The position numbers and the translations under genes were made by a program. Under the pieces are notes generated by a model. The model saw nothing but the letters and a program-made list of their open reading frames with translations. It had not been told where the DNA came from and ran no database searches. Below, piece after piece: positions 1 to 64,000 of a stretch of DNA of 64,000 bases. The first letter of the stretch is position 1. Every line of letters starts with the position of its first letter. Source of the DNA: Mesorhizobium sp. M4B.F.Ca.ET.058.02.1.1 (GTDB lineage Bacteria; Pseudomonadota; Alphaproteobacteria; Rhizobiales; Rhizobiaceae); assembly GCF_003952505.1 (NCBI RefSeq), contig NZ_CP034450.1, positions 5,601,001-5,665,000 on the forward strand, written 5' to 3'.

Positions 1-1492
1 CCGTCAGATTGCTGGCGATGACGGCGACGACGAGAAAAATGGCGAGCGCGACAATGCTCTCCGGATCCCGGATCGTCAGCGTGTAGCGCGGTTCGAGGAA
101 AAAGAAGTTGAACGCCAGGGCGCTGACCATGCAGGCGTACAAGGCCGGCCAGAAGCCGCCGGTCACCGCCGATGCCAGCACTGCCACGAGAAATACGATA
201 GCGAGGTTGCGGACGTCGAGAAACTGGTCGAGGACCGCGCTGAAGGCGAGAGAGCCCGCGACATAGGCCGTGGCAAGCAGATAGGCCCAGATTTCGAAGG
301 GCCTCTGCTCGGCTGCCGTCCCGACAGTCTTCGCCTCGGTGCCCTGTTCGGTCCCCGAGATGACATGGACGCTGATGTCGCCGGCATCGCGGATGAGATC
401 ATAGGTGAGCGAGCCTTCGATCAATTCCCGCCAGCGCGACCGGGTCGGTCTGCCGATAACGATATGGGTGAAGTTGTTCGCCTTGGCATGGCGGACGATG
501 TCCTGCGCCACATACTGGCCAGGAATGGTGGTCACCTCGGCGCCGAGCTGTTCGGCCAGCCGCAGATTCGCCGCCAGCCGATCCTTGTCTTTCTCGGGCA
601 TGGCGGCCGAGCGCGGCGTGTCAACATGCAGCGCTGTCCATGGCGCGCGCAGCCGTTCGGCCAGTCGGCGCGCATAGCGGATGCGGGCAGCCCCGCCCGG
701 ACGGGCGTCGACGCAGACAAGCACCCTTTCCCCCGCCGCCCATGGCCCCGGTATGGCGTGCGACTGCATGTGGTTCAGCAATTGCTCGTCGACGCGCTGG
801 GCGGTGCGTCTCAGCGCCAGCTCCCTCAGCGCCGTCAGATTGCCGGGCGAGAAGTAGTTCTCGATGGCGCGCTGCGCAGTGTTGGGGAAATAGACCTTGC
901 CTTCCTCAAGCCGCTTTATCAGGTCGTCTGGCGTGAGGTCGATGATCTCGATGTCGTCGGCCTGGTCGATTATGGAATCGGGAACCGTCTCGCGCACCCT
1001 CACACGGGTGATTTGCGCCACGACATCGTTCAGGCTTTCGACATGCTGGATGTTGAGCGTGGTGTAGACATCGATGCCGTGCGTCAGGATCTCGTGGACG
1101 TCGAGATAGCGCTTGGGATGACGACTGCCGGGAGCGTTGGTGTGGGCGAGTTCGTCGACGAGCACCAGCGCCGGGCGGCGGGAAAGGATGGCGTCGATGT
1201 CCATCTCGTCGAGGACGCGGCCCTTGTAGTCGACCTGGCGGCGCGGGATCACCTCATAGCCTTCGACCAGCGCCTGGGTTTCCTTGCGGCCATGCGTCTC
1301 GACGACGCCGATCACCGCGTCCATGCCGTCGGCCAGCCGGGCGCGGCCGGCCATCAGCATTTCGTAGGTCTTGCCGACGCCGGGCGCTGCACCGAGGAAA
1401 ATCCGCAGGCGGCCGCGCCCTTCCCGCTCGGCATGCTCGAGCAGCGCGTCCGGCGAGGGCCTTTTTTCGGCGTTGCTTCTGTCGTCCGGCAT
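1..1492 (-). CDS. kdpD: Sensor histidine kinase KdpD, 3' end cut by window edge
   Basis: Membrane sensor kinase that, with KdpE, switches on the Kdp high-affinity potassium pump. Reading leftwards from an ATG at 1492, about 497 codons are present. The N-terminal KdpD domain has a Walker A motif (GAAPGVGKT, about residues 34-42) and the DELAHTNAPGS segment typical of KdpD. A universal-stress-protein-like domain follows, and then the first hydrophobic segments of the four-helix membrane region. The HAMP/GAF, dimerisation and ATPase parts, and any kdpE, lie beyond position 1. The gene starts 71 bases after the kdpC stop on the same strand, so it is probably in the same operon. The opposite strand is open over most of this stretch, but only the minus-strand reading gives a known family. 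Confidence 0.95.
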   Translation of the reverse strand, partial: MPDDRSNAEKRPSPDALLEHAEREGRGRLRIFLGAAPGVGKTYEMLMAGRARLADGMDAVIGVVETHGRKETQALVEGYEVIPRRQVDYKGRVLDEMDIDAILSRRPALVLVDELAHTNAPGSRHPKRYLDVHEILTHGIDVYTTLNIQHVESLNDVVAQITRVRVRETVPDSIIDQADDIEIIDLTPDDLIKRLEEGKVYFPNTAQRAIENYFSPGNLTALRELALRRTAQRVDEQLLNHMQSHAIPGPWAAGERVLVCVDARPGGAARIRYARRLAERLRAPWTALHVDTPRSAAMPEKDKDRLAANLRLAEQLGAEVTTIPGQYVAQDIVRHAKANNFTHIVIGRPTRSRWRELIEGSLTYDLIRDAGDISVHVISGTEQGTEAKTVGTAAEQRPFEIWAYLLATAYVAGSLAFSAVLDQFLDVRNLAIVFLVAVLASAVTGGFWPALYACMVSALAFNFFFLEPRYTLTIRDPESIVALAIFLVVAVIASNLT

Positions 1493-1563
1493 CTGATCCT
1501 GCGTCTGGCACCAATCCTAAACATGGATGGCGCCGGGTAGGCTGTCGATCCCCGGCGCTACCA

Positions 1564-2133
1564 TTACTGTTTCGTGGAGTCGTCCAGCGCAAGGTTGAGC
1601 GCCAGCACGTTTACCACCGGCTCACCCAGAACACCGAGTTCGCGAGCCTCGACATGGCTGTCGACAAGCGTCTTGACCTTGGCCTCGTCGAGACCCCTGG
1701 CCTTGGCCACGCGGGGAACCTGGAAATAGGCGGCCTCGGGGCTGATATGCGGGTCAAGCCCGCTGCCGGAGGTCGTGACCAGATCCATCGGCACCGGGTG
1801 ACCCGGGTTTTCCGCCTTCAGCTTCTCGGCGTCGCCCTTGATGCGGTCGATCAGCTTGGGATTGGTTGGACCGAGGTTGGAGCCGCTCGGGGCGGCGGCG
1901 TTGTAACCGTCGCCGGCGGCCGAGGGGCGGCCGTGAAAGTAGCGGTCGCTGGCAAAGGCCTGGCCGATCAGCTCGGAGCCGATTACCTTGCCGTCCTTCT
2001 CGATCAGGCTGCCATTGGCCTGGCGCGGAAACAGCACCTGGGCGATCCCGGTCATGCCGATCGGGTAGACCAGGCCGGTGAGGATGGTGAAGAAGACTAT
2101 CATGACGATCGCGGGTCTGATTTGCTTGAGCAT
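1564..2133 (-). CDS. kdpC: Potassium-transporting ATPase subunit C
   Basis: KdpC is the single-span accessory subunit of the KdpFABC complex and is thought to raise ATP affinity of KdpB. The 189-aa product has one N-terminal membrane helix (about residues 8-33) followed by a periplasmic domain. It carries the family motifs FHGRPSAAG and GSGLDPHIS and a C-terminal region ending in [11 protein letters not shown]. Length matches the family (about 190). It starts 11 bases after the kdpB stop on the same strand, consistent with translational coupling in the operon. Confidence 0.97.
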
Positions 2134-2144
2134 GGAGATGGTCC

Positions 2145-4238
2145 TTATGCGAGGCCGAGCGCGGTGACGGCCATGTCGATCGCCTTGATGCCGACGAAGG
2201 GGACTATGACGCCGCCAAGGCCGTAGACGAGGAGATTGCGGCTGAGCAGCGCGCCGGCGCCGATGGCGCGGTATTTGACGCCTTTCAGGGACAGCGGGAT
2301 CAGAGCGATGATAATCAGCGCGTTGAAGATGATGGCCGACAGGATGGCGCTCTGCGGCGTCGCCAGATGCATGATGTTGAGCGCCTGCAGCGGGCCGGCG
2401 GTCTGGCCCGGCGCCACGTAGAAGACGGCGAACATCGCTGGAATAATGGCGAAGTACTTGGCGACGTCGTTGGCGATGGAGAAGGTGGTCAGCGAGCCGC
2501 GCGTCATCAACAGCGCCTTGCCGATCTCGACGATCTCGATGAGCTTGGTCGGGTCGGAATCCAGGTCCACCATGTTGCCCGCTTCACGCGCGGCCACCGT
2601 GCCGGTGTTCATGGCGACGCCGACATCGGCCTGGGCGAGCGCCGGCGCATCGTTGGTGCCGTCGCCGCACATGGCGACCAACTTACCCTTGGCCTGCTCG
2701 TCGCGGATCAGCTTCAGCTTGTCCTCGGGCGTCGCCTGGGCGAGGAAGTCGTCGACGCCTGCCTCCGCGGCGATCGCCGCCGCCGTCATCGGGTTGTCGC
2801 CGGTGATCATCACGGTGCGAATGCCCATCTTGCGCAGTTCGGCAAAACGCTCGCGGATGCCGCCCTTGACGATGTCCTTCAGGTGGACGATGCCGAGCAG
2901 GCGGCCGTCGCGCTCGACCGCCAGCGGCGTGCCGCCGGACTTGGCGACCTCGTCGGCGATCGCTTGCAGATCCCGGATCGTTTCGGTGCTCGGCCGCGTC
3001 GCATGGCTGGCTGATGTCAACTGGTTGGCATGGGCGAGCACGGAATCGACGGCGCCCTTGCGCACCGACGAGCCGTCGATGTCGACGCCGCTCATCCGGG
3101 TCTGCGCTGTGAACGGCACGAAGGTCGCGTGCAGCGTTGCCATGTCGCGGGCGCGGATGGCGTATTTCTCCTTGGCCAGCACGACGATCGAGCGGCCCTC
3201 CGGCGTCTCGTCGGCCAAAGAGGCGAGCTGCGCGGCGTCCGCCAGTTCCTGCTCGCTGACGCCCTTGACCGGACGGAACTCCGTCGCCTGGCGGTTGCCG
3301 AGCGTGATGGTGCCGGTCTTGTCGAGCAGCAGCGTGTCGACGTCGCCAGCCGCCTCGACGGCGCGGCCGGACATGGCAAGCACATTGAAGCGCACCAGGC
3401 GGTCCATGCCGGCGATGCCGATGGCCGAGAGCAACGCGCCGATGGTCGTCGGAATCAGCGTGACGAAGAGCGCGACCAGCACCGTCACCGAGATGTAGCC
3501 GCCCGAATAGGAGGCGAAGCTCGGGATGGTGGCGGTGGCCAGCACGAAGATCAGCGTCATGCCGACGAGCAGGATGTTGAGCGCGATCTCGTTCGGCGTC
3601 TTCTGACGTTCCGCGCCCTCGACCAGCGAGATCATGCGGTCGAGGAAGGTGTGGCCGGAAGCGGCGGTGATGCGCACGCGGATCCAGTCGGACAACACCT
3701 GCGTGCCGCCGGTGACGGCCGAGCGGTCGCCGCCGGATTCGCGGATGACCGGGGCGGATTCGCCGGTGATCGCCGCCTCGTTGACGGAGGCGACGCCCTC
3801 GACCACCTCGCCGTCGGAGGGGATGATGTCGCCGGCCTCGACCAGCACGACGTCGCCGACCTTGAGGCTGGTGCCGGGCACCAGCTTGAACCTGGCGCGG
3901 TCCTCTCCGGCGAGAAGCTTGGCTTGCGTCTCGGTGCGCGCCTTGCGCAGCGAGTCGGCCTGCGCCTTGCCGCGGCCTTCGGCGACGGCTTCGGCGAAGT
4001 TGGCGAACAGCACGGTGAACCACAGCCAGATGATGATCTGCAGCGTGAAGCCGCGATCGCCGCCGCCGGCGAGGAGATCCCTTACGAACAGCACGGTGGT
4101 GAGCAGCGAGACGACGGCGACGACGAACATCACCGGGTTCCTGACCAGCGTGCGCGGGTCGAGTTTCCTGAAGGCGCCGCCGATGGCGGGCCACAGGATG
4201 CGGGCATCGATGATGCTCGCGGATTTGGACTGGCTCAT
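2145..4238 (-). CDS. kdpB: Potassium-transporting P-type ATPase subunit B
   Basis: Catalytic P-type ATPase subunit that hydrolyses ATP to drive potassium uptake through KdpA. The 697-aa product shows the phosphorylation motif DKTGTIT with the acceptor Asp at about residue 306, the actuator motif TGES (about 158-161), and the hinge motif [10 protein letters not shown] near residue 520. There are about seven membrane helices, in the pattern of KdpB (type IA ATPases). The start ATG overlaps the stop of the preceding 71-aa ORF by four bases (ATGA at 4235-4238), so the two are almost certainly co-translated. Confidence 0.98.
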
Positions 4239-4450
4239 CTGGAGGCTCCAGTATCGATGGTGTTGGACGGCACCGAGTGGTCGGGTGCCGAGAAGAAGTG
4301 CGGCGGCCCGTAGACCAGCAGCCAGATCACGATCATGACCACTGCCAGGCCGAGGAAGGTGGATATGGTCGGGAAGGGAGGGGGAGTTGCCTCCCCCTCA
4401 TTCTCAGCTCGAGGCTGAGCCTTGCGACGCATGATGTGGAACCAGGACAT
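4235..4450 (-). CDS. Small single-span membrane protein between kdpA and kdpB
   Basis: A 71-aa ORF between kdpA and kdpB. The first 28 residues are basic and proline-rich, a hydrophobic helix follows (about residues 31-48), then a short polar tail. A GAGG ribosome-binding sequence lies six bases before the ATG at 4450, and its stop overlaps the kdpB start (ATGA). The textbook order is kdpFABC with nothing between A and B. This ORF is not KdpF, which is present separately at 6211-6300. Role unknown; tight coupling suggests a Kdp accessory or assembly peptide. It could also be a non-functional spacer ORF. Confidence 0.7.
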
Positions 4451-4472
4451 GGTTGCCTCGGAAGGGACGGCT

Positions 4473-6176
4473 TCAGAATGTTTGCCCGTGGATCATCGCC
4501 AGGTGCTCGACGATCGGTCCGATCGCCAGCGCCGGGAAGAAGGTGAGGCCGGCGACGATCAGGATGACGCCGACCAGCAGGCCGACGAACAGCGGACCGT
4601 CGGTGGGGAAAGTGCCGGCGGAAGCGGGAACCGTCTTCTTCGCCACCAGCGAGCCGGCGATGGCCAGCGCCGGGATGATGACCAGGAAGCGGCCCATCAG
4701 CATGCCGATGCCGAGCGTGATGTTGTACCAAGGCGTGTTGCCGGTGAGGCCGCCAAAGGCCGAGCCGTTGTTGGCGGCGGCGGACGTGTAGGCGTAGAGG
4801 ACCTCGGAGAAGCCGTGCGGACCGCCATTGCCCATCGAGGCGACGGCTCTCGGCAGCACGACCGCTATGGCCGTGAAGATCAGCATCGCCAGCGGCAGGC
4901 AGAGAATGGCCAGCATCGCCATCTTGACCTCCTTGGCCTCGATCTTCTTGCCGAGATATTCGGGCGTGCGGCCGACCATCAGGCCGGCGACGAAGACGGC
5001 GACGACGATGAACATCAGGATACCGTAGAAGCCGGCGCCGACGCCGCCGACGATGACCTCGCCGAGTTGCATGTTGAGGATGGGGACCAGGCCGCCGATG
5101 GCGGTGAAGGAGTCATGCATGGCGTTCACCGCGCCGCAGGAGGCGGCCGTGGTGATGACAGCAAACAGCGCCGATGCGGGGATGCCGAAGCGCGTCTCCT
5201 TGCCTTCCATATTGCCGCCGTCAATGCCGAGCGCATGGACCAGCGGATTGCCCGATGCTTCCGCCCAGTAGCAGACGGCGACTCCGGCGACGAACAGCCC
5301 GCCCATGGCGGCGAGGATCGCCCAGCCCTGGCGCTGGTTGCCGACCATGCGGCCGAAGACGTTGGTCAGCGCCGCGCCCAACGCGAAGATCGTCACCATC
5401 TGGATCAGGTTGGAGATCGCGTTCGGGTTCTCGAAAGGATGCGCGGCATTGGCGTTGAAGAAGCCGCCGCCATTGGTGCCGAGCATCTTGATGGCGACCT
5501 GCGAGGCGACGGGTCCGAGGGCGAGCGTCTGCCTGGCGCCCTCGAGCGTGGTGGCGTCGACATAGGGGCCAAGCGTCTGCGGCATGCCCAGCCAGACATA
5601 GACGAGGGTGAGTGGGACGCAGAGCGGCAGCAGGATGTAGAGGGTGCAGCGGGTCACATCGACCCAGAAATTGCCGATCGACTTCGACGAGGCGCGGGCG
5701 AAGCCGCGGATCAGCGCCACCGCGATGGCAATACCGACGGCCGCCGAGACGAAGTTCTGCACGGTAAGGCCGGCCATCTGCACCAGGTAGGACATGGTGC
5801 TTTCGCCGCCATAGTTCTGCCAGTTGGTGTTGGTGACGAAGCTGGCGGCGGTGTTGAAGGCGAGGTTCTGCTCGACGGCCGTCATGCCCGCGGGGTTGTA
5901 GGGCAGCACGCCCTGCAGCCGCTGAAGGGCATAAAGCAGCAGGAAGCTCGCCAGGCTGAAGACCATGATGCCGGCCGCATAGATGGTCCAGTGCTGCTCC
6001 TCGCGGTCGCTGGTTCCCGAAATGCGATAGAGCCCGCGTTCGACCGGGCCGAGGATCGGCGACAGCAAGGTGCGCTCGCCGTTGAAGACCCGGTACAGGT
6101 AGCCGCCGAGCGGCTTCACCAGCAAAACGACGATCCCGCAATAGACGAGGATCTGTATCCATCCGTTGAGAGTCAT
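4473..6176 (-). CDS. kdpA: Potassium-transporting ATPase subunit A
   Basis: Potassium-selective, channel-like subunit of the Kdp pump in the inner membrane, related to the SKT/Trk superfamily. The 567-aa product has about ten membrane segments and the four pore-loop repeats expected for KdpA, including [11 protein letters not shown] (about residues 113-123), [16 protein letters not shown] (about 230-245) and NNGSAFGGL near the C-terminus. Length fits the family (about 560). It lies 34 bases after kdpF and 22 before the 71-aa ORF in the same operon. A 640-codon open frame on the opposite strand is a GC-bias shadow. Confidence 0.97.
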
Positions 6177-6210
6177 GAGAATAGCTTTCCGTGCCTTGCG
6201 CCAGATGCGG

Positions 6211-6300
6211 TCAGAAGCGTTCCGGGCGAACGAGGGCGTATGTCAGGTAGACGAGCAGGAACAAGGTCACGCCACCACCGAGGAAATAATCGAGAAGCAT
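6211..6300 (-). CDS. kdpF: Potassium-transporting ATPase subunit F (29 aa)
   Basis: KdpF is a one-helix lipid-like subunit that stabilises the Kdp complex. The 29-aa reading from the ATG at 6300 begins [10 protein letters not shown], continues with a hydrophobic core and ends LVRPERF just before TGA. The Y-x-L-V-x-P-E-x-F ending is the family hallmark. It sits directly upstream of kdpA on the same strand, its normal place. Confidence 0.9.
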
Positions 6301-6316
6301 TTTTCGGACCTTCCGC

Positions 6317-6397
6317 TCAGAGAATGTCGCAGGCTTTGATGTAGGCGAAGGATAGGGCGAAGAACAAAACCCCTATCCCGATAACGATGACGTCCAT
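6317..6397 (-). CDS. 26-aa hydrophobic peptide at head of kdp operon
   Basis: A 26-aa ORF from the ATG at 6397 starting MDVIVIGIGVLFF and ending YIKACDIL, i.e. one membrane helix followed by a short polar tail with a Cys-Asp pair. It ends 16 bases before kdpF and is probably the first gene of the operon. I recall similar peptides (hydrophobic helix plus R/K-x-C-D/E-x-L ending) just ahead of kdpF in other proteobacteria, often annotated as hypothetical; this is memory, not a search. Function unknown. Confidence 0.6.
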   Translation of the reverse strand: MDVIVIGIGVLFFALSFAYIKACDIL

Positions 6398-6724
6398 CGC
6401 GCGTGGTCCTTATTTCCGGTTGGCTTCGGCCTGGCAGGGTCAGAGCGGCACAAGACACCGCCGCGACTGCAATGCTGCAGCCGTTACGGGGTGCTTGCCT
6501 CCGGGAATATGGATCGGAAGGCCATAAAGGTTCGAGACGGGGCGGACAGGAAAGAAATAGGAATCCCATAAAGATTTCGGCTCGCCTGACCGGCGCCGCC
6601 GCCTCTCACTGTCCCGTGGGGCACTTGCAGGCTGGCCTCACCGGATTATCAATAGTCTCGAGGCACATTCTGCGTGGCGCCAGGTTTGGCGACGCGCGGT
6701 CGATATTCCGAGGAAGGACAAAAA
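6398..6724. other. Intergenic region between divergent kdp operon and FMO gene
   Basis: About 330 bases with no convincing gene. It should hold the KdpE-responsive promoter for the leftward kdp operon and the promoter of the rightward monooxygenase gene. I could not identify a clear -35/-10 pair or a KdpE site by eye. An AGGAAGGA ribosome-binding sequence at about 6711-6718 belongs to the ATG at 6725. Confidence 0.5.
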
Positions 6725-8515
6725 ATGCTCGACATCGCACCATCGCAGCAGGCGGCCACCTGGCTCGGTTCCTTCGCCCGCGCGCTCGAAGCCGGCGACA
6801 TCGAGGCAGTGGCCAATCTTTTCGTCGAGGACTGCTACTGGCGCGACCTGCTCACCTTCACATGGAACATCAAGACGATGGAGGGCCGGGCGGCGATCCG
6901 CGGCATGCTGGAGGCGACGCTCGCGACGGCACAGCCGTCGCGATGGAGCCTTACCGGCGAAGCGAGCGTCGACGATGGCCTCATCGAGGCCTGGTTCAGC
7001 TTCGAGACAGTCGTTGCCAGGGGCGAGGGGATCCTGCGCCTCAAGGACGGTCGCTGTCGGAGCCTGTTCACGGCAATGAGCGAGCTCAAGGGGTTCGAGG
7101 AGCAAAAGGGTCCGGCGCGGCCGCTCGGCATCCGCCACAAGGCCGATCCCGATCGCGAGACCTGGGCGGAGGCGCGGGCGCGCGAGGCACGCGACCTTGG
7201 TGTAAGGGAGCAGCCCTACTGCCTGGTGATCGGCGGCGGCCAGGGCGGCATCATGCTCGGCGCCAGGCTGAGGCAGCTTGGCGTTCCGGCGCTCATCATC
7301 GAGAAGAATGCGCGCGCCGGTGATTCCTGGCGCAACCGCTATCGCTCGCTCGTGCTGCACGATCCGGTCTGGTACGACCATCTGCCCTACATTCCGTTCC
7401 CGGAGAACTGGCCGGTGTTCACGCCCAAGGACAAGATGGGCGACTGGCTGGAAATGTATGCACGGGTGATGGAGCTGAACTATTGGGTCGCCACCAAATG
7501 CGTCAGCGCCGCCTATGACGAAGCCGAAAAGGCCTGGACCGTCATCGTTGACCGAGTCGGCCAGCGCATCACCCTGAAGCCGAAGCACATCGTTTTCGCG
7601 ACCGGTGCCTACGGACCGCCGCGGCAGATCAGTCTGCCCGGCGCCGAGGCCTTCAAGGGCGAGATCCTGCATTCCAGCCAGTATTCCAGCGGCGAGAAGT
7701 TCCGCGGCAAGCGCGTCGCGGTCATCGGCGCGGCAAGCTCGGGGCATGACGTCAGCGTCGACCTCTGGGAGGCGGGCGCCATGGTCACCATGGTCCAGCG
7801 CTCGCCGACGACGGTGGTGAAGTCCGACACGCTGATGGAAGTCGGCTTCGAGATATTCTCGGAAAAGGCGCTAGCCCGCGGCATCACCACGGACAAGGCC
7901 GACATGATCGTCGCCTCGACGCCTTTTGCGCTGGTGCCGAAGGGGCAGCGCGCGCTCTACGACATTATCCGCGAGCGAGATGCTGATTTCTACAAGCGCC
8001 TCAGCGACAGCGGCTTTGCCCTCGATTTCGGCGAGGATGAGACCGGGCTGCTGATGAAGGCCTACCGCACCGGCTCGGGCTTCTACATCGACGTCGGCGC
8101 CTGCGAGCTGATCATCAACGGACAGATCGCGGTGCGGAGCGGTGTCGGCATCAAGTCGCTGACACCGAGCGGCATCCTTTTCGACGACAGCAGCGAACTC
8201 GCGGTCGATGCGATCATCTCCTGCACCGGCTATCGGTCGATGAACGAGACGGTGGCTGCGATCGTCTCGCGCGAGGTCGCCGACAGGGTCGGTCCATGCT
8301 GGGGCCTGGGCTCGGGCGTGAGAGGCGATCCCGGTCCCTGGCAGGGCGAGTTGCGCAACATGTGGAAGCCGACGGCGCAGGAGGCGCTGTGGTTCCATGG
8401 CGGCAACCTCGCGCTGTCGCGCTTCTATTCGAAGTTCGTGGCGCTGCAGCTCAAGGCGCGCATGGAAGGGATCGCGACACCGGTCTATGGCGAGCCGAGC
8501 AACGCGGGGCGCTGA
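6725..8515 (+). CDS. NTF2-like/flavin-containing monooxygenase fusion (NAD(P)/FAD-dependent oxidoreductase)
   Basis: The 596-aa protein combines an N-terminal NTF2/SnoaL-like alpha+beta domain (about residues 5-125) with a class B flavin monooxygenase domain. The FAD-binding glycine motif VIGGGQGG lies at about 168-175, and the NADPH-binding motif VAVIGAASSGHD at about 335-346. A C-terminal segment with SCTGYRS resembles the ATG-type motif of FMOs. Such enzymes oxygenate soft nucleophiles or carbonyl compounds; plant YUCCA-type enzymes are in the same superfamily. The substrate cannot be read from sequence. The start at 6725 is chosen for its strong AGGAAGGA site; an in-frame start 17 codons upstream lacks one. 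The downstream amidohydrolase is convergent, so no operon partner is evident. Confidence 0.85.
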   Translation: MLDIAPSQQAATWLGSFARALEAGDIEAVANLFVEDCYWRDLLTFTWNIKTMEGRAAIRGMLEATLATAQPSRWSLTGEASVDDGLIEAWFSFETVVARGEGILRLKDGRCRSLFTAMSELKGFEEQKGPARPLGIRHKADPDRETWAEARAREARDLGVREQPYCLVIGGGQGGIMLGARLRQLGVPALIIEKNARAGDSWRNRYRSLVLHDPVWYDHLPYIPFPENWPVFTPKDKMGDWLEMYARVMELNYWVATKCVSAAYDEAEKAWTVIVDRVGQRITLKPKHIVFATGAYGPPRQISLPGAEAFKGEILHSSQYSSGEKFRGKRVAVIGAASSGHDVSVDLWEAGAMVTMVQRSPTTVVKSDTLMEVGFEIFSEKALARGITTDKADMIVASTPFALVPKGQRALYDIIRERDADFYKRLSDSGFALDFGEDETGLLMKAYRTGSGFYIDVGACELIINGQIAVRSGVGIKSLTPSGILFDDSSELAVDAIISCTGYRSMNETVAAIVSREVADRVGPCWGLGSGVRGDPGPWQGELRNMWKPTAQEALWFHGGNLALSRFYSKFVALQLKARMEGIATPVYGEPSNAGR

Positions 8516-8522
8516 AGCTACC

Positions 8523-8671
8523 GATCTCCCCCCTTGTGGGGGAGATGGCGGCAGGCCAGAGGGGGTCGGTTCGACTGGGCTCGACCTCCTGCGACAGATG
8601 AAGGCTGGCGCTTCACGCGCGGCGACCCCCTCTGTCGCCTTCGGCGACATCTCCCCTCAAGGGGGGAGATC
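8523..8671. repeat. Mosaic palindromic intergenic element (nested inverted repeat)
   Basis: A 149-bp nested palindrome between two convergent genes. The outer 14-bp arms GATCTCCCCCCTTG (8523-8536) and CAAGGGGGGAGATC (8658-8671) are perfect complements. An inner pair CAGAGGGGGTCG (8557-8568) and CGACCCCCTCTG (8623-8634) is also perfect. The end overlaps the stop region of the amidohydrolase gene. It has the look of rhizobial RIME-type dispersed elements and could act as a bidirectional terminator. Confidence 0.8.
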
Positions 8672-9896
8672 ACCCATGCCCGAAATGCCTGGCCGCAACC
8701 TCGACATGCGTGTGACCCGCATGCGCCTCGAAGCGCTCGGTCTCGTTGTGGTCGGCGGCCTCGTTTGGCCACCATTTGCCGCCGAGGACGATGCCCTCTG
8801 AAACGAGCCGCTGATCGGCGACCAGCGAGGCGCCGACCGCGTCGACAAAGGTGAAGCGGCCCGGTTGCTGCCTGAGCACCGCGACGTCGCCGATGCCGCC
8901 GACCTTCAGCGCGCCAAGATCGGGCCGCGCGATCGCCTCGGCCGGGCGCTGCGTCGCCGCGCGCAGCACCTCGACCAGCGGCATGCCGAGCGCCAAAAGC
9001 TTCGACATGCAGACGAGGATGTCGAAGGCTGGGCCGTCGACGCAGTAGAGATGCACGTCGCTCGAGATGACGTCGGGCGCGAGCCCCTCGGCCAGCATTG
9101 CCTTCGCGACCTCGAAGTCGAAAGAGCCCATGCCGTGGCCGATGTCGAAGATGACGCCGCGCTCTCGCGCCAGCCGCATGTCGGGGCGCACCGCGCCCGA
9201 GGCGAAGACCGGCGCGTTGGGGAAGGGGCGGAAGCAGTGAGTGAGGATGTCGCCGCGGCGCAGCCGCGGCAGCACTTCCGAGCGTCCGGGCGGCGGCTCG
9301 TCTATATGCGCCATCAGCGGCAGGCCGGCCTGGTCGGCGGCCTCCAGCGCCAGGTCGACCGGGGCGATGCCGCTGGTGCCGCCGGCGTGACGGCCGGAGC
9401 GGACCTTGACGCCGACGACGACATCGGCGTGCTCGCGAACGGCAGCCACCGTTTCGCGCGGCTCGCAGAGCCTCAGATCGCTGCATTCGCCGACAGAGAC
9501 CGTTTGCGAGAAACCGAAAATGCCGGCGAAGGAGATGTTGACGTAGGCGAGGATGCGGACCTTCGAACGCTCGATGACGTGGCGGCGAAAGCCGAGGAAA
9601 TTGCCCGCGCCGGCGCTGCCGGCGTCGATGAAGGTAGTGGTGCCGCTCTTCGCCGCGAGCCGGTCGGCGTCGACACCGAGCGAGGTGCCGCCCCAGTAGA
9701 CGTGGCTGTGCAGGTCGATGAGGCCGGGCGTGACGAGGCAATCCCTCGCGTCGATCACTTGTTTCGCGTGTTCGGCGTCGATCGCCGCTTCGATCGCGGC
9801 GACATGGCCGTTGGCGAAGGCGAGGTCACGTGGCGCATCGAGCCCGGAAGCCGGATCGATAAGGCGGCCGCCCTTTATCAGGAGATCGAATTGCAT
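8670..9896 (-). CDS. Amidohydrolase/deacetylase family metallohydrolase
   Basis: The 408-aa product is an amidohydrolase-superfamily enzyme. An N-terminal beta-sandwich part runs into the metal motif DLHSH (His63, His65). VVGVKVRSG near residue 154 holds the likely carboxylated bridging Lys, further His ligands follow (for example in LMAHIDEP), and a late SSDVHLY segment carries the catalytic Asp. The pattern fits the amidohydrolase/deacetylase group that includes the Agrobacterium N-acetyl-mandelate deacetylase Atu3266. The substrate is not known here; an N-acyl or ester bond is likely. It lies 31 bases downstream of a ridA-like gene on the same strand, suggesting a small operon for nitrogen-compound breakdown. 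Confidence 0.85.
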   Translation of the reverse strand: MQFDLLIKGGRLIDPASGLDAPRDLAFANGHVAAIEAAIDAEHAKQVIDARDCLVTPGLIDLHSHVYWGGTSLGVDADRLAAKSGTTTFIDAGSAGAGNFLGFRRHVIERSKVRILAYVNISFAGIFGFSQTVSVGECSDLRLCEPRETVAAVREHADVVVGVKVRSGRHAGGTSGIAPVDLALEAADQAGLPLMAHIDEPPPGRSEVLPRLRRGDILTHCFRPFPNAPVFASGAVRPDMRLARERGVIFDIGHGMGSFDFEVAKAMLAEGLAPDVISSDVHLYCVDGPAFDILVCMSKLLALGMPLVEVLRAATQRPAEAIARPDLGALKVGGIGDVAVLRQQPGRFTFVDAVGASLVADQRLVSEGIVLGGKWWPNEAADHNETERFEAHAGHTHVEVAARHFGHG

Positions 9897-9927
9897 CGGG
9901 CAGCCTCCGGTTGTTCTGGTCTCTCTG

Positions 9928-10293
9928 TCAGAGCGGCCGATAGGCGACGGCCTCGACCTCGATCTTGATGTCGATCATCAGCCGCGACTCGACCGTCGTG
10001 CGGGCCGGCGGATGCTTCGGGAAATGCCTGGCATAGACGGTGTTGAAGGTGCCGAAGTCGCGCGCGTCCTCCAGCCAGACCGTCGTCTTGACCACATCGT
10101 CCATGGTGCAGCCGGCAAGCGCCAGGGCCGCATTGATGTTCTGAAGCACCTGCTCGGTCTGCTCGACGATGCCACCCTGGACGACCATACCGTCGCTTCC
10201 GACCGGCACCTGGCCAGAGACATAGACGAAGTCGCCCGCACGGACCGCGGGGGATAGCGGCACATGCGATGTTCCGAAACACTGCTTGGGCAA
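9928..10293 (-). CDS. RidA family protein
   Basis: The 121-aa product belongs to the Rid (YjgF/YER057c/UK114) family. RidA proteins hydrolyse reactive enamine/imine intermediates released by PLP enzymes. Visible family features are FVYVSGQVP (about residues 22-30), the QTEQVLQNINAALALAG helix, and PPARTTVESRL, which holds the active-site Arg. It is probably a catabolic paralogue rather than housekeeping RidA, judging by its position directly upstream of the amidohydrolase. Start at 10293 gives the normal family length. Confidence 0.88.
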   Translation of the reverse strand: MPKQCFGTSHVPLSPAVRAGDFVYVSGQVPVGSDGMVVQGGIVEQTEQVLQNINAALALAGCTMDDVVKTTVWLEDARDFGTFNTVYARHFPKHPPARTTVESRLMIDIKIEVEAVAYRPL

Positions 10294-10481
10294 GAAATAG
10301 CCTCCTGTTCAGACATGGCAGGACTGTTCGGAGTCTGCCGTTGCCGACCCTCTATCCCTATTGGCGCGATCCTCCTAGTGCCGCTGGCTGGAGAGCAATA
10401 TTTTTCGAGATGGATGTTGCTTTGCTAGAAGTGGATCAGCATGTTGCGCCGCCATGCCGGTCGCGATCCGGGAGAAAGAAA

Positions 10482-10967
10482 ATGACCTTCGACAAGAACC
10501 CGTTTCCGGCCGGCGACGCCGATCGTCATGCGCTGTGGGACATGCTGGTGCGGCGCGACATCGACGCCTTTCTCTCGCAGGACTGGTCGATGGTCGAGGA
10601 CGATTTCGTCGCCGAAAGCTTCTTCGGCATGCATGCGCATTTCCTCAACGACGCGGATGCCTGGCGGCTGCAGTTTCCGACGCTCGCCGCCTATCGCGAC
10701 GAATGGCTGCGCCAGGCCAAGGAAACCGCAGCGACGAAATTCGCCGAGCCGCTGCGCGAGGCGCTTTTTCGGGTCACCAACATGCGCGACATCGATGTCG
10801 ACGGCGACCGGGCGGTGCTGCACAAGAAGTTCAACGGTTCCATCGCGAAGGCGGACGGCAGCGTCGACAGGCTGAAGTGGCAAACGCTCTATTTCTGCTC
10901 GAAGGTCGGTGGCCGCTGGAAGATAGCGGGCTTCGTCGGCTACATGCCCCACCCGCTGGGGAGCTAG
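10482..10967 (+). CDS. NTF2/SnoaL-like hypothetical protein
   Basis: A 161-aa soluble protein of unknown function, starting MTFDKNPFPAGDADRHALWD. Acidic and aromatic residues dominate, with DRAVLHKKFNG and a Trp-rich ending (GGRWKIAGFVGYMPHP). The last segment is typical of the final strands of SnoaL/NTF2-like folds, so that fold is my best guess. The ATG at 10482 is preceded by GGGAGAAAG and is preferred over upstream in-frame starts. It is divergent from the ridA-like gene, with 188 bases between them for both promoters. Confidence 0.7.
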   Translation: MTFDKNPFPAGDADRHALWDMLVRRDIDAFLSQDWSMVEDDFVAESFFGMHAHFLNDADAWRLQFPTLAAYRDEWLRQAKETAATKFAEPLREALFRVTNMRDIDVDGDRAVLHKKFNGSIAKADGSVDRLKWQTLYFCSKVGGRWKIAGFVGYMPHPLGS

Positions 10968-10989
10968 GCTCGCGTCGGAAGCCCTCGAC

Positions 10990-11178
10990 CTACTGCCCTT
11001 TGATGCTCTCGGCGATCTCGTGCAGCACCTTGCGGTCGGTCCCGTGCCGCTTGATGAGCGTGCGGGCCTGTTCCGGCGTGATGCCTGCTTCCTCGGCGAA
11101 ATGCCTGACCTCGTAGTCCTCGTCGCCGGCCACTTGCGAACGGTCGCGGTTGTCGGTCTTCGTCTTGTCGTCGGCCAT
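10990..11178 (-). CDS. DUF3606 domain small protein
   Basis: A 62-aa protein starting MADDKTKTDNRDRSQV and containing EVRHFAEEAGITPEQARTLI, the DUF3606 signature: a short helical module common in rhizobia and usually stress-linked. Function unknown. Its upstream region holds a perfect EcfG-type promoter (11206-11230), which supports expression under general stress. Confidence 0.85.
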   Translation of the reverse strand: MADDKTKTDNRDRSQVAGDEDYEVRHFAEEAGITPEQARTLIKRHGTDRKVLHEIAESIKGQ

Positions 11179-11205
11179 GACTGCGTTCCTCGTTCAACAC
11201 GAGAT

Positions 11206-11230
11206 AACGAAAAGGGTCCGGTGGGGTTCC
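11206..11230 (-). promoter_or_regulatory. EcfG general-stress promoter of the DUF3606 gene
   Basis: On the minus strand GGAAC (11226-11230) is followed after exactly 16 bases by CGTT (11206-11209). GGAAC-N16/17-CGTT is the established consensus for the alphaproteobacterial extracytoplasmic sigma factor EcfG (PhyR-NepR-EcfG cascade). The predicted transcript would start about 20 bases before the ATG at 11178. Confidence 0.8.
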
Positions 11231-11296
11231 CCGGAACCTCGATTGGGCGCGACCTTCCTGGGCGCCGAGAGTTTCGAGAGTTTTAGGTACGAGTTC

Positions 11297-11527
11297 CTAG
11301 TGGGTCCGATGATCGAAAACCACCGCCATGGTCTTACCAATTGCCGCCATGACAATCAGCTCTACCAGATGGTCGTCGCTGTCGTCGCAAGCCGGGCCGA
11401 TGCGGCGGATGGCGTCGATCGCCGCCTTGGTCGATATGGTGTCGCCGGCACGGAATCTTGAAAGCGTAGATGAAACAAGTTCTTCGGCCGTCGAGTCGAT
11501 AGCCGGCACTTTTGGCACGACGCTCAT
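11297..11527 (-). CDS. Hypothetical protein, 76 aa
   Basis: A 76-aa ORF starting MSVVPKVPAIDSTAEELVSS. It is mixed helical, with no membrane segment or recognised motif. RIGPACDDSDDHLVELIVMAAI suggests an amphipathic helical core. An in-frame start nine codons upstream is possible, but AGGAG-like bases precede the inner ATG. It sits in the group of small stress-type genes between 10.9 and 13.7 kb. No clear EcfG promoter was found for it. Function unknown. Confidence 0.6.
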   Translation of the reverse strand: MSVVPKVPAIDSTAEELVSSTLSRFRAGDTISTKAAIDAIRRIGPACDDSDDHLVELIVMAAIGKTMAVVFDHRTH

Positions 11528-11636
11528 AGGCCTCCTCCTGCCATGAACCTTCACCCAAAAGGATGATACGCCGAATGCTGGTTTCTGCTAGCGAAATGGT
11601 GGTCCGACCAGTCACTGGAGACAGCCTGCCGCTATT

Positions 11637-11852
11637 TCAACCGACCTGTCCTCGATGATCCTCAGATAGGAACGTCATGGACAGGTCGATCCCGATCGCG
11701 TGCTTGGGCGGCGCGTCGTTCTCGTCGGGGTTGGGAACCGGGTCCTCGTCCGGAAGCCGCTGCGGCTCCGGCTCTCGCATGGGCTTCGGTTCGGGTAGCG
11801 GCGGTGGGGTTGGCATGGGTGTGGGGTCGGGATTGGGAAGAATTGCCGTCAT
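11637..11852 (-). CDS. Proline-rich small protein, 71 aa
   Basis: A 71-aa protein whose first 50 residues are a low-complexity run of Pro, Glu, Asp and Arg (PNPDPTPMPTPPPLPEPKP and similar). A short ordered-looking tail containing HAIGIDLSMTF follows. It is probably intrinsically disordered. A perfect EcfG promoter lies 70-94 bases upstream, which makes it a real stress-induced gene rather than a chance ORF. Function unknown. Confidence 0.7.
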   Translation of the reverse strand: MTAILPNPDPTPMPTPPPLPEPKPMREPEPQRLPDEDPVPNPDENDAPPKHAIGIDLSMTFLSEDHRGQVG

Positions 11853-11921
11853 GTGATGTCCCTGCGCTCGGCCTCTCAGGCGCTATCATTCAGGCTCGAC
11901 GTTAATGGGCGATACAGGCGG

Positions 11922-11946
11922 AACGGTCGCGCTCGCGTATGGTTCC
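11922..11946 (-). promoter_or_regulatory. EcfG general-stress promoter of the proline-rich protein gene
   Basis: On the minus strand GGAAC (11942-11946), 16 bases, then CGTT (11922-11925). The same segment read rightwards gives GGAAC (11920-11924), 16 bases, GGTT, a weaker match. The element could therefore also serve the rightward gene at 12091, though that start is about 145 bases away. Confidence 0.78.
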
Positions 11947-12090
11947 GATCCGGCCCTACGCGCCGGCCGCGGCATGGGCCGAGCCATGCTCGAAAATGAT
12001 TCACGACGCAGCCCGTTCGGGGCTTGCCGACCTCCAGCGGCGCCATAATTCCACAAGGGGGTGGGTCATCTGCTGAAACAGGAGGCGGCC

Positions 12091-12525
12091 GTGAAACACC
12101 AGACCGTAGACCAACTCAATGCCGTTGCCGACGTCCATGCCGAGGCGACGTATCTCTTCGCAACCCGCGGCCAGCGCCTCGAACGCTGGGCGCAACTTCT
12201 GGAGCAGGATCCCGACCGGCGCCTCGGGGCGCTCGCCGGCACCGAATACACGGCTCCCGACCTGCGCGACAGGATGCGCGCTTCGGGATCGCCGATCACG
12301 GTCGCCTTCGAGGATCCGGTCTTTCGCGCTCAGGGCCTGGCCGATGACAGCTACGGCGAAGCCAGGCGCTTCTTCGAGCTGAGCGACTGGCAGTTGCATG
12401 AGATCGTCTGCCATTGCCATGTCGGCGCGACGCTGCCGGCCAGATGGGCGGCCTCTCGCGTACGCGCGGCGAACTCGCCGGGATCCGGCTTCTTCGCCTG
12501 GCTGCGCGGCGTGTTCATGCACTGA
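12091..12525 (+). CDS. Hypothetical protein, 144 aa (GTG start)
   Basis: A soluble 144-aa protein that begins at GTG 12091 with the residues KHQTVDQLNAVADVHAE. The start is decided by a strong CAGGAGG sequence at about 12079-12085; the in-frame ATG at 12061 has none. Features are an Arg/Gln-rich helix (QRLERWAQLLEQDP) and a late C-H-C-H segment (EIVCHCHVGA). The latter might bind metal, but two Cys and two His in six residues are not a known motif to me. No family recognised. It lies in the small-gene stress group. Confidence 0.6.
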   Translation: MKHQTVDQLNAVADVHAEATYLFATRGQRLERWAQLLEQDPDRRLGALAGTEYTAPDLRDRMRASGSPITVAFEDPVFRAQGLADDSYGEARRFFELSDWQLHEIVCHCHVGATLPARWAASRVRAANSPGSGFFAWLRGVFMH

Positions 12526-12670
12526 CGTAGCAGGCGAGCAGCGCGTCGATGCCGGCTCTGGTTAGACCTCGACCGGAGCCACTCGATCGAGTTAGCGAGA
12601 TCGCGGCCAATATGGTTCCGCAGTTGATTGCGGTCGTCGGTCGGGTCGGCGCCTTCCCCCGGGGCGCTTG

Positions 12671-13066
12671 TCATGTTGTGGTTTGGATGATCAGCGTCAG
12701 CGTGCCATCATAATCGATGTTGGCAGCGACGACCTGCGAGGAGCTGAGCCCGTTGGCCTGCAAGACCGACAGTGCCTGCGGCGAGGCGTCGACTGAACGT
12801 TGCAGTTTCAAGAGATCCTCGGCGCTGGTCTCGGTGATCACGGCCTCCGCCTGCGCCTTGATTTCCGCCGGCAGGTCCTCGACCGCCACCAGGGCGATAT
12901 TGGTGAAATCCTGTGCGGAGAGATCCTGATCGGGCGCCGTCTGGTCCGGCAGCGGCTCTTGCGCAGGGGGCAGGTTCTGGGGCCGCTGCGGCTCCGCGAT
13001 CTGCGCCGAGACCGGTAGCGCCAGGGCGAGCGCCGAGAGCGTGACGATCATCGTCAACATCCGCAT
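12671..13066 (-). CDS. Secreted hypothetical protein, 131 aa
   Basis: The product starts MRMLTMIVTLSALALALPVSA, a clear Sec signal peptide with an AxA-type cleavage site near residue 21. A Pro/Gln-rich linker and a 75-residue helical domain (SVDASPQALSVLQANGLSSS) follow. It is exported to the periplasm; function unknown. A possible EcfG-like promoter on the same strand (GGAAC at 13129-13133, 16 bases, TGTT at 13109-13112) differs from consensus at one base. An in-frame start 14 codons upstream would hide the signal peptide and is disfavoured. Confidence 0.65.
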   Translation of the reverse strand: MRMLTMIVTLSALALALPVSAQIAEPQRPQNLPPAQEPLPDQTAPDQDLSAQDFTNIALVAVEDLPAEIKAQAEAVITETSAEDLLKLQRSVDASPQALSVLQANGLSSSQVVAANIDYDGTLTLIIQTTT

Positions 13067-13264
13067 TGTCTTTCCTTCCATTCTCTCGGGGTGGGTTCCT
13101 TGCGTCACAACACTTCGACCGACCGATGGTTCCCGATGATGAAGGCTTCAGCGCGGAGCCGCCACCCGACAGCGTCATCTGGTTGAAGATGGAACGTTTC
13201 GGACAGGCGTTCATTCTTCCTGATCACCGCATTGGCGAGGGCGCTGCAACGCGAGGAGAGAATC

Positions 13265-13702
13265 ATGAAAATCAGGGATTGCATGACGCAGGCCGTTCGG
13301 GTCGCCAGTCCGGACCAGACCTTGCGCGACGCGGCTCGGGCCATGGCCGATCTTGACGCCGGTGTTTTGCCCGTCGGCGAGAATGACCGGCTGGTCGGAA
13401 TGATCACCGATCGCGACATTGCCGTTCGCGGCGTGGCGGAAGGCAAGGGGCCCGATACGAAGATCAGGGAAGTGATGAGCGCGGAGGTGAAATACTGCTT
13501 CGACGACCAGGAAGTGGACGATATCCTGCGCAACATGGGCGACCTCAAGCTGCGGCGGATGCCGGTCATCAGTCGCGAGCACCGGCTGGTCGGCATCATT
13601 TCGCTCGGCGATCTCGCCACCGCCGGCAATACTGAATGGGCTGGCGAGGCGCTTGGCGGCATTTCGCAGCCGGGCGGCGAGCATTCGCAGACCGCGCACT
13701 GA
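13265..13702 (+). CDS. CBS domain protein
   Basis: A 145-aa protein of two tandem CBS motifs, starting MKIRDCMTQAVRVASPDQTL. The first CBS repeat spans about residues 5-60, with VGMITDRDIAVRGVA. The second spans about 70-125, with RRMPVISREHRLVGIISLGDLA. Stand-alone CBS pairs bind adenine nucleotides and act as energy or stress sensors. GAGGAGAG precedes the ATG by seven bases. It has no linked effector domain, and its partner is unknown. It closes the small stress-gene group. Confidence 0.88.
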   Translation: MKIRDCMTQAVRVASPDQTLRDAARAMADLDAGVLPVGENDRLVGMITDRDIAVRGVAEGKGPDTKIREVMSAEVKYCFDDQEVDDILRNMGDLKLRRMPVISREHRLVGIISLGDLATAGNTEWAGEALGGISQPGGEHSQTAH

Positions 13703-13733
13703 CGGACCACGCCGGCGGCTCGAAATCGACCCG

Positions 13734-14753
13734 TCAGCGCCAGCCGAGGGCCGGCGCGACGAATTTGAGGATCGCCTCGATCACATGCGTATTGTAGGCG
13801 ACGCCAAGCTGGTTGGGCACGGTGAGAAGCAGCGTGTCGGCCTCGGCGATCGCTTCGTCCGCCCTCAGCTGTTCTATGAGCACATCCGGCTCGGCCGCAT
13901 AGGTGCGGCCGAAGACGGCACGCTTCTCGGGTTCGATATAGCCGAAATGATCCTCGTCCTCGCTGCCGCCGAAATAGGCGCGGTCCATGTCGTTGACCAG
14001 CGCGAAGATGCTGCGGCTCACCGAGACGCGCGGCTCGCGGCTGTGGCCGGCCTCCGCCCACGCCTTGCGGAAGGCGCGGATTTGCTCGGCCTGCTGGATA
14101 TGGAGCGGCTGGCCGCTTTCGTCGAATTTGAGCGTCGAGCTCTGCAGGTTCATGCCCAACTTTGCCGCCCATTCCGCCGTGGCGTTGGTGGCCGCGCCCC
14201 ACCAGATCCTGTCGCGCAGGCCCTCTGACAAAGGCTCCAGGCGCAGCAGGCCCGGCGGATTGGGGAACATCGGCCGCGGATTGGGTTGGGCAAAGCCATG
14301 GCCGCGCAGCACCTCGAGGAAGACCTCGGCGTGGCGCCTGGCCATGTCGGCATCGCTCTTGCCCTCCTCGGGCACGTAACCGAAATAGCGCCAGCCATCG
14401 ATCACCTGCTCCGGCGAGCCGCGGCTGATGCCAAGCTGCAGCCGGCCGCCGGCGATGAGGTCGGCGGCGCCGGCGTCCTCGACCATGTAGAGCGGGTTCT
14501 CGTAGCGCATATCGATGACGGCGGTGCCGAGCTCGATGCGGCGCGTCCTGGCGCCGGCGGCGGCCAGCAGCGGAAAGGGCGAGGCGAGCTGGCGGGCGAA
14601 ATGGTGGACGCGGAAATAGGCGCCGTCGGCGCCCAGCTCCTCGGCGGCGACGGCAAGGTCGATCGACTGGAGCAGCGCGTCGGCCGCCGAGCGCGTCCCC
14701 GACTGCGGCGACGGCGACCAATGTCCGAACGACAGAAAGCCAATTTTCTTCAT
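13734..14753 (-). CDS. LLM class flavin-dependent oxidoreductase
   Basis: The 339-aa product is a bacterial luciferase-like (LLM) monooxygenase that would use FMNH2 from a separate reductase. Recognisable blocks are the N-terminal strand KKIGFLSFGHWSP, the RVHHFARQLASPFPLLAAAG region (about residues 47-67), GTAVIDMRYENPLYMVEDAG, and GRLQLGISRGSPEQV (about 103-117). These match the TIM-barrel core of the family. Substrate unknown. It is convergent with the CBS gene. Its upstream region has two CATAGGCCT repeats (14801 and 14835) that could be operator sites. Confidence 0.85.
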   Translation of the reverse strand: MKKIGFLSFGHWSPSPQSGTRSAADALLQSIDLAVAAEELGADGAYFRVHHFARQLASPFPLLAAAGARTRRIELGTAVIDMRYENPLYMVEDAGAADLIAGGRLQLGISRGSPEQVIDGWRYFGYVPEEGKSDADMARRHAEVFLEVLRGHGFAQPNPRPMFPNPPGLLRLEPLSEGLRDRIWWGAATNATAEWAAKLGMNLQSSTLKFDESGQPLHIQQAEQIRAFRKAWAEAGHSREPRVSVSRSIFALVNDMDRAYFGGSEDEDHFGYIEPEKRAVFGRTYAAEPDVLIEQLRADEAIAEADTLLLTVPNQLGVAYNTHVIEAILKFVAPALGWR

Positions 14754-15213
14754 GGGATTACCGGATGCGGGGTGGGCGGATTATGCGGGGTATGATGGCA
14801 CATAGGCCTTCTGGCGGAGAGAGCGTCTTTCGATCATAGGCCTATAACATTGAAAATATTCATCTTTTTGCTGCGCAATTAGTTACACGGCCGGGCGACA
14901 GAGGTCACGGCTTCTATAAGCTCGCTGCTCCGAGTCCGTCCACCCGTTTTGAGCGGTATCCGAGGGTCGCGCGCGCAAGGAATGTCAGCATCGCCATTTC
15001 CTGCAAGCAGACATTGCGGGCACGAAGTTGGAGGTCGAGGTTGCGCGTATCCATTCCTATTTGCGTACGATCATATCATCCGGTTGATCCAGAAGCGGGC
15101 GCCCCTTCGCTGGATTTCCAGCCTAGGCCAGGTCATCTGTCCTGAACGGTCATGACGAGGCGACGCGGGACACCGCGCCACCTCGTCATTGCGACTCTCG
15201 CTGACGGTTCGAA
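14754..15213. other. Intergenic region with a long hairpin
   Basis: About 460 bases without a convincing gene. It holds the promoter region of the LLM gene with two direct CATAGGCCT repeats (14801-14809, 14835-14843; the second is part of a perfect ATAGGCCTAT palindrome), and an AT-rich patch near 14850-14890. Near the cupin stop, ATGACGAGG (15152-15160) pairs perfectly with CCTCGTCAT (15181-15189), a hairpin that may terminate the leftward cupin transcript although no U-run follows. Confidence 0.55.
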
Positions 15214-15672
15214 CTAGTCAACCCACTTGGCCGGTCCACGGAACTCGATCCCATAGCGGCTCGCGAGTTCCGCCACTTCGGTCATCTGATCAGGAATGGC
15301 CAGTTCGCGTGCGGCCGCCTCGACGAAGAACTCCTCCAGCCCGCCGGGCGTCAAAATCGTAAGGTTGCGGCCTGGCTCGGCACTCGCAACGCGGAACGTG
15401 TGTGGTACGCCGCAGGGTAGGAAGATCGACGCGCCCGCGGGCACCATCATGAACTGACCGTCGAGCCAGAATTCGTAGGTGCCCTCGATCACGTGGATCA
15501 CTTCGTCCTCATTGTGGTGCACATGCACGGGCGGGCCGCCGCGCGAGGGCACGGTGGATTCGAAGACGCTGACTATGCCGCCGCTTTGGTATCTGCCGAC
15601 ATTGATCCTGTAGACCGTGTCCATCCATTTGACGGTGCGCGCTGCGCGCACCGAGCCTGGGGCGATGTCCAT
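15214..15672 (-). CDS. Cupin domain protein
   Basis: A 152-aa single-domain cupin starting MDIAPGSVRAARTVKWMD. It has the motif-1 residues PVHVHHNEDEVIHVIEG (about residues 43-59; metal ligands His, His, Glu) and motif-2 region PCGVPHTFRV (about 87-96) with the final His. It would bind one metal ion; reaction unknown. It is divergent from a LysR-type regulator gene with a perfect palindrome between them, so regulation by that LysR is likely. Confidence 0.85.
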   Translation of the reverse strand: MDIAPGSVRAARTVKWMDTVYRINVGRYQSGGIVSVFESTVPSRGGPPVHVHHNEDEVIHVIEGTYEFWLDGQFMMVPAGASIFLPCGVPHTFRVASAEPGRNLTILTPGGLEEFFVEAAARELAIPDQMTEVAELASRYGIEFRGPAKWVD

Positions 15673-15726
15673 CGCGTTTCCCTTTCCATGTTCGGTCAAC
15701 TAGGGTCGGTGCTGCAGCAACGTTTG

Positions 15727-15742
15727 CATTGTTAGAACAATG
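15727..15742. promoter_or_regulatory. Palindromic candidate operator between cupin and lysR genes
   Basis: CATTGTT (15727-15733) and AACAATG (15736-15742) are perfect inverted arms around AG. The site lies 54 bases before the cupin start and 46 before the LysR start, where a shared LysR-type operator is expected. The assignment is positional inference. Confidence 0.55.
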
Positions 15743-15788
15743 ATCCGACTGGCGGAAATCGAATGATCGTATTCGGGATATTGGCGCC

Positions 15789-16718
15789 GTGAATTTGGCC
15801 GCGTTCGATCTCAATCTGTTGCGCGTTTTCGACGCCATGATGCTGGAGCGAAGTACGGTACGCGCCGGGGAACGGGTCGGCCTGTCGCAGCCGGCGGTCA
15901 GCTCGGCGCTCGGGCGCCTGCGCTCCATCCTCGGCGACGAGCTTTTCGTGCGCGACGGCAACCGCATGATGCCAACACCGCGCGCACTCCAGCTGAAGGA
16001 GCCGGTGCGCCAGGCATTGGTGCAAATCGAATTGGCTCTAACGGCAAACGCAACGTTCGATCCTCGGACGTCGACCCGGTCCTTCATGCTGATCGGATCG
16101 GACTATTTCTCGGCTTTGCTCATGCCGAAGCTGGCGGCAAAGGTGGCGCCCGTTGCGCCGTCGATCACCCTCCAGATGATAGATCACCCTTCGACAGACG
16201 TTTTCGGCCTGCTGAGCGACGACAGGGCCGACATCGCGTTGGACCGGGCACTGGAGACGCCGGAGTGGATCGTCAGCCACAAGCTGTTCCGTTCCTGGCT
16301 TGTTTGCATCGCCCGCCGTGGGCATCCGTTGCTGGGGCCAAAGGGCATCAAGCCTGGAGAGACCATTCCTGCCGACGTTTTCTGCGCCATCCCGCAGGTG
16401 TTGCGTTCGGCCGACGGGGCCAAGACTGGAACCATAGATCCTGCGCTCGAAAGGCTCGGCCTGTCACGCAAGGTCGCCATGACCGTTCCGCATTTCCAGG
16501 CCGTGGCGCTCGCCGTAGCAACGAGCGAGCTGCTCGGCAGCATCCCGGCTCACTTTGCGCGTCTGGTGGCCGAACGTCTCGATTTGGATATTTTCATACC
16601 ACCGATGGAACCGCCGGCTATGGACGTCACAATGTACTGGCACCGCCGATTTGATCGCGACGCCGGGAACGCTTGGCTTCGTGAGCAACTGGTGGCTGTT
16701 GCTTCGTTTGATCCGTAG
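15789..16718 (+). CDS. LysR family transcriptional regulator
   Basis: A 309-aa LysR regulator with a GTG start at 15789. The winged helix-turn-helix fills residues 1-65 (FDLNLLRVFDAMMLERSTVR, then GLSQPAVSSALGRLR). The periplasmic-binding-protein-like effector domain follows from about residue 90. The N-terminal NLAAFDLNLLRVFDAM pattern resembles the NodD/LinR branch of LysR proteins. The inducer is unknown. The divergent cupin gene is the likely target. Confidence 0.92.
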   Translation: MNLAAFDLNLLRVFDAMMLERSTVRAGERVGLSQPAVSSALGRLRSILGDELFVRDGNRMMPTPRALQLKEPVRQALVQIELALTANATFDPRTSTRSFMLIGSDYFSALLMPKLAAKVAPVAPSITLQMIDHPSTDVFGLLSDDRADIALDRALETPEWIVSHKLFRSWLVCIARRGHPLLGPKGIKPGETIPADVFCAIPQVLRSADGAKTGTIDPALERLGLSRKVAMTVPHFQAVALAVATSELLGSIPAHFARLVAERLDLDIFIPPMEPPAMDVTMYWHRRFDRDAGNAWLREQLVAVASFDP

Positions 16719-17021
16719 GCTTTTGTGCATTGGCATCTCAACGTCCGCCATCGTTGTTCCCTCAACCACAAGCGGACCTACTGCTCTCAGCCCAAACAGG
16801 ACGCTGACCACCTCGACGTTAAGCGACGCGATGGCGGACCAAGCGGTCCTGACAGTTCGTTACACAGATCAACACTTTGACCTTGAAGTGCTTCTATGGC
16901 GAAGGTTCAAAGCAATCCGCTTTGCGCAGCATCTCGATCGTCGCGTGGCATTGCCCTCATAGTCAAAAGACGAGCCTATACCCTGACTAGAGCAAGGCGG
17001 CGATCCAAAGCAATGCGCTCT
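16719..17021. other. Intergenic region carrying a dispersed repeat
   Basis: About 300 bases between lysR and the cyclase pseudogene, with no gene seen. Most of it is occupied by the first copy of the dispersed repeat described at 16791-16899 and weaker flanking similarity. Confidence 0.6.
16791..16899. repeat. Dispersed repeat, copy A
   Basis: A 109-bp segment similar, by eye at roughly four bases in five, to 21200-21313 in the same orientation. Shared words include GCTGACC, GCGACG, ATGGCGGAC, GTTACACAGA and GACCTTGAAG. The two copies bracket the pair of cyclase genes. Weaker upstream similarity (ACGTCCGC) suggests the element is longer than the core. Confidence 0.75.
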
Positions 17022-18739
17022 TCAGTCGGGAAGGCCAGCCTTGCGATAGCCTTCGACGAAGCGCTGGAGCACTTCCTCGTCGTCGAATGGCTGCGATGTT
17101 GCCCAATGCCTGATGCTGAAATGGGGATTGCTCATCATGAAGAATTCCGCTTCCTGACGGGCTTCATCCAGGCGCCCGACCTGCGTGAGGGCTGCCGCCA
17201 GCATGCGCCGCGACGTGGTGCGGTAGGTTTCCGGTTTGCGTAAAGCCTCGACCGCGGATTGATAGTCGCCGAGCGCATAATAGGCTTGGCCTGCCATCCA
17301 ATAGTACCACCCCGGTGGGTGCGGATTGAGCCGCAAAGCCCGCTTCACGAATTCGACGCCCTTGACCGCGTCGCCCCTCAAGGTGATGAGATCCGAGCGC
17401 ATCGCCCATGCATCGGCATGATTGGGATCGAGCCTGAAGGTCGCCTCGAATTCGGCATCCGATTCCGCGTATCGCCGTTCGTGACCAAGTATGATGCCCA
17501 GCCCCAGCGGTTCCCGGCATCGTTAGGGTCGAGCGCCACAGCCCGCTGCGCTTCAGCCAGCGCGCGAGGCTGGTTGGTTTCCTTCGGCTCGTTCCAGAAC
17601 AGCCAGCCAAGCCAAAGATTGAGGGCCAGCAAGCTATGTGCCTCGGCATAGTCGGGATCGAGTCCGATCGCCCTTTCCAGGAGCATGCGCGCTTCCCGCG
17701 CGCCTAACCCGGTCTGAAAACTGACGCCGCGGGCTCGCACGCAGAGGTCATAAGCTTCGAGACTTGACGGCCGTTTGCGCGCCGGCTGTCCGGCCAATCG
17801 GCCGACAAGGGCTTCGACGATCTTGGCCGTGACCTCGTCCTGCACTGCAAAGATATCCTCGAGGCTGCTGTCGTAGCGCTCGGCCCAGATATGATCGCCG
17901 CCGATCGCGTCGATCAACTGCGCATTGATGCGCACGCGCGCTGCAGCGCGCCGGGCGCTGCCTTCAACCACATAGCGCACCCCAAGATCACGTGCGGCCA
18001 AACGCACATCGACCGACCGCCCCTTGTAAGCAAAGGTCGAGTTGCGCGCGATGACGAAGAGGCCGGCTGAGCGAGACAGGTCGGTGATCAGGTCTTCGGT
18101 CAAGCCGTCGACAAAGGTTTCCTGCTCCGGATCGTTGCTCATGTTGGTGAAAGGCAAAACCGCGATTGAGGGCTTGTCGGGCAATTCCAGCGATGCCAGT
18201 CGCCCGACCGGAGCCGCTCTCGGAAGCTGCAGGTTCACGCGATAGCAGTATATCGGCTCGGCTATGTTCTTCACCCGCTGCTCGCCCATGGGCTCGAATG
18301 CAAACGCCAGCTTCTGCCTGACCTCCTTGGACACCTTCTCCGAAACGCAGATGCCACCGGGCTCGGCGAGTTGTTGGAGGCGCGACGCCACATTCACGCC
18401 CTCGCCATAGCGATCGTCCCCTTCGACGATCACTTCCCCAAGGTTGATCCCGATCCGGACTTCGAAGCGCTGGTCTTCGGCGACACTCGCGTTACGTTCC
18501 GCCATGCCGCGCTGAAGCGTGACCGCGCATTCGACCGCATCTACCACGCTGCCGAACTCCGCCAGCAGGCCGTCTCCCATCAGCTTGAAGATTCGCCCGT
18601 GTCGCGTCTCGATTTCCGGCTCGAACAGCTCTTTGCGGCCACGTTTCAGCCGATCGAATGTGCCCGCTTCATCCGCCTCCATGAGCGCCGAGTACCCTAC
18701 GACATCGATGGCAAGGATGGCAGCGAGCTTCCGCTCCAT
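17022..18739 (-). pseudogene. Class III adenylate/guanylate cyclase with TPR region, frameshifted
   Basis: Reading from ATG 18739, an N-terminal class III cyclase domain (about residues 1-170) has the metal Asp residues D12 and D56, the KLMGD motif with the purine-selecting Lys at about residue 52, and the N-x3-R transition-state pair in GVNVASR. A TolB/CadC-like module follows (SIAVLPFTNMSNDPEQ to about 300), then TPR-like helices. The frame breaks at a C4 run (17502-17505; G-run on the coding strand). Adding one G restores continuous reading into the downstream 126 residues ending GYRKAGLPD, which match the end of the intact paralogue at 19187. It is either a pseudogene or a single-base sequencing error; the first 410 residues could still make a cyclase. 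Confidence 0.8.
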
Positions 18740-19186
18740 GTTGGGCCCCAGTCAAGATTCGCGACACGCAAGCCGCAGGCCCGAGGCAGTTAGGGACCGG
18801 CGCTTCCAGCGTGCCCTCACCGGCCTATCATACCACAGATCACGCTTCTTGAGGCTATGCTCGCGCGACGCCTTGGCGACCCTACCGCAGCGCCACCGAC
18901 GAGCGAGTCCCACCTTCCCTACCGCTTGTTCGCGGCAGTTGCCTCGCAATCGGACCGTGACGGCTTCGGGTCCAATCCAGGGCCTCAGTTCCATCGGTTT
19001 AAGTGTCCGCTACTCGCTTCGCGTACGCCAGAAGCGGTCGGTCCGCCCTGAGCGACGCCATGGATGACGCGGGATCGCTTGTACGGCGCCCTACGGCGAG
19101 TTGTGCCGGGCCGACGCCACCCACGGTGCGGTCTTTGCGATCTCGGTGCGTTCCCAACTCGTGATCGATGCGCCAGCCTGGCAGCG
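18740..19186. other. Intergenic region between the two cyclase genes
   Basis: About 450 bases with no supported gene. Around 19045-19065 there is a short piece (TCCGCCCTGAGCGACGCCATGG) resembling the middle of the dispersed repeat that flanks the cyclase pair, perhaps a third, decayed copy. Confidence 0.5.
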
Positions 19187-20935
19187 CTATTCCGGCAGCC
19201 CCGCCTTTCGCAAACCTTCTGCAAGCAGAGCCATATGGGCTGGGACGGCTGAAACGAAGTCGGCGAGATTGGAAATTCGTTGGCCCGGATCGAGGGCGAG
19301 AATTCGGCTCACGACCTTTTGCGCATCCTCGGTTCGGCCGGCGTGAGCATAGCTTGCAGCGGCAAAGCGCAACGACGGCAAAAAGTCCGGCTTTTCCCGC
19401 AACGACCTTTCAGCCCAAGATGATGCCTCCTCAAATCGACCAGCGAAGAGATGAGCCACTGCAACCGCATTCTGCATGTCGAACATGAGCGGGTCGACTG
19501 GGCTCATGCGTATCGCAGTCGCCAGGTGCCGAAGTGAGGTTTCCGTATCGCCGAGGTCGGCTCTGATCCAGCCGCTGAATAGCCACGCGGTAGCCAGGTT
19601 CGGATTGAGCGCAAGCGCGCGATCAATGAACGCTGCCCCGCTATTGTTGTCGCCCACGACGTAGGCGAGCGCGGTCCCGCCGCGGGAAAGAGCGATCGCG
19701 TCATCCCTGCCCAAATCCACGGCCTTCAGAGCCAGGCGCTCGGTTTCGGCGGTTTCTTGCTTGCGATCCGTCATCCAACCGTTCGCCTTGCGAATGACGG
19801 CACACCAGGCGGCCATGCCGTATGCCGAGGCAAATTCAGGGTCGAGTTCGATGGCCTTGTAAAACAACTGGAGGGCGTTTGCGGTGGATTTCCTGGTCAA
19901 CTGGTGGAGGCTTGCTATCCCGCGCAGATAGTAGTCGTAAGCGTCAAGGTGCTCGGTCGGCTTGCGCTTGGCCCGCTCGATCTCTGCCTGTTCCAGCTTC
20001 GGAGCGATCGCTCCGACGACGCTCCTGGTCACTTCCTCCTGCAGCTCAAAAACGTCCTCCAGCTCGCCGTCGAAATGGTCGGCCCATAGATGTGCTCCCG
20101 TTGTCGCGTCGATAAGCTGCCCGGTGATGCGAACCCTGCTCGCCGCCTTGCGCACGCTCCCTTCAAGCACGTAGCGCACACCAAGCTCGCGTCCGACCTG
20201 CTTAATGTCCACTGCCCGTCCCTTGTAGGTAAAGCTCGAGTTGCGCGCGATGACGAACAGCCAGCGCGTCCGGGACAGCGCGGTGATGATCTCCTCCACC
20301 ATGCCGTCTGCGAAGTAGCCCTGCTCGGGGTCGCCACTCATGTTGTCGAATGGCAAGACCGCGATGGACGGTTTTTCGGGAAGCATCAGCCTCTCCCTTG
20401 TCGAGAATACCGGAGTTGGTTTTGCTCGACTGACCTGATAGGCGCGCACCGCCTCCACGATGTTGTGGACCTGATGGCTACCGAGGTCGGTGTAGGCATA
20501 GTCTAGTTTACCCTTTACCTGCTCGTAGACGTTGCTCGCGACGCAGACGCCGCCAGCCTCTGCAAGCTTCTCGATCCGCGCGGCGATGTTCACACCATCA
20601 CCGTAGATTGTGTCGTCCTCTGCAATCACGTCGCCCAAATTCACGCCCATGCGGAAAGTCATGCGCTTGTCTTCGGGCAAACTTGCATTGTGAGCGGCCA
20701 ATCCCTCCTGGGCTTCGACCGCGCACTGTACCGCGTCGACCGCGCTGGCAAATTCGACAAGCAGACTGTCGCCGGCGGAACCAACGATGCGTCCATGGGC
20801 CTGCGCGATCCTAGGCTCGATCACCTCGGCGCGAAGGTGCTTCAACTGCGTGAGTGTGCCAACCTCGTCGGCTCCCATGAGGCGGCTGTAGCCGACGACG
20901 TCGGCAGCAAGGATTGCGGTGAGGCGTCGCTCCAT
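19187..20935 (-). CDS. Class III cyclase-homology protein with TPR region
   Basis: The 582-aa paralogue of the broken gene downstream. Residues 1-170 form a class III cyclase domain with metal Asp residues D12 (AADVVGYS) and D56 (AGDSLLVEF) and the GVNIAAR transition-state residues. The canonical Lys four residues before the second metal Asp, present in the paralogue, is replaced (VGSAGD). Nucleotide choice or activity may therefore differ. A TolB/CadC-like module (about 190-320, SIAVLPFDNMSGDPEQGY) and five or so TPR-like helix pairs complete it. Such proteins are numerous in rhizobia; none of the local genes points to a pathway. It ends GLRKAGLPE. Confidence 0.85.
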   Translation of the reverse strand: MERRLTAILAADVVGYSRLMGADEVGTLTQLKHLRAEVIEPRIAQAHGRIVGSAGDSLLVEFASAVDAVQCAVEAQEGLAAHNASLPEDKRMTFRMGVNLGDVIAEDDTIYGDGVNIAARIEKLAEAGGVCVASNVYEQVKGKLDYAYTDLGSHQVHNIVEAVRAYQVSRAKPTPVFSTRERLMLPEKPSIAVLPFDNMSGDPEQGYFADGMVEEIITALSRTRWLFVIARNSSFTYKGRAVDIKQVGRELGVRYVLEGSVRKAASRVRITGQLIDATTGAHLWADHFDGELEDVFELQEEVTRSVVGAIAPKLEQAEIERAKRKPTEHLDAYDYYLRGIASLHQLTRKSTANALQLFYKAIELDPEFASAYGMAAWCAVIRKANGWMTDRKQETAETERLALKAVDLGRDDAIALSRGGTALAYVVGDNNSGAAFIDRALALNPNLATAWLFSGWIRADLGDTETSLRHLATAIRMSPVDPLMFDMQNAVAVAHLFAGRFEEASSWAERSLREKPDFLPSLRFAAASYAHAGRTEDAQKVVSRILALDPGQRISNLADFVSAVPAHMALLAEGLRKAGLPE

Positions 20936-21355
20936 ACTTGTGTCCTGCCTCTTCCGTAGGTCGAAGCTTCGGGCGGCGAGCGTATTCTAGTCCTACCTCG
21001 AATGCGAGCGTCCAGTGCCGGCGCCGACAGCGATCAACTCACCACGTTTCTTGGGCCATTCCTCACACGGCGTCGTTTATGGTCCGATCGCGGGTGCTGC
21101 CGACGGGCTACTTTGGGTCAGGTCACGACTATGTCCCCGTTCAACCGAACGTCCGCTTTTGAACAACCGCAGCCTGAACCTGCCAGTCCGCCCTCGGCCC
21201 CAAAACAGGGCGCTGACCTCCTCGAGGTTGAGCGACGCCATGGCGGACTATGCGGATTCCTGACCGTAGGTTACACAGACTAACGACGCTTCGACCTTGA
21301 AGCGCTTCTATGAGTTAACTAACTATTTGAAATAATTAACTTATTAGAAAAATTC
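20936..21355. other. Intergenic region before tRNA-Ser
   Basis: About 420 bases with no supported gene. It contains repeat copy B (21200-21313) and an AT-rich stretch (21314-21355) immediately before the 3' end of the tRNA gene. Confidence 0.6.
21200..21313. repeat. Dispersed repeat, copy B
   Basis: Second copy of the repeat at 16791-16899, same orientation, ending 43 bases from the tRNA-Ser gene. The clearest shared stretch is GACCTTGAAGCGCTTCTATG here against GACCTTGAAGTGCTTCTATG in copy A. Confidence 0.75.
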
Positions 21356-21445
21356 TGGCGGAGAGAGCGGGATTCGAACCCGCGTTACGGTTTCCCGTAA
21401 ACACACTTTCCAGGCGTGCGCCTTCAACCACTCGGCCACCTCTCC
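21356..21445 (-). tRNA. tRNA-Ser (anticodon GGA)
   Basis: The minus strand gives a 90-base tRNA starting GGAGAGGTGGCCGAGTGG, with a long variable arm typical of serine tRNA, the T-loop GGTTCGAATCC, an acceptor stem closing with CTCTCC, and an encoded GCCA end. The anticodon in the loop TGGAAAG reads GGA, decoding UCC/UCU. Confidence 0.97.
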
Positions 21446-21815
21446 GTCCTTGCACGAGCGCACCGGCCGGTTTTGCCGCGCGGGTTGGGGATATGCAGTC
21501 CCTTGGGAATTTCGCGCGGTATTTCCGCACCTCGAGCGCCCTCAACCGGCGGACACTCAATCCCGGCGCCCATAGCCGTCGAAGCAAGAGGCGCGGGGCT
21601 CATCTAGTCGATCCCGCGGCGAATGCCAAGCCATAATGGCGCTTTGTCGGCTTTGCCGCATAAGGGACCGTTCGCGCGGCCGCCGCCACGGCTTGGCCAC
21701 GCACCCGCGGCCGAATGATGTGCACAGACCGGGCGGCACAGCCTGTCATTGCTTGACTTCGCCATCCGTCCGCTGTCCTTGTGGACACAAGGCTTTGCGG
21801 GGGCACAGTCCGGAG
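21446..21815. other. Intergenic region upstream of membrane-protein genes
   Basis: About 370 bases between tRNA-Ser and the ATG at 21816. Short open frames occur on both strands but none has a supporting ribosome site or recognisable product. Nothing else seen. Confidence 0.5.
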
Positions 21816-22517
21816 ATGACTTCGACCAACCAGGGGCCGGCGGCGCGGCCGGAGAGCGGGCTGTCCTACGTGCCCGTGGCGTGGCTCGTCATCGTCATGG
21901 CCAGGTCGGTCTATGGCCTGATGTCGACATGGCGGTTGGTCGGCGATTCCAGCCTGCCGGAAAGCGTCTTCTTCCTTATCTATGGCGGCCTTGTCGCGGG
22001 CATCGTCACCATCCTTTGGGGGCTTTACCTGCTCGGCCTCGCCTTCAATCGCTCGGCGCGCTTCCCGCGCCATTTCACCATCTGGCAGGTCGCGACCATC
22101 CTTTGGCTGCTGGCGCAGCAGGCCTATGTGCTTCTGACGCCCGACTTCGTCTTCTCGGCGAGGAGCCTTGTCTTTACCGGCGGCGAGATCGCGATTGGCC
22201 TGCTTTGCCTCTACCTGCTGCGCCGCGGTGCCGGTGCCGATGCGGTCTATGCCAATGCGGAAACCGAGAGCCCGCCGGTGCTGGTTTCGGTGGTGGCGGC
22301 CTTGCTCGGCATCATCCTTGGCGCGGCGATCGGCGCCTGCGCCGGCTTTGCCGCGGGCTCGCTGATCGCGGATGCCAGCGACATGAGTTGCTTCGAGGGC
22401 GCCTGCGGCTATTTCGCCGTGTTCATCGGCCTCGCCGGGCTGATCATCGGCGCCATCGCTGGCGGGGTGTTCGCGGTCTGGCGCGTCAACCGACGCAAAC
22501 GCAAGCCGGCGGTATAG
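21816..22517 (+). CDS. Polytopic membrane protein (possibly DUF2569-like)
   Basis: A 233-aa membrane protein starting MTSTNQGPAARPESGLSYVP, with about six hydrophobic helices. The first four (about residues 18-140) include the RFPR segment between helices two and three that is typical of DUF2569-type proteins; this family call is tentative. The last two are Gly/Ala-rich helices around a short loop with two Cys (MSCFEGACGYF). The tail is very basic (RVNRRKRKPAV). Function unknown. The ATG at 21816 is preceded by a weak GGAG. Confidence 0.65.
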   Translation: MTSTNQGPAARPESGLSYVPVAWLVIVMARSVYGLMSTWRLVGDSSLPESVFFLIYGGLVAGIVTILWGLYLLGLAFNRSARFPRHFTIWQVATILWLLAQQAYVLLTPDFVFSARSLVFTGGEIAIGLLCLYLLRRGAGADAVYANAETESPPVLVSVVAALLGIILGAAIGACAGFAAGSLIADASDMSCFEGACGYFAVFIGLAGLIIGAIAGGVFAVWRVNRRKRKPAV

Positions 22518-22632
22518 CTCAAATTCGTGTGTGACGATTGCCGGCGGCGCGCGCTCGCTCTATTTCTCTGACGGGGAAGGGACGAAACCCGGGTCTGTGA
22601 CGGCCCGGTTTCGTCTTGGGGAGGAAGTCTCG

Positions 22633-22956
22633 ATGCTACGTTTCATCTTTCGTCTCGCGGCGATGGTCGCGCTTTCGGTTTCCGTCATCATGGCGGTGGT
22701 CGACGTGACGCGCTCGGTGGCGGCCTCGGCGCTGGTCATGACCCCGCTCAATACGAGTTGGTTGGCGGTATCACCCGACACCCGCGCAGCCTTCGAGACC
22801 TACGTGCGCGACAAGGCCAGCCCGCTTCTCTGGGACGGCGTCATTGCCTGGGTGCTCGGCCAGCCCGGTTTCGCGGTGTTCGCGGTGGTGGCCTTCCTGT
22901 TTTATGCCATCGGTTACCGGCGGCAGCGGCGGGGCGGCGCGTTCGCTCCGACCTGA
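22633..22956 (+). CDS. Small two-helix membrane protein, 107 aa
   Basis: The product starts MLRFIFRLAAMVALSVSVIM. It has an N-terminal hydrophobic helix (residues 5-27), a periplasmic-looking middle with NTSWLAVSPDTRAAFETYV, and a second helix near the C-terminus (FAVFAVVAFLFYAIGY) followed by a basic tail (RRQRRGG). GGGGAGGAAG precedes the ATG at 22633 by six bases, a strong site that fixes the start. Family resemblance is to conserved rhizobial proteins of unknown function. Confidence 0.65.
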   Translation: MLRFIFRLAAMVALSVSVIMAVVDVTRSVAASALVMTPLNTSWLAVSPDTRAAFETYVRDKASPLLWDGVIAWVLGQPGFAVFAVVAFLFYAIGYRRQRRGGAFAPT

Positions 22957-23047
22957 TGGTCCGCGGTGTGCCATCCGACGCCCAAGCCGGCCGGCGAACC
23001 GAATGATGCGCCGCGCCGCATGCCGGCGCGATGCTTTTCCAAAAGGT

Positions 23048-23068
23048 CAAAATTCCACGTGAATTTTG
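23048..23068. promoter_or_regulatory. Palindrome upstream of the BMP lipoprotein-family gene
   Basis: CAAAATTC (23048-23055) and GAATTTTG (23061-23068) are perfect inverted arms around CACGT, about 130 bases before the BMP gene. The AT-rich arms stand out from the GC-rich surroundings. It may be an operator for nucleoside-responsive control; no regulator gene is adjacent. Confidence 0.5.
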
Positions 23069-23195
23069 TTTCGGGCCGTGCCAGATTGGCCGCGAGCGGG
23101 AGGGGCATACTTCCTGCCAGACGTCGTCTGCCCGCCGGAGAACCGGGCTGGCAGGCGGTGCGTAACGGAAAAATAACCGACAGGGTGTGGATCAC

Positions 23196-24185
23196 ATGAA
23201 ACGTATCGTTCTTGGCCTTCTGGCCGCAACCGCAATGGTTCTTCCGGGTTTCGCCGCGGATATCCAGCCGGCGATTCTCTACGATCTCGGCGGCAAGTTC
23301 GACAAATCGTTCAACGAGGCATCCTATAACGGCGCTGAGAAGTTCAAGACCGAGACCGGCATCGCCTATGTCGAATTCGAAGTCTCCAACGCCACCCAGC
23401 GCGAGCAGGCGCTGCGCCGCTTCGCCGAGGACGGCCGCAATCCGATCGTCATGGCCGGCTTCTCCTGGGCGGACGCACTGGACAAGATTGCCACCGAATT
23501 CCCCGACACCAAGTTCGCCATCATCGACATGGTCGTCGACAAGCCTAACGTCCGCTCCGTCGTCTACAAGGAGCAGGAAGGCTCCTATCTCGTCGGCGTG
23601 ATGGCGGCGATGGCCTCGAAGTCCAAGAAGGTCGGCTTCATCGGCGGCATGGACATCCCGCTGATCCGCAAGTTCGGCTGCGGCTATGTCGGCGGTGCCA
23701 AGTCGGCCGGCGCCACCGAGGTGATCCAGAACATGACTGGCGACACGCCGGCCGCCTGGAACGATCCGGCCAAGGGCGGTGAGATCGCCAAGACGCAGAT
23801 CGACCAGGGCGCCGACGTGATCTACGCGGCGGCCGGCGGAACCGGCGTCGGCGTGCTGCAGGCGGCGGCCGATTCCGGCAAGCTCGGCATCGGCGTCGAT
23901 TCCAACCAGAACGGGCTGCAGCCCGGCAAGGTGCTGACCTCGATGGTCAAGCGCGTCGACGTCGCCGTCTACAACACCTTCATGGATGCCAAGAACGACA
24001 AGTTCACCGCCGGCATCAACGACCTCGGCCTCAAGGAAGGCGGCGTCGACTACGCCATGGACGACAACAACAAGGCGCTCGTCGACGATGCCATGAAGAC
24101 AGCAGTCGAAAAGGCAAAGGCCGACATCATCGCCGGCACCGTCAAGGTGCACGACTACATGTCGGACAATGCCTGCCCGTATTGA
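23196..24185 (+). CDS. BMP family ABC transporter substrate-binding protein
   Basis: The 329-aa product starts MKRIVLGLLAATAMVLPGFA, a Sec signal peptide cut near residue 21. The BMP/PnrA-type binding fold follows: ILYDLGGKFDKSFNEASYNG at the start, the VGFIGGMDIPLIRKF segment (about residues 150-164) and GVDSNQNGLQPGKVLTSMVK. Members of this family bind purine and pyrimidine nucleosides in the periplasm. It is the likely receptor for the ATPase/permease genes at 25128-28769, although two leftward genes lie between. A rho-independent terminator follows directly, so it is a separate transcript. Confidence 0.93.
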   Translation: MKRIVLGLLAATAMVLPGFAADIQPAILYDLGGKFDKSFNEASYNGAEKFKTETGIAYVEFEVSNATQREQALRRFAEDGRNPIVMAGFSWADALDKIATEFPDTKFAIIDMVVDKPNVRSVVYKEQEGSYLVGVMAAMASKSKKVGFIGGMDIPLIRKFGCGYVGGAKSAGATEVIQNMTGDTPAAWNDPAKGGEIAKTQIDQGADVIYAAAGGTGVGVLQAAADSGKLGIGVDSNQNGLQPGKVLTSMVKRVDVAVYNTFMDAKNDKFTAGINDLGLKEGGVDYAMDDNNKALVDDAMKTAVEKAKADIIAGTVKVHDYMSDNACPY

Positions 24186-24209
24186 TCGGCGCTGATCTTC
24201 AGCAATGCG

Positions 24210-24243
24210 GACCGCCGGGTGCAAATCCGGCGGTCTTGTTTTT
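24210..24243 (+). terminator. Rho-independent terminator of the BMP gene
   Basis: GACCGCCGG (24210-24218) pairs with CCGGCGGTC (24227-24235) around an eight-base loop and is followed by TTGTTTTT. It begins 24 bases after the BMP stop codon. Confidence 0.88.
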
Positions 24244-24257
24244 CGCGGAATGCATAG

Positions 24258-24695
24258 TCATGGCAGAAGCGTGCCCTCGGCTGACCAAGCGCCGGTCAGG
24301 TAGCCGAGCGCGAAGGCGGCCACCAGCGCCATGGCAACGACAAACCCGCGCCGGCCGCCAAGGGCGTGCAGGCCGACGTCGTAGGGCGGACGCTCCAGCC
24401 TGCGAATGACGGGTGGCCGCGCTTCCGCGCGGCTGTCGCCGCTGCCAACGCCGGCAAGCCGCATCTGCGGCAATTCGGCGATGCGCTGGGTGACCAGATT
24501 CCAGCGTTTGTCGGTCGCCCCGTCCACCGGCGCGGCGGGGTCGAAGGCGCGCATGCGCTCGGCCAGGTGCTGCACCGCGTCGCGGAAGGCGGGGTCGATT
24601 TCGAGGTCGCGTTCGGCGCGCCGGCGCTCGATGTCGTTCATCAGGCCGAACACATAGTCGCCGGCGCGGGCGATGCGGTCGCTTTCACTGGCCAT
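24258..24695 (-). CDS. Anti-sigma-factor-like single-span membrane protein
   Basis: A 145-aa protein starting MASESDRIARAGDYVFGLMN. The YVFGLMNDIERRRAERDLEIDP stretch (about residues 14-35) resembles the N-terminal anti-sigma helix region of RskA/ChrR-like proteins (YVLGLL-x-ERxxxExxL-xxDP). A linker and one membrane helix near the C-terminus (about 117-138) follow. The extracytoplasmic domain is nearly absent. No sigma-factor gene lies beside it. GGGAGGGAG lies before the start; ATG 24695 fits better than GTG 24698. It may be co-transcribed after slyX (16 bases away). Confidence 0.55.
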   Translation of the reverse strand: MASESDRIARAGDYVFGLMNDIERRRAERDLEIDPAFRDAVQHLAERMRAFDPAAPVDGATDKRWNLVTQRIAELPQMRLAGVGSGDSRAEARPPVIRRLERPPYDVGLHALGGRRGFVVAMALVAAFALGYLTGAWSAEGTLLP

Positions 24696-24711
24696 CACGC
24701 TTCTCCCTCCC

Positions 24712-24921
24712 TCACCAATGCGGCGGCTTGGTGACCGGCACGTCGGACGCGGCTTGCTCCTCCAGGGCCAGGAAGCGGTCGGTGAGCGCGCTGAGCTTAC
24801 GTTCCATTCGCTCGATCACCTTCCACTGCTCGGCGATCTGGCCTGACAGTTCCTCGATGGTCTTTTCCTGCTCGGCGGCGCGGATTTCCAGCGTCGTCAG
24901 CCGGTCGGCAGGCATGATCAT
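24712..24921 (-). CDS. slyX: SlyX family protein
   Basis: A 69-aa coiled-coil protein beginning MIMPADRLTTLEIRAAEQEK and ending VPVTKPPHW. The heptad-rich helix (EKTIEELSGQIAEQWKVIER) and the C-terminal P-P-H-aromatic ending are diagnostic of SlyX. The molecular role of the family is not established. It is transcribed leftwards, between the receptor and the ATPase gene of the nucleoside importer. Confidence 0.88.
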   Translation of the reverse strand: MIMPADRLTTLEIRAAEQEKTIEELSGQIAEQWKVIERMERKLSALTDRFLALEEQAASDVPVTKPPHW

Positions 24922-25127
24922 TTCAAAACCCCGGTCAGTTGCGCTCACAGGCGACGTATCCGTCGCGTTCCCCACATTAGCGAATGTGAAGGTCCCGGCC
25001 ACGTTCGAAATTGACAAGCGCGCGGGGATTTGTCGAGAGTGGACAACCCTCCGGCCAATTGGCACGGGCGGGGCAGCATGCTAGGCGTTTTGACCAAGCG
25101 ATAAAAAAACTGAGTGGGACAGGCTGC

Positions 25128-26660
25128 ATGGCGCAAGCCGCAATCGAGCTGATCGGCATCAACAAGAGTTTTGGCGCCGTGCGCGCCAACCGCGATATCA
25201 ATCTGGAGGTCGCGCGCGGCACCATCCACGGCATTGTCGGCGAGAACGGCGCCGGCAAGTCGACGCTGATGTCGATTCTGTACGGCTTCTACCAGGCCGA
25301 CAGCGGCGAGATCCGCGTCGGCGGCCAGCCGGCGTCGATCAAGACGCCGAATGACGCCATCGCGCTCGGCATCGGCATGGTGCACCAGCATTTCATGCTG
25401 GTCGACAATTTCTCGGTGCTGGAAAACGTCATCCTCGGCGCCGAGAGCGACGCATTGCTGAAGAGCAGCATCGCCAAGGCGCGCTCGGAGCTGGAGCGGC
25501 TGGAACGCGAATACGGGCTGGAAGTCGATCCCGACGCGATCATCGAGGAACTGCCCGTCGGCCTGCAGCAGCGCGTCGAAATCCTCAAGGCGCTCTATCG
25601 CGGCGCCGAGATCCTGATCCTCGACGAGCCGACCGGCGTCTTGACGCCGGCCGAGGCAGACCATCTGTTCCGCATCCTCGAACAGCTGAAGGATCAGGGC
25701 AAGACGGTGGTGCTGATCACCCACAAGCTGCGCGAGATCATGGCCATCACCGACACGGTCTCGGTGATGCGCCAGGGCACGATGGTGGCAACCAGGGTGA
25801 CAAAGGAGACCACGGTCGGGGAACTGGCCGAGCTGATGGTCGGACGGCGTGTGCTGCTCAGGGTGGAGAAGGGCGAGGCGGAAGCCGGCGCCGTCAAGCT
25901 CGCGGTCAAGAACCTGACGGTCAAGGATTCGCGCGGCGTCACCATGGTCGACGACGTCTCCTTCGACCTGCGCGCCGGCGAGATCGTCGGCATCGCCGGC
26001 GTCGCCGGCAACGGGCAGTCCGAACTGCTCGAGGCGATTTCCGGCATCCGCCATGCCGTCTCCGGCTCGGTCATGCTCGACGGCAAGCCGATCGACCTGA
26101 CCGGCAAGGCCGATCCCGGCGAACTGCGCGACCGCGGGCTCGCCCATGTGCCGGAGGACCGGCACCATGTCGGCCTGGTGCTGGCCTTCGAGGAGAACGA
26201 GAACTCGATCCTCGGCTATCACGATGACGAGCGCTATCTGAAGGGGCCGCTGCTCGACATCGACGCCATCCGCAACAACGCCAAGGACAAGATCGCCAAA
26301 TACGACATCCGCCCCGCCGACTGCCGGCTGAAAACGGCCAATTTCTCCGGCGGCAACCAGCAGAAGATCGTGCTGGCGCGGGAAATGGAGCAGGATCCGG
26401 GCGTGCTGATCGTCGGCCAGCCGACGCGCGGCGTCGATGTCGGCGCAATCGAATTCATCCACAAGCGGCTGATCGCCATGCGCGACCAGGGCAAGGCGGT
26501 GCTGGTGGTGTCGGTCGAGCTGGACGAGATCCGCTCGCTCTCCGACCGCATCCTGGTGATGTTCGCCGGCCGCATTGTCGGCGAGCGCGGTCCGGAAGCG
26601 ACAGAAGGCGAGCTCGGCCTGCTGATGGCCGGCGTCGAGCAGCGGGAGGCCGCGGAATGA
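25128..26660 (+). CDS. Nucleoside ABC importer, double ATPase subunit
   Basis: A 510-aa fused ATPase with two ABC domains. The first has Walker A GENGAGKST (residues 38-46), a signature-like VGLQQRVEILKAL, and Walker B ILILDEPT. The second starts near residue 260 with a degenerate Walker A (GVAGNGQSE) and signature FSGGNQQKIVLARE. This is the layout of BMP-associated nucleoside importers (YufO/NupB type). The stop overlaps the first permease start by four bases (ATGA, 26657-26660), giving an operon ATPase-permease-permease-cdd-PNP-deoA. Confidence 0.94.
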   Translation: MAQAAIELIGINKSFGAVRANRDINLEVARGTIHGIVGENGAGKSTLMSILYGFYQADSGEIRVGGQPASIKTPNDAIALGIGMVHQHFMLVDNFSVLENVILGAESDALLKSSIAKARSELERLEREYGLEVDPDAIIEELPVGLQQRVEILKALYRGAEILILDEPTGVLTPAEADHLFRILEQLKDQGKTVVLITHKLREIMAITDTVSVMRQGTMVATRVTKETTVGELAELMVGRRVLLRVEKGEAEAGAVKLAVKNLTVKDSRGVTMVDDVSFDLRAGEIVGIAGVAGNGQSELLEAISGIRHAVSGSVMLDGKPIDLTGKADPGELRDRGLAHVPEDRHHVGLVLAFEENENSILGYHDDERYLKGPLLDIDAIRNNAKDKIAKYDIRPADCRLKTANFSGGNQQKIVLAREMEQDPGVLIVGQPTRGVDVGAIEFIHKRLIAMRDQGKAVLVVSVELDEIRSLSDRILVMFAGRIVGERGPEATEGELGLLMAGVEQREAAE

Positions 26661-27796
26661 GCACGCCCTACGCCAAGCTTCCGGCCTGGGCCGATTACGG
26701 CCTGATCCCGGTGATCAACCTGTTCGTCGCCTTCGTCGTCGCCGGCTTCGTGGTGGTCCTGGTCGGAGAAAACCCGTTCCGCGCCGCGGTCATCCTGGTC
26801 CAGGGCGCCTTCGGCAAGGGGACGGGCATCGCGTTCACGCTCTTCTACGCCACCACCTTCATCTTCAGCGGGCTGTCGGTGGCGGTCGCGGCGCATTGCG
26901 GCCTGTTCAACATCGGCGGTGAGGGCCAGGGCTACATAGCCGGGCTCGGCATCGGCGTCGTCTGCCTCGCCTTCGACAGCATTCTGCCATGGTGGCTGAC
27001 CTTTCCGCTGGCAATCGTCGCCGCCGCGGCGATGGGGGCGCTGTGGGCGCTGATCCCGGCCTATCTGCAGGCCCGGCGCGGCTCGCACATCGTCATCACC
27101 ACCATCATGTTCAACTTCATCGCCGCCAGCGTCATGGTCTACGCGCTGGTCGGCTTCCTGAAGCCGCTCGGGTCGATGGCGCCGCAGACGCGCACCTTCC
27201 TCGACGGCGCGCAATTGCCGAAGCTCAACTGGGTGATCGAACTGTTCGGCGCCAAGATTCGCTCGGCGCCGCTCAACGTCTGCTTCCTGCTTGCGCTGCT
27301 GATGGCGTTCCTGGTCTGGCTGCTGATCTGGCGCACCAGGCTGGGCTACGAGATGCGCACCTATGGCCACAGCCCGAAGGCGGCGCGCTATGCCGGCATT
27401 TCGGAAACGCGAATCGTCATTGTCGCGATGATGATCTCGGGCGCGCTGGCCGGCATGATGGCGCTGAACCCGACCATGGGCGACCAGCACAATGTCGCGC
27501 TCGATTTCGTCTCCGGCGCCGGTTTCGTCGGCATCGCGGTGGCGCTGATGGGACGTCTGCATCCGGTCGGCATCGTGCTGGCGGCGATCCTGTTCGGCAT
27601 GCTCTACCAGGGTGGCGCCGAGCTTGCCTTCGAGATGCCGGCGATTTCGCGCGACATGATCGTCATCATCCAGGGCCTGGTCATCCTGTTCGCCGGCGCG
27701 CTCGAACATATGTTCCGGCCCTATGTCCAGGCGCTGTTCGCTTCGGTCAGCCCAAAAGCGGTCGGCATCGAAGCGGTCAAGGGGAAGGGCGCCTGA
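26657..27796 (+). CDS. Nucleoside ABC importer, permease subunit 1
   Basis: A 379-aa inner-membrane permease with about ten hydrophobic helices. The conserved segments FNIGGEGQGYIAGL and GFVGIAVALMGRLHPVGIVL are typical of BMP-type permeases (branched-chain permease superfamily). It has a four-base overlap with the ATPase gene and a one-base gap to the next permease, indicating one complex. Confidence 0.93.
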   Translation: MSTPYAKLPAWADYGLIPVINLFVAFVVAGFVVVLVGENPFRAAVILVQGAFGKGTGIAFTLFYATTFIFSGLSVAVAAHCGLFNIGGEGQGYIAGLGIGVVCLAFDSILPWWLTFPLAIVAAAAMGALWALIPAYLQARRGSHIVITTIMFNFIAASVMVYALVGFLKPLGSMAPQTRTFLDGAQLPKLNWVIELFGAKIRSAPLNVCFLLALLMAFLVWLLIWRTRLGYEMRTYGHSPKAARYAGISETRIVIVAMMISGALAGMMALNPTMGDQHNVALDFVSGAGFVGIAVALMGRLHPVGIVLAAILFGMLYQGGAELAFEMPAISRDMIVIIQGLVILFAGALEHMFRPYVQALFASVSPKAVGIEAVKGKGA

Positions 27797-27797
27797 G

Positions 27798-28769
27798 ATG
27801 GATTTCTTCATCGCCATTGTGCAGATACTCGACTCGACCATCCGCCTGTCGGTGCCGCTGCTCCTGGCATGCCTCGCCGGCCTCTATTCGGAGCGCGCGG
27901 GCGTCTTCGATATCGGGCTCGAGGGCAAGATGCTTGTCGGCGCCTTCGCCGGCGCCGCCGCCGCCTCGGTGCTGCACTCGGCCCTGCTCGGCCTCGGCAC
28001 GGCCATCCTGATCTCGGTCGCCTTCGCCATGGTGCACGGCTTCGCCTCCATCACCCATCGCGGCAACCAGATCGTATCCGGCGTGGCGATCAACTTCATC
28101 GCCGCCGGCTCGACCATCATGCTCGGCCAGCACTGGTTCCAGCAGGGCGGCCGCACGCCGGCGCTGGCGCCGGGCGAGCGCTTCGAGGCGATCATCTGGC
28201 CCGGCGCAGACGCGGTCCGCGACGTGCCGATCATCGGACCGATCTATTCGGAGCTGATCTCCGGCCACTCGATACTGGTCTATTTCGCCTTCCTGATGGT
28301 GCCGTTCGCCTGGTGGGTGCTCTACCGCACCCGCTTCGGCCTCAGGCTGCGCGCCGTCGGCGAAAACCCAGCCGCCGTCGACACGGCCGGCATCTCGGTC
28401 GCCTGGCTGCGCTACCGGGCCCTGATCTGCACCGGCATCCTAACCGGGGTTGCCGGCGCCTATCTGTCGATGGTGCAGAATGGCGGCTTCGTGAAGGACA
28501 TGACCGCCGGCAAGGGCTACATCGCGCTGGCGGCACTCATCTTCGCCAAATGGAAGCCGGTCAACGCCATGTTCGCCTGCCTTTTGTTCGGCTTCCTCGA
28601 CGCGCTGTCGATCCGCCTGCAAGGCACGCCGTTGCCAATCATCGGCAAGGTGCCGGTGCAGTTCATGCAGGCGCTGCCCTATGTGCTCACCGTGATCCTG
28701 CTTGCCGGCTTCATCGGCAAGGCGATCCCGCCGCGCGCCGGCGGCGTGCCCTATGTCAAGGAACGCTGA
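27798..28769 (+). CDS. Nucleoside ABC importer, permease subunit 2
   Basis: A 323-aa permease starting MDFFIAIVQILDSTIRLSVP, with about nine helices. Its motif blocks are ERAGVFDIGLEGKMLVGAFA (about residues 33-52) and MTAGKGYIALAALIFAKW (about 233-250), both characteristic of the second permease of nucleoside importers. A downstream gap of 55 bases separates it from cdd. Confidence 0.93.
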   Translation: MDFFIAIVQILDSTIRLSVPLLLACLAGLYSERAGVFDIGLEGKMLVGAFAGAAAASVLHSALLGLGTAILISVAFAMVHGFASITHRGNQIVSGVAINFIAAGSTIMLGQHWFQQGGRTPALAPGERFEAIIWPGADAVRDVPIIGPIYSELISGHSILVYFAFLMVPFAWWVLYRTRFGLRLRAVGENPAAVDTAGISVAWLRYRALICTGILTGVAGAYLSMVQNGGFVKDMTAGKGYIALAALIFAKWKPVNAMFACLLFGFLDALSIRLQGTPLPIIGKVPVQFMQALPYVLTVILLAGFIGKAIPPRAGGVPYVKER

Positions 28770-28824
28770 GGCAAACGCGGAAGCGAACCGGCTTTTGGAC
28801 AAGATCGTGGGAGAGAACAACTGA

Positions 28825-29217
28825 ATGTCGCATGATCTGTTCGAGGCGGCCAAGGCTGCGATGGCCAAGGCCTATGCGCCCTATTCGAAATTTCCGGTGG
28901 GCGCGGCATTGCGCACCGAGGATGGGCGCGTCTTTGCCGGCGCCAACATCGAGGTGGCCTCCTATCCCGAGGGCTGGTGCGCCGAAACCACCGCGCTTGG
29001 CCACTACATCATGGGCGGCGGCGGCAAGATCACCGAGATCGCGGTCATTGCCGAGCGCATGGCCAAATGCTCGCCCTGCGGTGGCTGCCGGCAGCGTCTG
29101 GCGGAGTTCTGCCGGCCGGAGACGAAACTCTATCTGTGCGACAATGGCGGCGTGGTCGAGACCGTGACCATGGGCGACATGCTGCCTTACGGCTTCAGGG
29201 GCGACATACTGAAATGA
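28825..29217 (+). CDS. cdd: Cytidine deaminase
   Basis: Converts cytidine and deoxycytidine to uridine and deoxyuridine. The 130-aa product is of the small tetrameric type. The zinc site is formed by Cys in WCAETTAL (catalytic Glu next to it) and PCGGC. The start KAYAPYSKFPVGAAL holds the substrate-binding region. It sits in the nucleoside uptake/salvage operon. Its TGA stop overlaps the ATG of the following phosphorylase gene (29214-29217). Confidence 0.95.
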   Translation: MSHDLFEAAKAAMAKAYAPYSKFPVGAALRTEDGRVFAGANIEVASYPEGWCAETTALGHYIMGGGGKITEIAVIAERMAKCSPCGGCRQRLAEFCRPETKLYLCDNGGVVETVTMGDMLPYGFRGDILK

Positions 29218-30023
29218 TGGAAAAGGCGCTCGATCATCTCGTCGAAAGGCTGGACGGGCTGGCGCCCGCGGTCGCGCTGGTGCTGGGTTCGGGCCTGGGC
29301 GGCCTCGTCAGCAAGGTCGAGGATGCCAGGCGCATTTCCTATGCCGAACTGCCGGGCTTCCCAAGAAGCGGCGTCAGCGGCCACGCGGGCGAGGTTGTGG
29401 CGGGGTATTTCGCCGGCTCCCCGGTGCTGATGCTGTCCGGCCGCGCGCACTATTACGAGCACGGCAACGCTGGGGCGATGCGTCCGGCGCTCGAGGTGCT
29501 GGCCGGCATCGGCATTTCGCAGCTCATCCTCACCAATGCCGCCGGCTCGGTCGATCCGGAAATGGGGCCGGGCTCGGTGATGCAGGTTACCGACCACATC
29601 AATTTCTCGGGCTCCAACCCGCTGATCGGCGAGCCCAGCGACCGCCGCTTCGTCGGCCTCACCGAGGCCTATGATGCGGGCCTGCGCAAGGCGATCGAGA
29701 AGGCGGCCAAGGCGACCGGCACCACGCTCCATAAGGGCGTCTATATGTGGTTCTCCGGCCCGTGCTTCGAGACGCCGGCCGAGATCCGCATGGCGCGCAT
29801 CATGGGCGCCAACGCCGTCGGCATGTCGACGGTGCCGGAGGTCATTCTCGCCCGCTTCCTGGGCTTGCGCGTCGCCGCCTGTTCGGTCATCACCAACCTC
29901 GCTGCCGGGATGACCGGAGCGGAGCTTTCGCACCAGGAGACCAAGGACATGGCGCCCATCGGCGGCGCGCGGCTGGCGACGATCCTCGAGCGCCTGTTCC
30001 GCGACGGGTTGCCAGAGAGCTGA
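29214..30023 (+). CDS. Purine-nucleoside phosphorylase
   Basis: Splits purine nucleosides with phosphate to base plus (deoxy)ribose 1-phosphate. The 269-aa product is of the trimeric PNP class. It shows GSGLGG near the N-terminus (phosphate site), GHAGEV, the SGRAHYYEHG motif, NAAGSVDPEMGPG, and SGPCFETPAEIRM (purine/phosphate binding). The first of two adjacent ATGs (29214 or 29217) is taken because it overlaps the cdd stop. Its stop TGA overlaps the deoA ATG (TGATG). Symbol not assigned, since punA, xapA and deoD usage differs by substrate. Confidence 0.94.
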   Translation: MMEKALDHLVERLDGLAPAVALVLGSGLGGLVSKVEDARRISYAELPGFPRSGVSGHAGEVVAGYFAGSPVLMLSGRAHYYEHGNAGAMRPALEVLAGIGISQLILTNAAGSVDPEMGPGSVMQVTDHINFSGSNPLIGEPSDRRFVGLTEAYDAGLRKAIEKAAKATGTTLHKGVYMWFSGPCFETPAEIRMARIMGANAVGMSTVPEVILARFLGLRVAACSVITNLAAGMTGAELSHQETKDMAPIGGARLATILERLFRDGLPES

Positions 30024-31339
30024 TGCTGCCGCAGGAAATTATCCGCCGCAAGCGCGATGGCCACAGGCTGTCGGCGCCGGAGATCGCGGCTTTCATCGAA
30101 GGGCTGAGCGCCGGCACCGTCACGGAAGGCCAGGTCGGCGCTTTCGCCATGGCGGTGTTCTTCAACGGCATGAGCCGCGAGGAGGCGGTGGCATTGACCA
30201 TCGCCATGCGCGATTCCGGCGGCGTGCTCGACTGGTCCGATCTGCCGGGCCCGGTCACCGACAAGCATTCGACGGGCGGTGTCGGCGACAATGTCTCGCT
30301 GATGCTGGCGCCGATCGTCGCCGCCTGCGGCGCCTATGTGCCGATGATCTCCGGCCGTGGCCTTGGCCATACCGGCGGCACGCTGGACAAGATGGATGCG
30401 ATCCCCGGCTACATCAGCCAACCGGACGTGGCGCGCTTGCGCAAGACGGTGCTCGAAACCGGCTGCGCCATAATTGGCCAGACCGCCGACCTGGCGCCCG
30501 CCGACCGTCGCTTCTACGCGATCCGCGACGTGACGGGCACGGTGGAATCGGTACCGCTGATCACCGCCTCGATCCTGTCGAAGAAGCTCGCCGCCGGGCT
30601 CGGATCGCTTGTACTCGACGTCAAGGTTGGCAATGGCGCCTTTATGGAGAAGTCGCGTGATGCAACAGCACTTGCCAGCAGCCTGGTCGGGGTCGCCAAC
30701 GGCGCGGGTCTGAAGACTTCGGCGCTGGTTACCGGTATGAACGAACCGCTGGCGTCGGCTGCCGGCAACGCCGTCGAGGTGCGCAACGCCGTCGACTTCC
30801 TCACCGGGCGCCTGCGAGATCGGCGGCTGGAGGATGTGACGTTGGCGCTCGCCGCCGACATGCTGCAATCGGCCGGGCTGGCCGCGTCGAACCAGGACGG
30901 CATCCGACGCGCCACCGAGACGCTCGCCGGCGGCCGCGCGGCGGCCGTCTTCCAGCGCATGGTGGCGGCGCTTGGCGGCCCTGCCGATTTCATCGACAAG
31001 CCTGGGAAGTATTTGCCGAAGGCGCCGGTGGAGCTTGCCGTGAAGGCGCTCGAAAACGGCTTCGTCAGCGGCATCGCGACGCGTGAGATCGGGCTTGCCG
31101 TGGTCGGACTTGGCGGCGGGCGCACGCGGCCCGACGACAGGATCGATCACGCGGTCGGCATCACCAGGCTGTCGCCGGTCGGCGCGGAAGTGCATGCCGG
31201 CGAGCCGCTGGCGCTGGTCCATGCGCGCAACGACGCTGATGCCGAGGCGGCGGCGGCAGCCGTGCTTGCCTGCTACACGATCGGGGCGTCGAAACCGCCG
31301 GCGGAAAAGACCGTCATCCGGCGCGTCCTGCCGCGCTGA
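30023..31339 (+). CDS. deoA: Thymidine phosphorylase
   Basis: Phosphorolysis of thymidine and deoxyuridine. The 438-aa product carries the signature VTDKHSTGGVGDNVSLMLAP (about residues 80-99), SGRGLGHTGGTLDKMD (about 114-129) and LDVKVGNGAFM. Length and start (MLPQEIIRRKRDGHRL) match DeoA. It is the last gene of the importer-salvage operon. A short GGTCCAG/CTGGACC hairpin (31346-31367) follows before the convergent protease gene. Confidence 0.96.
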   Translation: MLPQEIIRRKRDGHRLSAPEIAAFIEGLSAGTVTEGQVGAFAMAVFFNGMSREEAVALTIAMRDSGGVLDWSDLPGPVTDKHSTGGVGDNVSLMLAPIVAACGAYVPMISGRGLGHTGGTLDKMDAIPGYISQPDVARLRKTVLETGCAIIGQTADLAPADRRFYAIRDVTGTVESVPLITASILSKKLAAGLGSLVLDVKVGNGAFMEKSRDATALASSLVGVANGAGLKTSALVTGMNEPLASAAGNAVEVRNAVDFLTGRLRDRRLEDVTLALAADMLQSAGLAASNQDGIRRATETLAGGRAAAVFQRMVAALGGPADFIDKPGKYLPKAPVELAVKALENGFVSGIATREIGLAVVGLGGGRTRPDDRIDHAVGITRLSPVGAEVHAGEPLALVHARNDADAEAAAAAVLACYTIGASKPPAEKTVIRRVLPR

Positions 31340-31345
31340 CAGTCC

Positions 31346-31367
31346 GGTCCAGCGGCTCTACTGGACC
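31346..31367. terminator. Hairpin between convergent deoA and protease genes
   Basis: GGTCCAG (31346-31352) and CTGGACC (31361-31367) form a seven-pair stem with an eight-base loop. It overlaps the protease stop codon and has no T-run, so it is at best a weak bidirectional terminator. Confidence 0.35.
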
Positions 31368-31921
31368 AGGAGCAGCGAGCCGTTCTCGACCTGGTATTTC
31401 TGCAGCCGCTGCAGGAAGCTCATGCCGATCAGGTTGGTCTGCAGCGCCCGGTCGTCGATCACCACCGCCTGGACGTTCTCGACCGAGATCTTGCCGATCT
31501 GCAAGCGCTCGACCGTCACCACCGCGGCCTTGATGGCGCCATTGGCGGTGTTGACCTCGTGGATGAAATCCGAGGGGTTGAGCGAGATGCCGGCGCGGCG
31601 CGCCGTCGAGGTGTTGATGGCGACCAGCGTGGCGCCGGTGTCGATCAGGCCGTCAATCTGGCGGCCGTTGAGCTTGAAGCCGGAGGTGAAGTGTCCGCGC
31701 GCGTCGGCGCTGACCACGACCTTGCGGCCGAGCGGCAGTGCTGTCGCCGGCTTGTCGGGAACCGAGGCAAGGTTCAGGGCGGGCTGGGGCTCGGTGACTG
31801 GCTTGGAGGCGACTGCCGGTTTCAACAGGCCGTCGAGCATGTGCGGGTTCGACTGATAAAGGATCGGGATCGATGCCGATGTTCCGGCAAAGACGCCAAG
31901 GATGAGAAGCTTGCGCAGCAT
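31358..31921 (-). CDS. Retropepsin-like aspartic protease (TIGR02281-type)
   Basis: A 187-aa protein with an N-terminal hydrophobic anchor (MLRKLLILGVFAGTSASI), a Pro/Lys-rich linker, and a clan AA protease domain. The catalytic motif is LIDTGAT (Asp at about residue 94), and the flap/second half contains VNTANGAIKAAVV and NLIGMSFLQRL. It would act as a dimer in the periplasm, facing away from the membrane. The substrate is unknown. It is unrelated in function to the flanking salvage genes and lies between deoA and upp on the opposite strand to deoA. Confidence 0.88.
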   Translation of the reverse strand: MLRKLLILGVFAGTSASIPILYQSNPHMLDGLLKPAVASKPVTEPQPALNLASVPDKPATALPLGRKVVVSADARGHFTSGFKLNGRQIDGLIDTGATLVAINTSTARRAGISLNPSDFIHEVNTANGAIKAAVVTVERLQIGKISVENVQAVVIDDRALQTNLIGMSFLQRLQKYQVENGSLLLVQ

Positions 31922-32025
31922 GGGACCGGCCTGTTTGAAGGCCGATCCTTAATCCCGACATGGTGTTTTCGTCTATAACGTGGGCCGAAACCGCGGCTTT
32001 GCGTAAACGGGCGGTAAACGGCGCG

Positions 32026-32655
32026 CTACTTGGTGCCGTACATGCGGTCGCCGGCATCGCCGAGGCCGGGCATGATGTAGCCCTTGTCGTTCAACTGGCG
32101 ATCGATGGAGGCGGTGAAGACGGGAACGTCGGGATGCGCCTTGGTGAAGCGCTCGATGCCCTCGGGCGCTGCCAGCAGGCACAGGAAGCGGATGTTGGTG
32201 GCGCCGCGTCCCTTCAGCTTGTCGATCGCCGCGATCGCCGAATTTGCGGTGGCGAGCATCGGATCGACGACGATCACCAGCCGGTCGGCGAGATCGCTCG
32301 GCGCCTTGAAGAAATATTCGACAGCCTCCAGTGTGTCGTGGTCGCGGTAAAGCCCGATATGGGCGACGCGCGCCGCCGGAACCAGGTCGAGCAGGCCTTC
32401 GAGCAGGCCGTTGCCGGCGCGCAGCACCGAGGCGAAGACCAGTTTCTTGCCCTCGAGCGTCGGCGCCTCCATCGTTTCGATGGGCGTCTCGATCTCGGTC
32501 GTCGTCAGCTCGAGATTGCGCGTGACCTCATAGCCCAGAAGCAGCGAGATCTCGCGCAACAGCCGCCGGAAGCCGGCTGTCGAGGTCTCCTTCTTGCGCA
32601 TGATGGTCAGCTTGTGCTGGACAAGCGGGTGGTCGACGACGGTGACGCCCTGCAT
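32026..32655 (-). CDS. upp: Uracil phosphoribosyltransferase
   Basis: Converts uracil and PRPP to UMP. The 209-aa product starts [16 protein letters not shown], the classical UPRTase N-terminus. It shows [11 protein letters not shown] (about residues 78-88), the PRPP loop [14 protein letters not shown] (about 127-140), and the uracil-binding [18 protein letters not shown]-terminus. It lies downstream of add on the same strand, with a 137-base spacer containing 7-bp tandem repeats. Confidence 0.97.
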
Positions 32656-32667
32656 GGTGCTGCTCCG

Positions 32668-32797
32668 GTGAGTGGTGAGTGGCGAATAGTGAATAGTGAA
32701 TAGTGAGTGGGTTTGCGAGTCCTGATGGTTCGATGATTGCCTTGACGCGCCGAAGCGCGCGGGCAAACCATTCACCATTCACCATTCACCATTCACC
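32668..32797. repeat. Inverted arrays of 7-bp tandem repeats
   Basis: Left array: three exact copies of GAATAGT (32684-32704) preceded by two GTGAGTG units. Right array: four exact copies of CCATTCA (32768-32795). The units are near reverse complements, so the spacer between add and upp can fold into a long imperfect stem. The right array touches the add stop region. Confidence 0.8.
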
Positions 32798-33767
32798 GGC
32801 CTTTGGCGTCCAGCCGGCCCAGCAATATTGCCTTGGTCTTCCTGTCGACGAAGGCCGCCTCGATCGCCGTCCTGGTAATGGCGGTAAGCGCCTTGTCTTT
32901 TATCCCGAAATGCTCGGTGGCGATGTCGTATTCGCGCTTCAGCGAAGTCCAGAAATAGGGCGGATCGTCGGAGTTGAGTGTCACCCTGCAGCCCGCCGCC
33001 AATAGTTCCGGAAACGGATGGTCGGCGAAGCTGTCGAACACCTTGAGCGCGATGTTGGAACCCGGGCAGCATTCTAGCACCACGCCTTCGTCGGCGATGC
33101 GCCGGACAAGGTCGGGGTTCTCGATGGCGCGCACGCCATGGCCGATGCGGGAGGGCCGGATGTGGTCGAGCGCCGCCTGGACGCTCTCCCAGCCCATCAG
33201 CTCGCCGGCGTGGATGGTGATGCCGAGTCCGGCCTCGCGCGCGATCTCGAAAGCGCGGACATAGTCCTCGAACTCGCCGATGCGCTCGTCGCCGGCGACG
33301 CCGAAGCCCGTCACCAGCGGGTGGTCGCAGCGCGCGGCGAAGCGTGCCGCCTGCTCGATCGATTCGACGCCGACATGGCGCACGCCGGTGACGATCATGC
33401 GGGCCTCGATGCCGGTCTTGGCCTTGGCGCGCGCCATGCCCTCGCCAAGCGCGTCGGTATAGGCCTTGGGCGACAGGCCGGCCTTCTTCGCATGGTCCGG
33501 TGAGGTGAAGACTTCGGAATAGATGGCGCCGTCGCGGGCGAGGCTGGTCAGGTAATGGTCGGCCAGCCGCGCATAATCCTCCTCGGTGCGGAACAGGTCG
33601 GACGAGAAATCGTAGGCTGCCAGGAAAGAGGTGAAGTCATGCCAGACGAAGGAGCCGTCCTTGATATAGGGCGCGGTGTCCTTGCCGTATTTGCGGGCCT
33701 GGCTGATGACGAGCTCGGGCGCCGCTGCCCCTTCGATGTGGCAGTGCAGTTCCGCTTTCAAAGGCAT
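32793..33767 (-). CDS. add: Adenosine deaminase
   Basis: Hydrolyses adenosine to inosine. The 324-aa product has the zinc motif ELHCHIEG (His8, His10). The ITIHAGE segment carries a metal His and the catalytic Glu region, RIGHGVRAI holds the catalytic His, and LNSDDPPYF holds the catalytic Asp pair. It begins [15 protein letters not shown]. It is read leftwards into upp. The divergent ubiE gene starts 134 bases away. Some family members act on adenine rather than adenosine. The context of nucleoside import favours adenosine. Confidence 0.9.
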
Positions 33768-33901
33768 TCAATCATCCCGTCGATTCGGTCCAGGTCGATA
33801 AGCCCGCCACCTGGAAGCGCGGCCGAACACCGCGCCTTAAACAATAGCGCCCGCACCATCGATCGGCTATGGTCCCGCCGGTTTTATGACGGATCAAAAT
33901 A

Positions 33902-34678
33902 ATGTCAGTTGAGAGAACCACGGCCGCGGGCGGTATGGAAACCTCCTATGGTTTCAAGCGGGTAGGGGCAGGCGATAAGCAGTCCCTGGTCAACGACGTT
34001 TTCCATAAGGTCGCCAATCGCTATGACCTGATGAACGATCTGATGTCGGGCGGACTGCACCGGCTGTGGAAGGACGCCATGGTGACGTGGCTCAATCCGC
34101 CGAAACGACCGGGCTGGAAGGTGCTCGACGTTGCCGGCGGCACCGGCGACATAGCTTTCCGCATCGTCGAGGCCAGCGATCGCCACGCGCATGCCACCGT
34201 GCTCGACATCAACGGATCGATGCTCGACGTCGGCCGCGAGCGCGCCGAGAAGAAAGGCCTGAGCGAAAGCACCGATTTCGTCGAGGCCAATGCCGAGGAA
34301 CTGCCATTCGCCGACAACACGTTCGACGCCTATACGATCGCCTTCGGCATCCGCAACGTGCCGCGCATCGAGGTGGCGCTCGGCGAAGCCTATCGGGTGC
34401 TGAAGCGCGGCGGACGCTTGCTGTGCCTCGAATTCTCCGAAGTCGAGATGCCGCTGCTCGACAAGGTCTACGAGGCCTGGTCGTTCAACGCCATACCCCG
34501 GATCGGCAAGGCGGTCACTGGCGAAGGCGAACCCTACTCCTATCTCGTCGAATCGATCCGCAAATTCCCCAACCAGCAGAATTTCGCGGCGATGATTTCG
34601 CGCGCGGGCTTCGATCGCGTCTCCTTCCGCAACTATTCGGGCGGCATCGCCGCGCTTCATTCGGGCTGGAAGCTTTGA
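33902..34678 (+). CDS. ubiE: Ubiquinone/menaquinone biosynthesis C-methyltransferase UbiE
   Basis: SAM-dependent methyltransferase of quinone synthesis. The 258-aa product begins with the UbiE-typical [20 protein letters not shown]. The phrase [18 protein letters not shown] (about residues 40-57) is highly diagnostic, and SAM motif I is [15 protein letters not shown] (about 77-91). It ends [12 protein letters not shown]. It is followed 28 bases later by ubiB on the same strand, the usual pairing. Confidence 0.97.
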
Positions 34679-34706
34679 GGCGGGAGACTTTGAAGCAGGC
34701 TGGGCG

Positions 34707-36281
34707 ATGAGCAGCGTCGGCGCCGCCTTTCGGCTCGCACGGGCCGGCTGGGTGCTGGTCCGCGAGGGCGTCGTCTCGGCGTTGCCGGGCGAGGAGCTCG
34801 ACGGCCTGCCGAAGTTCGGCTGGCGGCTGGCCCGCCTGTTCACTCGCCGCCGCGCGCTGGCCTACAAGCGTGGCGACCGGCTGGCCAAGGCAGTGGTGCG
34901 GCTCGGACCCTCCTACGTCAAGCTCGGCCAGTTCCTGGCGACACGGCCCGATGTCGTCGGCAATGACATGGCGCTCGACCTCGCTTTGCTGCAGGACAAG
35001 ATGCATACGTTCCCGCAGGCCGAGGCGATCGCCGCCATCGAGGCCTCGCTCGGGCGCAAGGTCGGCGATCTCTACGCCAGCTTCGACGGCGCCGTCGCGG
35101 CCGCCTCGATCGCCCAGGTGCACAGTGCCGAGACCGTGAACGATGGGATTGCCTCCCGGGTGGCGGTGAAGGTAATCCGGCCGGGCGTGCGCCGCCGCTT
35201 CTTCCACGACCTCGAAAGCTATTTCCTGGCCGCCCGTTTGCAGGAAAAATACATCCCCTCGTCGCGCCGGTTGCGGCCGGTCCAAGTGACCGAGACGCTG
35301 GCGCAGACAACCAAGATCGAGATGGATCTGAGGCTCGAGGCAGCGGCGCTCTCCGAGCTCGGCGAGAATACCAAGGACGATCCGGGCTTCCGCGTGCCCT
35401 CGGTCGACTGGGAGCGGACCGGGCGCGACGTGCTGACCATGGAATGGGTCGACGGCGTCAAGATGAACGACATTGCCGGTCTTGTGGAGGCAGGCCACGA
35501 CCTCAGGGCGATCGCCGCCAACCTCATCCAGTCGTTCCTGCGCCATACTTTGCGCGATGGCTTCTTCCATGCCGACATGCATCCGGGCAATCTGTTCGTC
35601 GAGGCTAACGGCACCATCGTCGCCGTCGATCTCGGCATTGCCGGCCGGCTAGGCAAAAAGGAGCGCCGGTTCCTGGCCGAAATCCTCTACGGCTTCATCG
35701 TGCGCGATTACCAGCGCGTCGCCGAGGTGCATTTCGAGGCCGGCTATGTGCCGCGCCAGCACAATGTCTCGGCCTTCGCGCAGGCGATCCGCGCCATCGG
35801 CGAGCCGATCCACGGCCAGCCGGCGGAAACCATCTCGATGGCCAAGCTTTTGACGCTGCTGTTCGAGGTCACCGAATTGTTCGACATGGCGACCCGTCCA
35901 GAACTGATCCTGCTGCAGAAGACCATGGTGGTGGTCGAAGGCGTTGCCCGCACGCTCGATCCGGCCTTCAACATGTGGAAGACGTCCGAGCCGGTGGTCG
36001 GCGACTGGATCGCCGGCAATCTCGGCCCACGCGGTCTTCTGGTCGATGCGCGCGACGGCACCAGGGCCTTGCTGGCGTTGGCCCGCCAGGCGCCGGACAT
36101 CGCCGCCCGCACCGAGCGGCTGTCGCGCGAGATCGACCTGATGGCCGAGCACGGGCTGCGCTTCGACGAGGCGACGGCACGCGCCATCGGCAAGGCCGAG
36201 GCGCGCCATACCCGCTCCGGTCGCGTGGCCCTGTGGGTGATCGCACTGACGCTGGTTTATATCATGTGGAAAATCTTGTGA
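34707..36281 (+). CDS. ubiB: UbiB atypical kinase/ATPase for ubiquinone synthesis
   Basis: The 524-aa protein belongs to the UbiB/ABC1/ADCK family, ATPases needed for coenzyme Q assembly. Visible motifs are the KxGQ signature (KLGQFLATRPD, about residues 72-82), the Ala-rich nucleotide loop AASIAQVHSA (about 132-141), the lysine motif VAVKVIRPG, a catalytic-loop HADMHPGNLFV and the metal motif VDLGIAGR. The C-terminus ends in a hydrophobic anchor (LWVIALTLVYIMW). It follows ubiE directly. Confidence 0.96.
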   Translation: MSSVGAAFRLARAGWVLVREGVVSALPGEELDGLPKFGWRLARLFTRRRALAYKRGDRLAKAVVRLGPSYVKLGQFLATRPDVVGNDMALDLALLQDKMHTFPQAEAIAAIEASLGRKVGDLYASFDGAVAAASIAQVHSAETVNDGIASRVAVKVIRPGVRRRFFHDLESYFLAARLQEKYIPSSRRLRPVQVTETLAQTTKIEMDLRLEAAALSELGENTKDDPGFRVPSVDWERTGRDVLTMEWVDGVKMNDIAGLVEAGHDLRAIAANLIQSFLRHTLRDGFFHADMHPGNLFVEANGTIVAVDLGIAGRLGKKERRFLAEILYGFIVRDYQRVAEVHFEAGYVPRQHNVSAFAQAIRAIGEPIHGQPAETISMAKLLTLLFEVTELFDMATRPELILLQKTMVVVEGVARTLDPAFNMWKTSEPVVGDWIAGNLGPRGLLVDARDGTRALLALARQAPDIAARTERLSREIDLMAEHGLRFDEATARAIGKAEARHTRSGRVALWVIALTLVYIMWKIL

Positions 36282-36361
36282 TTGCCGAGTGGTCGGTCAA
36301 ACAGGAACGGACTACGTTGGCGGCATGGACACTTTGCCGATCGTAGAGGTGAGGCCAAACT

Positions 36362-36613
36362 ATGGCTATGGGTATTGAAGGCGAGGCTCGCCGCGAGGTG
36401 CCTGCCGCTTTCAAGATGAAGCTTGAGCACTCACAGCCAAAGCTTTGGACAGGGATCGTGATCACCGAGGGTCACGAATTTGAGGGTCGCCGCGTTACCC
36501 TAACCCAACGACATCTCGAGTGGTCAGGTTTCGTCAACATTGTAGTTGAGGCGAGTCGACCGACGAGCGGCTCTGGGCAGTTAGCAGGCCTTCCTCCGGC
36601 TCAAGAAACCTGA
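36362..36613 (+). CDS. Hypothetical protein, 83 aa
   Basis: Small ORF between ubiB and coaBC starting MAMGIEGEARREVPAAFKMK. A strong GAGGTGAGG sequence sits seven bases before the ATG at 36362. The composition is mixed, with KLWTGIVITEGHEFEGRRVTL suggesting beta strands. Codon use is less GC-rich than its neighbours. No family recognised. It could be a recent or chance ORF; the ribosome site is the main support. Confidence 0.45.
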   Translation: MAMGIEGEARREVPAAFKMKLEHSQPKLWTGIVITEGHEFEGRRVTLTQRHLEWSGFVNIVVEASRPTSGSGQLAGLPPAQET

Positions 36614-36642
36614 ACCGACTCGCCATCGTTTTGCGGTCACGC

Positions 36643-36700
36643 TTGCTCACAATTGATTGCATTGCTATCATTGCACTCGTGACGACGTGACGAGTGCAAT
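36643..36700 (+). promoter_or_regulatory. Predicted coaBC promoter and 31-bp palindromic operator
   Basis: A -35 TTGCTC (36643-36648) and -10 TATCAT (36666-36671) are separated by 17 bases, predicting a start near 36678. A palindrome overlaps the -10/start region and ends three bases before the ATG. Its perfect 11-bp arms are ATTGCACTCGT (36670-36680) and ACGAGTGCAAT (36690-36700), with an inner ACG-A-CGT that is also symmetric; only one base pair of the 31 is mismatched. It could be a protein operator or an RNA hairpin over the ribosome-binding region. Confidence 0.7.
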
Positions 36701-36703
36701 CAC

Positions 36704-38176
36704 ATGGCCAGCATCACCATCCGCAACCTCGACGATGATGTGAAGGACCTGCTGCGGCAGCTCGCGGCGGAGAATGGCTGCTCGATGGAAGAGCAGGCGC
36801 GGCTGATGATCCGGGCGGCGGTCGAGGGTCGGGCAGGGCAGGCCGACCGCATCGAGCAGATCGAGAACACGCTGCGCACCCTGGCTGGTTCAAACCAGCA
36901 GGTGACTTCGGCTGTCGCTGTTTCCAGCAAGCCATCGCCGCGTGGCTCGTTGTCGGGCAAACGCATCCTGCTCATCATCGGCGGCGGCATCGCCGCCTAC
37001 AAGGCGCTCGACCTGATCCGTCGGTTGCGCGAGCGCGGTGCGGCGGTGCGCGTAGTGATGACATCGGCCGCGCAGGAATTCGTCACCACGCTGTCGGTCG
37101 GGGCGCTTTCGGCTGACCATGTCTTTACCGAATTGTTCGACCGCAATGACGAGCACGATGTCGGCCATATCAGGCTGTCGCGCGAGGCCGACCTGCTGGT
37201 GGTGGCGCCGGCGACCGCCGATCTGATGGCGAAGCTTGCCAACGGCCATGCCAATGATCTCGCCTCGACGGTGCTTCTCGCCACCGACAAGAAGGTGCTG
37301 CTGGCGCCGGCGATGAACCCGAAAATGTGGTCGCACACTGCCACGCGCCGCAACCGGGCGACGCTCGCCAAGGACGGCATTGCCTTTGCCGGGCCGGCCA
37401 AGGGCGAGATGGCTGAAAGCAACGAGGCGGGCGAGGGCCGCATGGCCGAACCGCTGGAGATCGTGGCGGCCATCGAGGCGATGCTCGACAGCAGGCCGAA
37501 GCCGCTGGCCGGCCGCAGGATCATCGTCACGTCGGGGCCGACGCATGAGCCGATCGATCCGGTGCGCTATATCGCCAACCGCTCGTCGGGCAAGCAGGGC
37601 CATGCGATCGCGGCGGCGCTGGCGAGGCTGGGCGCCGACGTCCGGCTGGTCTCCGGCCCGGTCAGCATTGCCGATCCGACCGGTGTCGTGACGACGCATG
37701 TCGAGACCGCTGGCGAGATGAAAGCGGCGGTTGAAGCGCTTCTTCCTGCAGACGCTGGGGTGTTCGTCGCGGCCGTCGCCGACTGGCGCACCGCCAATTC
37801 GGCCGGCGAGAAAATCAAGAAGGTGGCGGGCGAGGGGCCGCCGGCGCTGCAGATGGTCGAAAACCCAGATATTCTGGCCGGCGTCGGCCATCATCAGAAA
37901 CGCCCCGGGCTGGTCGTCGGTTTTGCCGCCGAGACACAGGATCTGATCCGCAATGCCGAGGCCAAGCTGAAGAAGAAAGGCGCCGATTTCATCGTCGCCA
38001 ACGATGTCTCGCATGAAAGCGGTGTCGGCCCCACCGGCGTCATGGGCGGCGACCGCAACAAGGTGCGCATCGTCTCCAAGACCGGCGTCGAGGAATGGCC
38101 GGAACTGAGCAAGGACGAGGTGGCGGCGCGGCTCGCCACGCTGATTGCAGAGCGCCTGAAAACCATCGTGGTCTGA
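36704..38176 (+). CDS. coaBC: CoaBC with N-terminal FitA-like ribbon-helix-helix domain
   Basis: Bifunctional phosphopantothenate-cysteine ligase/phosphopantothenoylcysteine decarboxylase, two steps of coenzyme A synthesis. The protein is 490 aa instead of the usual 400 or so. Residues 1-42 (MASITIRNLDDDVKDLLRQL and on) match the FitA-type ribbon-helix-helix fold of antitoxins. Residues 46-82 are a helical/Ser-rich linker. The FMN-dependent CoaC part (about 86-265) has GGGIAAYK, catalytic His155 (GHIRLS), APATADLMAKLANG and PAMNPKMW (202-209). The CoaB part (about 270-490) has VTSGPTHEPIDPVRYI, NRSSGKQG and AAVADWR. The flap around 234-247 reads AESNEAGEGRM and lacks the Cys found in E. coli Dfp (ACGDIGPGRM). 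The frame is continuous. No PIN-domain toxin gene is adjacent. Confidence 0.93.
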   Translation: MASITIRNLDDDVKDLLRQLAAENGCSMEEQARLMIRAAVEGRAGQADRIEQIENTLRTLAGSNQQVTSAVAVSSKPSPRGSLSGKRILLIIGGGIAAYKALDLIRRLRERGAAVRVVMTSAAQEFVTTLSVGALSADHVFTELFDRNDEHDVGHIRLSREADLLVVAPATADLMAKLANGHANDLASTVLLATDKKVLLAPAMNPKMWSHTATRRNRATLAKDGIAFAGPAKGEMAESNEAGEGRMAEPLEIVAAIEAMLDSRPKPLAGRRIIVTSGPTHEPIDPVRYIANRSSGKQGHAIAAALARLGADVRLVSGPVSIADPTGVVTTHVETAGEMKAAVEALLPADAGVFVAAVADWRTANSAGEKIKKVAGEGPPALQMVENPDILAGVGHHQKRPGLVVGFAAETQDLIRNAEAKLKKKGADFIVANDVSHESGVGPTGVMGGDRNKVRIVSKTGVEEWPELSKDEVAARLATLIAERLKTIVV

Positions 38177-38192
38177 GCGGCCTCCTGGCCGC
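38177..38192. terminator. Short hairpin between convergent coaBC and dgdA genes
   Basis: GCGGCC (38177-38182) and GGCCGC (38187-38192) form a six-pair GC stem with a TCCT loop. No T-run follows on either side, so terminator function is uncertain. Confidence 0.35.
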
Positions 38193-38197
38193 CAGCC

Positions 38198-39526
<1,329 letters not shown>

Positions 39527-39581
39527 TCAACTCCAGCAAGCGTTGCGCCAACAATCTAGCGGCTGGCGCGGATGCAGTAAA

Positions 39582-39621
39582 ATTGATAGTTCTCGGATTC
39601 TGATATCAATGGATTTGATAT
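39582..39621. promoter_or_regulatory. TTGATAT half-sites between dgdA and the LysR gene
   Basis: Three related half-sites occur in the 96-base divergent spacer: ATTGATA (39582-39588), ATATCAA (39603-39609) and TTGATAT (39615-39621). The last two form a perfect palindrome around five bases that runs into the LysR start codon. The layout fits an autoregulating LysR operator. Confidence 0.55.
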
Positions 39622-40462
39622 GCTCGATCTCAAGCTGCTGGCGACATTCGTTCGCGCGGCGCACTCGGGAACCCTCAGTGCGGTGGCGGTACAGGTCGGA
39701 CGTACGCAGTCGGCCGTGACAATGCAGGTGCAGCGCCTCGAGGAAGCCCTCGGCCAGAGCCTGTTTCATCGCAGCGGCAGCGGGGTGCGGCTCACCGGCA
39801 GCGGCGAGCGCTTCCTGGCCTATGCCGAGCGCATCCTCAAAATCCATGACGAGGCGATCTCGGCGCTGTCCGACAAGGGCCTGCACGGTTCGATAATCTT
39901 CGGAAGTCCCGAAGATTATCTAAGCGCGTTCTTTCCAGCGCTCCTGAAGGGCTTCGGCACCGTTTACCCCGATGTCGAGATCAAGGTCGTTTCGGCGCCC
40001 ACCGTCGAATTGCGGACGCTTCTCAACGCGCGCCAGATCGACCTGGCGCTTGTCTCCAGTCCGAACGCAAGCGACGCGCATGTGCGCACTGAAGCGCTCG
40101 TATGGGTGGGCAGCAAGCCGGCGCTGGACCTCTACGATTTTGGCGACATCGTGCCGCTGGCGTTGTCGGCGTCGAATGCCGTCGACCACAAGGCGGCTTG
40201 CGAGGCCATGGCGCGCGCCGGACTGCGCTACAAAATATCCTATGCCAGCAACAGCCTTGCTGGACTGATCGCCGTGGCGCGGTCGGGCCTGGCAATCAGC
40301 GTGATGACCGAGGATGCGGTGCCGTCGGACCTCCATATTCTGGGCGCACCGCTGCCTCGCTTGCCCCAGCTTGGCATTCTGGTCGCCTTTGCCGACACCG
40401 AGCGATCACCCGCGGTCGAGGCCTTCGCCCATCACATCCGAGCCGTTCTGCCGTCTCTGTGA
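39620..40462 (+). CDS. LysR family regulator, likely DgdR-type
   Basis: A 280-aa LysR protein starting MLDLKLLATFVRAAHSGTLS. The helix-turn-helix (VGRTQSAVTMQVQRLEEALG) is near residues 28-47, and the effector domain starts at about 90. It is shorter than the typical 300 aa but complete at both ends. It is divergent from dgdA with palindromic half-sites between, so control of dialkylglycine decarboxylase by its substrate is the natural inference. No dgdR symbol is given because orthology was not tested. Confidence 0.88.
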   Translation: MLDLKLLATFVRAAHSGTLSAVAVQVGRTQSAVTMQVQRLEEALGQSLFHRSGSGVRLTGSGERFLAYAERILKIHDEAISALSDKGLHGSIIFGSPEDYLSAFFPALLKGFGTVYPDVEIKVVSAPTVELRTLLNARQIDLALVSSPNASDAHVRTEALVWVGSKPALDLYDFGDIVPLALSASNAVDHKAACEAMARAGLRYKISYASNSLAGLIAVARSGLAISVMTEDAVPSDLHILGAPLPRLPQLGILVAFADTERSPAVEAFAHHIRAVLPSL

Positions 40463-40492
40463 GAACTTCTGCTCTCCGATTGTCTCCCCAGG

Positions 40493-41959
40493 TCAGCCCG
40501 TCGCTTCCTGTGGATGCGCGGCTGGCATAGCGATCCTGATGGCCGCCAGGCAGCCGAGAATGCCGAGCGGCACGAAAGCGAGGAACAGCCAGCCGGCGAC
40601 GTTCGCCGCCGCGTCGCGGTTCAGGCCTTCGGAAAACCCGCTGGCATTGGCGATGATGCCGGCGAGCGCCGCCCCCACCGCATAGCCGATGCGCTGCATG
40701 GTCGGCACCGCGGCGGAGGCGATGGTCTGCTCGCTATTTTGGGCGGAGGCCACGATGACCCGTGTCAGGAACGGCCAGCAGACGCCAAAGCCGCCGCCTT
40801 GCAGCAGGGCGCAAAGCAGGATCAGCGGGATCGAGCCCGCCGGGATCGTGTAGGCGAAGCCGGCGAGGCCGGCCGCGATCATCAGCGCGCCCACCACGAT
40901 AATGAGCCTTTCGCGCTCCAGCGGCGCATTGGCGACGAGGATCGCCAGGATCGACCAGGCAATCGATTCGGCGGCGATGATGTAGCCGCTGGTCGGGATC
41001 GGGATGCCGTGCAGCGTGGTCAAAAGCAGCGGCCCGTAGATGGCGAAGGAGACGGTTGCCACCGAGAAGGCGGCCACCATGGTCATGCCGCTGCCGACCG
41101 GCGAACGCCAGGAGAACAGCCGCGACGGGAACAGCCGCGAGCGCGGCTTCCGCGCATCGACGCGGAAGAACGCCACGAGGCCGAGCAGGCCAAAGCCCAG
41201 CAGCAGCGAGGAACGCAGCAGGGCGACATCGACGCCGGCGCTGGCGATCAGCACGACGCTGACGGCGAGGCAGCCGAGCGCGGCATAGGGGAAGGGCGGC
41301 GCCGTGCCCTTGTCCACCTGCGGTCTGGTCGCCTGCGGCGTGTCGAGCACGATGAAACTTGCCAGCGCCATGGCGGTGCCGCCAACCGTGAAGATGCCGA
41401 AGGCCCAACGCCACGATAGAAGCTCGGCCATGATGGCGCCAAGCATCGGGCCGCTGAAGGCGGCGACGCCCCAGATCGCCGACATGATGCCGAAAAGCTG
41501 CGGCCAGATGTTGCGCGGGAACAGCCGCTCGACCGAGACGAAGGCCAGCGACACCAGCGCGCCGCCGCCCAGCCCCTCGACCAGCCGCCCGGCAAGAAAG
41601 AGTGGCATCGAGGGTGCGGTGGCGCAGATCAGCGCGCCGGCAGCATAGAGCAAGGCGGCAACCATCATGTTGGAGCGCAGCGCCACATAACTCACCAGCC
41701 GTCCGGCGGCGGCGCCGGCGACGATGGCGCCAAGCTCGTAGATCGCCAGCGACCAGCCGACCAACTGCACGCCGGCCAGTTCGCCGACCATGGCCGGCAT
41801 CACCGTCGCCACCATCGTCTCGTTGGTGGCGTGCAGCAGGATGCCGAGGCTGATGAAGCAAAAGCGCGCCAGGTCACCGCTCGCCCACAGCGCCCGCCAG
41901 TCCACCCTGCTATTGGCCACCTTGTTGCCGCCCGTCTTGTTGCCGCTTGCCGCCGTCAC
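40493..41959 (-). CDS. MFS transporter, 14-helix type
   Basis: A 488-aa major facilitator protein with about fourteen membrane helices. Family landmarks are NETMVATVMPAM in helix 1, LAGRLVEGLGGGALVSLAFV (helix 4 region) and SWRWAFGIFTVGG (between helices 5 and 6), as in drug:H+ antiporter DHA2-like exporters. A GTG start at 41959 is chosen because AGGAG lies six bases before it; a TTG 28 codons upstream is weaker. It lies just after the LysR gene, convergent with it. The substrate is unknown. Confidence 0.88.
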   Translation of the reverse strand: MTAASGNKTGGNKVANSRVDWRALWASGDLARFCFISLGILLHATNETMVATVMPAMVGELAGVQLVGWSLAIYELGAIVAGAAAGRLVSYVALRSNMMVAALLYAAGALICATAPSMPLFLAGRLVEGLGGGALVSLAFVSVERLFPRNIWPQLFGIMSAIWGVAAFSGPMLGAIMAELLSWRWAFGIFTVGGTAMALASFIVLDTPQATRPQVDKGTAPPFPYAALGCLAVSVVLIASAGVDVALLRSSLLLGFGLLGLVAFFRVDARKPRSRLFPSRLFSWRSPVGSGMTMVAAFSVATVSFAIYGPLLLTTLHGIPIPTSGYIIAAESIAWSILAILVANAPLERERLIIVVGALMIAAGLAGFAYTIPAGSIPLILLCALLQGGGFGVCWPFLTRVIVASAQNSEQTIASAAVPTMQRIGYAVGAALAGIIANASGFSEGLNRDAAANVAGWLFLAFVPLGILGCLAAIRIAMPAAHPQEATG

Positions 41960-42132
41960 ATCGATCTCCTGCTTGCCATTCGCACCCTCATCCGCAATCA
42001 AAAGGGCGCCAGATCCAGTTCGGCAGAGCTTGTAGAACCTCAAGCGCGGTTGAGCTCAAGAGGCGTTTTCAGGAATGTCGTGGCGAGCGTCGCGAAGCCA
42101 GGCAGAAGCCCAGCGGCCTTGATTGACAGGTC

Positions 42133-42615
42133 TCAATTCTCGGTGCTGCGCAGTTGGAACTGGGCGACGCCGATGGCGATGTTGATGCCGCTTTGTGTCT
42201 GCACGCTGAGCGGCTGCAAGGTGAAGGCCTGCGCGGAGCCGCCGACCAGGAGGTTGGCGCCGGCGCCGACCGCAGCCGTCAACTCGGCGCTGGCGCCGAC
42301 ATAATCTCCGGCGAGCGCGCCCGGCGCGTAGATGTTCTTCAACGGCGTCAGCACCAGCCACCGCATCACGCTCTGCTTTGTGGTGCCGATGTCGAGCCCG
42401 TATTTGTTGACGGCGCCGAAATAGGCTTCCGGCGCAAAGGTCTTATCCGCCGGAGTGAAGGTGCAACTCAGGTCCTTGCTCGAACCGAAGATGAAGCCGG
42501 TGCCGCCGCCAATGGCGCAATCGAGCACGCCGAGCTCCACGCCTTGGTCTTGGGCATGGGCTGTTCCCGCACAGCCGGCAGCGGCAATGACAGCGGCGAT
42601 GATGGTCTTCTGCAT
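42133..42615 (-). CDS. DUF992 secreted protein 1
   Basis: A 160-aa exported protein starting MQKTIIAAVIAAAGCAGTAHA (signal peptide cut after AHA, residue 21). The mature domain carries the DUF992 pattern: GVLDCAIGGGTGFIFGSSKD with a Cys, SCTFTP with the second Cys, then a glycine-rich end (GANLLVGGSAQAFTLQPLSVQ). The two cysteines likely form a disulfide. The family occurs in rhizobia and its function is unknown. It has a paralogue 73 bases upstream in the same direction. Confidence 0.88.
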   Translation of the reverse strand: MQKTIIAAVIAAAGCAGTAHAQDQGVELGVLDCAIGGGTGFIFGSSKDLSCTFTPADKTFAPEAYFGAVNKYGLDIGTTKQSVMRWLVLTPLKNIYAPGALAGDYVGASAELTAAVGAGANLLVGGSAQAFTLQPLSVQTQSGINIAIGVAQFQLRSTEN

Positions 42616-42688
42616 GGCGGTCCCCCAGAAAGCGTGCGGCGCGAAACAGTACCCTGTTCCGCGCCGCACGTAAGGGAGCAACTGCGCC

Positions 42689-43165
42689 TTATTTGAAGGA
42701 GTGGACCAGCTCCAGCGAGGTCACCGCGACCGCCAGATTGACGCCGGTCTGCGCCTGGACGCTGAGCGGCTCCAGCATGAAGGCGCTGTTCAGCCCGCCA
42801 ACCAGAAGATTGGCGCCGCCCCCGGTGACGACGCTGGCCTCGGCGTTGACGCCGTAGTAGTTGCCGGCAAGGTCGCCCTCGTCATGGCTGCGGGTGGCGG
42901 CCAGAACCGCCCAGGCAAGCTGGCCCTGATGCGTCTGGCCTACATCGACGCCGAGCTTGGAGATCATCCCGGTATACTGCTCGGACGGCCCATGATGATA
43001 GGGGCGGAAGGTGCAGGACACGCCCTTGTTCGACGTGATGACGTACCCGACGCCGCCGTCGATGGTGCAATCAAGCGTGCCGAGCCGCAGCGTCCCGGCG
43101 CTGACGGGGAACGCGAGGACCGTGGCGGCAAGCGCGGCGGCGGCACAGGCAAGGGTTCTGATCAT
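42689..43165 (-). CDS. DUF992 secreted protein 2
   Basis: A 158-aa paralogue of the neighbouring gene, starting MIRTLACAAAALAATVLAFP with signal cleavage after VSA. It has the same Cys pair (LGTLDCTIDGGVGYV, SCTFRPYHHG) and the same C-terminal block (GANLLVGGLNSAFMLEPLSVQ). A clear AAAGGA ribosome site precedes ATG 43165. An EcfG-type promoter lies 34-59 bases upstream, so the pair is probably a general-stress operon of envelope proteins. Confidence 0.88.
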   Translation of the reverse strand: MIRTLACAAAALAATVLAFPVSAGTLRLGTLDCTIDGGVGYVITSNKGVSCTFRPYHHGPSEQYTGMISKLGVDVGQTHQGQLAWAVLAATRSHDEGDLAGNYYGVNAEASVVTGGGANLLVGGLNSAFMLEPLSVQAQTGVNLAVAVTSLELVHSFK

Positions 43166-43198
43166 TGGAAAGGTCCTTTCGCAAATTTGGCCCCGATT

Positions 43199-43224
43199 AA
43201 CGGTCGAGGTGCGCGGAGCGTTCC
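43199..43224 (-). promoter_or_regulatory. EcfG general-stress promoter of the DUF992 pair
   Basis: On the minus strand GGAAC (43220-43224), 17 bases, CGTT (43199-43202). Both boxes match the EcfG consensus; 17 is within the accepted spacing. The transcript would start about 28 bases before the ATG at 43165. Confidence 0.78.
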
Positions 43225-43399
43225 GCTGAAAACTTGGCGCGAACATGGCAAGGGTTAACGCTTGCCCCGGCGGTCAGCATGGGTGGCCGCGGTTTTCATC
43301 GCCGACCACGGCTTGCAGGTTTTCAAGCGCCGGTAGCTGAAGGTCGTCGATCGAGCGGAGCGCTCAGTCGGCCGCGTCGCGCGGCGCGCCGGCTGGGTA

Positions 43400-44254
43400 T
43401 CAGCTGGCGCTGGCGGTGTTGGTGCGCGACAGGCCGTCCTTGGCCGGCTGGTAGGTCGGATCGAGATGCACCGCCTCGCGGTAGGATTTCGCCGCCCGCG
43501 CCTTGTCGCCGCGCCGCTCGTAGATCAGCGCCTGGTTGGCCCAGGCCTCGGCGTTCTTGCCGTCGAGCTTGATGGCCATGTTGAAGTCGGAGAAGGCGTT
43601 GTCCTCGTCGTTCATGGCGAGGTAGGAGAGACCGCGGCCGTTGTAGGGCTCGGCCGCGTCCGGCGCCAGCGAGATGGCGGTCGAGAAATCCTCGATGGCG
43701 AATTTGTGCTGGCCCTGGCTTTGATAGATCAGGCCGCGATTGTGGTAGGCGCGCGCATCGGTCGTATCGAGCTGGATCGCCTTCTGGAAGTCGTTGAAGG
43801 CTTCCTGGGTCCGACCCGCCTTGCGGTAAAGATTGCCGCGGCCGATATAGGCGGCGTCGTAATTGGCGTTGATCTGGATCGATCGATTGTAGTCGGCCAG
43901 CGCCGCCGCCTGGTTGCCGAGGAAGCGCTGGATAAGCGCGCGATTCGAATAGGCCTGGTAGAAATTCGGATTAAGCTGGATGGCGGTGTCGAAGTCCTTC
44001 AGCGCCGCCTGGTACTGGCCGCCGCGGCCGTAGGCCGAACCGCGCACATTGTAGCCTTCGGGATCCTGCGGGTTGCGCTGGATCACGGCCGACAGCGAGG
44101 AGATGTTCTCGGTCGAGCCTTGCGCCTTATCGATGTTGTTGAATTCGCCGGTCGGGGCCGTCTGGCATGCGGCAAGCGCCAGGCCCGAGAGCAGGGCCGC
44201 CGTCAGGGCGAAGCCGCGAAAAGCGGTTTTGCGCTCCACGGAAATTGCGTTCAT
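43400..44254 (-). CDS. TPR-repeat lipoprotein
   Basis: A 284-aa protein starting MNAISVERKTAFRGFALTAA with a lipobox LAAC, so it is anchored as a lipoprotein. At least six TPR repeats follow, each with the Y/A-x-R-G-x-x-Y and P-x-x-A-x-x-Y-x-x pattern (for example YNVRGSAYGRGGQYQAALKD, AYHNRGLIYQSQGQHKFAIE). Resembles NlpI-like scaffold lipoproteins. The partner is unknown. The start at 44254 places the signal peptide properly. Confidence 0.85.
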   Translation of the reverse strand: MNAISVERKTAFRGFALTAALLSGLALAACQTAPTGEFNNIDKAQGSTENISSLSAVIQRNPQDPEGYNVRGSAYGRGGQYQAALKDFDTAIQLNPNFYQAYSNRALIQRFLGNQAAALADYNRSIQINANYDAAYIGRGNLYRKAGRTQEAFNDFQKAIQLDTTDARAYHNRGLIYQSQGQHKFAIEDFSTAISLAPDAAEPYNGRGLSYLAMNDEDNAFSDFNMAIKLDGKNAEAWANQALIYERRGDKARAAKSYREAVHLDPTYQPAKDGLSRTNTASAS

Positions 44255-44389
44255 CACTGTCCTCACTGCCGCCGCGCCGTCAGGTCCGTTCCCTCTCCGA
44301 ACCGGTCCAAAATCAAACAAAAAGGTGGCGGCGATTCCGCATCGCGCCACCCTTGGGTATCCTTCGAAAAGGACGAAAAATTGGCGGTA

Positions 44390-44659
44390 TCAGCGCGGCG
44401 AACGCGCAGCACCTGCGGCGCCAGCCGGAGCCGGACGCGGGGTCATCGGCAGCAGGCCTTCGCGCTGGGCGCGCTTGCGGGCCAGCTTGCGGGCGCGGCG
44501 CACGGCTTCCGCCTTTTCGCGGGCGCGCTTCTCGGAAGGCTTCTCGTAGTGACCGCGCATCTTCATTTCGCGGAAAATGCCTTCGCGCTGCATCTTTTTC
44601 TTCAGCGCGCGGAGCGCCTGGTCAACATTGTTGTCGCGGACGAGTACCTGCACGGGCAA
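44390..44659 (-). CDS. rpsU: 30S ribosomal protein S21
   Basis: An 89-aa protein starting [20 protein letters not shown], the S21 N-terminus, with [20 protein letters not shown] and then a highly basic helix. The C-terminal Pro/Ala/Arg-rich extension ([14 protein letters not shown]) is longer than in E. coli S21 (71 aa), as usual for alphaproteobacteria. It helps start-site selection on the 30S subunit. Confidence 0.97.
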
Positions 44660-44831
44660 TCCTGTCTTTCGGGTTTGATATCAACAGGCAAACGGCCATA
44701 GCCGCTATGCCTCCGCGGCGAGTTGCACCGCGAATTGTGGCGGCTGATAGCAGAATCAGGCCGTCCTGTCCACTGCCGAATGCAATCCGGCCGCCCCAAA
44801 TTGCAACCGGCCGCCGCCGGCCGGCGCTTAG

Positions 44832-45218
44832 CTAGGCGGTTGCCAGGTGAAGGCGGGCGAAATCCTCGAAGAATTCGCCGTAGTCGCAGGTTATTTCCTC
44901 GCCGGCGGCGATGTCGCAGGTCGCGGTCGCGCCGCCATATTGCGAGAAGTCGGTGTTCGGCCGCTCGGCATGGTTCATGAAACGGCCATTGTCGACCTCA
45001 TAGACCATGAAGCCAGGCCGGTCGGGGCTGGGATAGGCGTAGCGGTCGAGCAACTCTTTCAGATGCGGAGGGGCCGCCTCGTATTTCTCGATCGGGATCA
45101 GCCGGTCGAAATCGGGATCGAGGCGCCAGATCGAGGCCCCCTTGCGGATCGGCTCGGCGGCGAAAACGCCGACGCCTTCGATGGCGCTCTGGGCGACGTA
45201 GGTCCTGATCAGCAGCAT
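44832..45218 (-). CDS. SET domain protein
   Basis: A 128-aa stand-alone SET domain starting MLLIRTYVAQSAIEGVGVFA. The GVGVFAAEPIRKGASIW start, NHAERPNTDF (the N-H-x4-N-type motif) and ITCDYGEFFEDF match SET methyltransferases. It lacks pre- and post-SET cysteines, like other short bacterial SET proteins. It is predicted to use SAM to methylate a lysine; target unknown (the family is thought to act on small substrates such as ribosomal or DNA-binding proteins). Confidence 0.85.
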   Translation of the reverse strand: MLLIRTYVAQSAIEGVGVFAAEPIRKGASIWRLDPDFDRLIPIEKYEAAPPHLKELLDRYAYPSPDRPGFMVYEVDNGRFMNHAERPNTDFSQYGGATATCDIAAGEEITCDYGEFFEDFARLHLATA

Positions 45219-45328
45219 CTTTTCCGATCCGTTTTCGACGGGAAAACGGAATCGTCAAATTGCGCCGAAATGCAAGGCTGCTTCGCGACTTTTTCGGCTG
45301 GCGGGCAGTGCTATGTCCGTCAATCCCT

Positions 45329-46082
45329 TCACGTCCGGTTGATCGAGACGCCGCCATCGGCAAACAGCGCGGTGCCGGTGGTGAAGCTCGACGCATCGGA
45401 AGCGAGGTAAAGCGCCGAGCGGGCGATCTCTTCAGGTTGGGCGACGCGCTTCAACGCATGCAGGTTTTCGACGAACGTCCGCGATTCAGGGGTCTTGAAT
45501 GTTGCCGCCGGCGTATCGGTGCCGCCCGGCAGCAGCGCGTTCACCCGCACCCCTCGCGGTCCGTACTCGGCGGCCAGCACTTGCGTCAATCAAACCGGCC
45601 TTGCTTGCGGCGTAGCTGGTCATGCCGGGCATGCCGACGGTGTGACCGACAAAAGTGGACGTGAAAATCAGCGAACCGCCACCCCGCTCGACCATCGCCG
45701 GCACCTGGTATTTCGCGCCGAGAAACGCGCTGGTGAGGTTGGTGTCGAGCGTCTCGCGCCAGTCGTCGAGCGACAGGTCGGAAATCGCCCCCATCTGGCC
45801 GACAGCGCCGACATTGTTGAAGGTGATGTCGAGGCCGCCGAACCTGTCGACCGCGAGATTGACGAGGGCTTTTGCGAAGGCTTCGTCGCGCACGTCGCCG
45901 GCCAGCGCGACCGCCGTGCCGTCGGCGTCCTCGATCTCGCCGACAATCCTGTCGAGCTCCGCCTGTCGGCGGGCGGCGACGATCAGCCGGGCACCCTGTT
46001 CGGCGAAAAGTTTCGCAGTGGCGCGGCCGATGCCGGAACTGGCGCCGGTGACGATGGCGACCTTGTCTGTCAGTGCGAACAT
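45329..46082 (-). pseudogene. SDR family oxidoreductase, frameshifted
   Basis: Reads from ATG 46082 ([20 protein letters not shown]) through the cofactor loop [18 protein letters not shown] and the catalytic YAASK, then breaks at SKAGLI near 45590. The remainder ([22 protein letters not shown] to 45329) is in another frame. By comparison with the usual SDR sequence KAGLIGLTQ, the coding strand has lost about five bases there (ATTG followed directly by ACGCAA). A 5-base loss is unlikely to be a sequencing slip, so it is called a pseudogene. It is upstream of, and divergent from, the sarcosine oxidase operon. Confidence 0.75.
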
Positions 46083-46349
46083 CTTCTGAGCATCCTTCTT
46101 TCGTGCCGGCCTTGCCAGCGATCGGACGCTTGGTCGCAAATGGCGGCGGTCCGAGCCACCCGAAAGCTGCATTGGGGTTTGTGCCGCGTGGCTTGGTGCT
46201 CGCCTGTGGATGTCACGGCGCAAAACGGCAAGCGCCGTCGCAAACAGCGCAAGGATGGCAGCGCGGTTTCGCTAGTGATACTCCTCGCGTGCCGAGGCGG
46301 GGATGCCCGGCCGCAAATCCGCGAAAGCTACTGGCGCGAGGCCTGGAAC

Positions 46350-47603
46350 GTGAAGAAATATTCGGTATTCGCCATTGCCCGCGAGGCCATGCGCGGCCAC
46401 AAGGGCTGGGAAGAGCAATGGTCTTCGCCGGAGCCGAAGAAGGAATACGACGTCATCATCGTCGGCGCCGGCGGCCATGGCCTGGCGACGGCCTACTACC
46501 TGGCCACCGTGCACGGCATCACCAATGTCGCGGTGCTGGAGAAGGGCTGGCTCGGCGGCGGCAACACCGGCCGCAACACCACCATTATCCGCTCCAACTA
46601 TCTCTATGACGAGAGCGCCGGCATCTATGACCATGCGCTGAAGCTGTGGGATGGGCTCTCGCAGGAGCTCAACTACAACGTCATGTACTCAGCGCGCGGC
46701 GTGATGATGCTCGCGCACAATGTGCACGACATCCAGGTGCTGAAGCGCCATGTGCACGCCAACCGCCTCAACGGCATCGACAATGAATGGCTGACGCCGG
46801 AGCAGGCGAAGGAGTTCTGCCCGCCGCTCAACATCTCCAAGGATGCGCGCTATCCCGTGGTGGGTGCGGCCCTGCAGCGGCGCGGCGGCACCGCGCGTCA
46901 CGACGCCGTCGCCTGGGGCTATGCCCGCGGCGCCTCGGCGCGCGGCGTCCACATCATCCAGAATTGCGAGGTCACCGGCGTCAAGCGGGCGCCGAACGGC
47001 GCGGTCATGGGCGTCGACACGACGCGCGGCTTCATCGGCGCCAAAAAGGTCGGCGTGGTCGCGGCCGGCCACTCCTCCGTCATCATGGATATGGCGGGCG
47101 TGCGCATGCCGCTGGAAAGCTATCCGCTGCAGGCGCTGGTCTCGGAGCCGGTCAAGCCGGTCGTGCCCTGCGTGATCATGTCGAACACGGTGCACGCCTA
47201 TATCTCGCAGTCGGACAAGGGCGAGCTGGTGATCGGCGCCGGTACCGACCAATATGTCTCCTATTCGCAGACCGGCGGCCTGCACATATTGCAGCATACG
47301 CTCGACGCCATCTGCGAGATGTTCCCGATCTTCACGCGCATGAAGATGCTGCGCTCCTGGGGCGGCATCGTCGACGTAACGCCGGACCGCTCGCCGATCC
47401 TGGCCAAGACGCCGGTCAAGGGCCTCTATGTCAATTGCGGCTGGGGCACGGGCGGCTTCAAGGCGACGCCGGGCTCGGGCCATGTCTTTGCGCATACGAT
47501 TGCCAAGGACGATCCGCACCCGATCAACGCGCCCTTCACCATCGAGCGCTTCCGCACCGGCCGTCTGATCGACGAGGCCGCGGCGGCGGCGGTGGCGCAC
47601 TGA
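46350..47603 (+). CDS. soxB: Sarcosine oxidase subunit beta
   Basis: FAD-dependent catalytic subunit of heterotetrameric sarcosine oxidase (sarcosine to glycine plus formaldehyde or methylene-THF). The 417-aa product starts at GTG 46350 ([16 protein letters not shown] follows the initiator). The FAD motif [18 protein letters not shown] is near residues 33-50. [18 protein letters not shown] (about 72-89) holds the flavin attachment region, and [15 protein letters not shown] lies near the C-terminus. GAGG lies about eight bases before the GTG. It is the first gene of the soxBDAG operon. Confidence 0.95.
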
Positions 47604-47666
47604 TGGTTGCCGAAAGGCTTTGCGACCAACCGGCCACCGGCCTCGGCGAATTGTAGGAAACAACAG

Positions 47667-47963
47667 ATGCTTCTCATCCGCTGCCCCTATTGCGAGGAAG
47701 AGCGCCCGGAACTCGAATTCCGCAACGCCGGCGAGGCGCATATCGCGCGCTCGACCAACATGGCCGGCGAAAGCGACGACGATTTCGAGAAGTTCTTCTT
47801 CATCCGTTCGAACCCCAAGGGCGTGATCTATGAGCGCTGGCGGCACATGCATGGCTGCGCGCGCTTCTTCAACGCCGTACGCGACACCGTCACCGACAAG
47901 TTCATCATGACCTACAAGGCCGGCGAGCCGAAGCCCGCGAAGCTGCCGGGAGCCTCGAAATGA
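47667..47963 (+). CDS. soxD: Sarcosine oxidase subunit delta
   Basis: A 98-aa zinc-binding subunit starting MLLIRCPYCEEERPELEFRN. Cys6 and Cys9, together with a later His-Cys pair (HMHGCARFFNAVRDT), form the zinc site of the family. It is essential for assembly of the heterotetramer. AGGAAAC precedes the ATG. Its stop overlaps the soxA start (ATGA at 47960-47963). Confidence 0.95.
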   Translation: MLLIRCPYCEEERPELEFRNAGEAHIARSTNMAGESDDDFEKFFFIRSNPKGVIYERWRHMHGCARFFNAVRDTVTDKFIMTYKAGEPKPAKLPGASK

Positions 47964-50953
47964 CCCCCTCCTTCCGAATTTCCGGCGCTGGCCGCCTCAA
48001 GCAGGCAAAGACTGCTCGCTTCAGCTTCGACGGCCAGGCCTATACCGGTGTCGAGGGCGATACGCTCGCTTCCGCGCTGCTCGCCAACGGCGTCCATCTC
48101 GTCGGTCGTTCGTTCAAGTATCACCGGCCGCGCGGCTTCCTTTCCGCCGGCGCCGAGGAGCCGAACGCCCTGGTGCAGATCGTGCGTGACGACGCGCGCA
48201 AGACGCCGAATGTGCGCGCGACCGTGCAGGAGCTCTATGACGGGCTCACCGCCAACTCGCAGAACCGCTGGCCGTCGCTCGCTTTCGACGTCGGCGCGGT
48301 CAACGACATCGCCTCGCCGCTGTTCTCGGCCGGTTTCTACTACAAGACCTTCATGTGGCCGAAGGCGGCCTGGAAGAGCCTCTACGAGCCGAAGATCCGC
48401 GCCGCGGCAGGTCTCGGCGTTTCGCCGGACAAGCCGGACCCCGACCACTATGGCGCGCGCTATGCCCATTGCGAGGTGCTGGTGCTGGGCGGCGGTGCGG
48501 CCGGCATCGCGGCGGCACTTGCCGCCGCCGAGACTGGCGTCAGGGTGATCCTCGCCGACGAGCAGGCCGAGTTCGGCGGCAGCCTGCGCTTCGAGGCCGG
48601 CGCCAGGATTGACGGCGAGGACGGCTTTGCCTGGGCTCAAGGCGCGATCGCGAAGCTCAAGGCGATGGACAATGTCCGTTTGCTGACGCGCACGACGGCT
48701 TTTGGCTATTATGCGCAGAATTTCGTCGGGCTGGTCGAGCGGGTCAGCGACCATTTGCAGAACCCCGGCCGCGAACTGGCGCGCGAGCGTCTCTGGCAGG
48801 TCCGCGCCAGCCGAGTCGTGCTGGCGACCGGCGCCATCGAACGCCACATGGTGTTCGCCGACAACGACCGTCCAGGCGTCATGCTGGCCTCGGCCGCGCG
48901 CACCTATCTCAACCATTACGGCGTCGCCGTCGGCAGGAATGTCGGCGTCTACACGGCAAACGATTCCGCCTACGCGGCGGCGATCGACCTGAAGAAGGCC
49001 GGCGTCAACATCGCCGCTATCGTCGATCTGCGCGACAACCCGACCGGGGCGGCGATCGACGAGGCGCGGGGGCTCGGCATCGAGATCAATTTCGGCCGTG
49101 CGGTGGTCCGCGCCGGCGGCAAGCTGCGCGTATCGTCGATGACCGTCCAGCCGAAGAATGGCGGCGGCGAACGCACCATCCCGGTCGACGCGATCCTGAT
49201 GTCGGCCGGCTGGACGCCGTCGGTGCATCTGTTCTCGCAGTCGCGCGGCAAGGTCGCCTTCAACGAGGAGACACGGCGCTTCGTGCCGGGAACCTACGCG
49301 CAGGACTGCGTCTCGGTCGGCGCCTGCAACGGCACGGATGGCCTCGACGCGACGGTCGACGAGGCCTATGCGGCCGGCGCCAAGGCGGCGAAGGAGGCCG
49401 GCGGCAAGGCGGGTAAAGGCGCCAAGCCGAAGGTCGATGCCGGCGAGAGCTGGTCGCGCGGCATGCTGGGCGCCGCGCCCGGCGCCGGACAGGGCACGAC
49501 GGTCAAGGCCTTCGTCGATTTCCAGAACGACGTCACCGCCAAGGACATCCGCCAGGCGGTGCATGAAGGCATGCACTCGATCGAGCACGTCAAGCGCTTC
49601 ACCACCAACGGCATGGCGACCGACCAGGGCAAGACGTCCAACATGCACGGCCTGGCGATTGCCGCCGAGACGCTCGGCAAGCCGATCCCGCAGGTCGGCC
49701 TCACCACCTTCCGCGCACCCTATACGCCGGTCACCTTCGGCTCGATCGTCGGCCATGCGCGCGGCGCGCTGTTCGACCCGACGCGTCGGACGGCGATCCA
49801 TCCCTGGGCCGCCGCGCAAGGGGCGGTGTTCGAGGATGTCGGCCAGTGGAAGCGCGCCTGGTACTTCCCCCGGGGAGCCGAGGACATGCACGCCGCCGTC
49901 GACCGCGAATGCGTGACGGTGCGCAAGACGGCCGGACTGTTCGACGCCTCGACGCTGGGCAAGATCGAGGTGGTCGGACCGGACGCGGCCAAGTTCATGG
50001 AGCTGCTCTACACCAATCCGTGGGAGAAGCTGGAGCCCGGCCGCTGCCGCTATGGCATCATGCTGCGCGAGGACGGCTTCATCTACGACGACGGCGTCGT
50101 CGGCAGGCTGGCGCCGGACCGCTTCCACGTGACGACGACGACGGGCGGCGCGCCGCGCGTCATGCACCATATGGAGGACTATCTCCAGACCGAGTTCCCG
50201 CATCTCAATGTCTGGCTGACCTCGATCACCGAGCAGTGGGCGGTCATCGCCGTGCAGGGACCGAAGTCGCGCGACATCATCGCGCCGCTGGTCGAAGGCA
50301 TCGACATGTCGGACGAGGCGCTGCCGCATATGTCGGTGCGCGAAGGCAGGATCTGCGGCGTGCCGACGCGGCTGTTCCGCATGTCGTTCACCGGCGAGCG
50401 CGGCTTCGAGGTCAACGTGCCGGCCGACTACGGCCAGGCGGTCTGGGAGGCGCTGTGGGCCGAAGGCCAGAAACATGGCGCCTGCGCCTACGGCACCGAG
50501 TCCATGCACGTGCTGCGCGCCGAGAAGGGCTACATCATCGTCGGCCAGGATACCGACGGCACGGTGACGCCGAACGATGCAGCCCTCGACTGGGCGGTCG
50601 GCAAGAAGAAGGCTGACTTCGTCGGCATCCGTGGTCTGACGCGGCCGGACCTTGTCGCCAAGGGTCGCAAGCAGCTTGTCGGCCTCAAGACCAAGGACCC
50701 CAAGGTGGTGCTGGAGGAGGGCGCGCAGATCGTCGAGGATCCTGGCCAAGCAATCCCGATGAAGATGATCGGCCACGTCACCTCCAGCTACTGGTCGGAG
50801 AATTGCGGCCGTTCGATCGCGCTGGCGTTGGTCGCCGGCGGACGCGACCGCATGGGCAAGACGCTCTATGTGCCGATGCCAAACGGGACGATCGAGGTGG
50901 AAGTCACCGGCATGGTGTTCTTCGACGAGAAGGGGGAGCGCCTCAATGGCTAA
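47960..50953 (+). CDS. soxA: Sarcosine oxidase subunit alpha
   Basis: The 997-aa subunit has three parts. An N-terminal ferredoxin-like (Fer2_4) region has DGQAYTGVEGDTLASALLAN near residue 24. An NAD-binding two-dinucleotide-fold domain starts at about 170 (VLVLGGGAAGIAAALAAAETG). A C-terminal GcvT-like domain (about 610-997), with GKIEVVGPDAAKFM and GERGFEVNVPADYG, folds formaldehyde onto tetrahydrofolate. Length matches TsoA/SoxA. It overlaps soxD at the start and soxG at the end by eight bases. The 1172-codon opposite-strand frame is a shadow. Confidence 0.96.
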   Translation: MTPSFRISGAGRLKQAKTARFSFDGQAYTGVEGDTLASALLANGVHLVGRSFKYHRPRGFLSAGAEEPNALVQIVRDDARKTPNVRATVQELYDGLTANSQNRWPSLAFDVGAVNDIASPLFSAGFYYKTFMWPKAAWKSLYEPKIRAAAGLGVSPDKPDPDHYGARYAHCEVLVLGGGAAGIAAALAAAETGVRVILADEQAEFGGSLRFEAGARIDGEDGFAWAQGAIAKLKAMDNVRLLTRTTAFGYYAQNFVGLVERVSDHLQNPGRELARERLWQVRASRVVLATGAIERHMVFADNDRPGVMLASAARTYLNHYGVAVGRNVGVYTANDSAYAAAIDLKKAGVNIAAIVDLRDNPTGAAIDEARGLGIEINFGRAVVRAGGKLRVSSMTVQPKNGGGERTIPVDAILMSAGWTPSVHLFSQSRGKVAFNEETRRFVPGTYAQDCVSVGACNGTDGLDATVDEAYAAGAKAAKEAGGKAGKGAKPKVDAGESWSRGMLGAAPGAGQGTTVKAFVDFQNDVTAKDIRQAVHEGMHSIEHVKRFTTNGMATDQGKTSNMHGLAIAAETLGKPIPQVGLTTFRAPYTPVTFGSIVGHARGALFDPTRRTAIHPWAAAQGAVFEDVGQWKRAWYFPRGAEDMHAAVDRECVTVRKTAGLFDASTLGKIEVVGPDAAKFMELLYTNPWEKLEPGRCRYGIMLREDGFIYDDGVVGRLAPDRFHVTTTTGGAPRVMHHMEDYLQTEFPHLNVWLTSITEQWAVIAVQGPKSRDIIAPLVEGIDMSDEALPHMSVREGRICGVPTRLFRMSFTGERGFEVNVPADYGQAVWEALWAEGQKHGACAYGTESMHVLRAEKGYIIVGQDTDGTVTPNDAALDWAVGKKKADFVGIRGLTRPDLVAKGRKQLVGLKTKDPKVVLEEGAQIVEDPGQAIPMKMIGHVTSSYWSENCGRSIALALVAGGRDRMGKTLYVPMPNGTIEVEVTGMVFFDEKGERLNG

Positions 50954-51524
50954 GGCTGCCGCAAAGACAACCGCTGCCGGCTCGCCGGCCGAGCGCCGTC
51001 CGGCGCTGGCCGGGCGCACGATAGAGGCGAAGGGCGTCACGCTTGCAGTGCTGCCGCCGGCCGAGCGCATTTCGGTGCGCGCGCCGGAGGCTTCGCTGAC
51101 CGCGCTTTCGAAGGCGCTCGGCGTGAGCTTGCCGGCAAAGCCGAAGACCTCGGCGGCCAAGGCAGGGCGCACGGCGCTCTGGCTCGGGCCGGACGAATGG
51201 CTGGTGATCGACGAGGCGGGCAAGGATCCGCTCGCCGACTGCGCCAAGGTGACGGCGCTGCATTCGGCGGTCGGCATCTCGCATCGCAACGTCGCCTTTT
51301 CCGTCACCGGCCCGGCTGCCGCCGTGACCGTCAACTCCGGCTGCCCGCAAGATCTCTCTCTTGACGCGTTCCCGGTCGGCGCGGCTTCGCGCACCATCCT
51401 CGGCAAGGCCGAGATCGTGCTGCTGCGCACGGCGGCGGACGCCTTCCGGGTCGAATGCTGGCGTTCGTTCTCGGACTATGTCTTTACTCTGCTGTCGGAA
51501 GCGGCGAGCGACGCGGCGAACTGA
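50946..51524 (+). CDS. soxG: Sarcosine oxidase subunit gamma
   Basis: A 192-aa gamma subunit starting MAKAAAKTTAAGSPAERRPA. The GcvT-like fold shows WLGPDEWLVIDE, the VTALHSAVGISHRNVAFSVTG block, and LRTAADAFRVECWRSFSDYV, all typical of SoxG. It is the last gene of soxBDAG and starts within the end of soxA (GGGGGAG ribosome site). Confidence 0.93.
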   Translation: MAKAAAKTTAAGSPAERRPALAGRTIEAKGVTLAVLPPAERISVRAPEASLTALSKALGVSLPAKPKTSAAKAGRTALWLGPDEWLVIDEAGKDPLADCAKVTALHSAVGISHRNVAFSVTGPAAAVTVNSGCPQDLSLDAFPVGAASRTILGKAEIVLLRTAADAFRVECWRSFSDYVFTLLSEAASDAAN

Positions 51525-51806
<282 letters not shown>

Positions 51807-51816
51807 TCGATCCAGC

Positions 51817-51850
51817 AAAAAAGGGCGGTCAGGATATCCTGCCGCCCTTT
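51817..51850 (-). terminator. Rho-independent terminator of the DUF680 gene
   Basis: AAAGGGCGG and CCGCCCTTT arms enclose the self-complementary CAGGATATCCTG (one unpaired base), giving a long stem. On the minus strand it is followed by a run of T, so it terminates the leftward DUF680 transcript, and it may also stop the rightward small-protein gene. Confidence 0.85.
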
Positions 51851-51876
51851 GAGTATTTCGTGGCGTTCGAACCGCC

Positions 51877-52125
51877 TTAGAACGTGCTGGGAACGATCCA
51901 CGGATCGATTTCGATGCCCAGACGCTGGCCCTTGGCGGCGTCGGTCTTGGTCGTCGCGCCGGTCTTTTCGACGGAGCCGGTCGTGCCGCAATCGAGCTTC
52001 ACATTGGCGTTGGTCTGGATGCAAGCCGCGGCAGGAGCCTGCTTGGCCTGATGGCTGGTGCCGGCGAAAGCGGCGCCCGAGAAAGCCAGGACGGTAGCGA
52101 TAGCGAGGATTGTCTTTTTCATCAT
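51877..52125 (-). CDS. DUF680-type small secreted protein
   Basis: An 82-aa product starting MMKKTILAIATVLAFSGAAF with signal cleavage after AFA. The mature part is short, with two Cys (ACIQTNANVKLDCGTTGS), probably a disulfide, and an IEIDPWIVPSTF end. Size, signal and the K-T-(I/V)-L-A start fit DUF680, a family found mostly in Mesorhizobium; the family call is by recall. Function unknown. GGAGAAAG precedes the start. Its promoter is overlaid by three palindromes, so tight repression is likely. Confidence 0.75.
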   Translation of the reverse strand: MMKKTILAIATVLAFSGAAFAGTSHQAKQAPAAACIQTNANVKLDCGTTGSVEKTGATTKTDAAKGQRLGIEIDPWIVPSTF

Positions 52126-52146
52126 CTTTCTCCGGTCAATCTTTTT

Positions 52147-52218
52147 CGTACATGTACGATACGGCGTACATATACGTCCGGCGGAGTGCGAGTTCAAGTG
52201 AGAAATCGTACATGTACG
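52147..52218 (-). promoter_or_regulatory. Promoter of the DUF680 gene with three palindromic operators
   Basis: Three 12-bp palindromes: CGTACATGTACG at 52147-52158 and 52207-52218 (perfect), and CGTACATATACG at 52165-52176 (one mismatched pair). On the minus strand a -35 TTGAAC (52192-52197) and -10 TATATG (52169-52174) are 17 bases apart. The middle operator covers the -10, one lies just downstream of the start and one upstream of the -35: an arrangement for repression. Confidence 0.75.
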
Positions 52219-52341
52219 GTCAAATTTTCTGAAAATACGAAAATGTCGCACGGCGCGACGCCCGGCCAGATCGGACTGTAAAAACCGGGGGTTCGCTTCT
52301 GCGCAATTCCGGCCCAAAACCGCTGGGCGGAATTGCTCCAG

Positions 52342-52986
52342 TCAGCAGTTGACTGGCGTTTCGGTCAGCGGCGGCACGTTCTGCGTCGAAAGCGAGGCAA
52401 GCGTGAAATCGCACATCCGCTTCACGAAAGCCTGCGGGTCGCCGAACGGATAGAAGGGGAAGGTGATCAAGAGCGAGATCGTGCCGTGGCCGACCGCCCA
52501 GAGCATGGTGGCGATGGCGCGCGGGTCGCCCTTGAGCTTGCCGGCGGCGACACAGGCCTCGACCCTGCTGATCAGCACTTTCATCGCCGGATTACCCTCT
52601 TCCATGTCCTCGTAGCTGCGGCCTTCCGGCAGCCGCGTCTTCTCGGTCATGAAGACGGTGCGGTATTCGTTGGGATTGCCGAGGCCGAAGGCGGCGTACT
52701 CGGTCATCACCGCCTGCAGGGCCTCGATCGGATCGTCGGCGGGGTGCGCCTCGATGCGCCGCGCCAGCGTCTCGAAGGCGTCCTCGGCCAGCGCGAACAG
52801 GATGTCCTGCTTGTCGGCGAAGTAGGAATAGACCGACATCGGCGCGTAGCCGACCCGCTTGGCCAGCTTGCGGATGGTCAGGCCCTCATAGCCTTCTTCC
52901 TGAACGAGCTTGTGGGCCGCTTCGACGAGTTCGGAGCGCAGCTCTGCTTTCTGTTTTTCGCGGCGTGTCTGGACGCTCAACGGCAA
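52342..52986 (-). CDS. TetR family transcriptional regulator
   Basis: A 214-aa regulator with TTG start at 52986 (PLSVQTRREKQKAELRSELV follows the initiator). The start is placed there because AAGGCAGG lies just upstream and the promoter (53023-53050) is inside the only longer reading. The TetR DNA-binding domain (about residues 14-60) has LTIRKLAKRVGYAPMSVYSYF. The ligand domain has YRTVFMTEKTRL, resembling WHG-type C-terminal domains. Likely targets are its own promoter and the DUF680 promoter (shared half-sites), or the catabolic genes just upstream of it. Confidence 0.88.
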   Translation of the reverse strand: MPLSVQTRREKQKAELRSELVEAAHKLVQEEGYEGLTIRKLAKRVGYAPMSVYSYFADKQDILFALAEDAFETLARRIEAHPADDPIEALQAVMTEYAAFGLGNPNEYRTVFMTEKTRLPEGRSYEDMEEGNPAMKVLISRVEACVAAGKLKGDPRAIATMLWAVGHGTISLLITFPFYPFGDPQAFVKRMCDFTLASLSTQNVPPLTETPVNC

Positions 52987-53022
52987 GGTTTGCCTGCCTT
53001 CGTTGGTTGGTTGCCTTGTTAA

Positions 53023-53050
53023 ATTATATACGCTGTACGGAAACGAACAA
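53023..53050 (-). promoter_or_regulatory. Promoter of the tetR gene with operator-like half-sites
   Basis: On the minus strand -35 TTGTTC (53045-53050) and -10 TATAAT (53023-53028), 16 bases apart. The spacer contains TGTACG (53034-53039) and TATACG (53027-53032) on the plus strand, the same half-sites that form the three palindromes at 52147-52218. Confidence 0.65.
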
Positions 53051-53133
53051 GTGCGTGGCAGGTTCCCCAACGTCCGCCCTAACCCTTTGTTCCAACGCAA
53101 TTCCGGACGGAAAATCGCTTTGGGCGGCCTGCC

Positions 53134-53910
53134 CTAGATGGCGCCGATGCCGCCGTCGAGCGCCAGCGCATGGCCGGTCATGAAGGAGTTGGCGGGATCG
53201 GCAAGAAACAGGACCCCCGTTGTGATCTCGTCAACCTCGCCGACCCGCTTCATCGGCACGCCGCGCGTGAGTTCGGCAATCGCCTCGGCTTCCGGGGAGC
53301 TGCTGGCGCGGACGAAGCCGTCCACCATCGCGGTCCTGGTATGCGCGGGACAGACTGCGTTGATGCGCACGCCCTTGGTGGCATATTCGGCAGCGGCCGA
53401 GCGCGTCAGCCCGACAACGCCATGCTTGGCGGCGGCATAGACCGACAGCTTGGGCGCGCCGGACAGGCCGGCGACAGAGGCGACGTTGACGATGACGCCG
53501 CCCTTGCCGCTTGCCTTGAACTGCCGTTCCATCTGCGGGATCTGATGCTTCATGGCGTAGAAAACGCCGAGCAGGTCGACCTCCAGCACCCGGCGTGCTT
53601 CATCCGAGGCCACCTGCGGCAGGCGCACGAAAGCATGGACGATGCCGGCATTGTTGACGGCGATGTCCAGCCGGCCGAATTTTTGCACCGCCAGGTCGAC
53701 GAGATCCTCGGAGAGTTTCTCGTCAGCGATGTTGCCGGCGAGGATGGTCGACTCGACATCAAGCGTCGCGGCGAAATCGCGTAGCGCAGCCTCGTCGAGA
53801 TCCGATAGGACCAGCCGCGCACCTTCGGCGGCGAAGGCGTTTGCCGCGCCGCGGCCGAGGCCGCCGGTCGCACCGGTGATCAGCACCGTCGCTCCATCGA
53901 AACGGCCCAT
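53134..53910 (-). CDS. SDR family oxidoreductase
   Basis: A 258-aa classical SDR. Cofactor loop TGATGGLG (residues 13-20), NNAG (87-90), catalytic Ser145 (NVASVAG), Tyr158 and Lys162 (YAAAK), and the C-terminal MTGHALALDGG. An acidic residue after strand 2 (LVLSDLDE) indicates NAD preference. It is likely a hydroxyacyl dehydrogenase of the neighbouring acyl-CoA cluster; it lies 18 bases downstream of the kinase gene on the same strand. Confidence 0.92.
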   Translation of the reverse strand: MGRFDGATVLITGATGGLGRGAANAFAAEGARLVLSDLDEAALRDFAATLDVESTILAGNIADEKLSEDLVDLAVQKFGRLDIAVNNAGIVHAFVRLPQVASDEARRVLEVDLLGVFYAMKHQIPQMERQFKASGKGGVIVNVASVAGLSGAPKLSVYAAAKHGVVGLTRSAAAEYATKGVRINAVCPAHTRTAMVDGFVRASSSPEAEAIAELTRGVPMKRVGEVDEITTGVLFLADPANSFMTGHALALDGGIGAI

Positions 53911-53928
53911 CGCTCAGCTCTCCCATTG

Positions 53929-54963
53929 TCAAATCTTGTTGTCGATCAGGTCCACGGCGAGCGCGGCAAGCAGCTTTACCGCCTCGCCATAGGTTTTTGC
54001 CTTTTCCGGGTTGGAGGCGTTGCCGTCCAGCGCGCGCCGATAGACGCCCTGGCAGATCGCCGCCAGCCGGAAGAAGGAGAAGGCGAGGAAGAAACTCCAG
54101 TTGTCGATGCCGGTAAGCCCGCGCCGCAGGCAATACGCCTCGACATAGGCTTCTTCGGACGGCAGGCCGAGGGCTGCGCGGTCGACGCCGCCGAGGCCGC
54201 GAAAGCCCGATGCATGCGGCAGCCGCCATTGCATGCATTGATAGGCGATGTCGGCGAAGGGGTGGCCGAGCGTCGACAGTTCCCAGTCGAGCACCGCGAT
54301 CACTTTCGGCTCGCTGGCTGCGAAGATCATGTTGTCCAGCCGGTAGTCGCCATGCACCAGCGAGACGCGGCCGTCATCGGCCGGCATGTGCGTCTCCAGC
54401 CAGGCGATCAGCCGATCCATGTCCGGAATGGTTCCGGTTTCCGAGGCGCGGTACTGGCTGGTCCAGCGGGCGAACTGGCGCTCGAAATAGTTGCCGGGCT
54501 TGCCGAAATCGCCAAGGCCGACGGCTTCCACGGCGACATCGTGCAAGGCGGCTAGCGTTGCGTTCATGGCGTCGTAGATGGCGGCGCGATCCTCGTTCCC
54601 GGATGCCTCCGGCAGCGACGGGTCCCAAAAGATGCGGCCGTCGAGGAACTCCATGACGTAGAACATGCGGCCGATGGGCGAGTCCTCGTCGGACAGGTGC
54701 AGCATGCGCGGCACCGGCACGGCGGTGGCGGCAAGCGCCTTCATCACCCGGAACTCGCGGTCGACCTGATGCGCGGATTTCAGCAACTGGCCCGGCGGCT
54801 TGGCGCGCAGCACGTAGCGGCCGCTTGCCGCGGTCAAAAGATAGGTCGGGTTCGATTGTCCCGATTTGAACTTCTCGGTCGCGGAAAGCCCGCCAAAAGC
54901 CGGGATATGCGCCTCGAGATAGGGCGCAAGCGCCGTCTGATCGAGCGCGTTCAGGTCGTTCAT
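53929..54963 (-). CDS. APH-fold kinase, acyl-CoA dehydrogenase-associated (phosphotransferase family)
   Basis: A 344-aa aminoglycoside-phosphotransferase-fold protein. The catalytic loop is VHGDYRLDN (about residues 203-211), and the metal motif is VLDWELSTLGHP (Asp226). FKSGQSNPTYLL and VLRAKPPGQLLKSAH fill the nucleotide pocket. These features match the ACAD10/11-type and LvaA-type kinases, which phosphorylate 4-hydroxyacyl-CoA so that the hydroxyl can be eliminated. Not an antibiotic-resistance gene by context. Its start overlaps the MaoC stop (ATGA at 54960-54963). Confidence 0.88.
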   Translation of the reverse strand: MNDLNALDQTALAPYLEAHIPAFGGLSATEKFKSGQSNPTYLLTAASGRYVLRAKPPGQLLKSAHQVDREFRVMKALAATAVPVPRMLHLSDEDSPIGRMFYVMEFLDGRIFWDPSLPEASGNEDRAAIYDAMNATLAALHDVAVEAVGLGDFGKPGNYFERQFARWTSQYRASETGTIPDMDRLIAWLETHMPADDGRVSLVHGDYRLDNMIFAASEPKVIAVLDWELSTLGHPFADIAYQCMQWRLPHASGFRGLGGVDRAALGLPSEEAYVEAYCLRRGLTGIDNWSFFLAFSFFRLAAICQGVYRRALDGNASNPEKAKTYGEAVKLLAALAVDLIDNKI

Positions 54964-55484
54964 GCGGTCTCGGGCTGGCGCTCGATCAATGTCAGGGTCA
55001 GCCAGCGCGCGGTTAGCGCGGGCTTCTTCGAGCCCTCAATCTCGATGGTCACGTCATGCGCCGTCTGCACCCAGCCCGAGGGCCTGACCTTGACGTCGGC
55101 GAGCACGAAACGGGTGCGGATGCGCGCGCCGGTCTTTACCGGCGCCAAAAAGCGCAGCGAATCGAAGCCGTGGTTCACGCCCATCTTGCTGTTTTCGAGC
55201 GGCGGCATGGTCTCGAAGGTCATCGCCGAGAGCAGCGACAGCGACAGGAAGCCATGCGCGATGGTGCCGCCGAACGGCGTCTCACGGCTGGCGCGTTCCG
55301 GATCGCAGTGGATGAACTGGTGGTCGTCGGTGGCGTCGGCGAACTGATCGATCATGCGCTGCGTGACCACGCGCCAGGGCGACACGCCGACTTCCTTGCC
55401 GACGCTGGCCAGAAGCACATCGAGACTGATCGGTTCCACGCTGATGTCCTCCACTTCACCCCCGCCGGCGTTCCGGTCGGACAT
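54960..55484 (-). CDS. MaoC family dehydratase
   Basis: A 174-aa hot-dog-fold protein. The R-hydratase motif region ATDDHQFIHCDPERA (about residues 50-64), with the catalytic Asp/His pair, and GGTIAHGFLSLSLLSAM identify MaoC/enoyl-CoA hydratase 2 enzymes. It hydrates trans-2-enoyl-CoA. It sits between the kinase and an SDR gene with overlapping stops, so it is part of one acyl-CoA breakdown operon. Confidence 0.9.
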   Translation of the reverse strand: MSDRNAGGGEVEDISVEPISLDVLLASVGKEVGVSPWRVVTQRMIDQFADATDDHQFIHCDPERASRETPFGGTIAHGFLSLSLLSAMTFETMPPLENSKMGVNHGFDSLRFLAPVKTGARIRTRFVLADVKVRPSGWVQTAHDVTIEIEGSKKPALTARWLTLTLIERQPETA

Positions 55485-56299
55485 TCATTCCTTGAACAGG
55501 GTCAGCCCATGCTGCACCGACTGGCCGCCGTCGATCGGCAGGATGGCGCCGGTGACATAGCTGCCCGCACGGCTGCACAAATAGAGCGTTGCGCCGGCAA
55601 TGTCATCCGGCATGCCGATGCGGCCGATCGGAACATGGCCGCCGACATGTTTCGCCTGTTCCTCGGTTCCGGTGGCAAAGGCGGTCATCCGGCTCTGAAA
55701 GGGACCGGGGGCGAAGGCGTTGACGGTGATGCGGCGGGCGGCGAACTCGATCGCCAGCGTGCGCGTCAGGTGATGAACCGCGGCCTTGGAGGCGGTGTAG
55801 GAATAGGCATCGTCGGCCAGAGGCTGGGTGCCCATCACCGAGCCCAGATTGATCACCCGGGCTGGATCCGCCTCGCTGGCGGCGGCGTCGAGCAACGGCA
55901 GCAGTTCACGCGTCAGATGGAAGACACCGGTGACGTTGACGCCGAACACCTTGGCCCAGGCGTGGTAGGGGAACTCTTCCAGCGGCGCCCCCAGGAGATG
56001 CCGGCATTGTTGACCAGAATGTGCAGCTGCTCCGTCCGCGCCTTTACCTCGGCGACGAGCGCGGCGATGCCGGCCTCGCTGGAAATGTCGCCGGCAAAGC
56101 CCTCGGCATGCCCCGGGCCGCCGAGGGCGTTGATTTCGCTCGCGACCTTGATGCAGTCCTCCCCCTTGCGGGAGGCGATCATGACACTGGCGCCGGCGCT
56201 GACCAGGGCGGTCGCCGCCATGCGGCCGATGCCGGTCGCGGCACCCGTGACCAGCGCGATCTTGCCGGCGACCGAGAACAGCTCGTCCAGATAGCTCAT
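55485..56299 (-). pseudogene. SDR family oxidoreductase, frameshifted at a G-run
   Basis: Reads from ATG 56299 (MSYLDELFSVAGKIALVTGA) with cofactor loop TGAATGIG and NNAGISWG, then leaves frame at a C5 run (55988-55992; G-run on the coding strand). The rest (APLEEFPYHAWAKVFGVNVT, the YTASK active site, and PIDGGQSVQHGL) continues in another frame to 55485. One added G restores a normal 270-aa SDR. It may be a sequencing error, since the two halves show no other damage. It is the first gene of the leftward operon SDR-MaoC-kinase-SDR. Confidence 0.75.
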
Positions 56300-56429
56300 G
56301 GCGCTCCCCCGCAATCTCGCCGCAGGCCGAGGCCAGGGGACTCGCCCATGGACTCGCGTTGACAAGGCTAGCCGAAGTACGGTCATCCTTGCCACGGGTA
56401 AAGATGCATCCCCGAAAGGACCGGAAGCG
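56300..56429. promoter_or_regulatory. Divergent promoter region of the acyl-CoA cluster
   Basis: The 130-base spacer between the leftward SDR gene and the rightward dehydrogenase. On the plus strand TTGACA (56359-56364) is a good -35; the matching -10 (TCATCC, 18 bases on) is poor. No operator was found. Confidence 0.4.
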
Positions 56430-57671
<1,242 letters not shown>

Positions 57672-57721
57672 GCGCAAGGCTTGGCCAGTCACTGCTCTGC
57701 GACAAGCAAGGAGTATCCCCG

Positions 57722-58759
57722 ATGACCCTCCCATCCGAAATGAAGGCGCTGCTGCTGACCGGCGACGGCTACACCAAGACGCCATCCGGCAGTGCGCTTG
57801 AGACGATGGACCCCTATCTCGAGCAAGGCACGATCGCGGTGCCGACGCCCGGACCGAGCCAGGTGCTGATCAAGGTCAGCCTGGCCTCGATCAACCCGTC
57901 CGACGTCGCCTTCATCAAGGGCCAGTACGGCCAGCCGCGGGTCAAGGGCCGGCCGGCTGGCTTCGAGGGCGTCGGCATCGTGGCCGCGACCGGCGGCGAG
58001 CCCTACGCAACGGGTCTGGCCGGCAAGCGCGTCGCCTTCGCCACCGGACTGTCGAACTGGGGCGCCTGGGCCGACTACGCGGTCGCGGAAGCATCGTCCT
58101 GCATCCCACTGCTCGACACGGTGCGCGACCAGGATGCGGCGGCGATGATCGTCAACCCGCTCACCGCGCTCGCCATGTTCGACATCGTCAAGCAGGACGG
58201 CGAGAAGGCCTTTATCATGACAGCCGGCGCCAGCCAGCTCTGCAAGCTGATAGCGGGCCTCGCCAAGGAAGAGGGCTACAGGCCGATCGTCACGGTGCGC
58301 CGCGACGAGCAGATCCCGCTTCTCAAGGAGGTCGGCGCGACCCATGTGCTCAATGAGAAGGCCGCGGATTTCGAGGCCACGCTCATCGAGGTGATCAAGG
58401 CCGAGCAGCCGCGCATCTTCCTCGACGCGGTCACCGGGCCGCTGGCCTCGGCCATCTTCAACGCCATGCCGAAGCGCTCGCGGTGGATCGTCTATGGCCG
58501 GCTCGACGCGGAGCCGACGGTCATCCGTGAGCCCGGCCAGCTGATCTTCCAGCACAAGCATATCGAAGGCTTCTGGCTCGCCGAATGGATGCGCCAGCAC
58601 CGCGACAGCATGGGCGCGGCGGTCATGGAGGCGCAGAAGCGCTTTTCCGACGGCCGCTGGTCGACCGACGTGACGGCGGTGGTGCCGCTGGAAGAGGCGA
58701 TGGCGAAGGTTCCGGCGGAACTGGCCAAGCCGAATGGCAAGGTGTTCATAAAGCCGTAG
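57722..58759 (+). CDS. Zinc-free MDR-type alcohol dehydrogenase/quinone oxidoreductase
   Basis: A 345-aa medium-chain dehydrogenase/reductase. GFEGVGIVAATGG is the cofactor-independent fold start, and the NAD(P) site is in FIMTAGASQLCKLIAGLAKE (about residues 166-185). The Cys-rich structural zinc lobe is absent, as in quinone oxidoreductases. Probably reduces enones or enoyl-CoA (trans-2-enoyl reductase relatives). It follows the dehydrogenase by 50 bases, so it is likely co-transcribed. Confidence 0.85.
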   Translation: MTLPSEMKALLLTGDGYTKTPSGSALETMDPYLEQGTIAVPTPGPSQVLIKVSLASINPSDVAFIKGQYGQPRVKGRPAGFEGVGIVAATGGEPYATGLAGKRVAFATGLSNWGAWADYAVAEASSCIPLLDTVRDQDAAAMIVNPLTALAMFDIVKQDGEKAFIMTAGASQLCKLIAGLAKEEGYRPIVTVRRDEQIPLLKEVGATHVLNEKAADFEATLIEVIKAEQPRIFLDAVTGPLASAIFNAMPKRSRWIVYGRLDAEPTVIREPGQLIFQHKHIEGFWLAEWMRQHRDSMGAAVMEAQKRFSDGRWSTDVTAVVPLEEAMAKVPAELAKPNGKVFIKP

Positions 58760-58763
58760 ATTT

Positions 58764-58940
58764 TCCCTTCTCCCCGTTCACGGGGAGAAGGTGCCCGAAG
58801 GGCGGATGAGGGGCGGCGCCGACGGCTCGCGATTGGCCGTGCTGCCGCCGGTCTCTGTCGTCCGCAATTTCGCAAGCTTGGCGCCGCCCCTCACCTGCCT
58901 GCCGGCATTCTCTTCCCGTATAATGACGGGGCGAGGAGGG
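58764..58940. repeat. Mosaic palindromic intergenic element
   Basis: Between two convergent genes. A perfect hairpin CTTCTCCCCG/CGGGGAGAAG (58767-58776, 58781-58790) is followed by 13-bp perfect arms GAGGGGCGGCGCC (58808-58820) and GGCGCCGCCCCTC (58880-58892). It has the same style as the element at 8523-8671 but a different sequence. The first hairpin may terminate the MDR transcript. Confidence 0.75.
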
Positions 58941-58944
58941 CTAA

Positions 58945-61900
58945 TCACTCCGCCGGCTCGACGTTGGTGTAGGCGGCTTCCTCCAGCTCGCGCTTCAGCC
59001 GTGCTTCCTCATGCGTCTTCGGCGTAACGAAGCGGCCGAGCAGCAGATAGGCGACCGGGGTCAGGAACAGGGTCGAGACGGTGGCAAGGCCAAGCCCGCC
59101 GACGATCACCCAGCCGAGCGCGATGCGCGCCTCGGCGCCGGCGCCGACGGCCAGCACCAGCGGCACGCCGCCGAGCACGGTGCAGATCATTGTCATCATC
59201 ACCGGGCGCAGGCGGATGATGGAGGCCTGCTCGATCGCCTCGCGCACGCCGAGCCCGCGATCGCGCAGCTGGTTGGCGAACTCGACGATCAGGATGCCGT
59301 TCTTGGCCATGACGCCGACCAGCAGCACCAGGCCGATCTGGCTGTAGGCATTGAGGCTGGTTCCCGAGAGCAGGAGGGCGAAGATCGCGCAGGCGAGGCC
59401 CAGCGGCACCGTCGCCATGATAATGATGGCGCTGACGAAGCTTTCGAACTGGGCGGCAAGCACCAGCAGGATGATGACCAGCGCGAAGCCGAAGATGGTG
59501 ATCATGGCGCTGTTGGTCTCGCCCAGCGTCGCCGCCTCGGCGAGCGGCAGGATGCGGCTGCCCGGCGGCAAGAGCGGCGTGGCAATCTCCTCGGCGCGGC
59601 TCAGCGCGTCGCCGAGCGCGAAGTCGCCTGACAGGTTCGAGGTGATAGCGACCGACGGCTGCTGCTGCTCGCGCGTCAGCGATGGCGGCACGGCGCGTTC
59701 GGTCAGCGTCGCGATGGTCGACATCGGCAGGAAGCGACCGTCGCCGGTCTTAACGAAGATGTTCTCGAGGTCGGTCGGGTCGTTGATCGGGTTGGTCGTC
59801 GACACCAGCTTCACGCCATAGCTGCGGTCGGCGATATAGACGTCGACGACGTCGTTGCCGTCGAGCATGGCCTGCAATGTGTCGGCCAGCCCGGTGATGT
59901 CGATGCCGAGGTCGGAGGCGCGCTCGCGGTCGATGGCCACGGCCAGCTGGGGCTGGGTCGGGTCGACGGAGAGCCGTGGCGACTGGAAGCGCTGGTCCTT
60001 CTGCATCTCGGCGACGACCTTGCCCGCCGCCTCGCCGAGCGCCTTGCGGTCGTTGCCGACCAGCGCGAACTGCAGGCCGTTGCCGGCGCCGCGGATACCA
60101 AGGCTGTTGGGCTGCACCGGGAACACCCGCACGCTCGGCACCTGCCTTGTCAATCGGCTGATCTCGGCCACGATCTCCCGCTGGCTGCGCGCGCGTTCGT
60201 CCCACGGAGCCAGCGTCATCACCATGAAACCTGAGTTGTAGGCGCCGTTCTGGCCTGCGTTTTCGAAGGTGCTGCGGATCTCGCCGGATTCGCGCAGCAG
60301 CTGGATCAGCCTCTCGATCTTCTGCATCTGCTCGGTCGTGTAGTCGAGGCTGACGCCTTGCGGGGCGCTGATGCGCAACAAGACGACGGCGCGGTCCTCG
60401 CTCGGCGTCAGCTCCTGGCGGATGGTGCCGAAGAGGGTGAAGGCGATGCCGGCGAAGAGCAGCGCCACCAGCACCACCAGCCACGGCGCGCCGAGGCAGG
60501 CATGCAGGCAGCGCCGGTAGGTCGCGTTCAGCGCGCCGCCGATGCGGGCGCCGATGCCCTTGCCGCCTTCATGGTGGAGCGAGGCGCTGGACAGCATGCG
60601 CGAGGCGAGCATCGGGCAAAGGGTGAGTGCGACCACGCAGGACAGCAGCACCGACATCGCCAGCACAAAGCCGAATTCGCGAAACAGGCCGCCGGTCTGG
60701 CCGGGCAGGAAAGAGATCGGCACGAAGACGGCGACCAGCGTCAGCGTGGTGGCGATGACGGCGAAGAAGACCTCCTGCGCGCCAAGCACGGCCGCCGCGC
60801 GCGGCCCCATGCCCTGGTTGCGCCGGCGCACGATGTTTTCGAGCACGACGATGGCGTCATCGACGACGAGTCCGGTGGCCAGCACCAGCGCCAGCAGCGT
60901 CAGGATGTTGACCGAAAAGCCGGCGAGATAGATCGCGGCGATGGTGCCGATCATGGCGACCGGCATCGACAGGCCGGGGATCAGCGTTGCGCGCCAGTCG
61001 AGCAGGAAGGCGTAAATGACGATCAGCACAATCGAGACAGAGAGCGCCAGCGCGATCTCGACCTCGTGCACGGCGCCGTTGACAAAGACCGCGTCGTCGC
61101 TGGTGACCTTGATCGACATTCCCTGTGGCAAGTTCTCCTGCAGCTTGGCGACGGCCGCCCTGACGCCGGTCGAGATGTCCAGCGTGTTCGATTCCGCCTG
61201 ACGGATGATGCCGAGGCCGATGCCGGTCTTGCCGTCCGAACGCAGCGCCGTCTGGCCGACATCGGGACCGAGCGTGACGGTTGCGACGTCGCGGATGCGC
61301 GTCTTGCCGGCGATGATGATGTTCTCGAACTCCTCCGGCGTCGTCACGTCGGCCGTGGTGCGCACGATCAGATCCTGGTTGGTGGTGGTGATCGAGCCAG
61401 CCGGCGAATCGAAGGCGACCGAGGCGAGCGCGGCCCGGAGATCGGCGACGGTGAAGCCGTGGCTGGCGAGCTTGTTCTGGTCGACGTCGATGCGGAAGAT
61501 CTTGTCGCGCTCACCGGAAACCTGGACGTCGGCGACGCCCGGGACGGCGGCGAGCTCGTCCTCGATCTGATCCTGGACGATCACCGTCATGTCCTGCACC
61601 GACATGGTGTCGGAGGTGACCGCCAGCCGCATCACCGGCTCGGAATTGGCGTCGGCCTTGACGATGCGCGGCGTGTCGGCCGTGTCCGGTATCTGGTTGG
61701 AGATGCGGCTGACGGCGTCGCGCACATCGGAGGCGGCGACGTCGAGATCGACGCCGTCGTTGAACTCGATGGTGACACGGCTGTTGCCGAAGGAGGAAGT
61801 CGACGAGATAGACTTGACGCCGGAGACGCGCGCGACCGCGCCCTCGATCGTGTCGGTCAGCTCGCGGTCGACGGTCTCGGCTGCGGCGCCCTCGAAGGTG

Positions 61901-62076
61901 GTGCTGACGGTGATGACGGGACGGTCGACATCCGGCAGTTCACGGATCTCGACGCCATAGAAGGCGGCAAGGCCGGCGACCGCGATCAGTGTGTTCAGCA
62001 CCAGGGCCATGACCGGCCGGCGAATGAACAGCGCGGTGAAGCCGCTCTCGCTGGCGGTGTTGGCGCCGCCGCTCAT
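58945..62076 (-). CDS. RND efflux transporter, inner-membrane pump
   Basis: A 1043-aa resistance-nodulation-division pump (AcrB/HAE1 family). There are twelve membrane helices in two halves, with two large periplasmic loops. Helix 4 holds the proton-relay Asp pair in LATGLVVDDAIVVLEN. The N-terminus (FTALFIRRPVMALVLNTLIA) and GVMAKNGILIVEFANQLR (helix 10) are typical. It exports toxic or amphiphilic compounds together with the adaptor encoded just upstream. Its start overlaps the adaptor stop (ATGA at 62073-62076). No outer-membrane channel gene is in the window. Confidence 0.94.
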   Translation of the reverse strand: MSGGANTASESGFTALFIRRPVMALVLNTLIAVAGLAAFYGVEIRELPDVDRPVITVSTTFEGAAAETVDRELTDTIEGAVARVSGVKSISSTSSFGNSRVTIEFNDGVDLDVAASDVRDAVSRISNQIPDTADTPRIVKADANSEPVMRLAVTSDTMSVQDMTVIVQDQIEDELAAVPGVADVQVSGERDKIFRIDVDQNKLASHGFTVADLRAALASVAFDSPAGSITTTNQDLIVRTTADVTTPEEFENIIIAGKTRIRDVATVTLGPDVGQTALRSDGKTGIGLGIIRQAESNTLDISTGVRAAVAKLQENLPQGMSIKVTSDDAVFVNGAVHEVEIALALSVSIVLIVIYAFLLDWRATLIPGLSMPVAMIGTIAAIYLAGFSVNILTLLALVLATGLVVDDAIVVLENIVRRRNQGMGPRAAAVLGAQEVFFAVIATTLTLVAVFVPISFLPGQTGGLFREFGFVLAMSVLLSCVVALTLCPMLASRMLSSASLHHEGGKGIGARIGGALNATYRRCLHACLGAPWLVVLVALLFAGIAFTLFGTIRQELTPSEDRAVVLLRISAPQGVSLDYTTEQMQKIERLIQLLRESGEIRSTFENAGQNGAYNSGFMVMTLAPWDERARSQREIVAEISRLTRQVPSVRVFPVQPNSLGIRGAGNGLQFALVGNDRKALGEAAGKVVAEMQKDQRFQSPRLSVDPTQPQLAVAIDRERASDLGIDITGLADTLQAMLDGNDVVDVYIADRSYGVKLVSTTNPINDPTDLENIFVKTGDGRFLPMSTIATLTERAVPPSLTREQQQPSVAITSNLSGDFALGDALSRAEEIATPLLPPGSRILPLAEAATLGETNSAMITIFGFALVIILLVLAAQFESFVSAIIIMATVPLGLACAIFALLLSGTSLNAYSQIGLVLLVGVMAKNGILIVEFANQLRDRGLGVREAIEQASIIRLRPVMMTMICTVLGGVPLVLAVGAGAEARIALGWVIVGGLGLATVSTLFLTPVAYLLLGRFVTPKTHEEARLKRELEEAAYTNVEPAE

Positions 62077-63236
62077 GGGCTGTCAGCTTCGGCGGCGCGC
62101 TGCTGCTCGCCGGCGATGCGGACCTCGCCGCCCTCGCTGACGCTCTGGGTGCCTTCGGTCACCACCATGTCGCCGCTGACGATCGGCGCGTCGATTAGCA
62201 CTGTCTCGGTGTTGCGCTGGATGATGCGCACGGGAACGCGTTTGGCCTTGCCGTCCGCGACCGCCCAGACATAGGCGCCGTCGGAACCCCACAGGATGGC
62301 CAGCGGGCTAACCGCCGGATAGGAGTCGCCCGGAAATTTCATGCTGATCTGGAACGACATGCCGGCGCGCAGCGAATCCGCCGGGTTGGCGATTGTCGCC
62401 TTGACCAGCAGCGTGCGGCTGGCCTCGTCGATATGGTTGTCGATGGCCGAGACGGTGCCGGTGTAGGCCTGGCTCGGATTGGCGATCGGCGTCGCCGACA
62501 ATTGCGCGCCGACCTTGACGGCGGCGGCGAAGCGCTCGGGCACCAGGAAGTCGACCAGGATCGAGGAGCGATCGTCGAGCGTGGCGATGGCCGACTGGCT
62601 GGTCACGTAATTGCCGGCGGAGATCGGCAGGATGCCGACCGTGCCCGCAATTGGGGCCACGATCGAGCGGCGCTGCAGGGCGAGCTCGGCGTCGCGCAGC
62701 GCCAGCTTGGCGTTGGCCAGCGCCACTTCCGCATCGGCGACGGCGACCGGCGTCGCGGCATTCGAGGCGCGCAGCGACTTCACCCGGTCGAGCTTGTCCT
62801 GAGCGTCCTGCAGGCCGACCTTGGCGCGGTCCTCGGCAATCACCTCGGTGTCGGAATCGAGGGTGGCGATGACCTGGCCCTTGTCGACATGGGTTCCGGA
62901 GGCGACCAGAAATTCGACGAGACGGCCGGAACTGTAAGGGTTGACCGTGACCGAGGCGTTGGCTCGGCCGGTGCCGATCGCCTGCAGGCGGTCGTTGATG
63001 GCGGCCGTGCTCGCCGGCAACGCGACGACATTCGCCGGTTGTCGGTTGCTGTCGCGGCTGCTTGCCTGCTTCGCCGCGTCGACGGCGCCGGTCGTCTGTG
63101 CCGATGTCGCGGCGTCGGCCCATTCGATACCCCAGCGTGCCAGCACCTCATGCGCGCCGGGGAAAAAACTTATCCAGGCGGCCGCGGCGGCCACCAGGAT
63201 CACAAGCGCAAAAACGATCTGTTTCCAGGCGGCCAT
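62073..63236 (-). CDS. RND efflux periplasmic adaptor subunit
   Basis: A 387-aa membrane-fusion protein. N-terminal anchor AWKQIVFALVILVAAAAAW (about residues 3-22), lipoyl halves (GRLVEFLVASGTHVDKGQVI and IVAPIAGTVGILPISAGNYV), a coiled-coil hairpin between them, and beta-barrel regions with LVDFLVPERFAAAVKVG. The start at 63236 follows GGAG by seven bases; an upstream in-frame reading lacks a ribosome site. First gene of the two-gene efflux operon. Regulation unclear; the RpiR gene upstream faces the same way. Confidence 0.93.
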   Translation of the reverse strand: MAAWKQIVFALVILVAAAAAWISFFPGAHEVLARWGIEWADAATSAQTTGAVDAAKQASSRDSNRQPANVVALPASTAAINDRLQAIGTGRANASVTVNPYSSGRLVEFLVASGTHVDKGQVIATLDSDTEVIAEDRAKVGLQDAQDKLDRVKSLRASNAATPVAVADAEVALANAKLALRDAELALQRRSIVAPIAGTVGILPISAGNYVTSQSAIATLDDRSSILVDFLVPERFAAAVKVGAQLSATPIANPSQAYTGTVSAIDNHIDEASRTLLVKATIANPADSLRAGMSFQISMKFPGDSYPAVSPLAILWGSDGAYVWAVADGKAKRVPVRIIQRNTETVLIDAPIVSGDMVVTEGTQSVSEGGEVRIAGEQQRAAEADSP

Positions 63237-63406
63237 CGGCACTCCGGTCGGCAAAACGTCTACAGGTTTCCCCAAGCAAAAAACGCAGCAACGCACCCCG
63301 GCAATGTGCGAAGCCACGCGATATCATGGCTTTATGGCAATTCTGCCGCTGCCATGCACATTAAATCTGCGTAACGTTGGCGGCCGCCGGCACGGATACC
63401 GGGAGG

Positions 63407-64000
63407 TCAGCGCAAGCCTTCCAACTCGCGGATGCGCTTGGCGCCGTCAGCCTCAAGCTGTCTTGTGACGGCGCCGATCAGCGTCTCGGCGACGACGAAG
63501 AGGGCGGCCGAGGAATCCCAGGCCGAGGGCACAGCGGTGCGTCCGGCGATGACATGGCGGGCGAAGCGGGCGATCGGCGACAGCCATTGATCGGTGAACA
63601 GCACGATCTGAACGCCGCGCTGATGCGCGGTCTCGGCAAAGCGCACCAGACTGTCCTGGTAGCGCCTGATGTCGAAGATCACCAGCACGTCGCGCTTGCC
63701 CATGTCGATCAGCCGGTCGCGCCAGATGCTTTCCTGTCCGGCGAGGTGGTAGACGTCCGGCTGGACGATGGCGAGGTGCGCGGCCATGTAGCGCGCCAAC
63801 GGATCGGTGAAACGGCCGCCGATCAGGAAGGTCTTGCCGCGCCTGGCGGCGAGCAGTGCCCCGATGTCGGCAAGCTGCTTCTCAGACAGGTGCCTGAAGG
63901 TCTCGCGCATGTTCTCGAGCGTCGCCTCCAGCATCGGCGACACCGCGCCGCCGCCGGGCGAGGCCGGGTTGAGCGTGCGCGACGCCGGCGACTGCAATTG
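63407..64000 (-). CDS. MurR/RpiR family regulator, 5' end cut by window edge
   Basis: The C-terminal 198 or so residues of an RpiR-type regulator; the frame is still open at 64000, so its N-terminal helix-turn-helix lies outside. The SIS sugar-phosphate-binding domain (about the last 130 residues) shows KTFLIGGRFTDPLARYMAAH, MGKRDVLVIFDIRRYQDSLV and VLFTDQWLSPIARFARHVI. Such proteins sense phosphosugars. The target here is unknown. Confidence 0.85.
   Translation of the reverse strand, partial: QLQSPASRTLNPASPGGGAVSPMLEATLENMRETFRHLSEKQLADIGALLAARRGKTFLIGGRFTDPLARYMAAHLAIVQPDVYHLAGQESIWRDRLIDMGKRDVLVIFDIRRYQDSLVRFAETAHQRGVQIVLFTDQWLSPIARFARHVIAGRTAVPSAWDSSAALFVVAETLIGAVTRQLEADGAKRIRELEGLR

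Follow-up and report, generated by a model that had tools for sequence, protein, structure and literature searches.

The coaBC gene of the window, that is, of the whole analysed stretch of 64,000 nucleotides from Mesorhizobium sp. M4B.F.Ca.ET.058.02.1.1, is fused in frame to a DNA-binding domain of the FitA antitoxin family, and the comparison with relatives points to a toxin-antitoxin operon upstream of coaBC, its toxin since lost, as the origin of that domain. We give a probability of roughly 0.78 to the whole account, namely that toxin loss made a FitAB/VapBC-type antitoxin into an autoregulatory, PutA-like domain of CoaBC, and did so more than once within the Rhizobiaceae. The account is drawn from sequence comparison, in which we find the fusion itself, half-sites common to fusions and modules, modules and toxin remnants at the ubiB-coaBC junction, whole-antitoxin fusions that differ from one another, and selection on the ribbon-helix-helix (RHH) domain.

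The fused gene and its protein

One unbroken open reading frame of 490 codons, opening with ATG, occupies positions 36704–38176 of the forward strand, on which all genes and domains named below for the window also lie. Its product can be divided into three parts. First, a FitA-like RHH domain covers residues 2–40 (36707–36823), where PF22513 matches with an E value of 7e-15 (55 bits against a cut-off of 27). Second, a weakly constrained linker extends over residues 43–81 (36830–36946), with a helix at 49–61 predicted at low confidence. Third, residues 84–479 (36953–38140) match the CoaBC equivalog TIGR00521 with 400 bits against a cut-off of 220, and PF02441 and PF04127 show both the CoaC flavoprotein domain and the CoaB ligase domain to be present. 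The continuous 490-codon frame of the original prediction, with an RHH domain joined to a full CoaBC, is therefore borne out, and RHH domain and metabolic enzyme share one chain as in PutA-like enzymes. A profile made from 18 RHH domains matches the FitA structures 2h1o (1.2e-5) and 2bsq (2.5e-5), its other matches being designed repeat proteins and weaker ones.

In its two catalytic domains, its TIGR00521 score far above the cut-off and its solved homologue, 6tgv, the CoaBC part is like ordinary CoaBC (Dfp), from which the window differs by the RHH domain and an operator-like site. The protein has a single match in its own genome (6.46 Mb, a single contig), and because this is the only copy found, CoaBC activity is predicted; the single copy argues for a working enzyme. 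An AlphaFold model from 24 sequences (mean pLDDT 72.6; RHH blocks 47–70; residues 41–79 below 50) places RHH helices at residues 11–24 and 28–43 ahead of a folded CoaBC, at moderate confidence, and leaves the RHH strand unformed, an RHH dimer being beyond the reach of a single-chain model.

A translation start inside the gene near residue 82, a possibility raised together with the original prediction, was rejected as a general account. Codon 83 is TTG in the window, yet among 49 members of this fusion class TTG stands there in just two (the window being one), the others having ATG (1), CTG (1), CTC or CTT (44) and TTT (1).

The cysteine of the CoaC substrate-clamp motif has a catalytic role. 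In the window this region (37380–37450) has the motif GEMAESNEAGEGRM, which holds no cysteine. Of 40 loci from outside the family, 31 have a cysteine in that motif; in all 210 loci of the window's family that were examined, the 14 residues preceding GRM/GRL contain none.

Toxin-antitoxin modules at the ubiB-coaBC junction

The upstream neighbour that defines the junction is ubiB (34707–36281), an ABC1/UbiB-type kinase gene matching PF03109 with an E value of 2e-69. A similar ubiB gene end is found upstream in seven of the eight relatives read, with L108 as the exception in the stretch shown. In a whole-protein search, some relatives have a separate RHH match about 600–900 bp upstream of an ordinary coaBC, and in such loci, when read, ubiB is followed in the same direction by genes for a FitA-like antitoxin and a PIN toxin and then by coaBC. 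We typed 170 loci, which are partly redundant (145 unique). As a result, 109 are fused, 39 have antitoxin, PIN toxin and coaBC as separate genes, 9 have an antitoxin without a match to our first PIN model, 9 have neither, 2 are fused with a further antitoxin-toxin pair upstream, and 2 retain a toxin remnant only. One of the 39, L105, is a decayed remnant in which both the antitoxin and the toxin genes are truncated. Eight of the nine antitoxin-only loci were translated, and seven of them have PIN-like neighbours of a second kind, and the two of these that were tested match Pfam PIN. The eighth, L153, is a decayed module in which only a truncated antitoxin is left; by eye, an open reading frame between this truncated antitoxin and coaBC resembles an Xre-type regulator.

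The interval between the end of the toxin gene and the closest start codon in frame with coaBC is −4 to 26 bp in all 38 loci measured, and coaBC therefore looks like the next gene in an antitoxin-toxin operon. Toxin remnants were found at L081, L167, L215, L229 and L249, where no RHH match accompanies them, and at L105, where the RHH match is truncated. A further 40 Rhizobiaceae loci, a non-random set picked among the listed matches that do not align from residue 1, comprise 15 with antitoxin and PIN toxin, 8 with an antitoxin without a PIN-model match, 3 with toxin remnants and 14 with neither. The statement of the original prediction that a PIN toxin is absent thus needs dividing: it is true at the window locus, where no PIN match lies upstream and the nearest one in the genome is about 32 kb off, but PIN genes occupy the same junction in many relatives.

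Several loci (L025, L028, L067, L069, L070, L075, L080, L084, L142–L144 and L212) have two successive FitA-like antitoxins upstream of coaBC, and in L025 the second alone of the two is fused to CoaBC. At L132 and L133 an antitoxin-PIN pair precedes a coaBC that itself carries the RHH fusion, which looks like a continued arrival of modules at the junction. The window's own genome has a FitA-like RHH beside a PIN domain at C1:1927267–1927889, probably a separate module.

Fusions of whole or nearly whole antitoxins

Some fusions preserve more of the antitoxin than the window protein does. In five of them the similarity to a split antitoxin includes the C-terminal tail: L025 is identical to L067 at 67 of 79 residues (one gap of 441 bp), L141 to L147 at 61 of 82 (one gap of 439 bp), L157 to L156 at 66 of 92, L111 to L072 at 45 of 74, and L108 to L164 at 49 of 80. 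Two more have lost the tail end, namely L029 (57 of 68 identical to L082, with gaps of 54 and 411 bp) and L068 (49 of 69, likewise to L082). In these alignments the toxin gene is missing from the fusions, although the DNA alignment over it is fragmentary in L068, L108, L111 and L157. In L025 the antitoxin is kept to its last codons and then passes straight into the CoaBC start. The Met at the native CoaBC start position is kept in L025, L029, L068, L111 and L157 and absent in L141 and L108. Since the antitoxins are whole or nearly so and the junctions differ, toxin deletion is the simplest account of these fusions, which does not bear on the oldest ones.

The window protein, in contrast, lacks the toxin-contacting tail that L025, L108, L111, L141 and L157 possess, and nothing in it can be aligned with the tail of split antitoxins past residue 60. 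For its fusion class the best-scoring split antitoxin is identical at only 28 of 58 positions, and no direct toxin-loss intermediate was found among the loci compared; because of this low identity, the window fusion is probably old or from another source.

Distribution of the fusion and the order of events

Among the loci examined, fusions were seen only in the window's GTDB family, the Rhizobiaceae. A match is present in 389 genomes, and at least 30 of the best matches listed come from genera other than the window's and align as a single piece that begins at residue 1 or 2; all 30 of these loci proved fused once fetched. Further fusions occur among the non-aligning ones, and counts taken from HSP ranges are undercounts, as L157–L163 and L166 (HSP start at residue 64–82) were also fused once fetched. 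We claim no prevalence, since the lists hold best matches only. In 40 loci of families other than the Rhizobiaceae, a non-random set of 16 chosen for long open frames, 4 top matches and 20 other-family matches of the whole-protein search, the stretch ahead of coaBC (up to 1600 bp) gave no RHH or PIN match. The lack of a frame break was dropped as evidence, because loci had been classed as fused by their open frame.

On a tree of the CoaBC core, the fused and non-fused states require 19 changes, at least 10 of them forced by starred branches, against a mean of 40.7 after shuffling. The tree has 136 rows, thinned from 145 unique cores at 97% identity within type, with L105 entered as being without RHH; it gives the number of changes rather than gain against loss, with 54 of its 133 inner branches open. 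Fused loci are intermixed with antitoxin-toxin loci within Mesorhizobium, and part of the changes may therefore reflect alleles swapped between fused and modular loci at the site flanked by ubiB and coaBC.

The order of events could also be the reverse, with an RHH-CoaBC autoregulator ancestral in the Rhizobiaceae and mobile antitoxin-toxin modules later invading or replacing its RHH part, attracted by related sequence or recombining with it. Fusions of the old type (MASITIRNLD...) are indeed spread across many genera, the pairs at L132 and L133 stand upstream of fusions of just this type, and antitoxin-toxin loci are scattered within the Mesorhizobium fusion clade. Against this order speak the five fusions with a C-terminal tail and the two nearly whole ones, whose junctions differ near the CoaBC start and for which toxin deletion is simplest, as well as the six loci with toxin remnants; both observations are silent on the oldest fusions. 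We regard the reverse order as unlikely, if by no means far-fetched, and prefer the derivation of the fusions from modules by toxin loss.

The upstream region and a candidate operator

Between ubiB and the promoter the window has an extra stretch (36282–36640, about 350 bp), which a DNA search of 37 genomes found in its own genome only; the 36 without a match include 22 of the same genus, and ubiB ends near the promoter in relatives. An 83-codon open reading frame without a Pfam match lies within this stretch. Downstream of it we infer a promoter, since a sigma-70 consensus scan scored none above its cut-off in the start region and did not pick up the −35-like TTGCTC (36643–36648, +), whose TTG is kept among relatives. 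The operator-like sequence TGATTGCATTGCTATCATTGC (36654–36674, +) consists of the half-sites TGATTGCA (36654–36661) and TGCTATCA (36663–36670) with one base between them, and overlaps the putative −10 element TATCAT (36666–36671). Beside the start codon, GAGTGCAATCA (36692–36702, +) contains a third half-site, TGCAATCA (36695–36702), and its GAG may double as a ribosome-binding site. The fused gene thus has inverted half-sites in its own promoter region, of the same family as those of the modules.

The original prediction had placed the operator elsewhere, in a palindrome over the start (ATTGCACTCGT / ACGAGTGCAAT, 36670–36700), and had named conservation of the palindrome in upstream alignments as its check. 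The palindrome is exact in its arms (36670–36680 and 36690–36700), pairs at 14 of 15 positions when extended, and exceeds chance: perfect arms of at least 11 bases appeared in 1 of 1000 dinucleotide shuffles (100 bp, same composition), the imperfect score was reached in 0 of 1000, and 4 of 1278 overlapping 100-bp tiles of the window score as high, tiles covering the palindrome itself counted. The arms are private, however. Among 49 distinct upstream regions of window-type fusions (window included), the left 11-base arm occurs in one and the right arm in two, only the outer ends of the palindrome being conserved, and we therefore rejected the exact palindrome as the operator. What is conserved instead is the neighbouring TGATTGCATTGCTATCATTGC, mostly outside the palindrome and exact in 35 of the 49 regions, together with TGCAATCA (46 of 49) and GAGTGCAATCA (34 of 49).

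This 21-base site is also specific. In the window's own genome TGATTGCATTGCTATCATTGC occurs once at up to three mismatches, at the coaBC start. At up to two mismatches it occurs once per genome in 23 of 61 genomes, each time just upstream of a fused coaBC, and a reversed-pattern control gave no match in the 61. These 23 belong to the 24 genomes with a window-type fusion, as assigned by our reading of search matches and fetched loci; the site is found in none of the 37 others. Thirteen of these share the window's genus and either have a different architecture or gave no coaBC match, and 24 belong to other families. The one exception, G018, has a diverged version upstream of its fusion (L002). 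The idea of self-repression through the RHH domain thus gains comparative support from strong purifying selection on the domain and from an operator-like site that is conserved where the gene begins, has no second copy in the genome at the mismatches allowed, and is confined, among the genomes searched, to those with this fusion type; the palindrome once named for it has to be given up.

RHH repressors such as PutA can have neighbouring genes as targets, and the RHH domain might in the same way control one or more other genes and not coaBC itself; this is highly improbable, as the own genome has a single copy of the 21-base site (up to three mismatches) and each of 22 relatives likewise has one (up to two). 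A wider regulon was rejected, as a second site is absent from the own genome at up to three mismatches.

Half-sites common to fusions and modules

In 92 of 95 fused loci, 36 of 41 split loci and 2 of 7 loci with neither (7 distinct of 9), the 80 bp upstream contain the half-site motif TGA[CT][ACT]GCA, which is absent from all 93 control stretches taken 320–400 bp upstream of fused starts. As the motif was derived from the same data, later-typed loci served as an out-of-sample test: 22 of 23 split loci have it, as against none of the 14 Rhizobiaceae loci with neither gene and one of the 40 loci from outside the family. Within these 80 bp it is missing from three fused loci (L025, L108 and L138) and five split ones (L105, L150, L152, L156 and L170). 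In L025 the fused gene is the second of its operon, and half-sites lie upstream of the first gene, the first antitoxin of the two-antitoxin module. Paired half-sites still stand upstream of the toxin remnants L215 and L229 and of the decayed L153, a single one remains at L081, and L105, L167 and L249 have none upstream.

Residue 3 of the RHH domain (Ser or Thr) tracks TGAT or TGAC half-sites, with counts of 84/0 vs 0/5 in fused loci and 2/2 vs 1/27 in split loci. A mean of 2.4 out of 3 independent pairs (by starred branches) supports the relation between residue 3 and half-site position 4, and a sign test is not significant. With just three such pairs, and descent explaining the pattern equally well, we dropped this covariation as proof of a base contact.

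Selection on the FitA-like domain

Pooled dN/dS among window-type fusions is 0.055 for the RHH domain and 0.427 for the linker, in the 34 of 49 class members that have an 81-residue N-terminus, and 0.103 for the enzyme core in 28 of those. Purifying selection acts more strongly on the RHH domain than on the enzyme, and the low value for the RHH indicates that the domain is translated and maintained.

The fused domain might serve as an antitoxin in trans, with CoaBC as its carrier, restraining PIN toxins encoded elsewhere. Five PIN-domain matches are present in the window's own genome, and some young fusions keep tails resembling module antitoxins. We nevertheless give this reading very little credence, because the likeness of the window protein to split antitoxins stops by residue 60, its linker has a dN/dS of 0.43, and at least one of the five PIN domains adjoins another FitA-like gene, that at C1:1927267–1927889. 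The least credible reading is that the N-terminal extension is a passive module relic without present function. Extensions of this kind are what remains when a toxin gene is lost in frame, and the linker is under loose constraint. Against this reading speak an RHH dN/dS below that of the enzyme, the site conserved exactly in 35 of 49 upstream regions and within two mismatches in 23 of 24 genomes, and the apparent rarity of decayed old fusions in the sample: among non-fused loci (fused ones being open by definition), L105 is the single case in which part of an RHH domain persists within 300 bp of coaBC.

Proposed origin and mechanism

On our preferred reading, derivation by toxin loss, a FitAB/VapBC-type operon would have settled between ubiB and coaBC in the Rhizobiaceae and become the transcription unit leading into coaBC, which presupposes co-transcription. 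Loss of the toxin gene would have followed in several lineages, with the DNA-binding part of the antitoxin becoming an in-frame extension of CoaBC; the fusion in the window, which is older, may have taken the same route. CoaBC is itself oligomeric. RHH domains of neighbouring subunits would pair and bind the retained half-sites over the −10 element and the start codon. As CoaBC accumulates, it would in this way shut its own promoter, much as PutA does. The CoaBC oligomer would here replace the toxin as the scaffold for cooperative DNA binding.

More tentatively, and with less than even confidence, we suggest that modules repeatedly captured the transcription of an essential CoA gene and so became hard to lose. 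After decay of the toxin, the antitoxin might survive in fused form, with the CoaBC oligomer as its scaffold, as a metabolic thermostat sensing the level of CoaBC or ligands of the CoA pathway.

Relation to known systems

The RHH domain belongs to the same family as that of FitAB of Neisseria gonorrhoeae, a VapBC-type pair of PIN toxin and RHH antitoxin, with ASVVIRNL in FitA corresponding to ASITIRNL in the window protein, and FitAB-type modules occupy the same junction in relatives of the window genome. FitAB is described as binding its operator, which covers 36 bp ahead of the fitAB genes themselves, through the RHH motifs (PMC3384007, PMC3920265), and the toxin stabilises the antitoxin assembly and thereby promotes DNA binding (PMC3920265). 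Unlike FitAB, the window locus is without a toxin, and the C-terminal part of the antitoxin is replaced by a CoA-synthesis enzyme. In trifunctional PutA, as described in PMC5293562, an RHH domain on a metabolic enzyme represses the enzyme's own genes. RHH-CoaBC is like PutA, which combines RHH with proline dehydrogenase and P5C dehydrogenase, in that an N-terminal RHH domain sits on a flavin-dependent bifunctional metabolic enzyme. It differs in that enzyme and pathway are unrelated, the RHH domain belongs to the antitoxin family and has relatives in modules at this junction, and repression and a substrate switch are hypothetical in RHH-CoaBC.

An RHH domain on an enzyme as its own repressor is thus already known from PutA; an antitoxin-type RHH domain on CoaBC and a module at this junction appear to be new with respect to the open-licence literature. 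Open-licence PMC full texts gave no link of CoaBC with RHH domains or antitoxins and no module at the ubiB-coaBC junction, and domain databases may list the architecture. The part of PMC2701414 consulted has no mention of COG0452 or pantothen.

Significance for the Rhizobiaceae

The fate of chromosomal toxin-antitoxin modules, and whether antitoxins become ordinary regulators, is debated. Here a natural series is available within one family, including loci with no module, whole modules, remnants, whole-antitoxin fusions that differ in their breakpoints, and old, streamlined fusions whose operator-like site is conserved; we consider this an unusually complete evolutionary series. Through the ubiB-coaBC junction, the domestication of modules can be tested directly in laboratory rhizobia. 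The finding also suggests a transcriptional control of coaBC that is unreported in the open-licence literature searched, and a selfish module seems to have been converted, apparently more than once, into a metabolic self-regulator.
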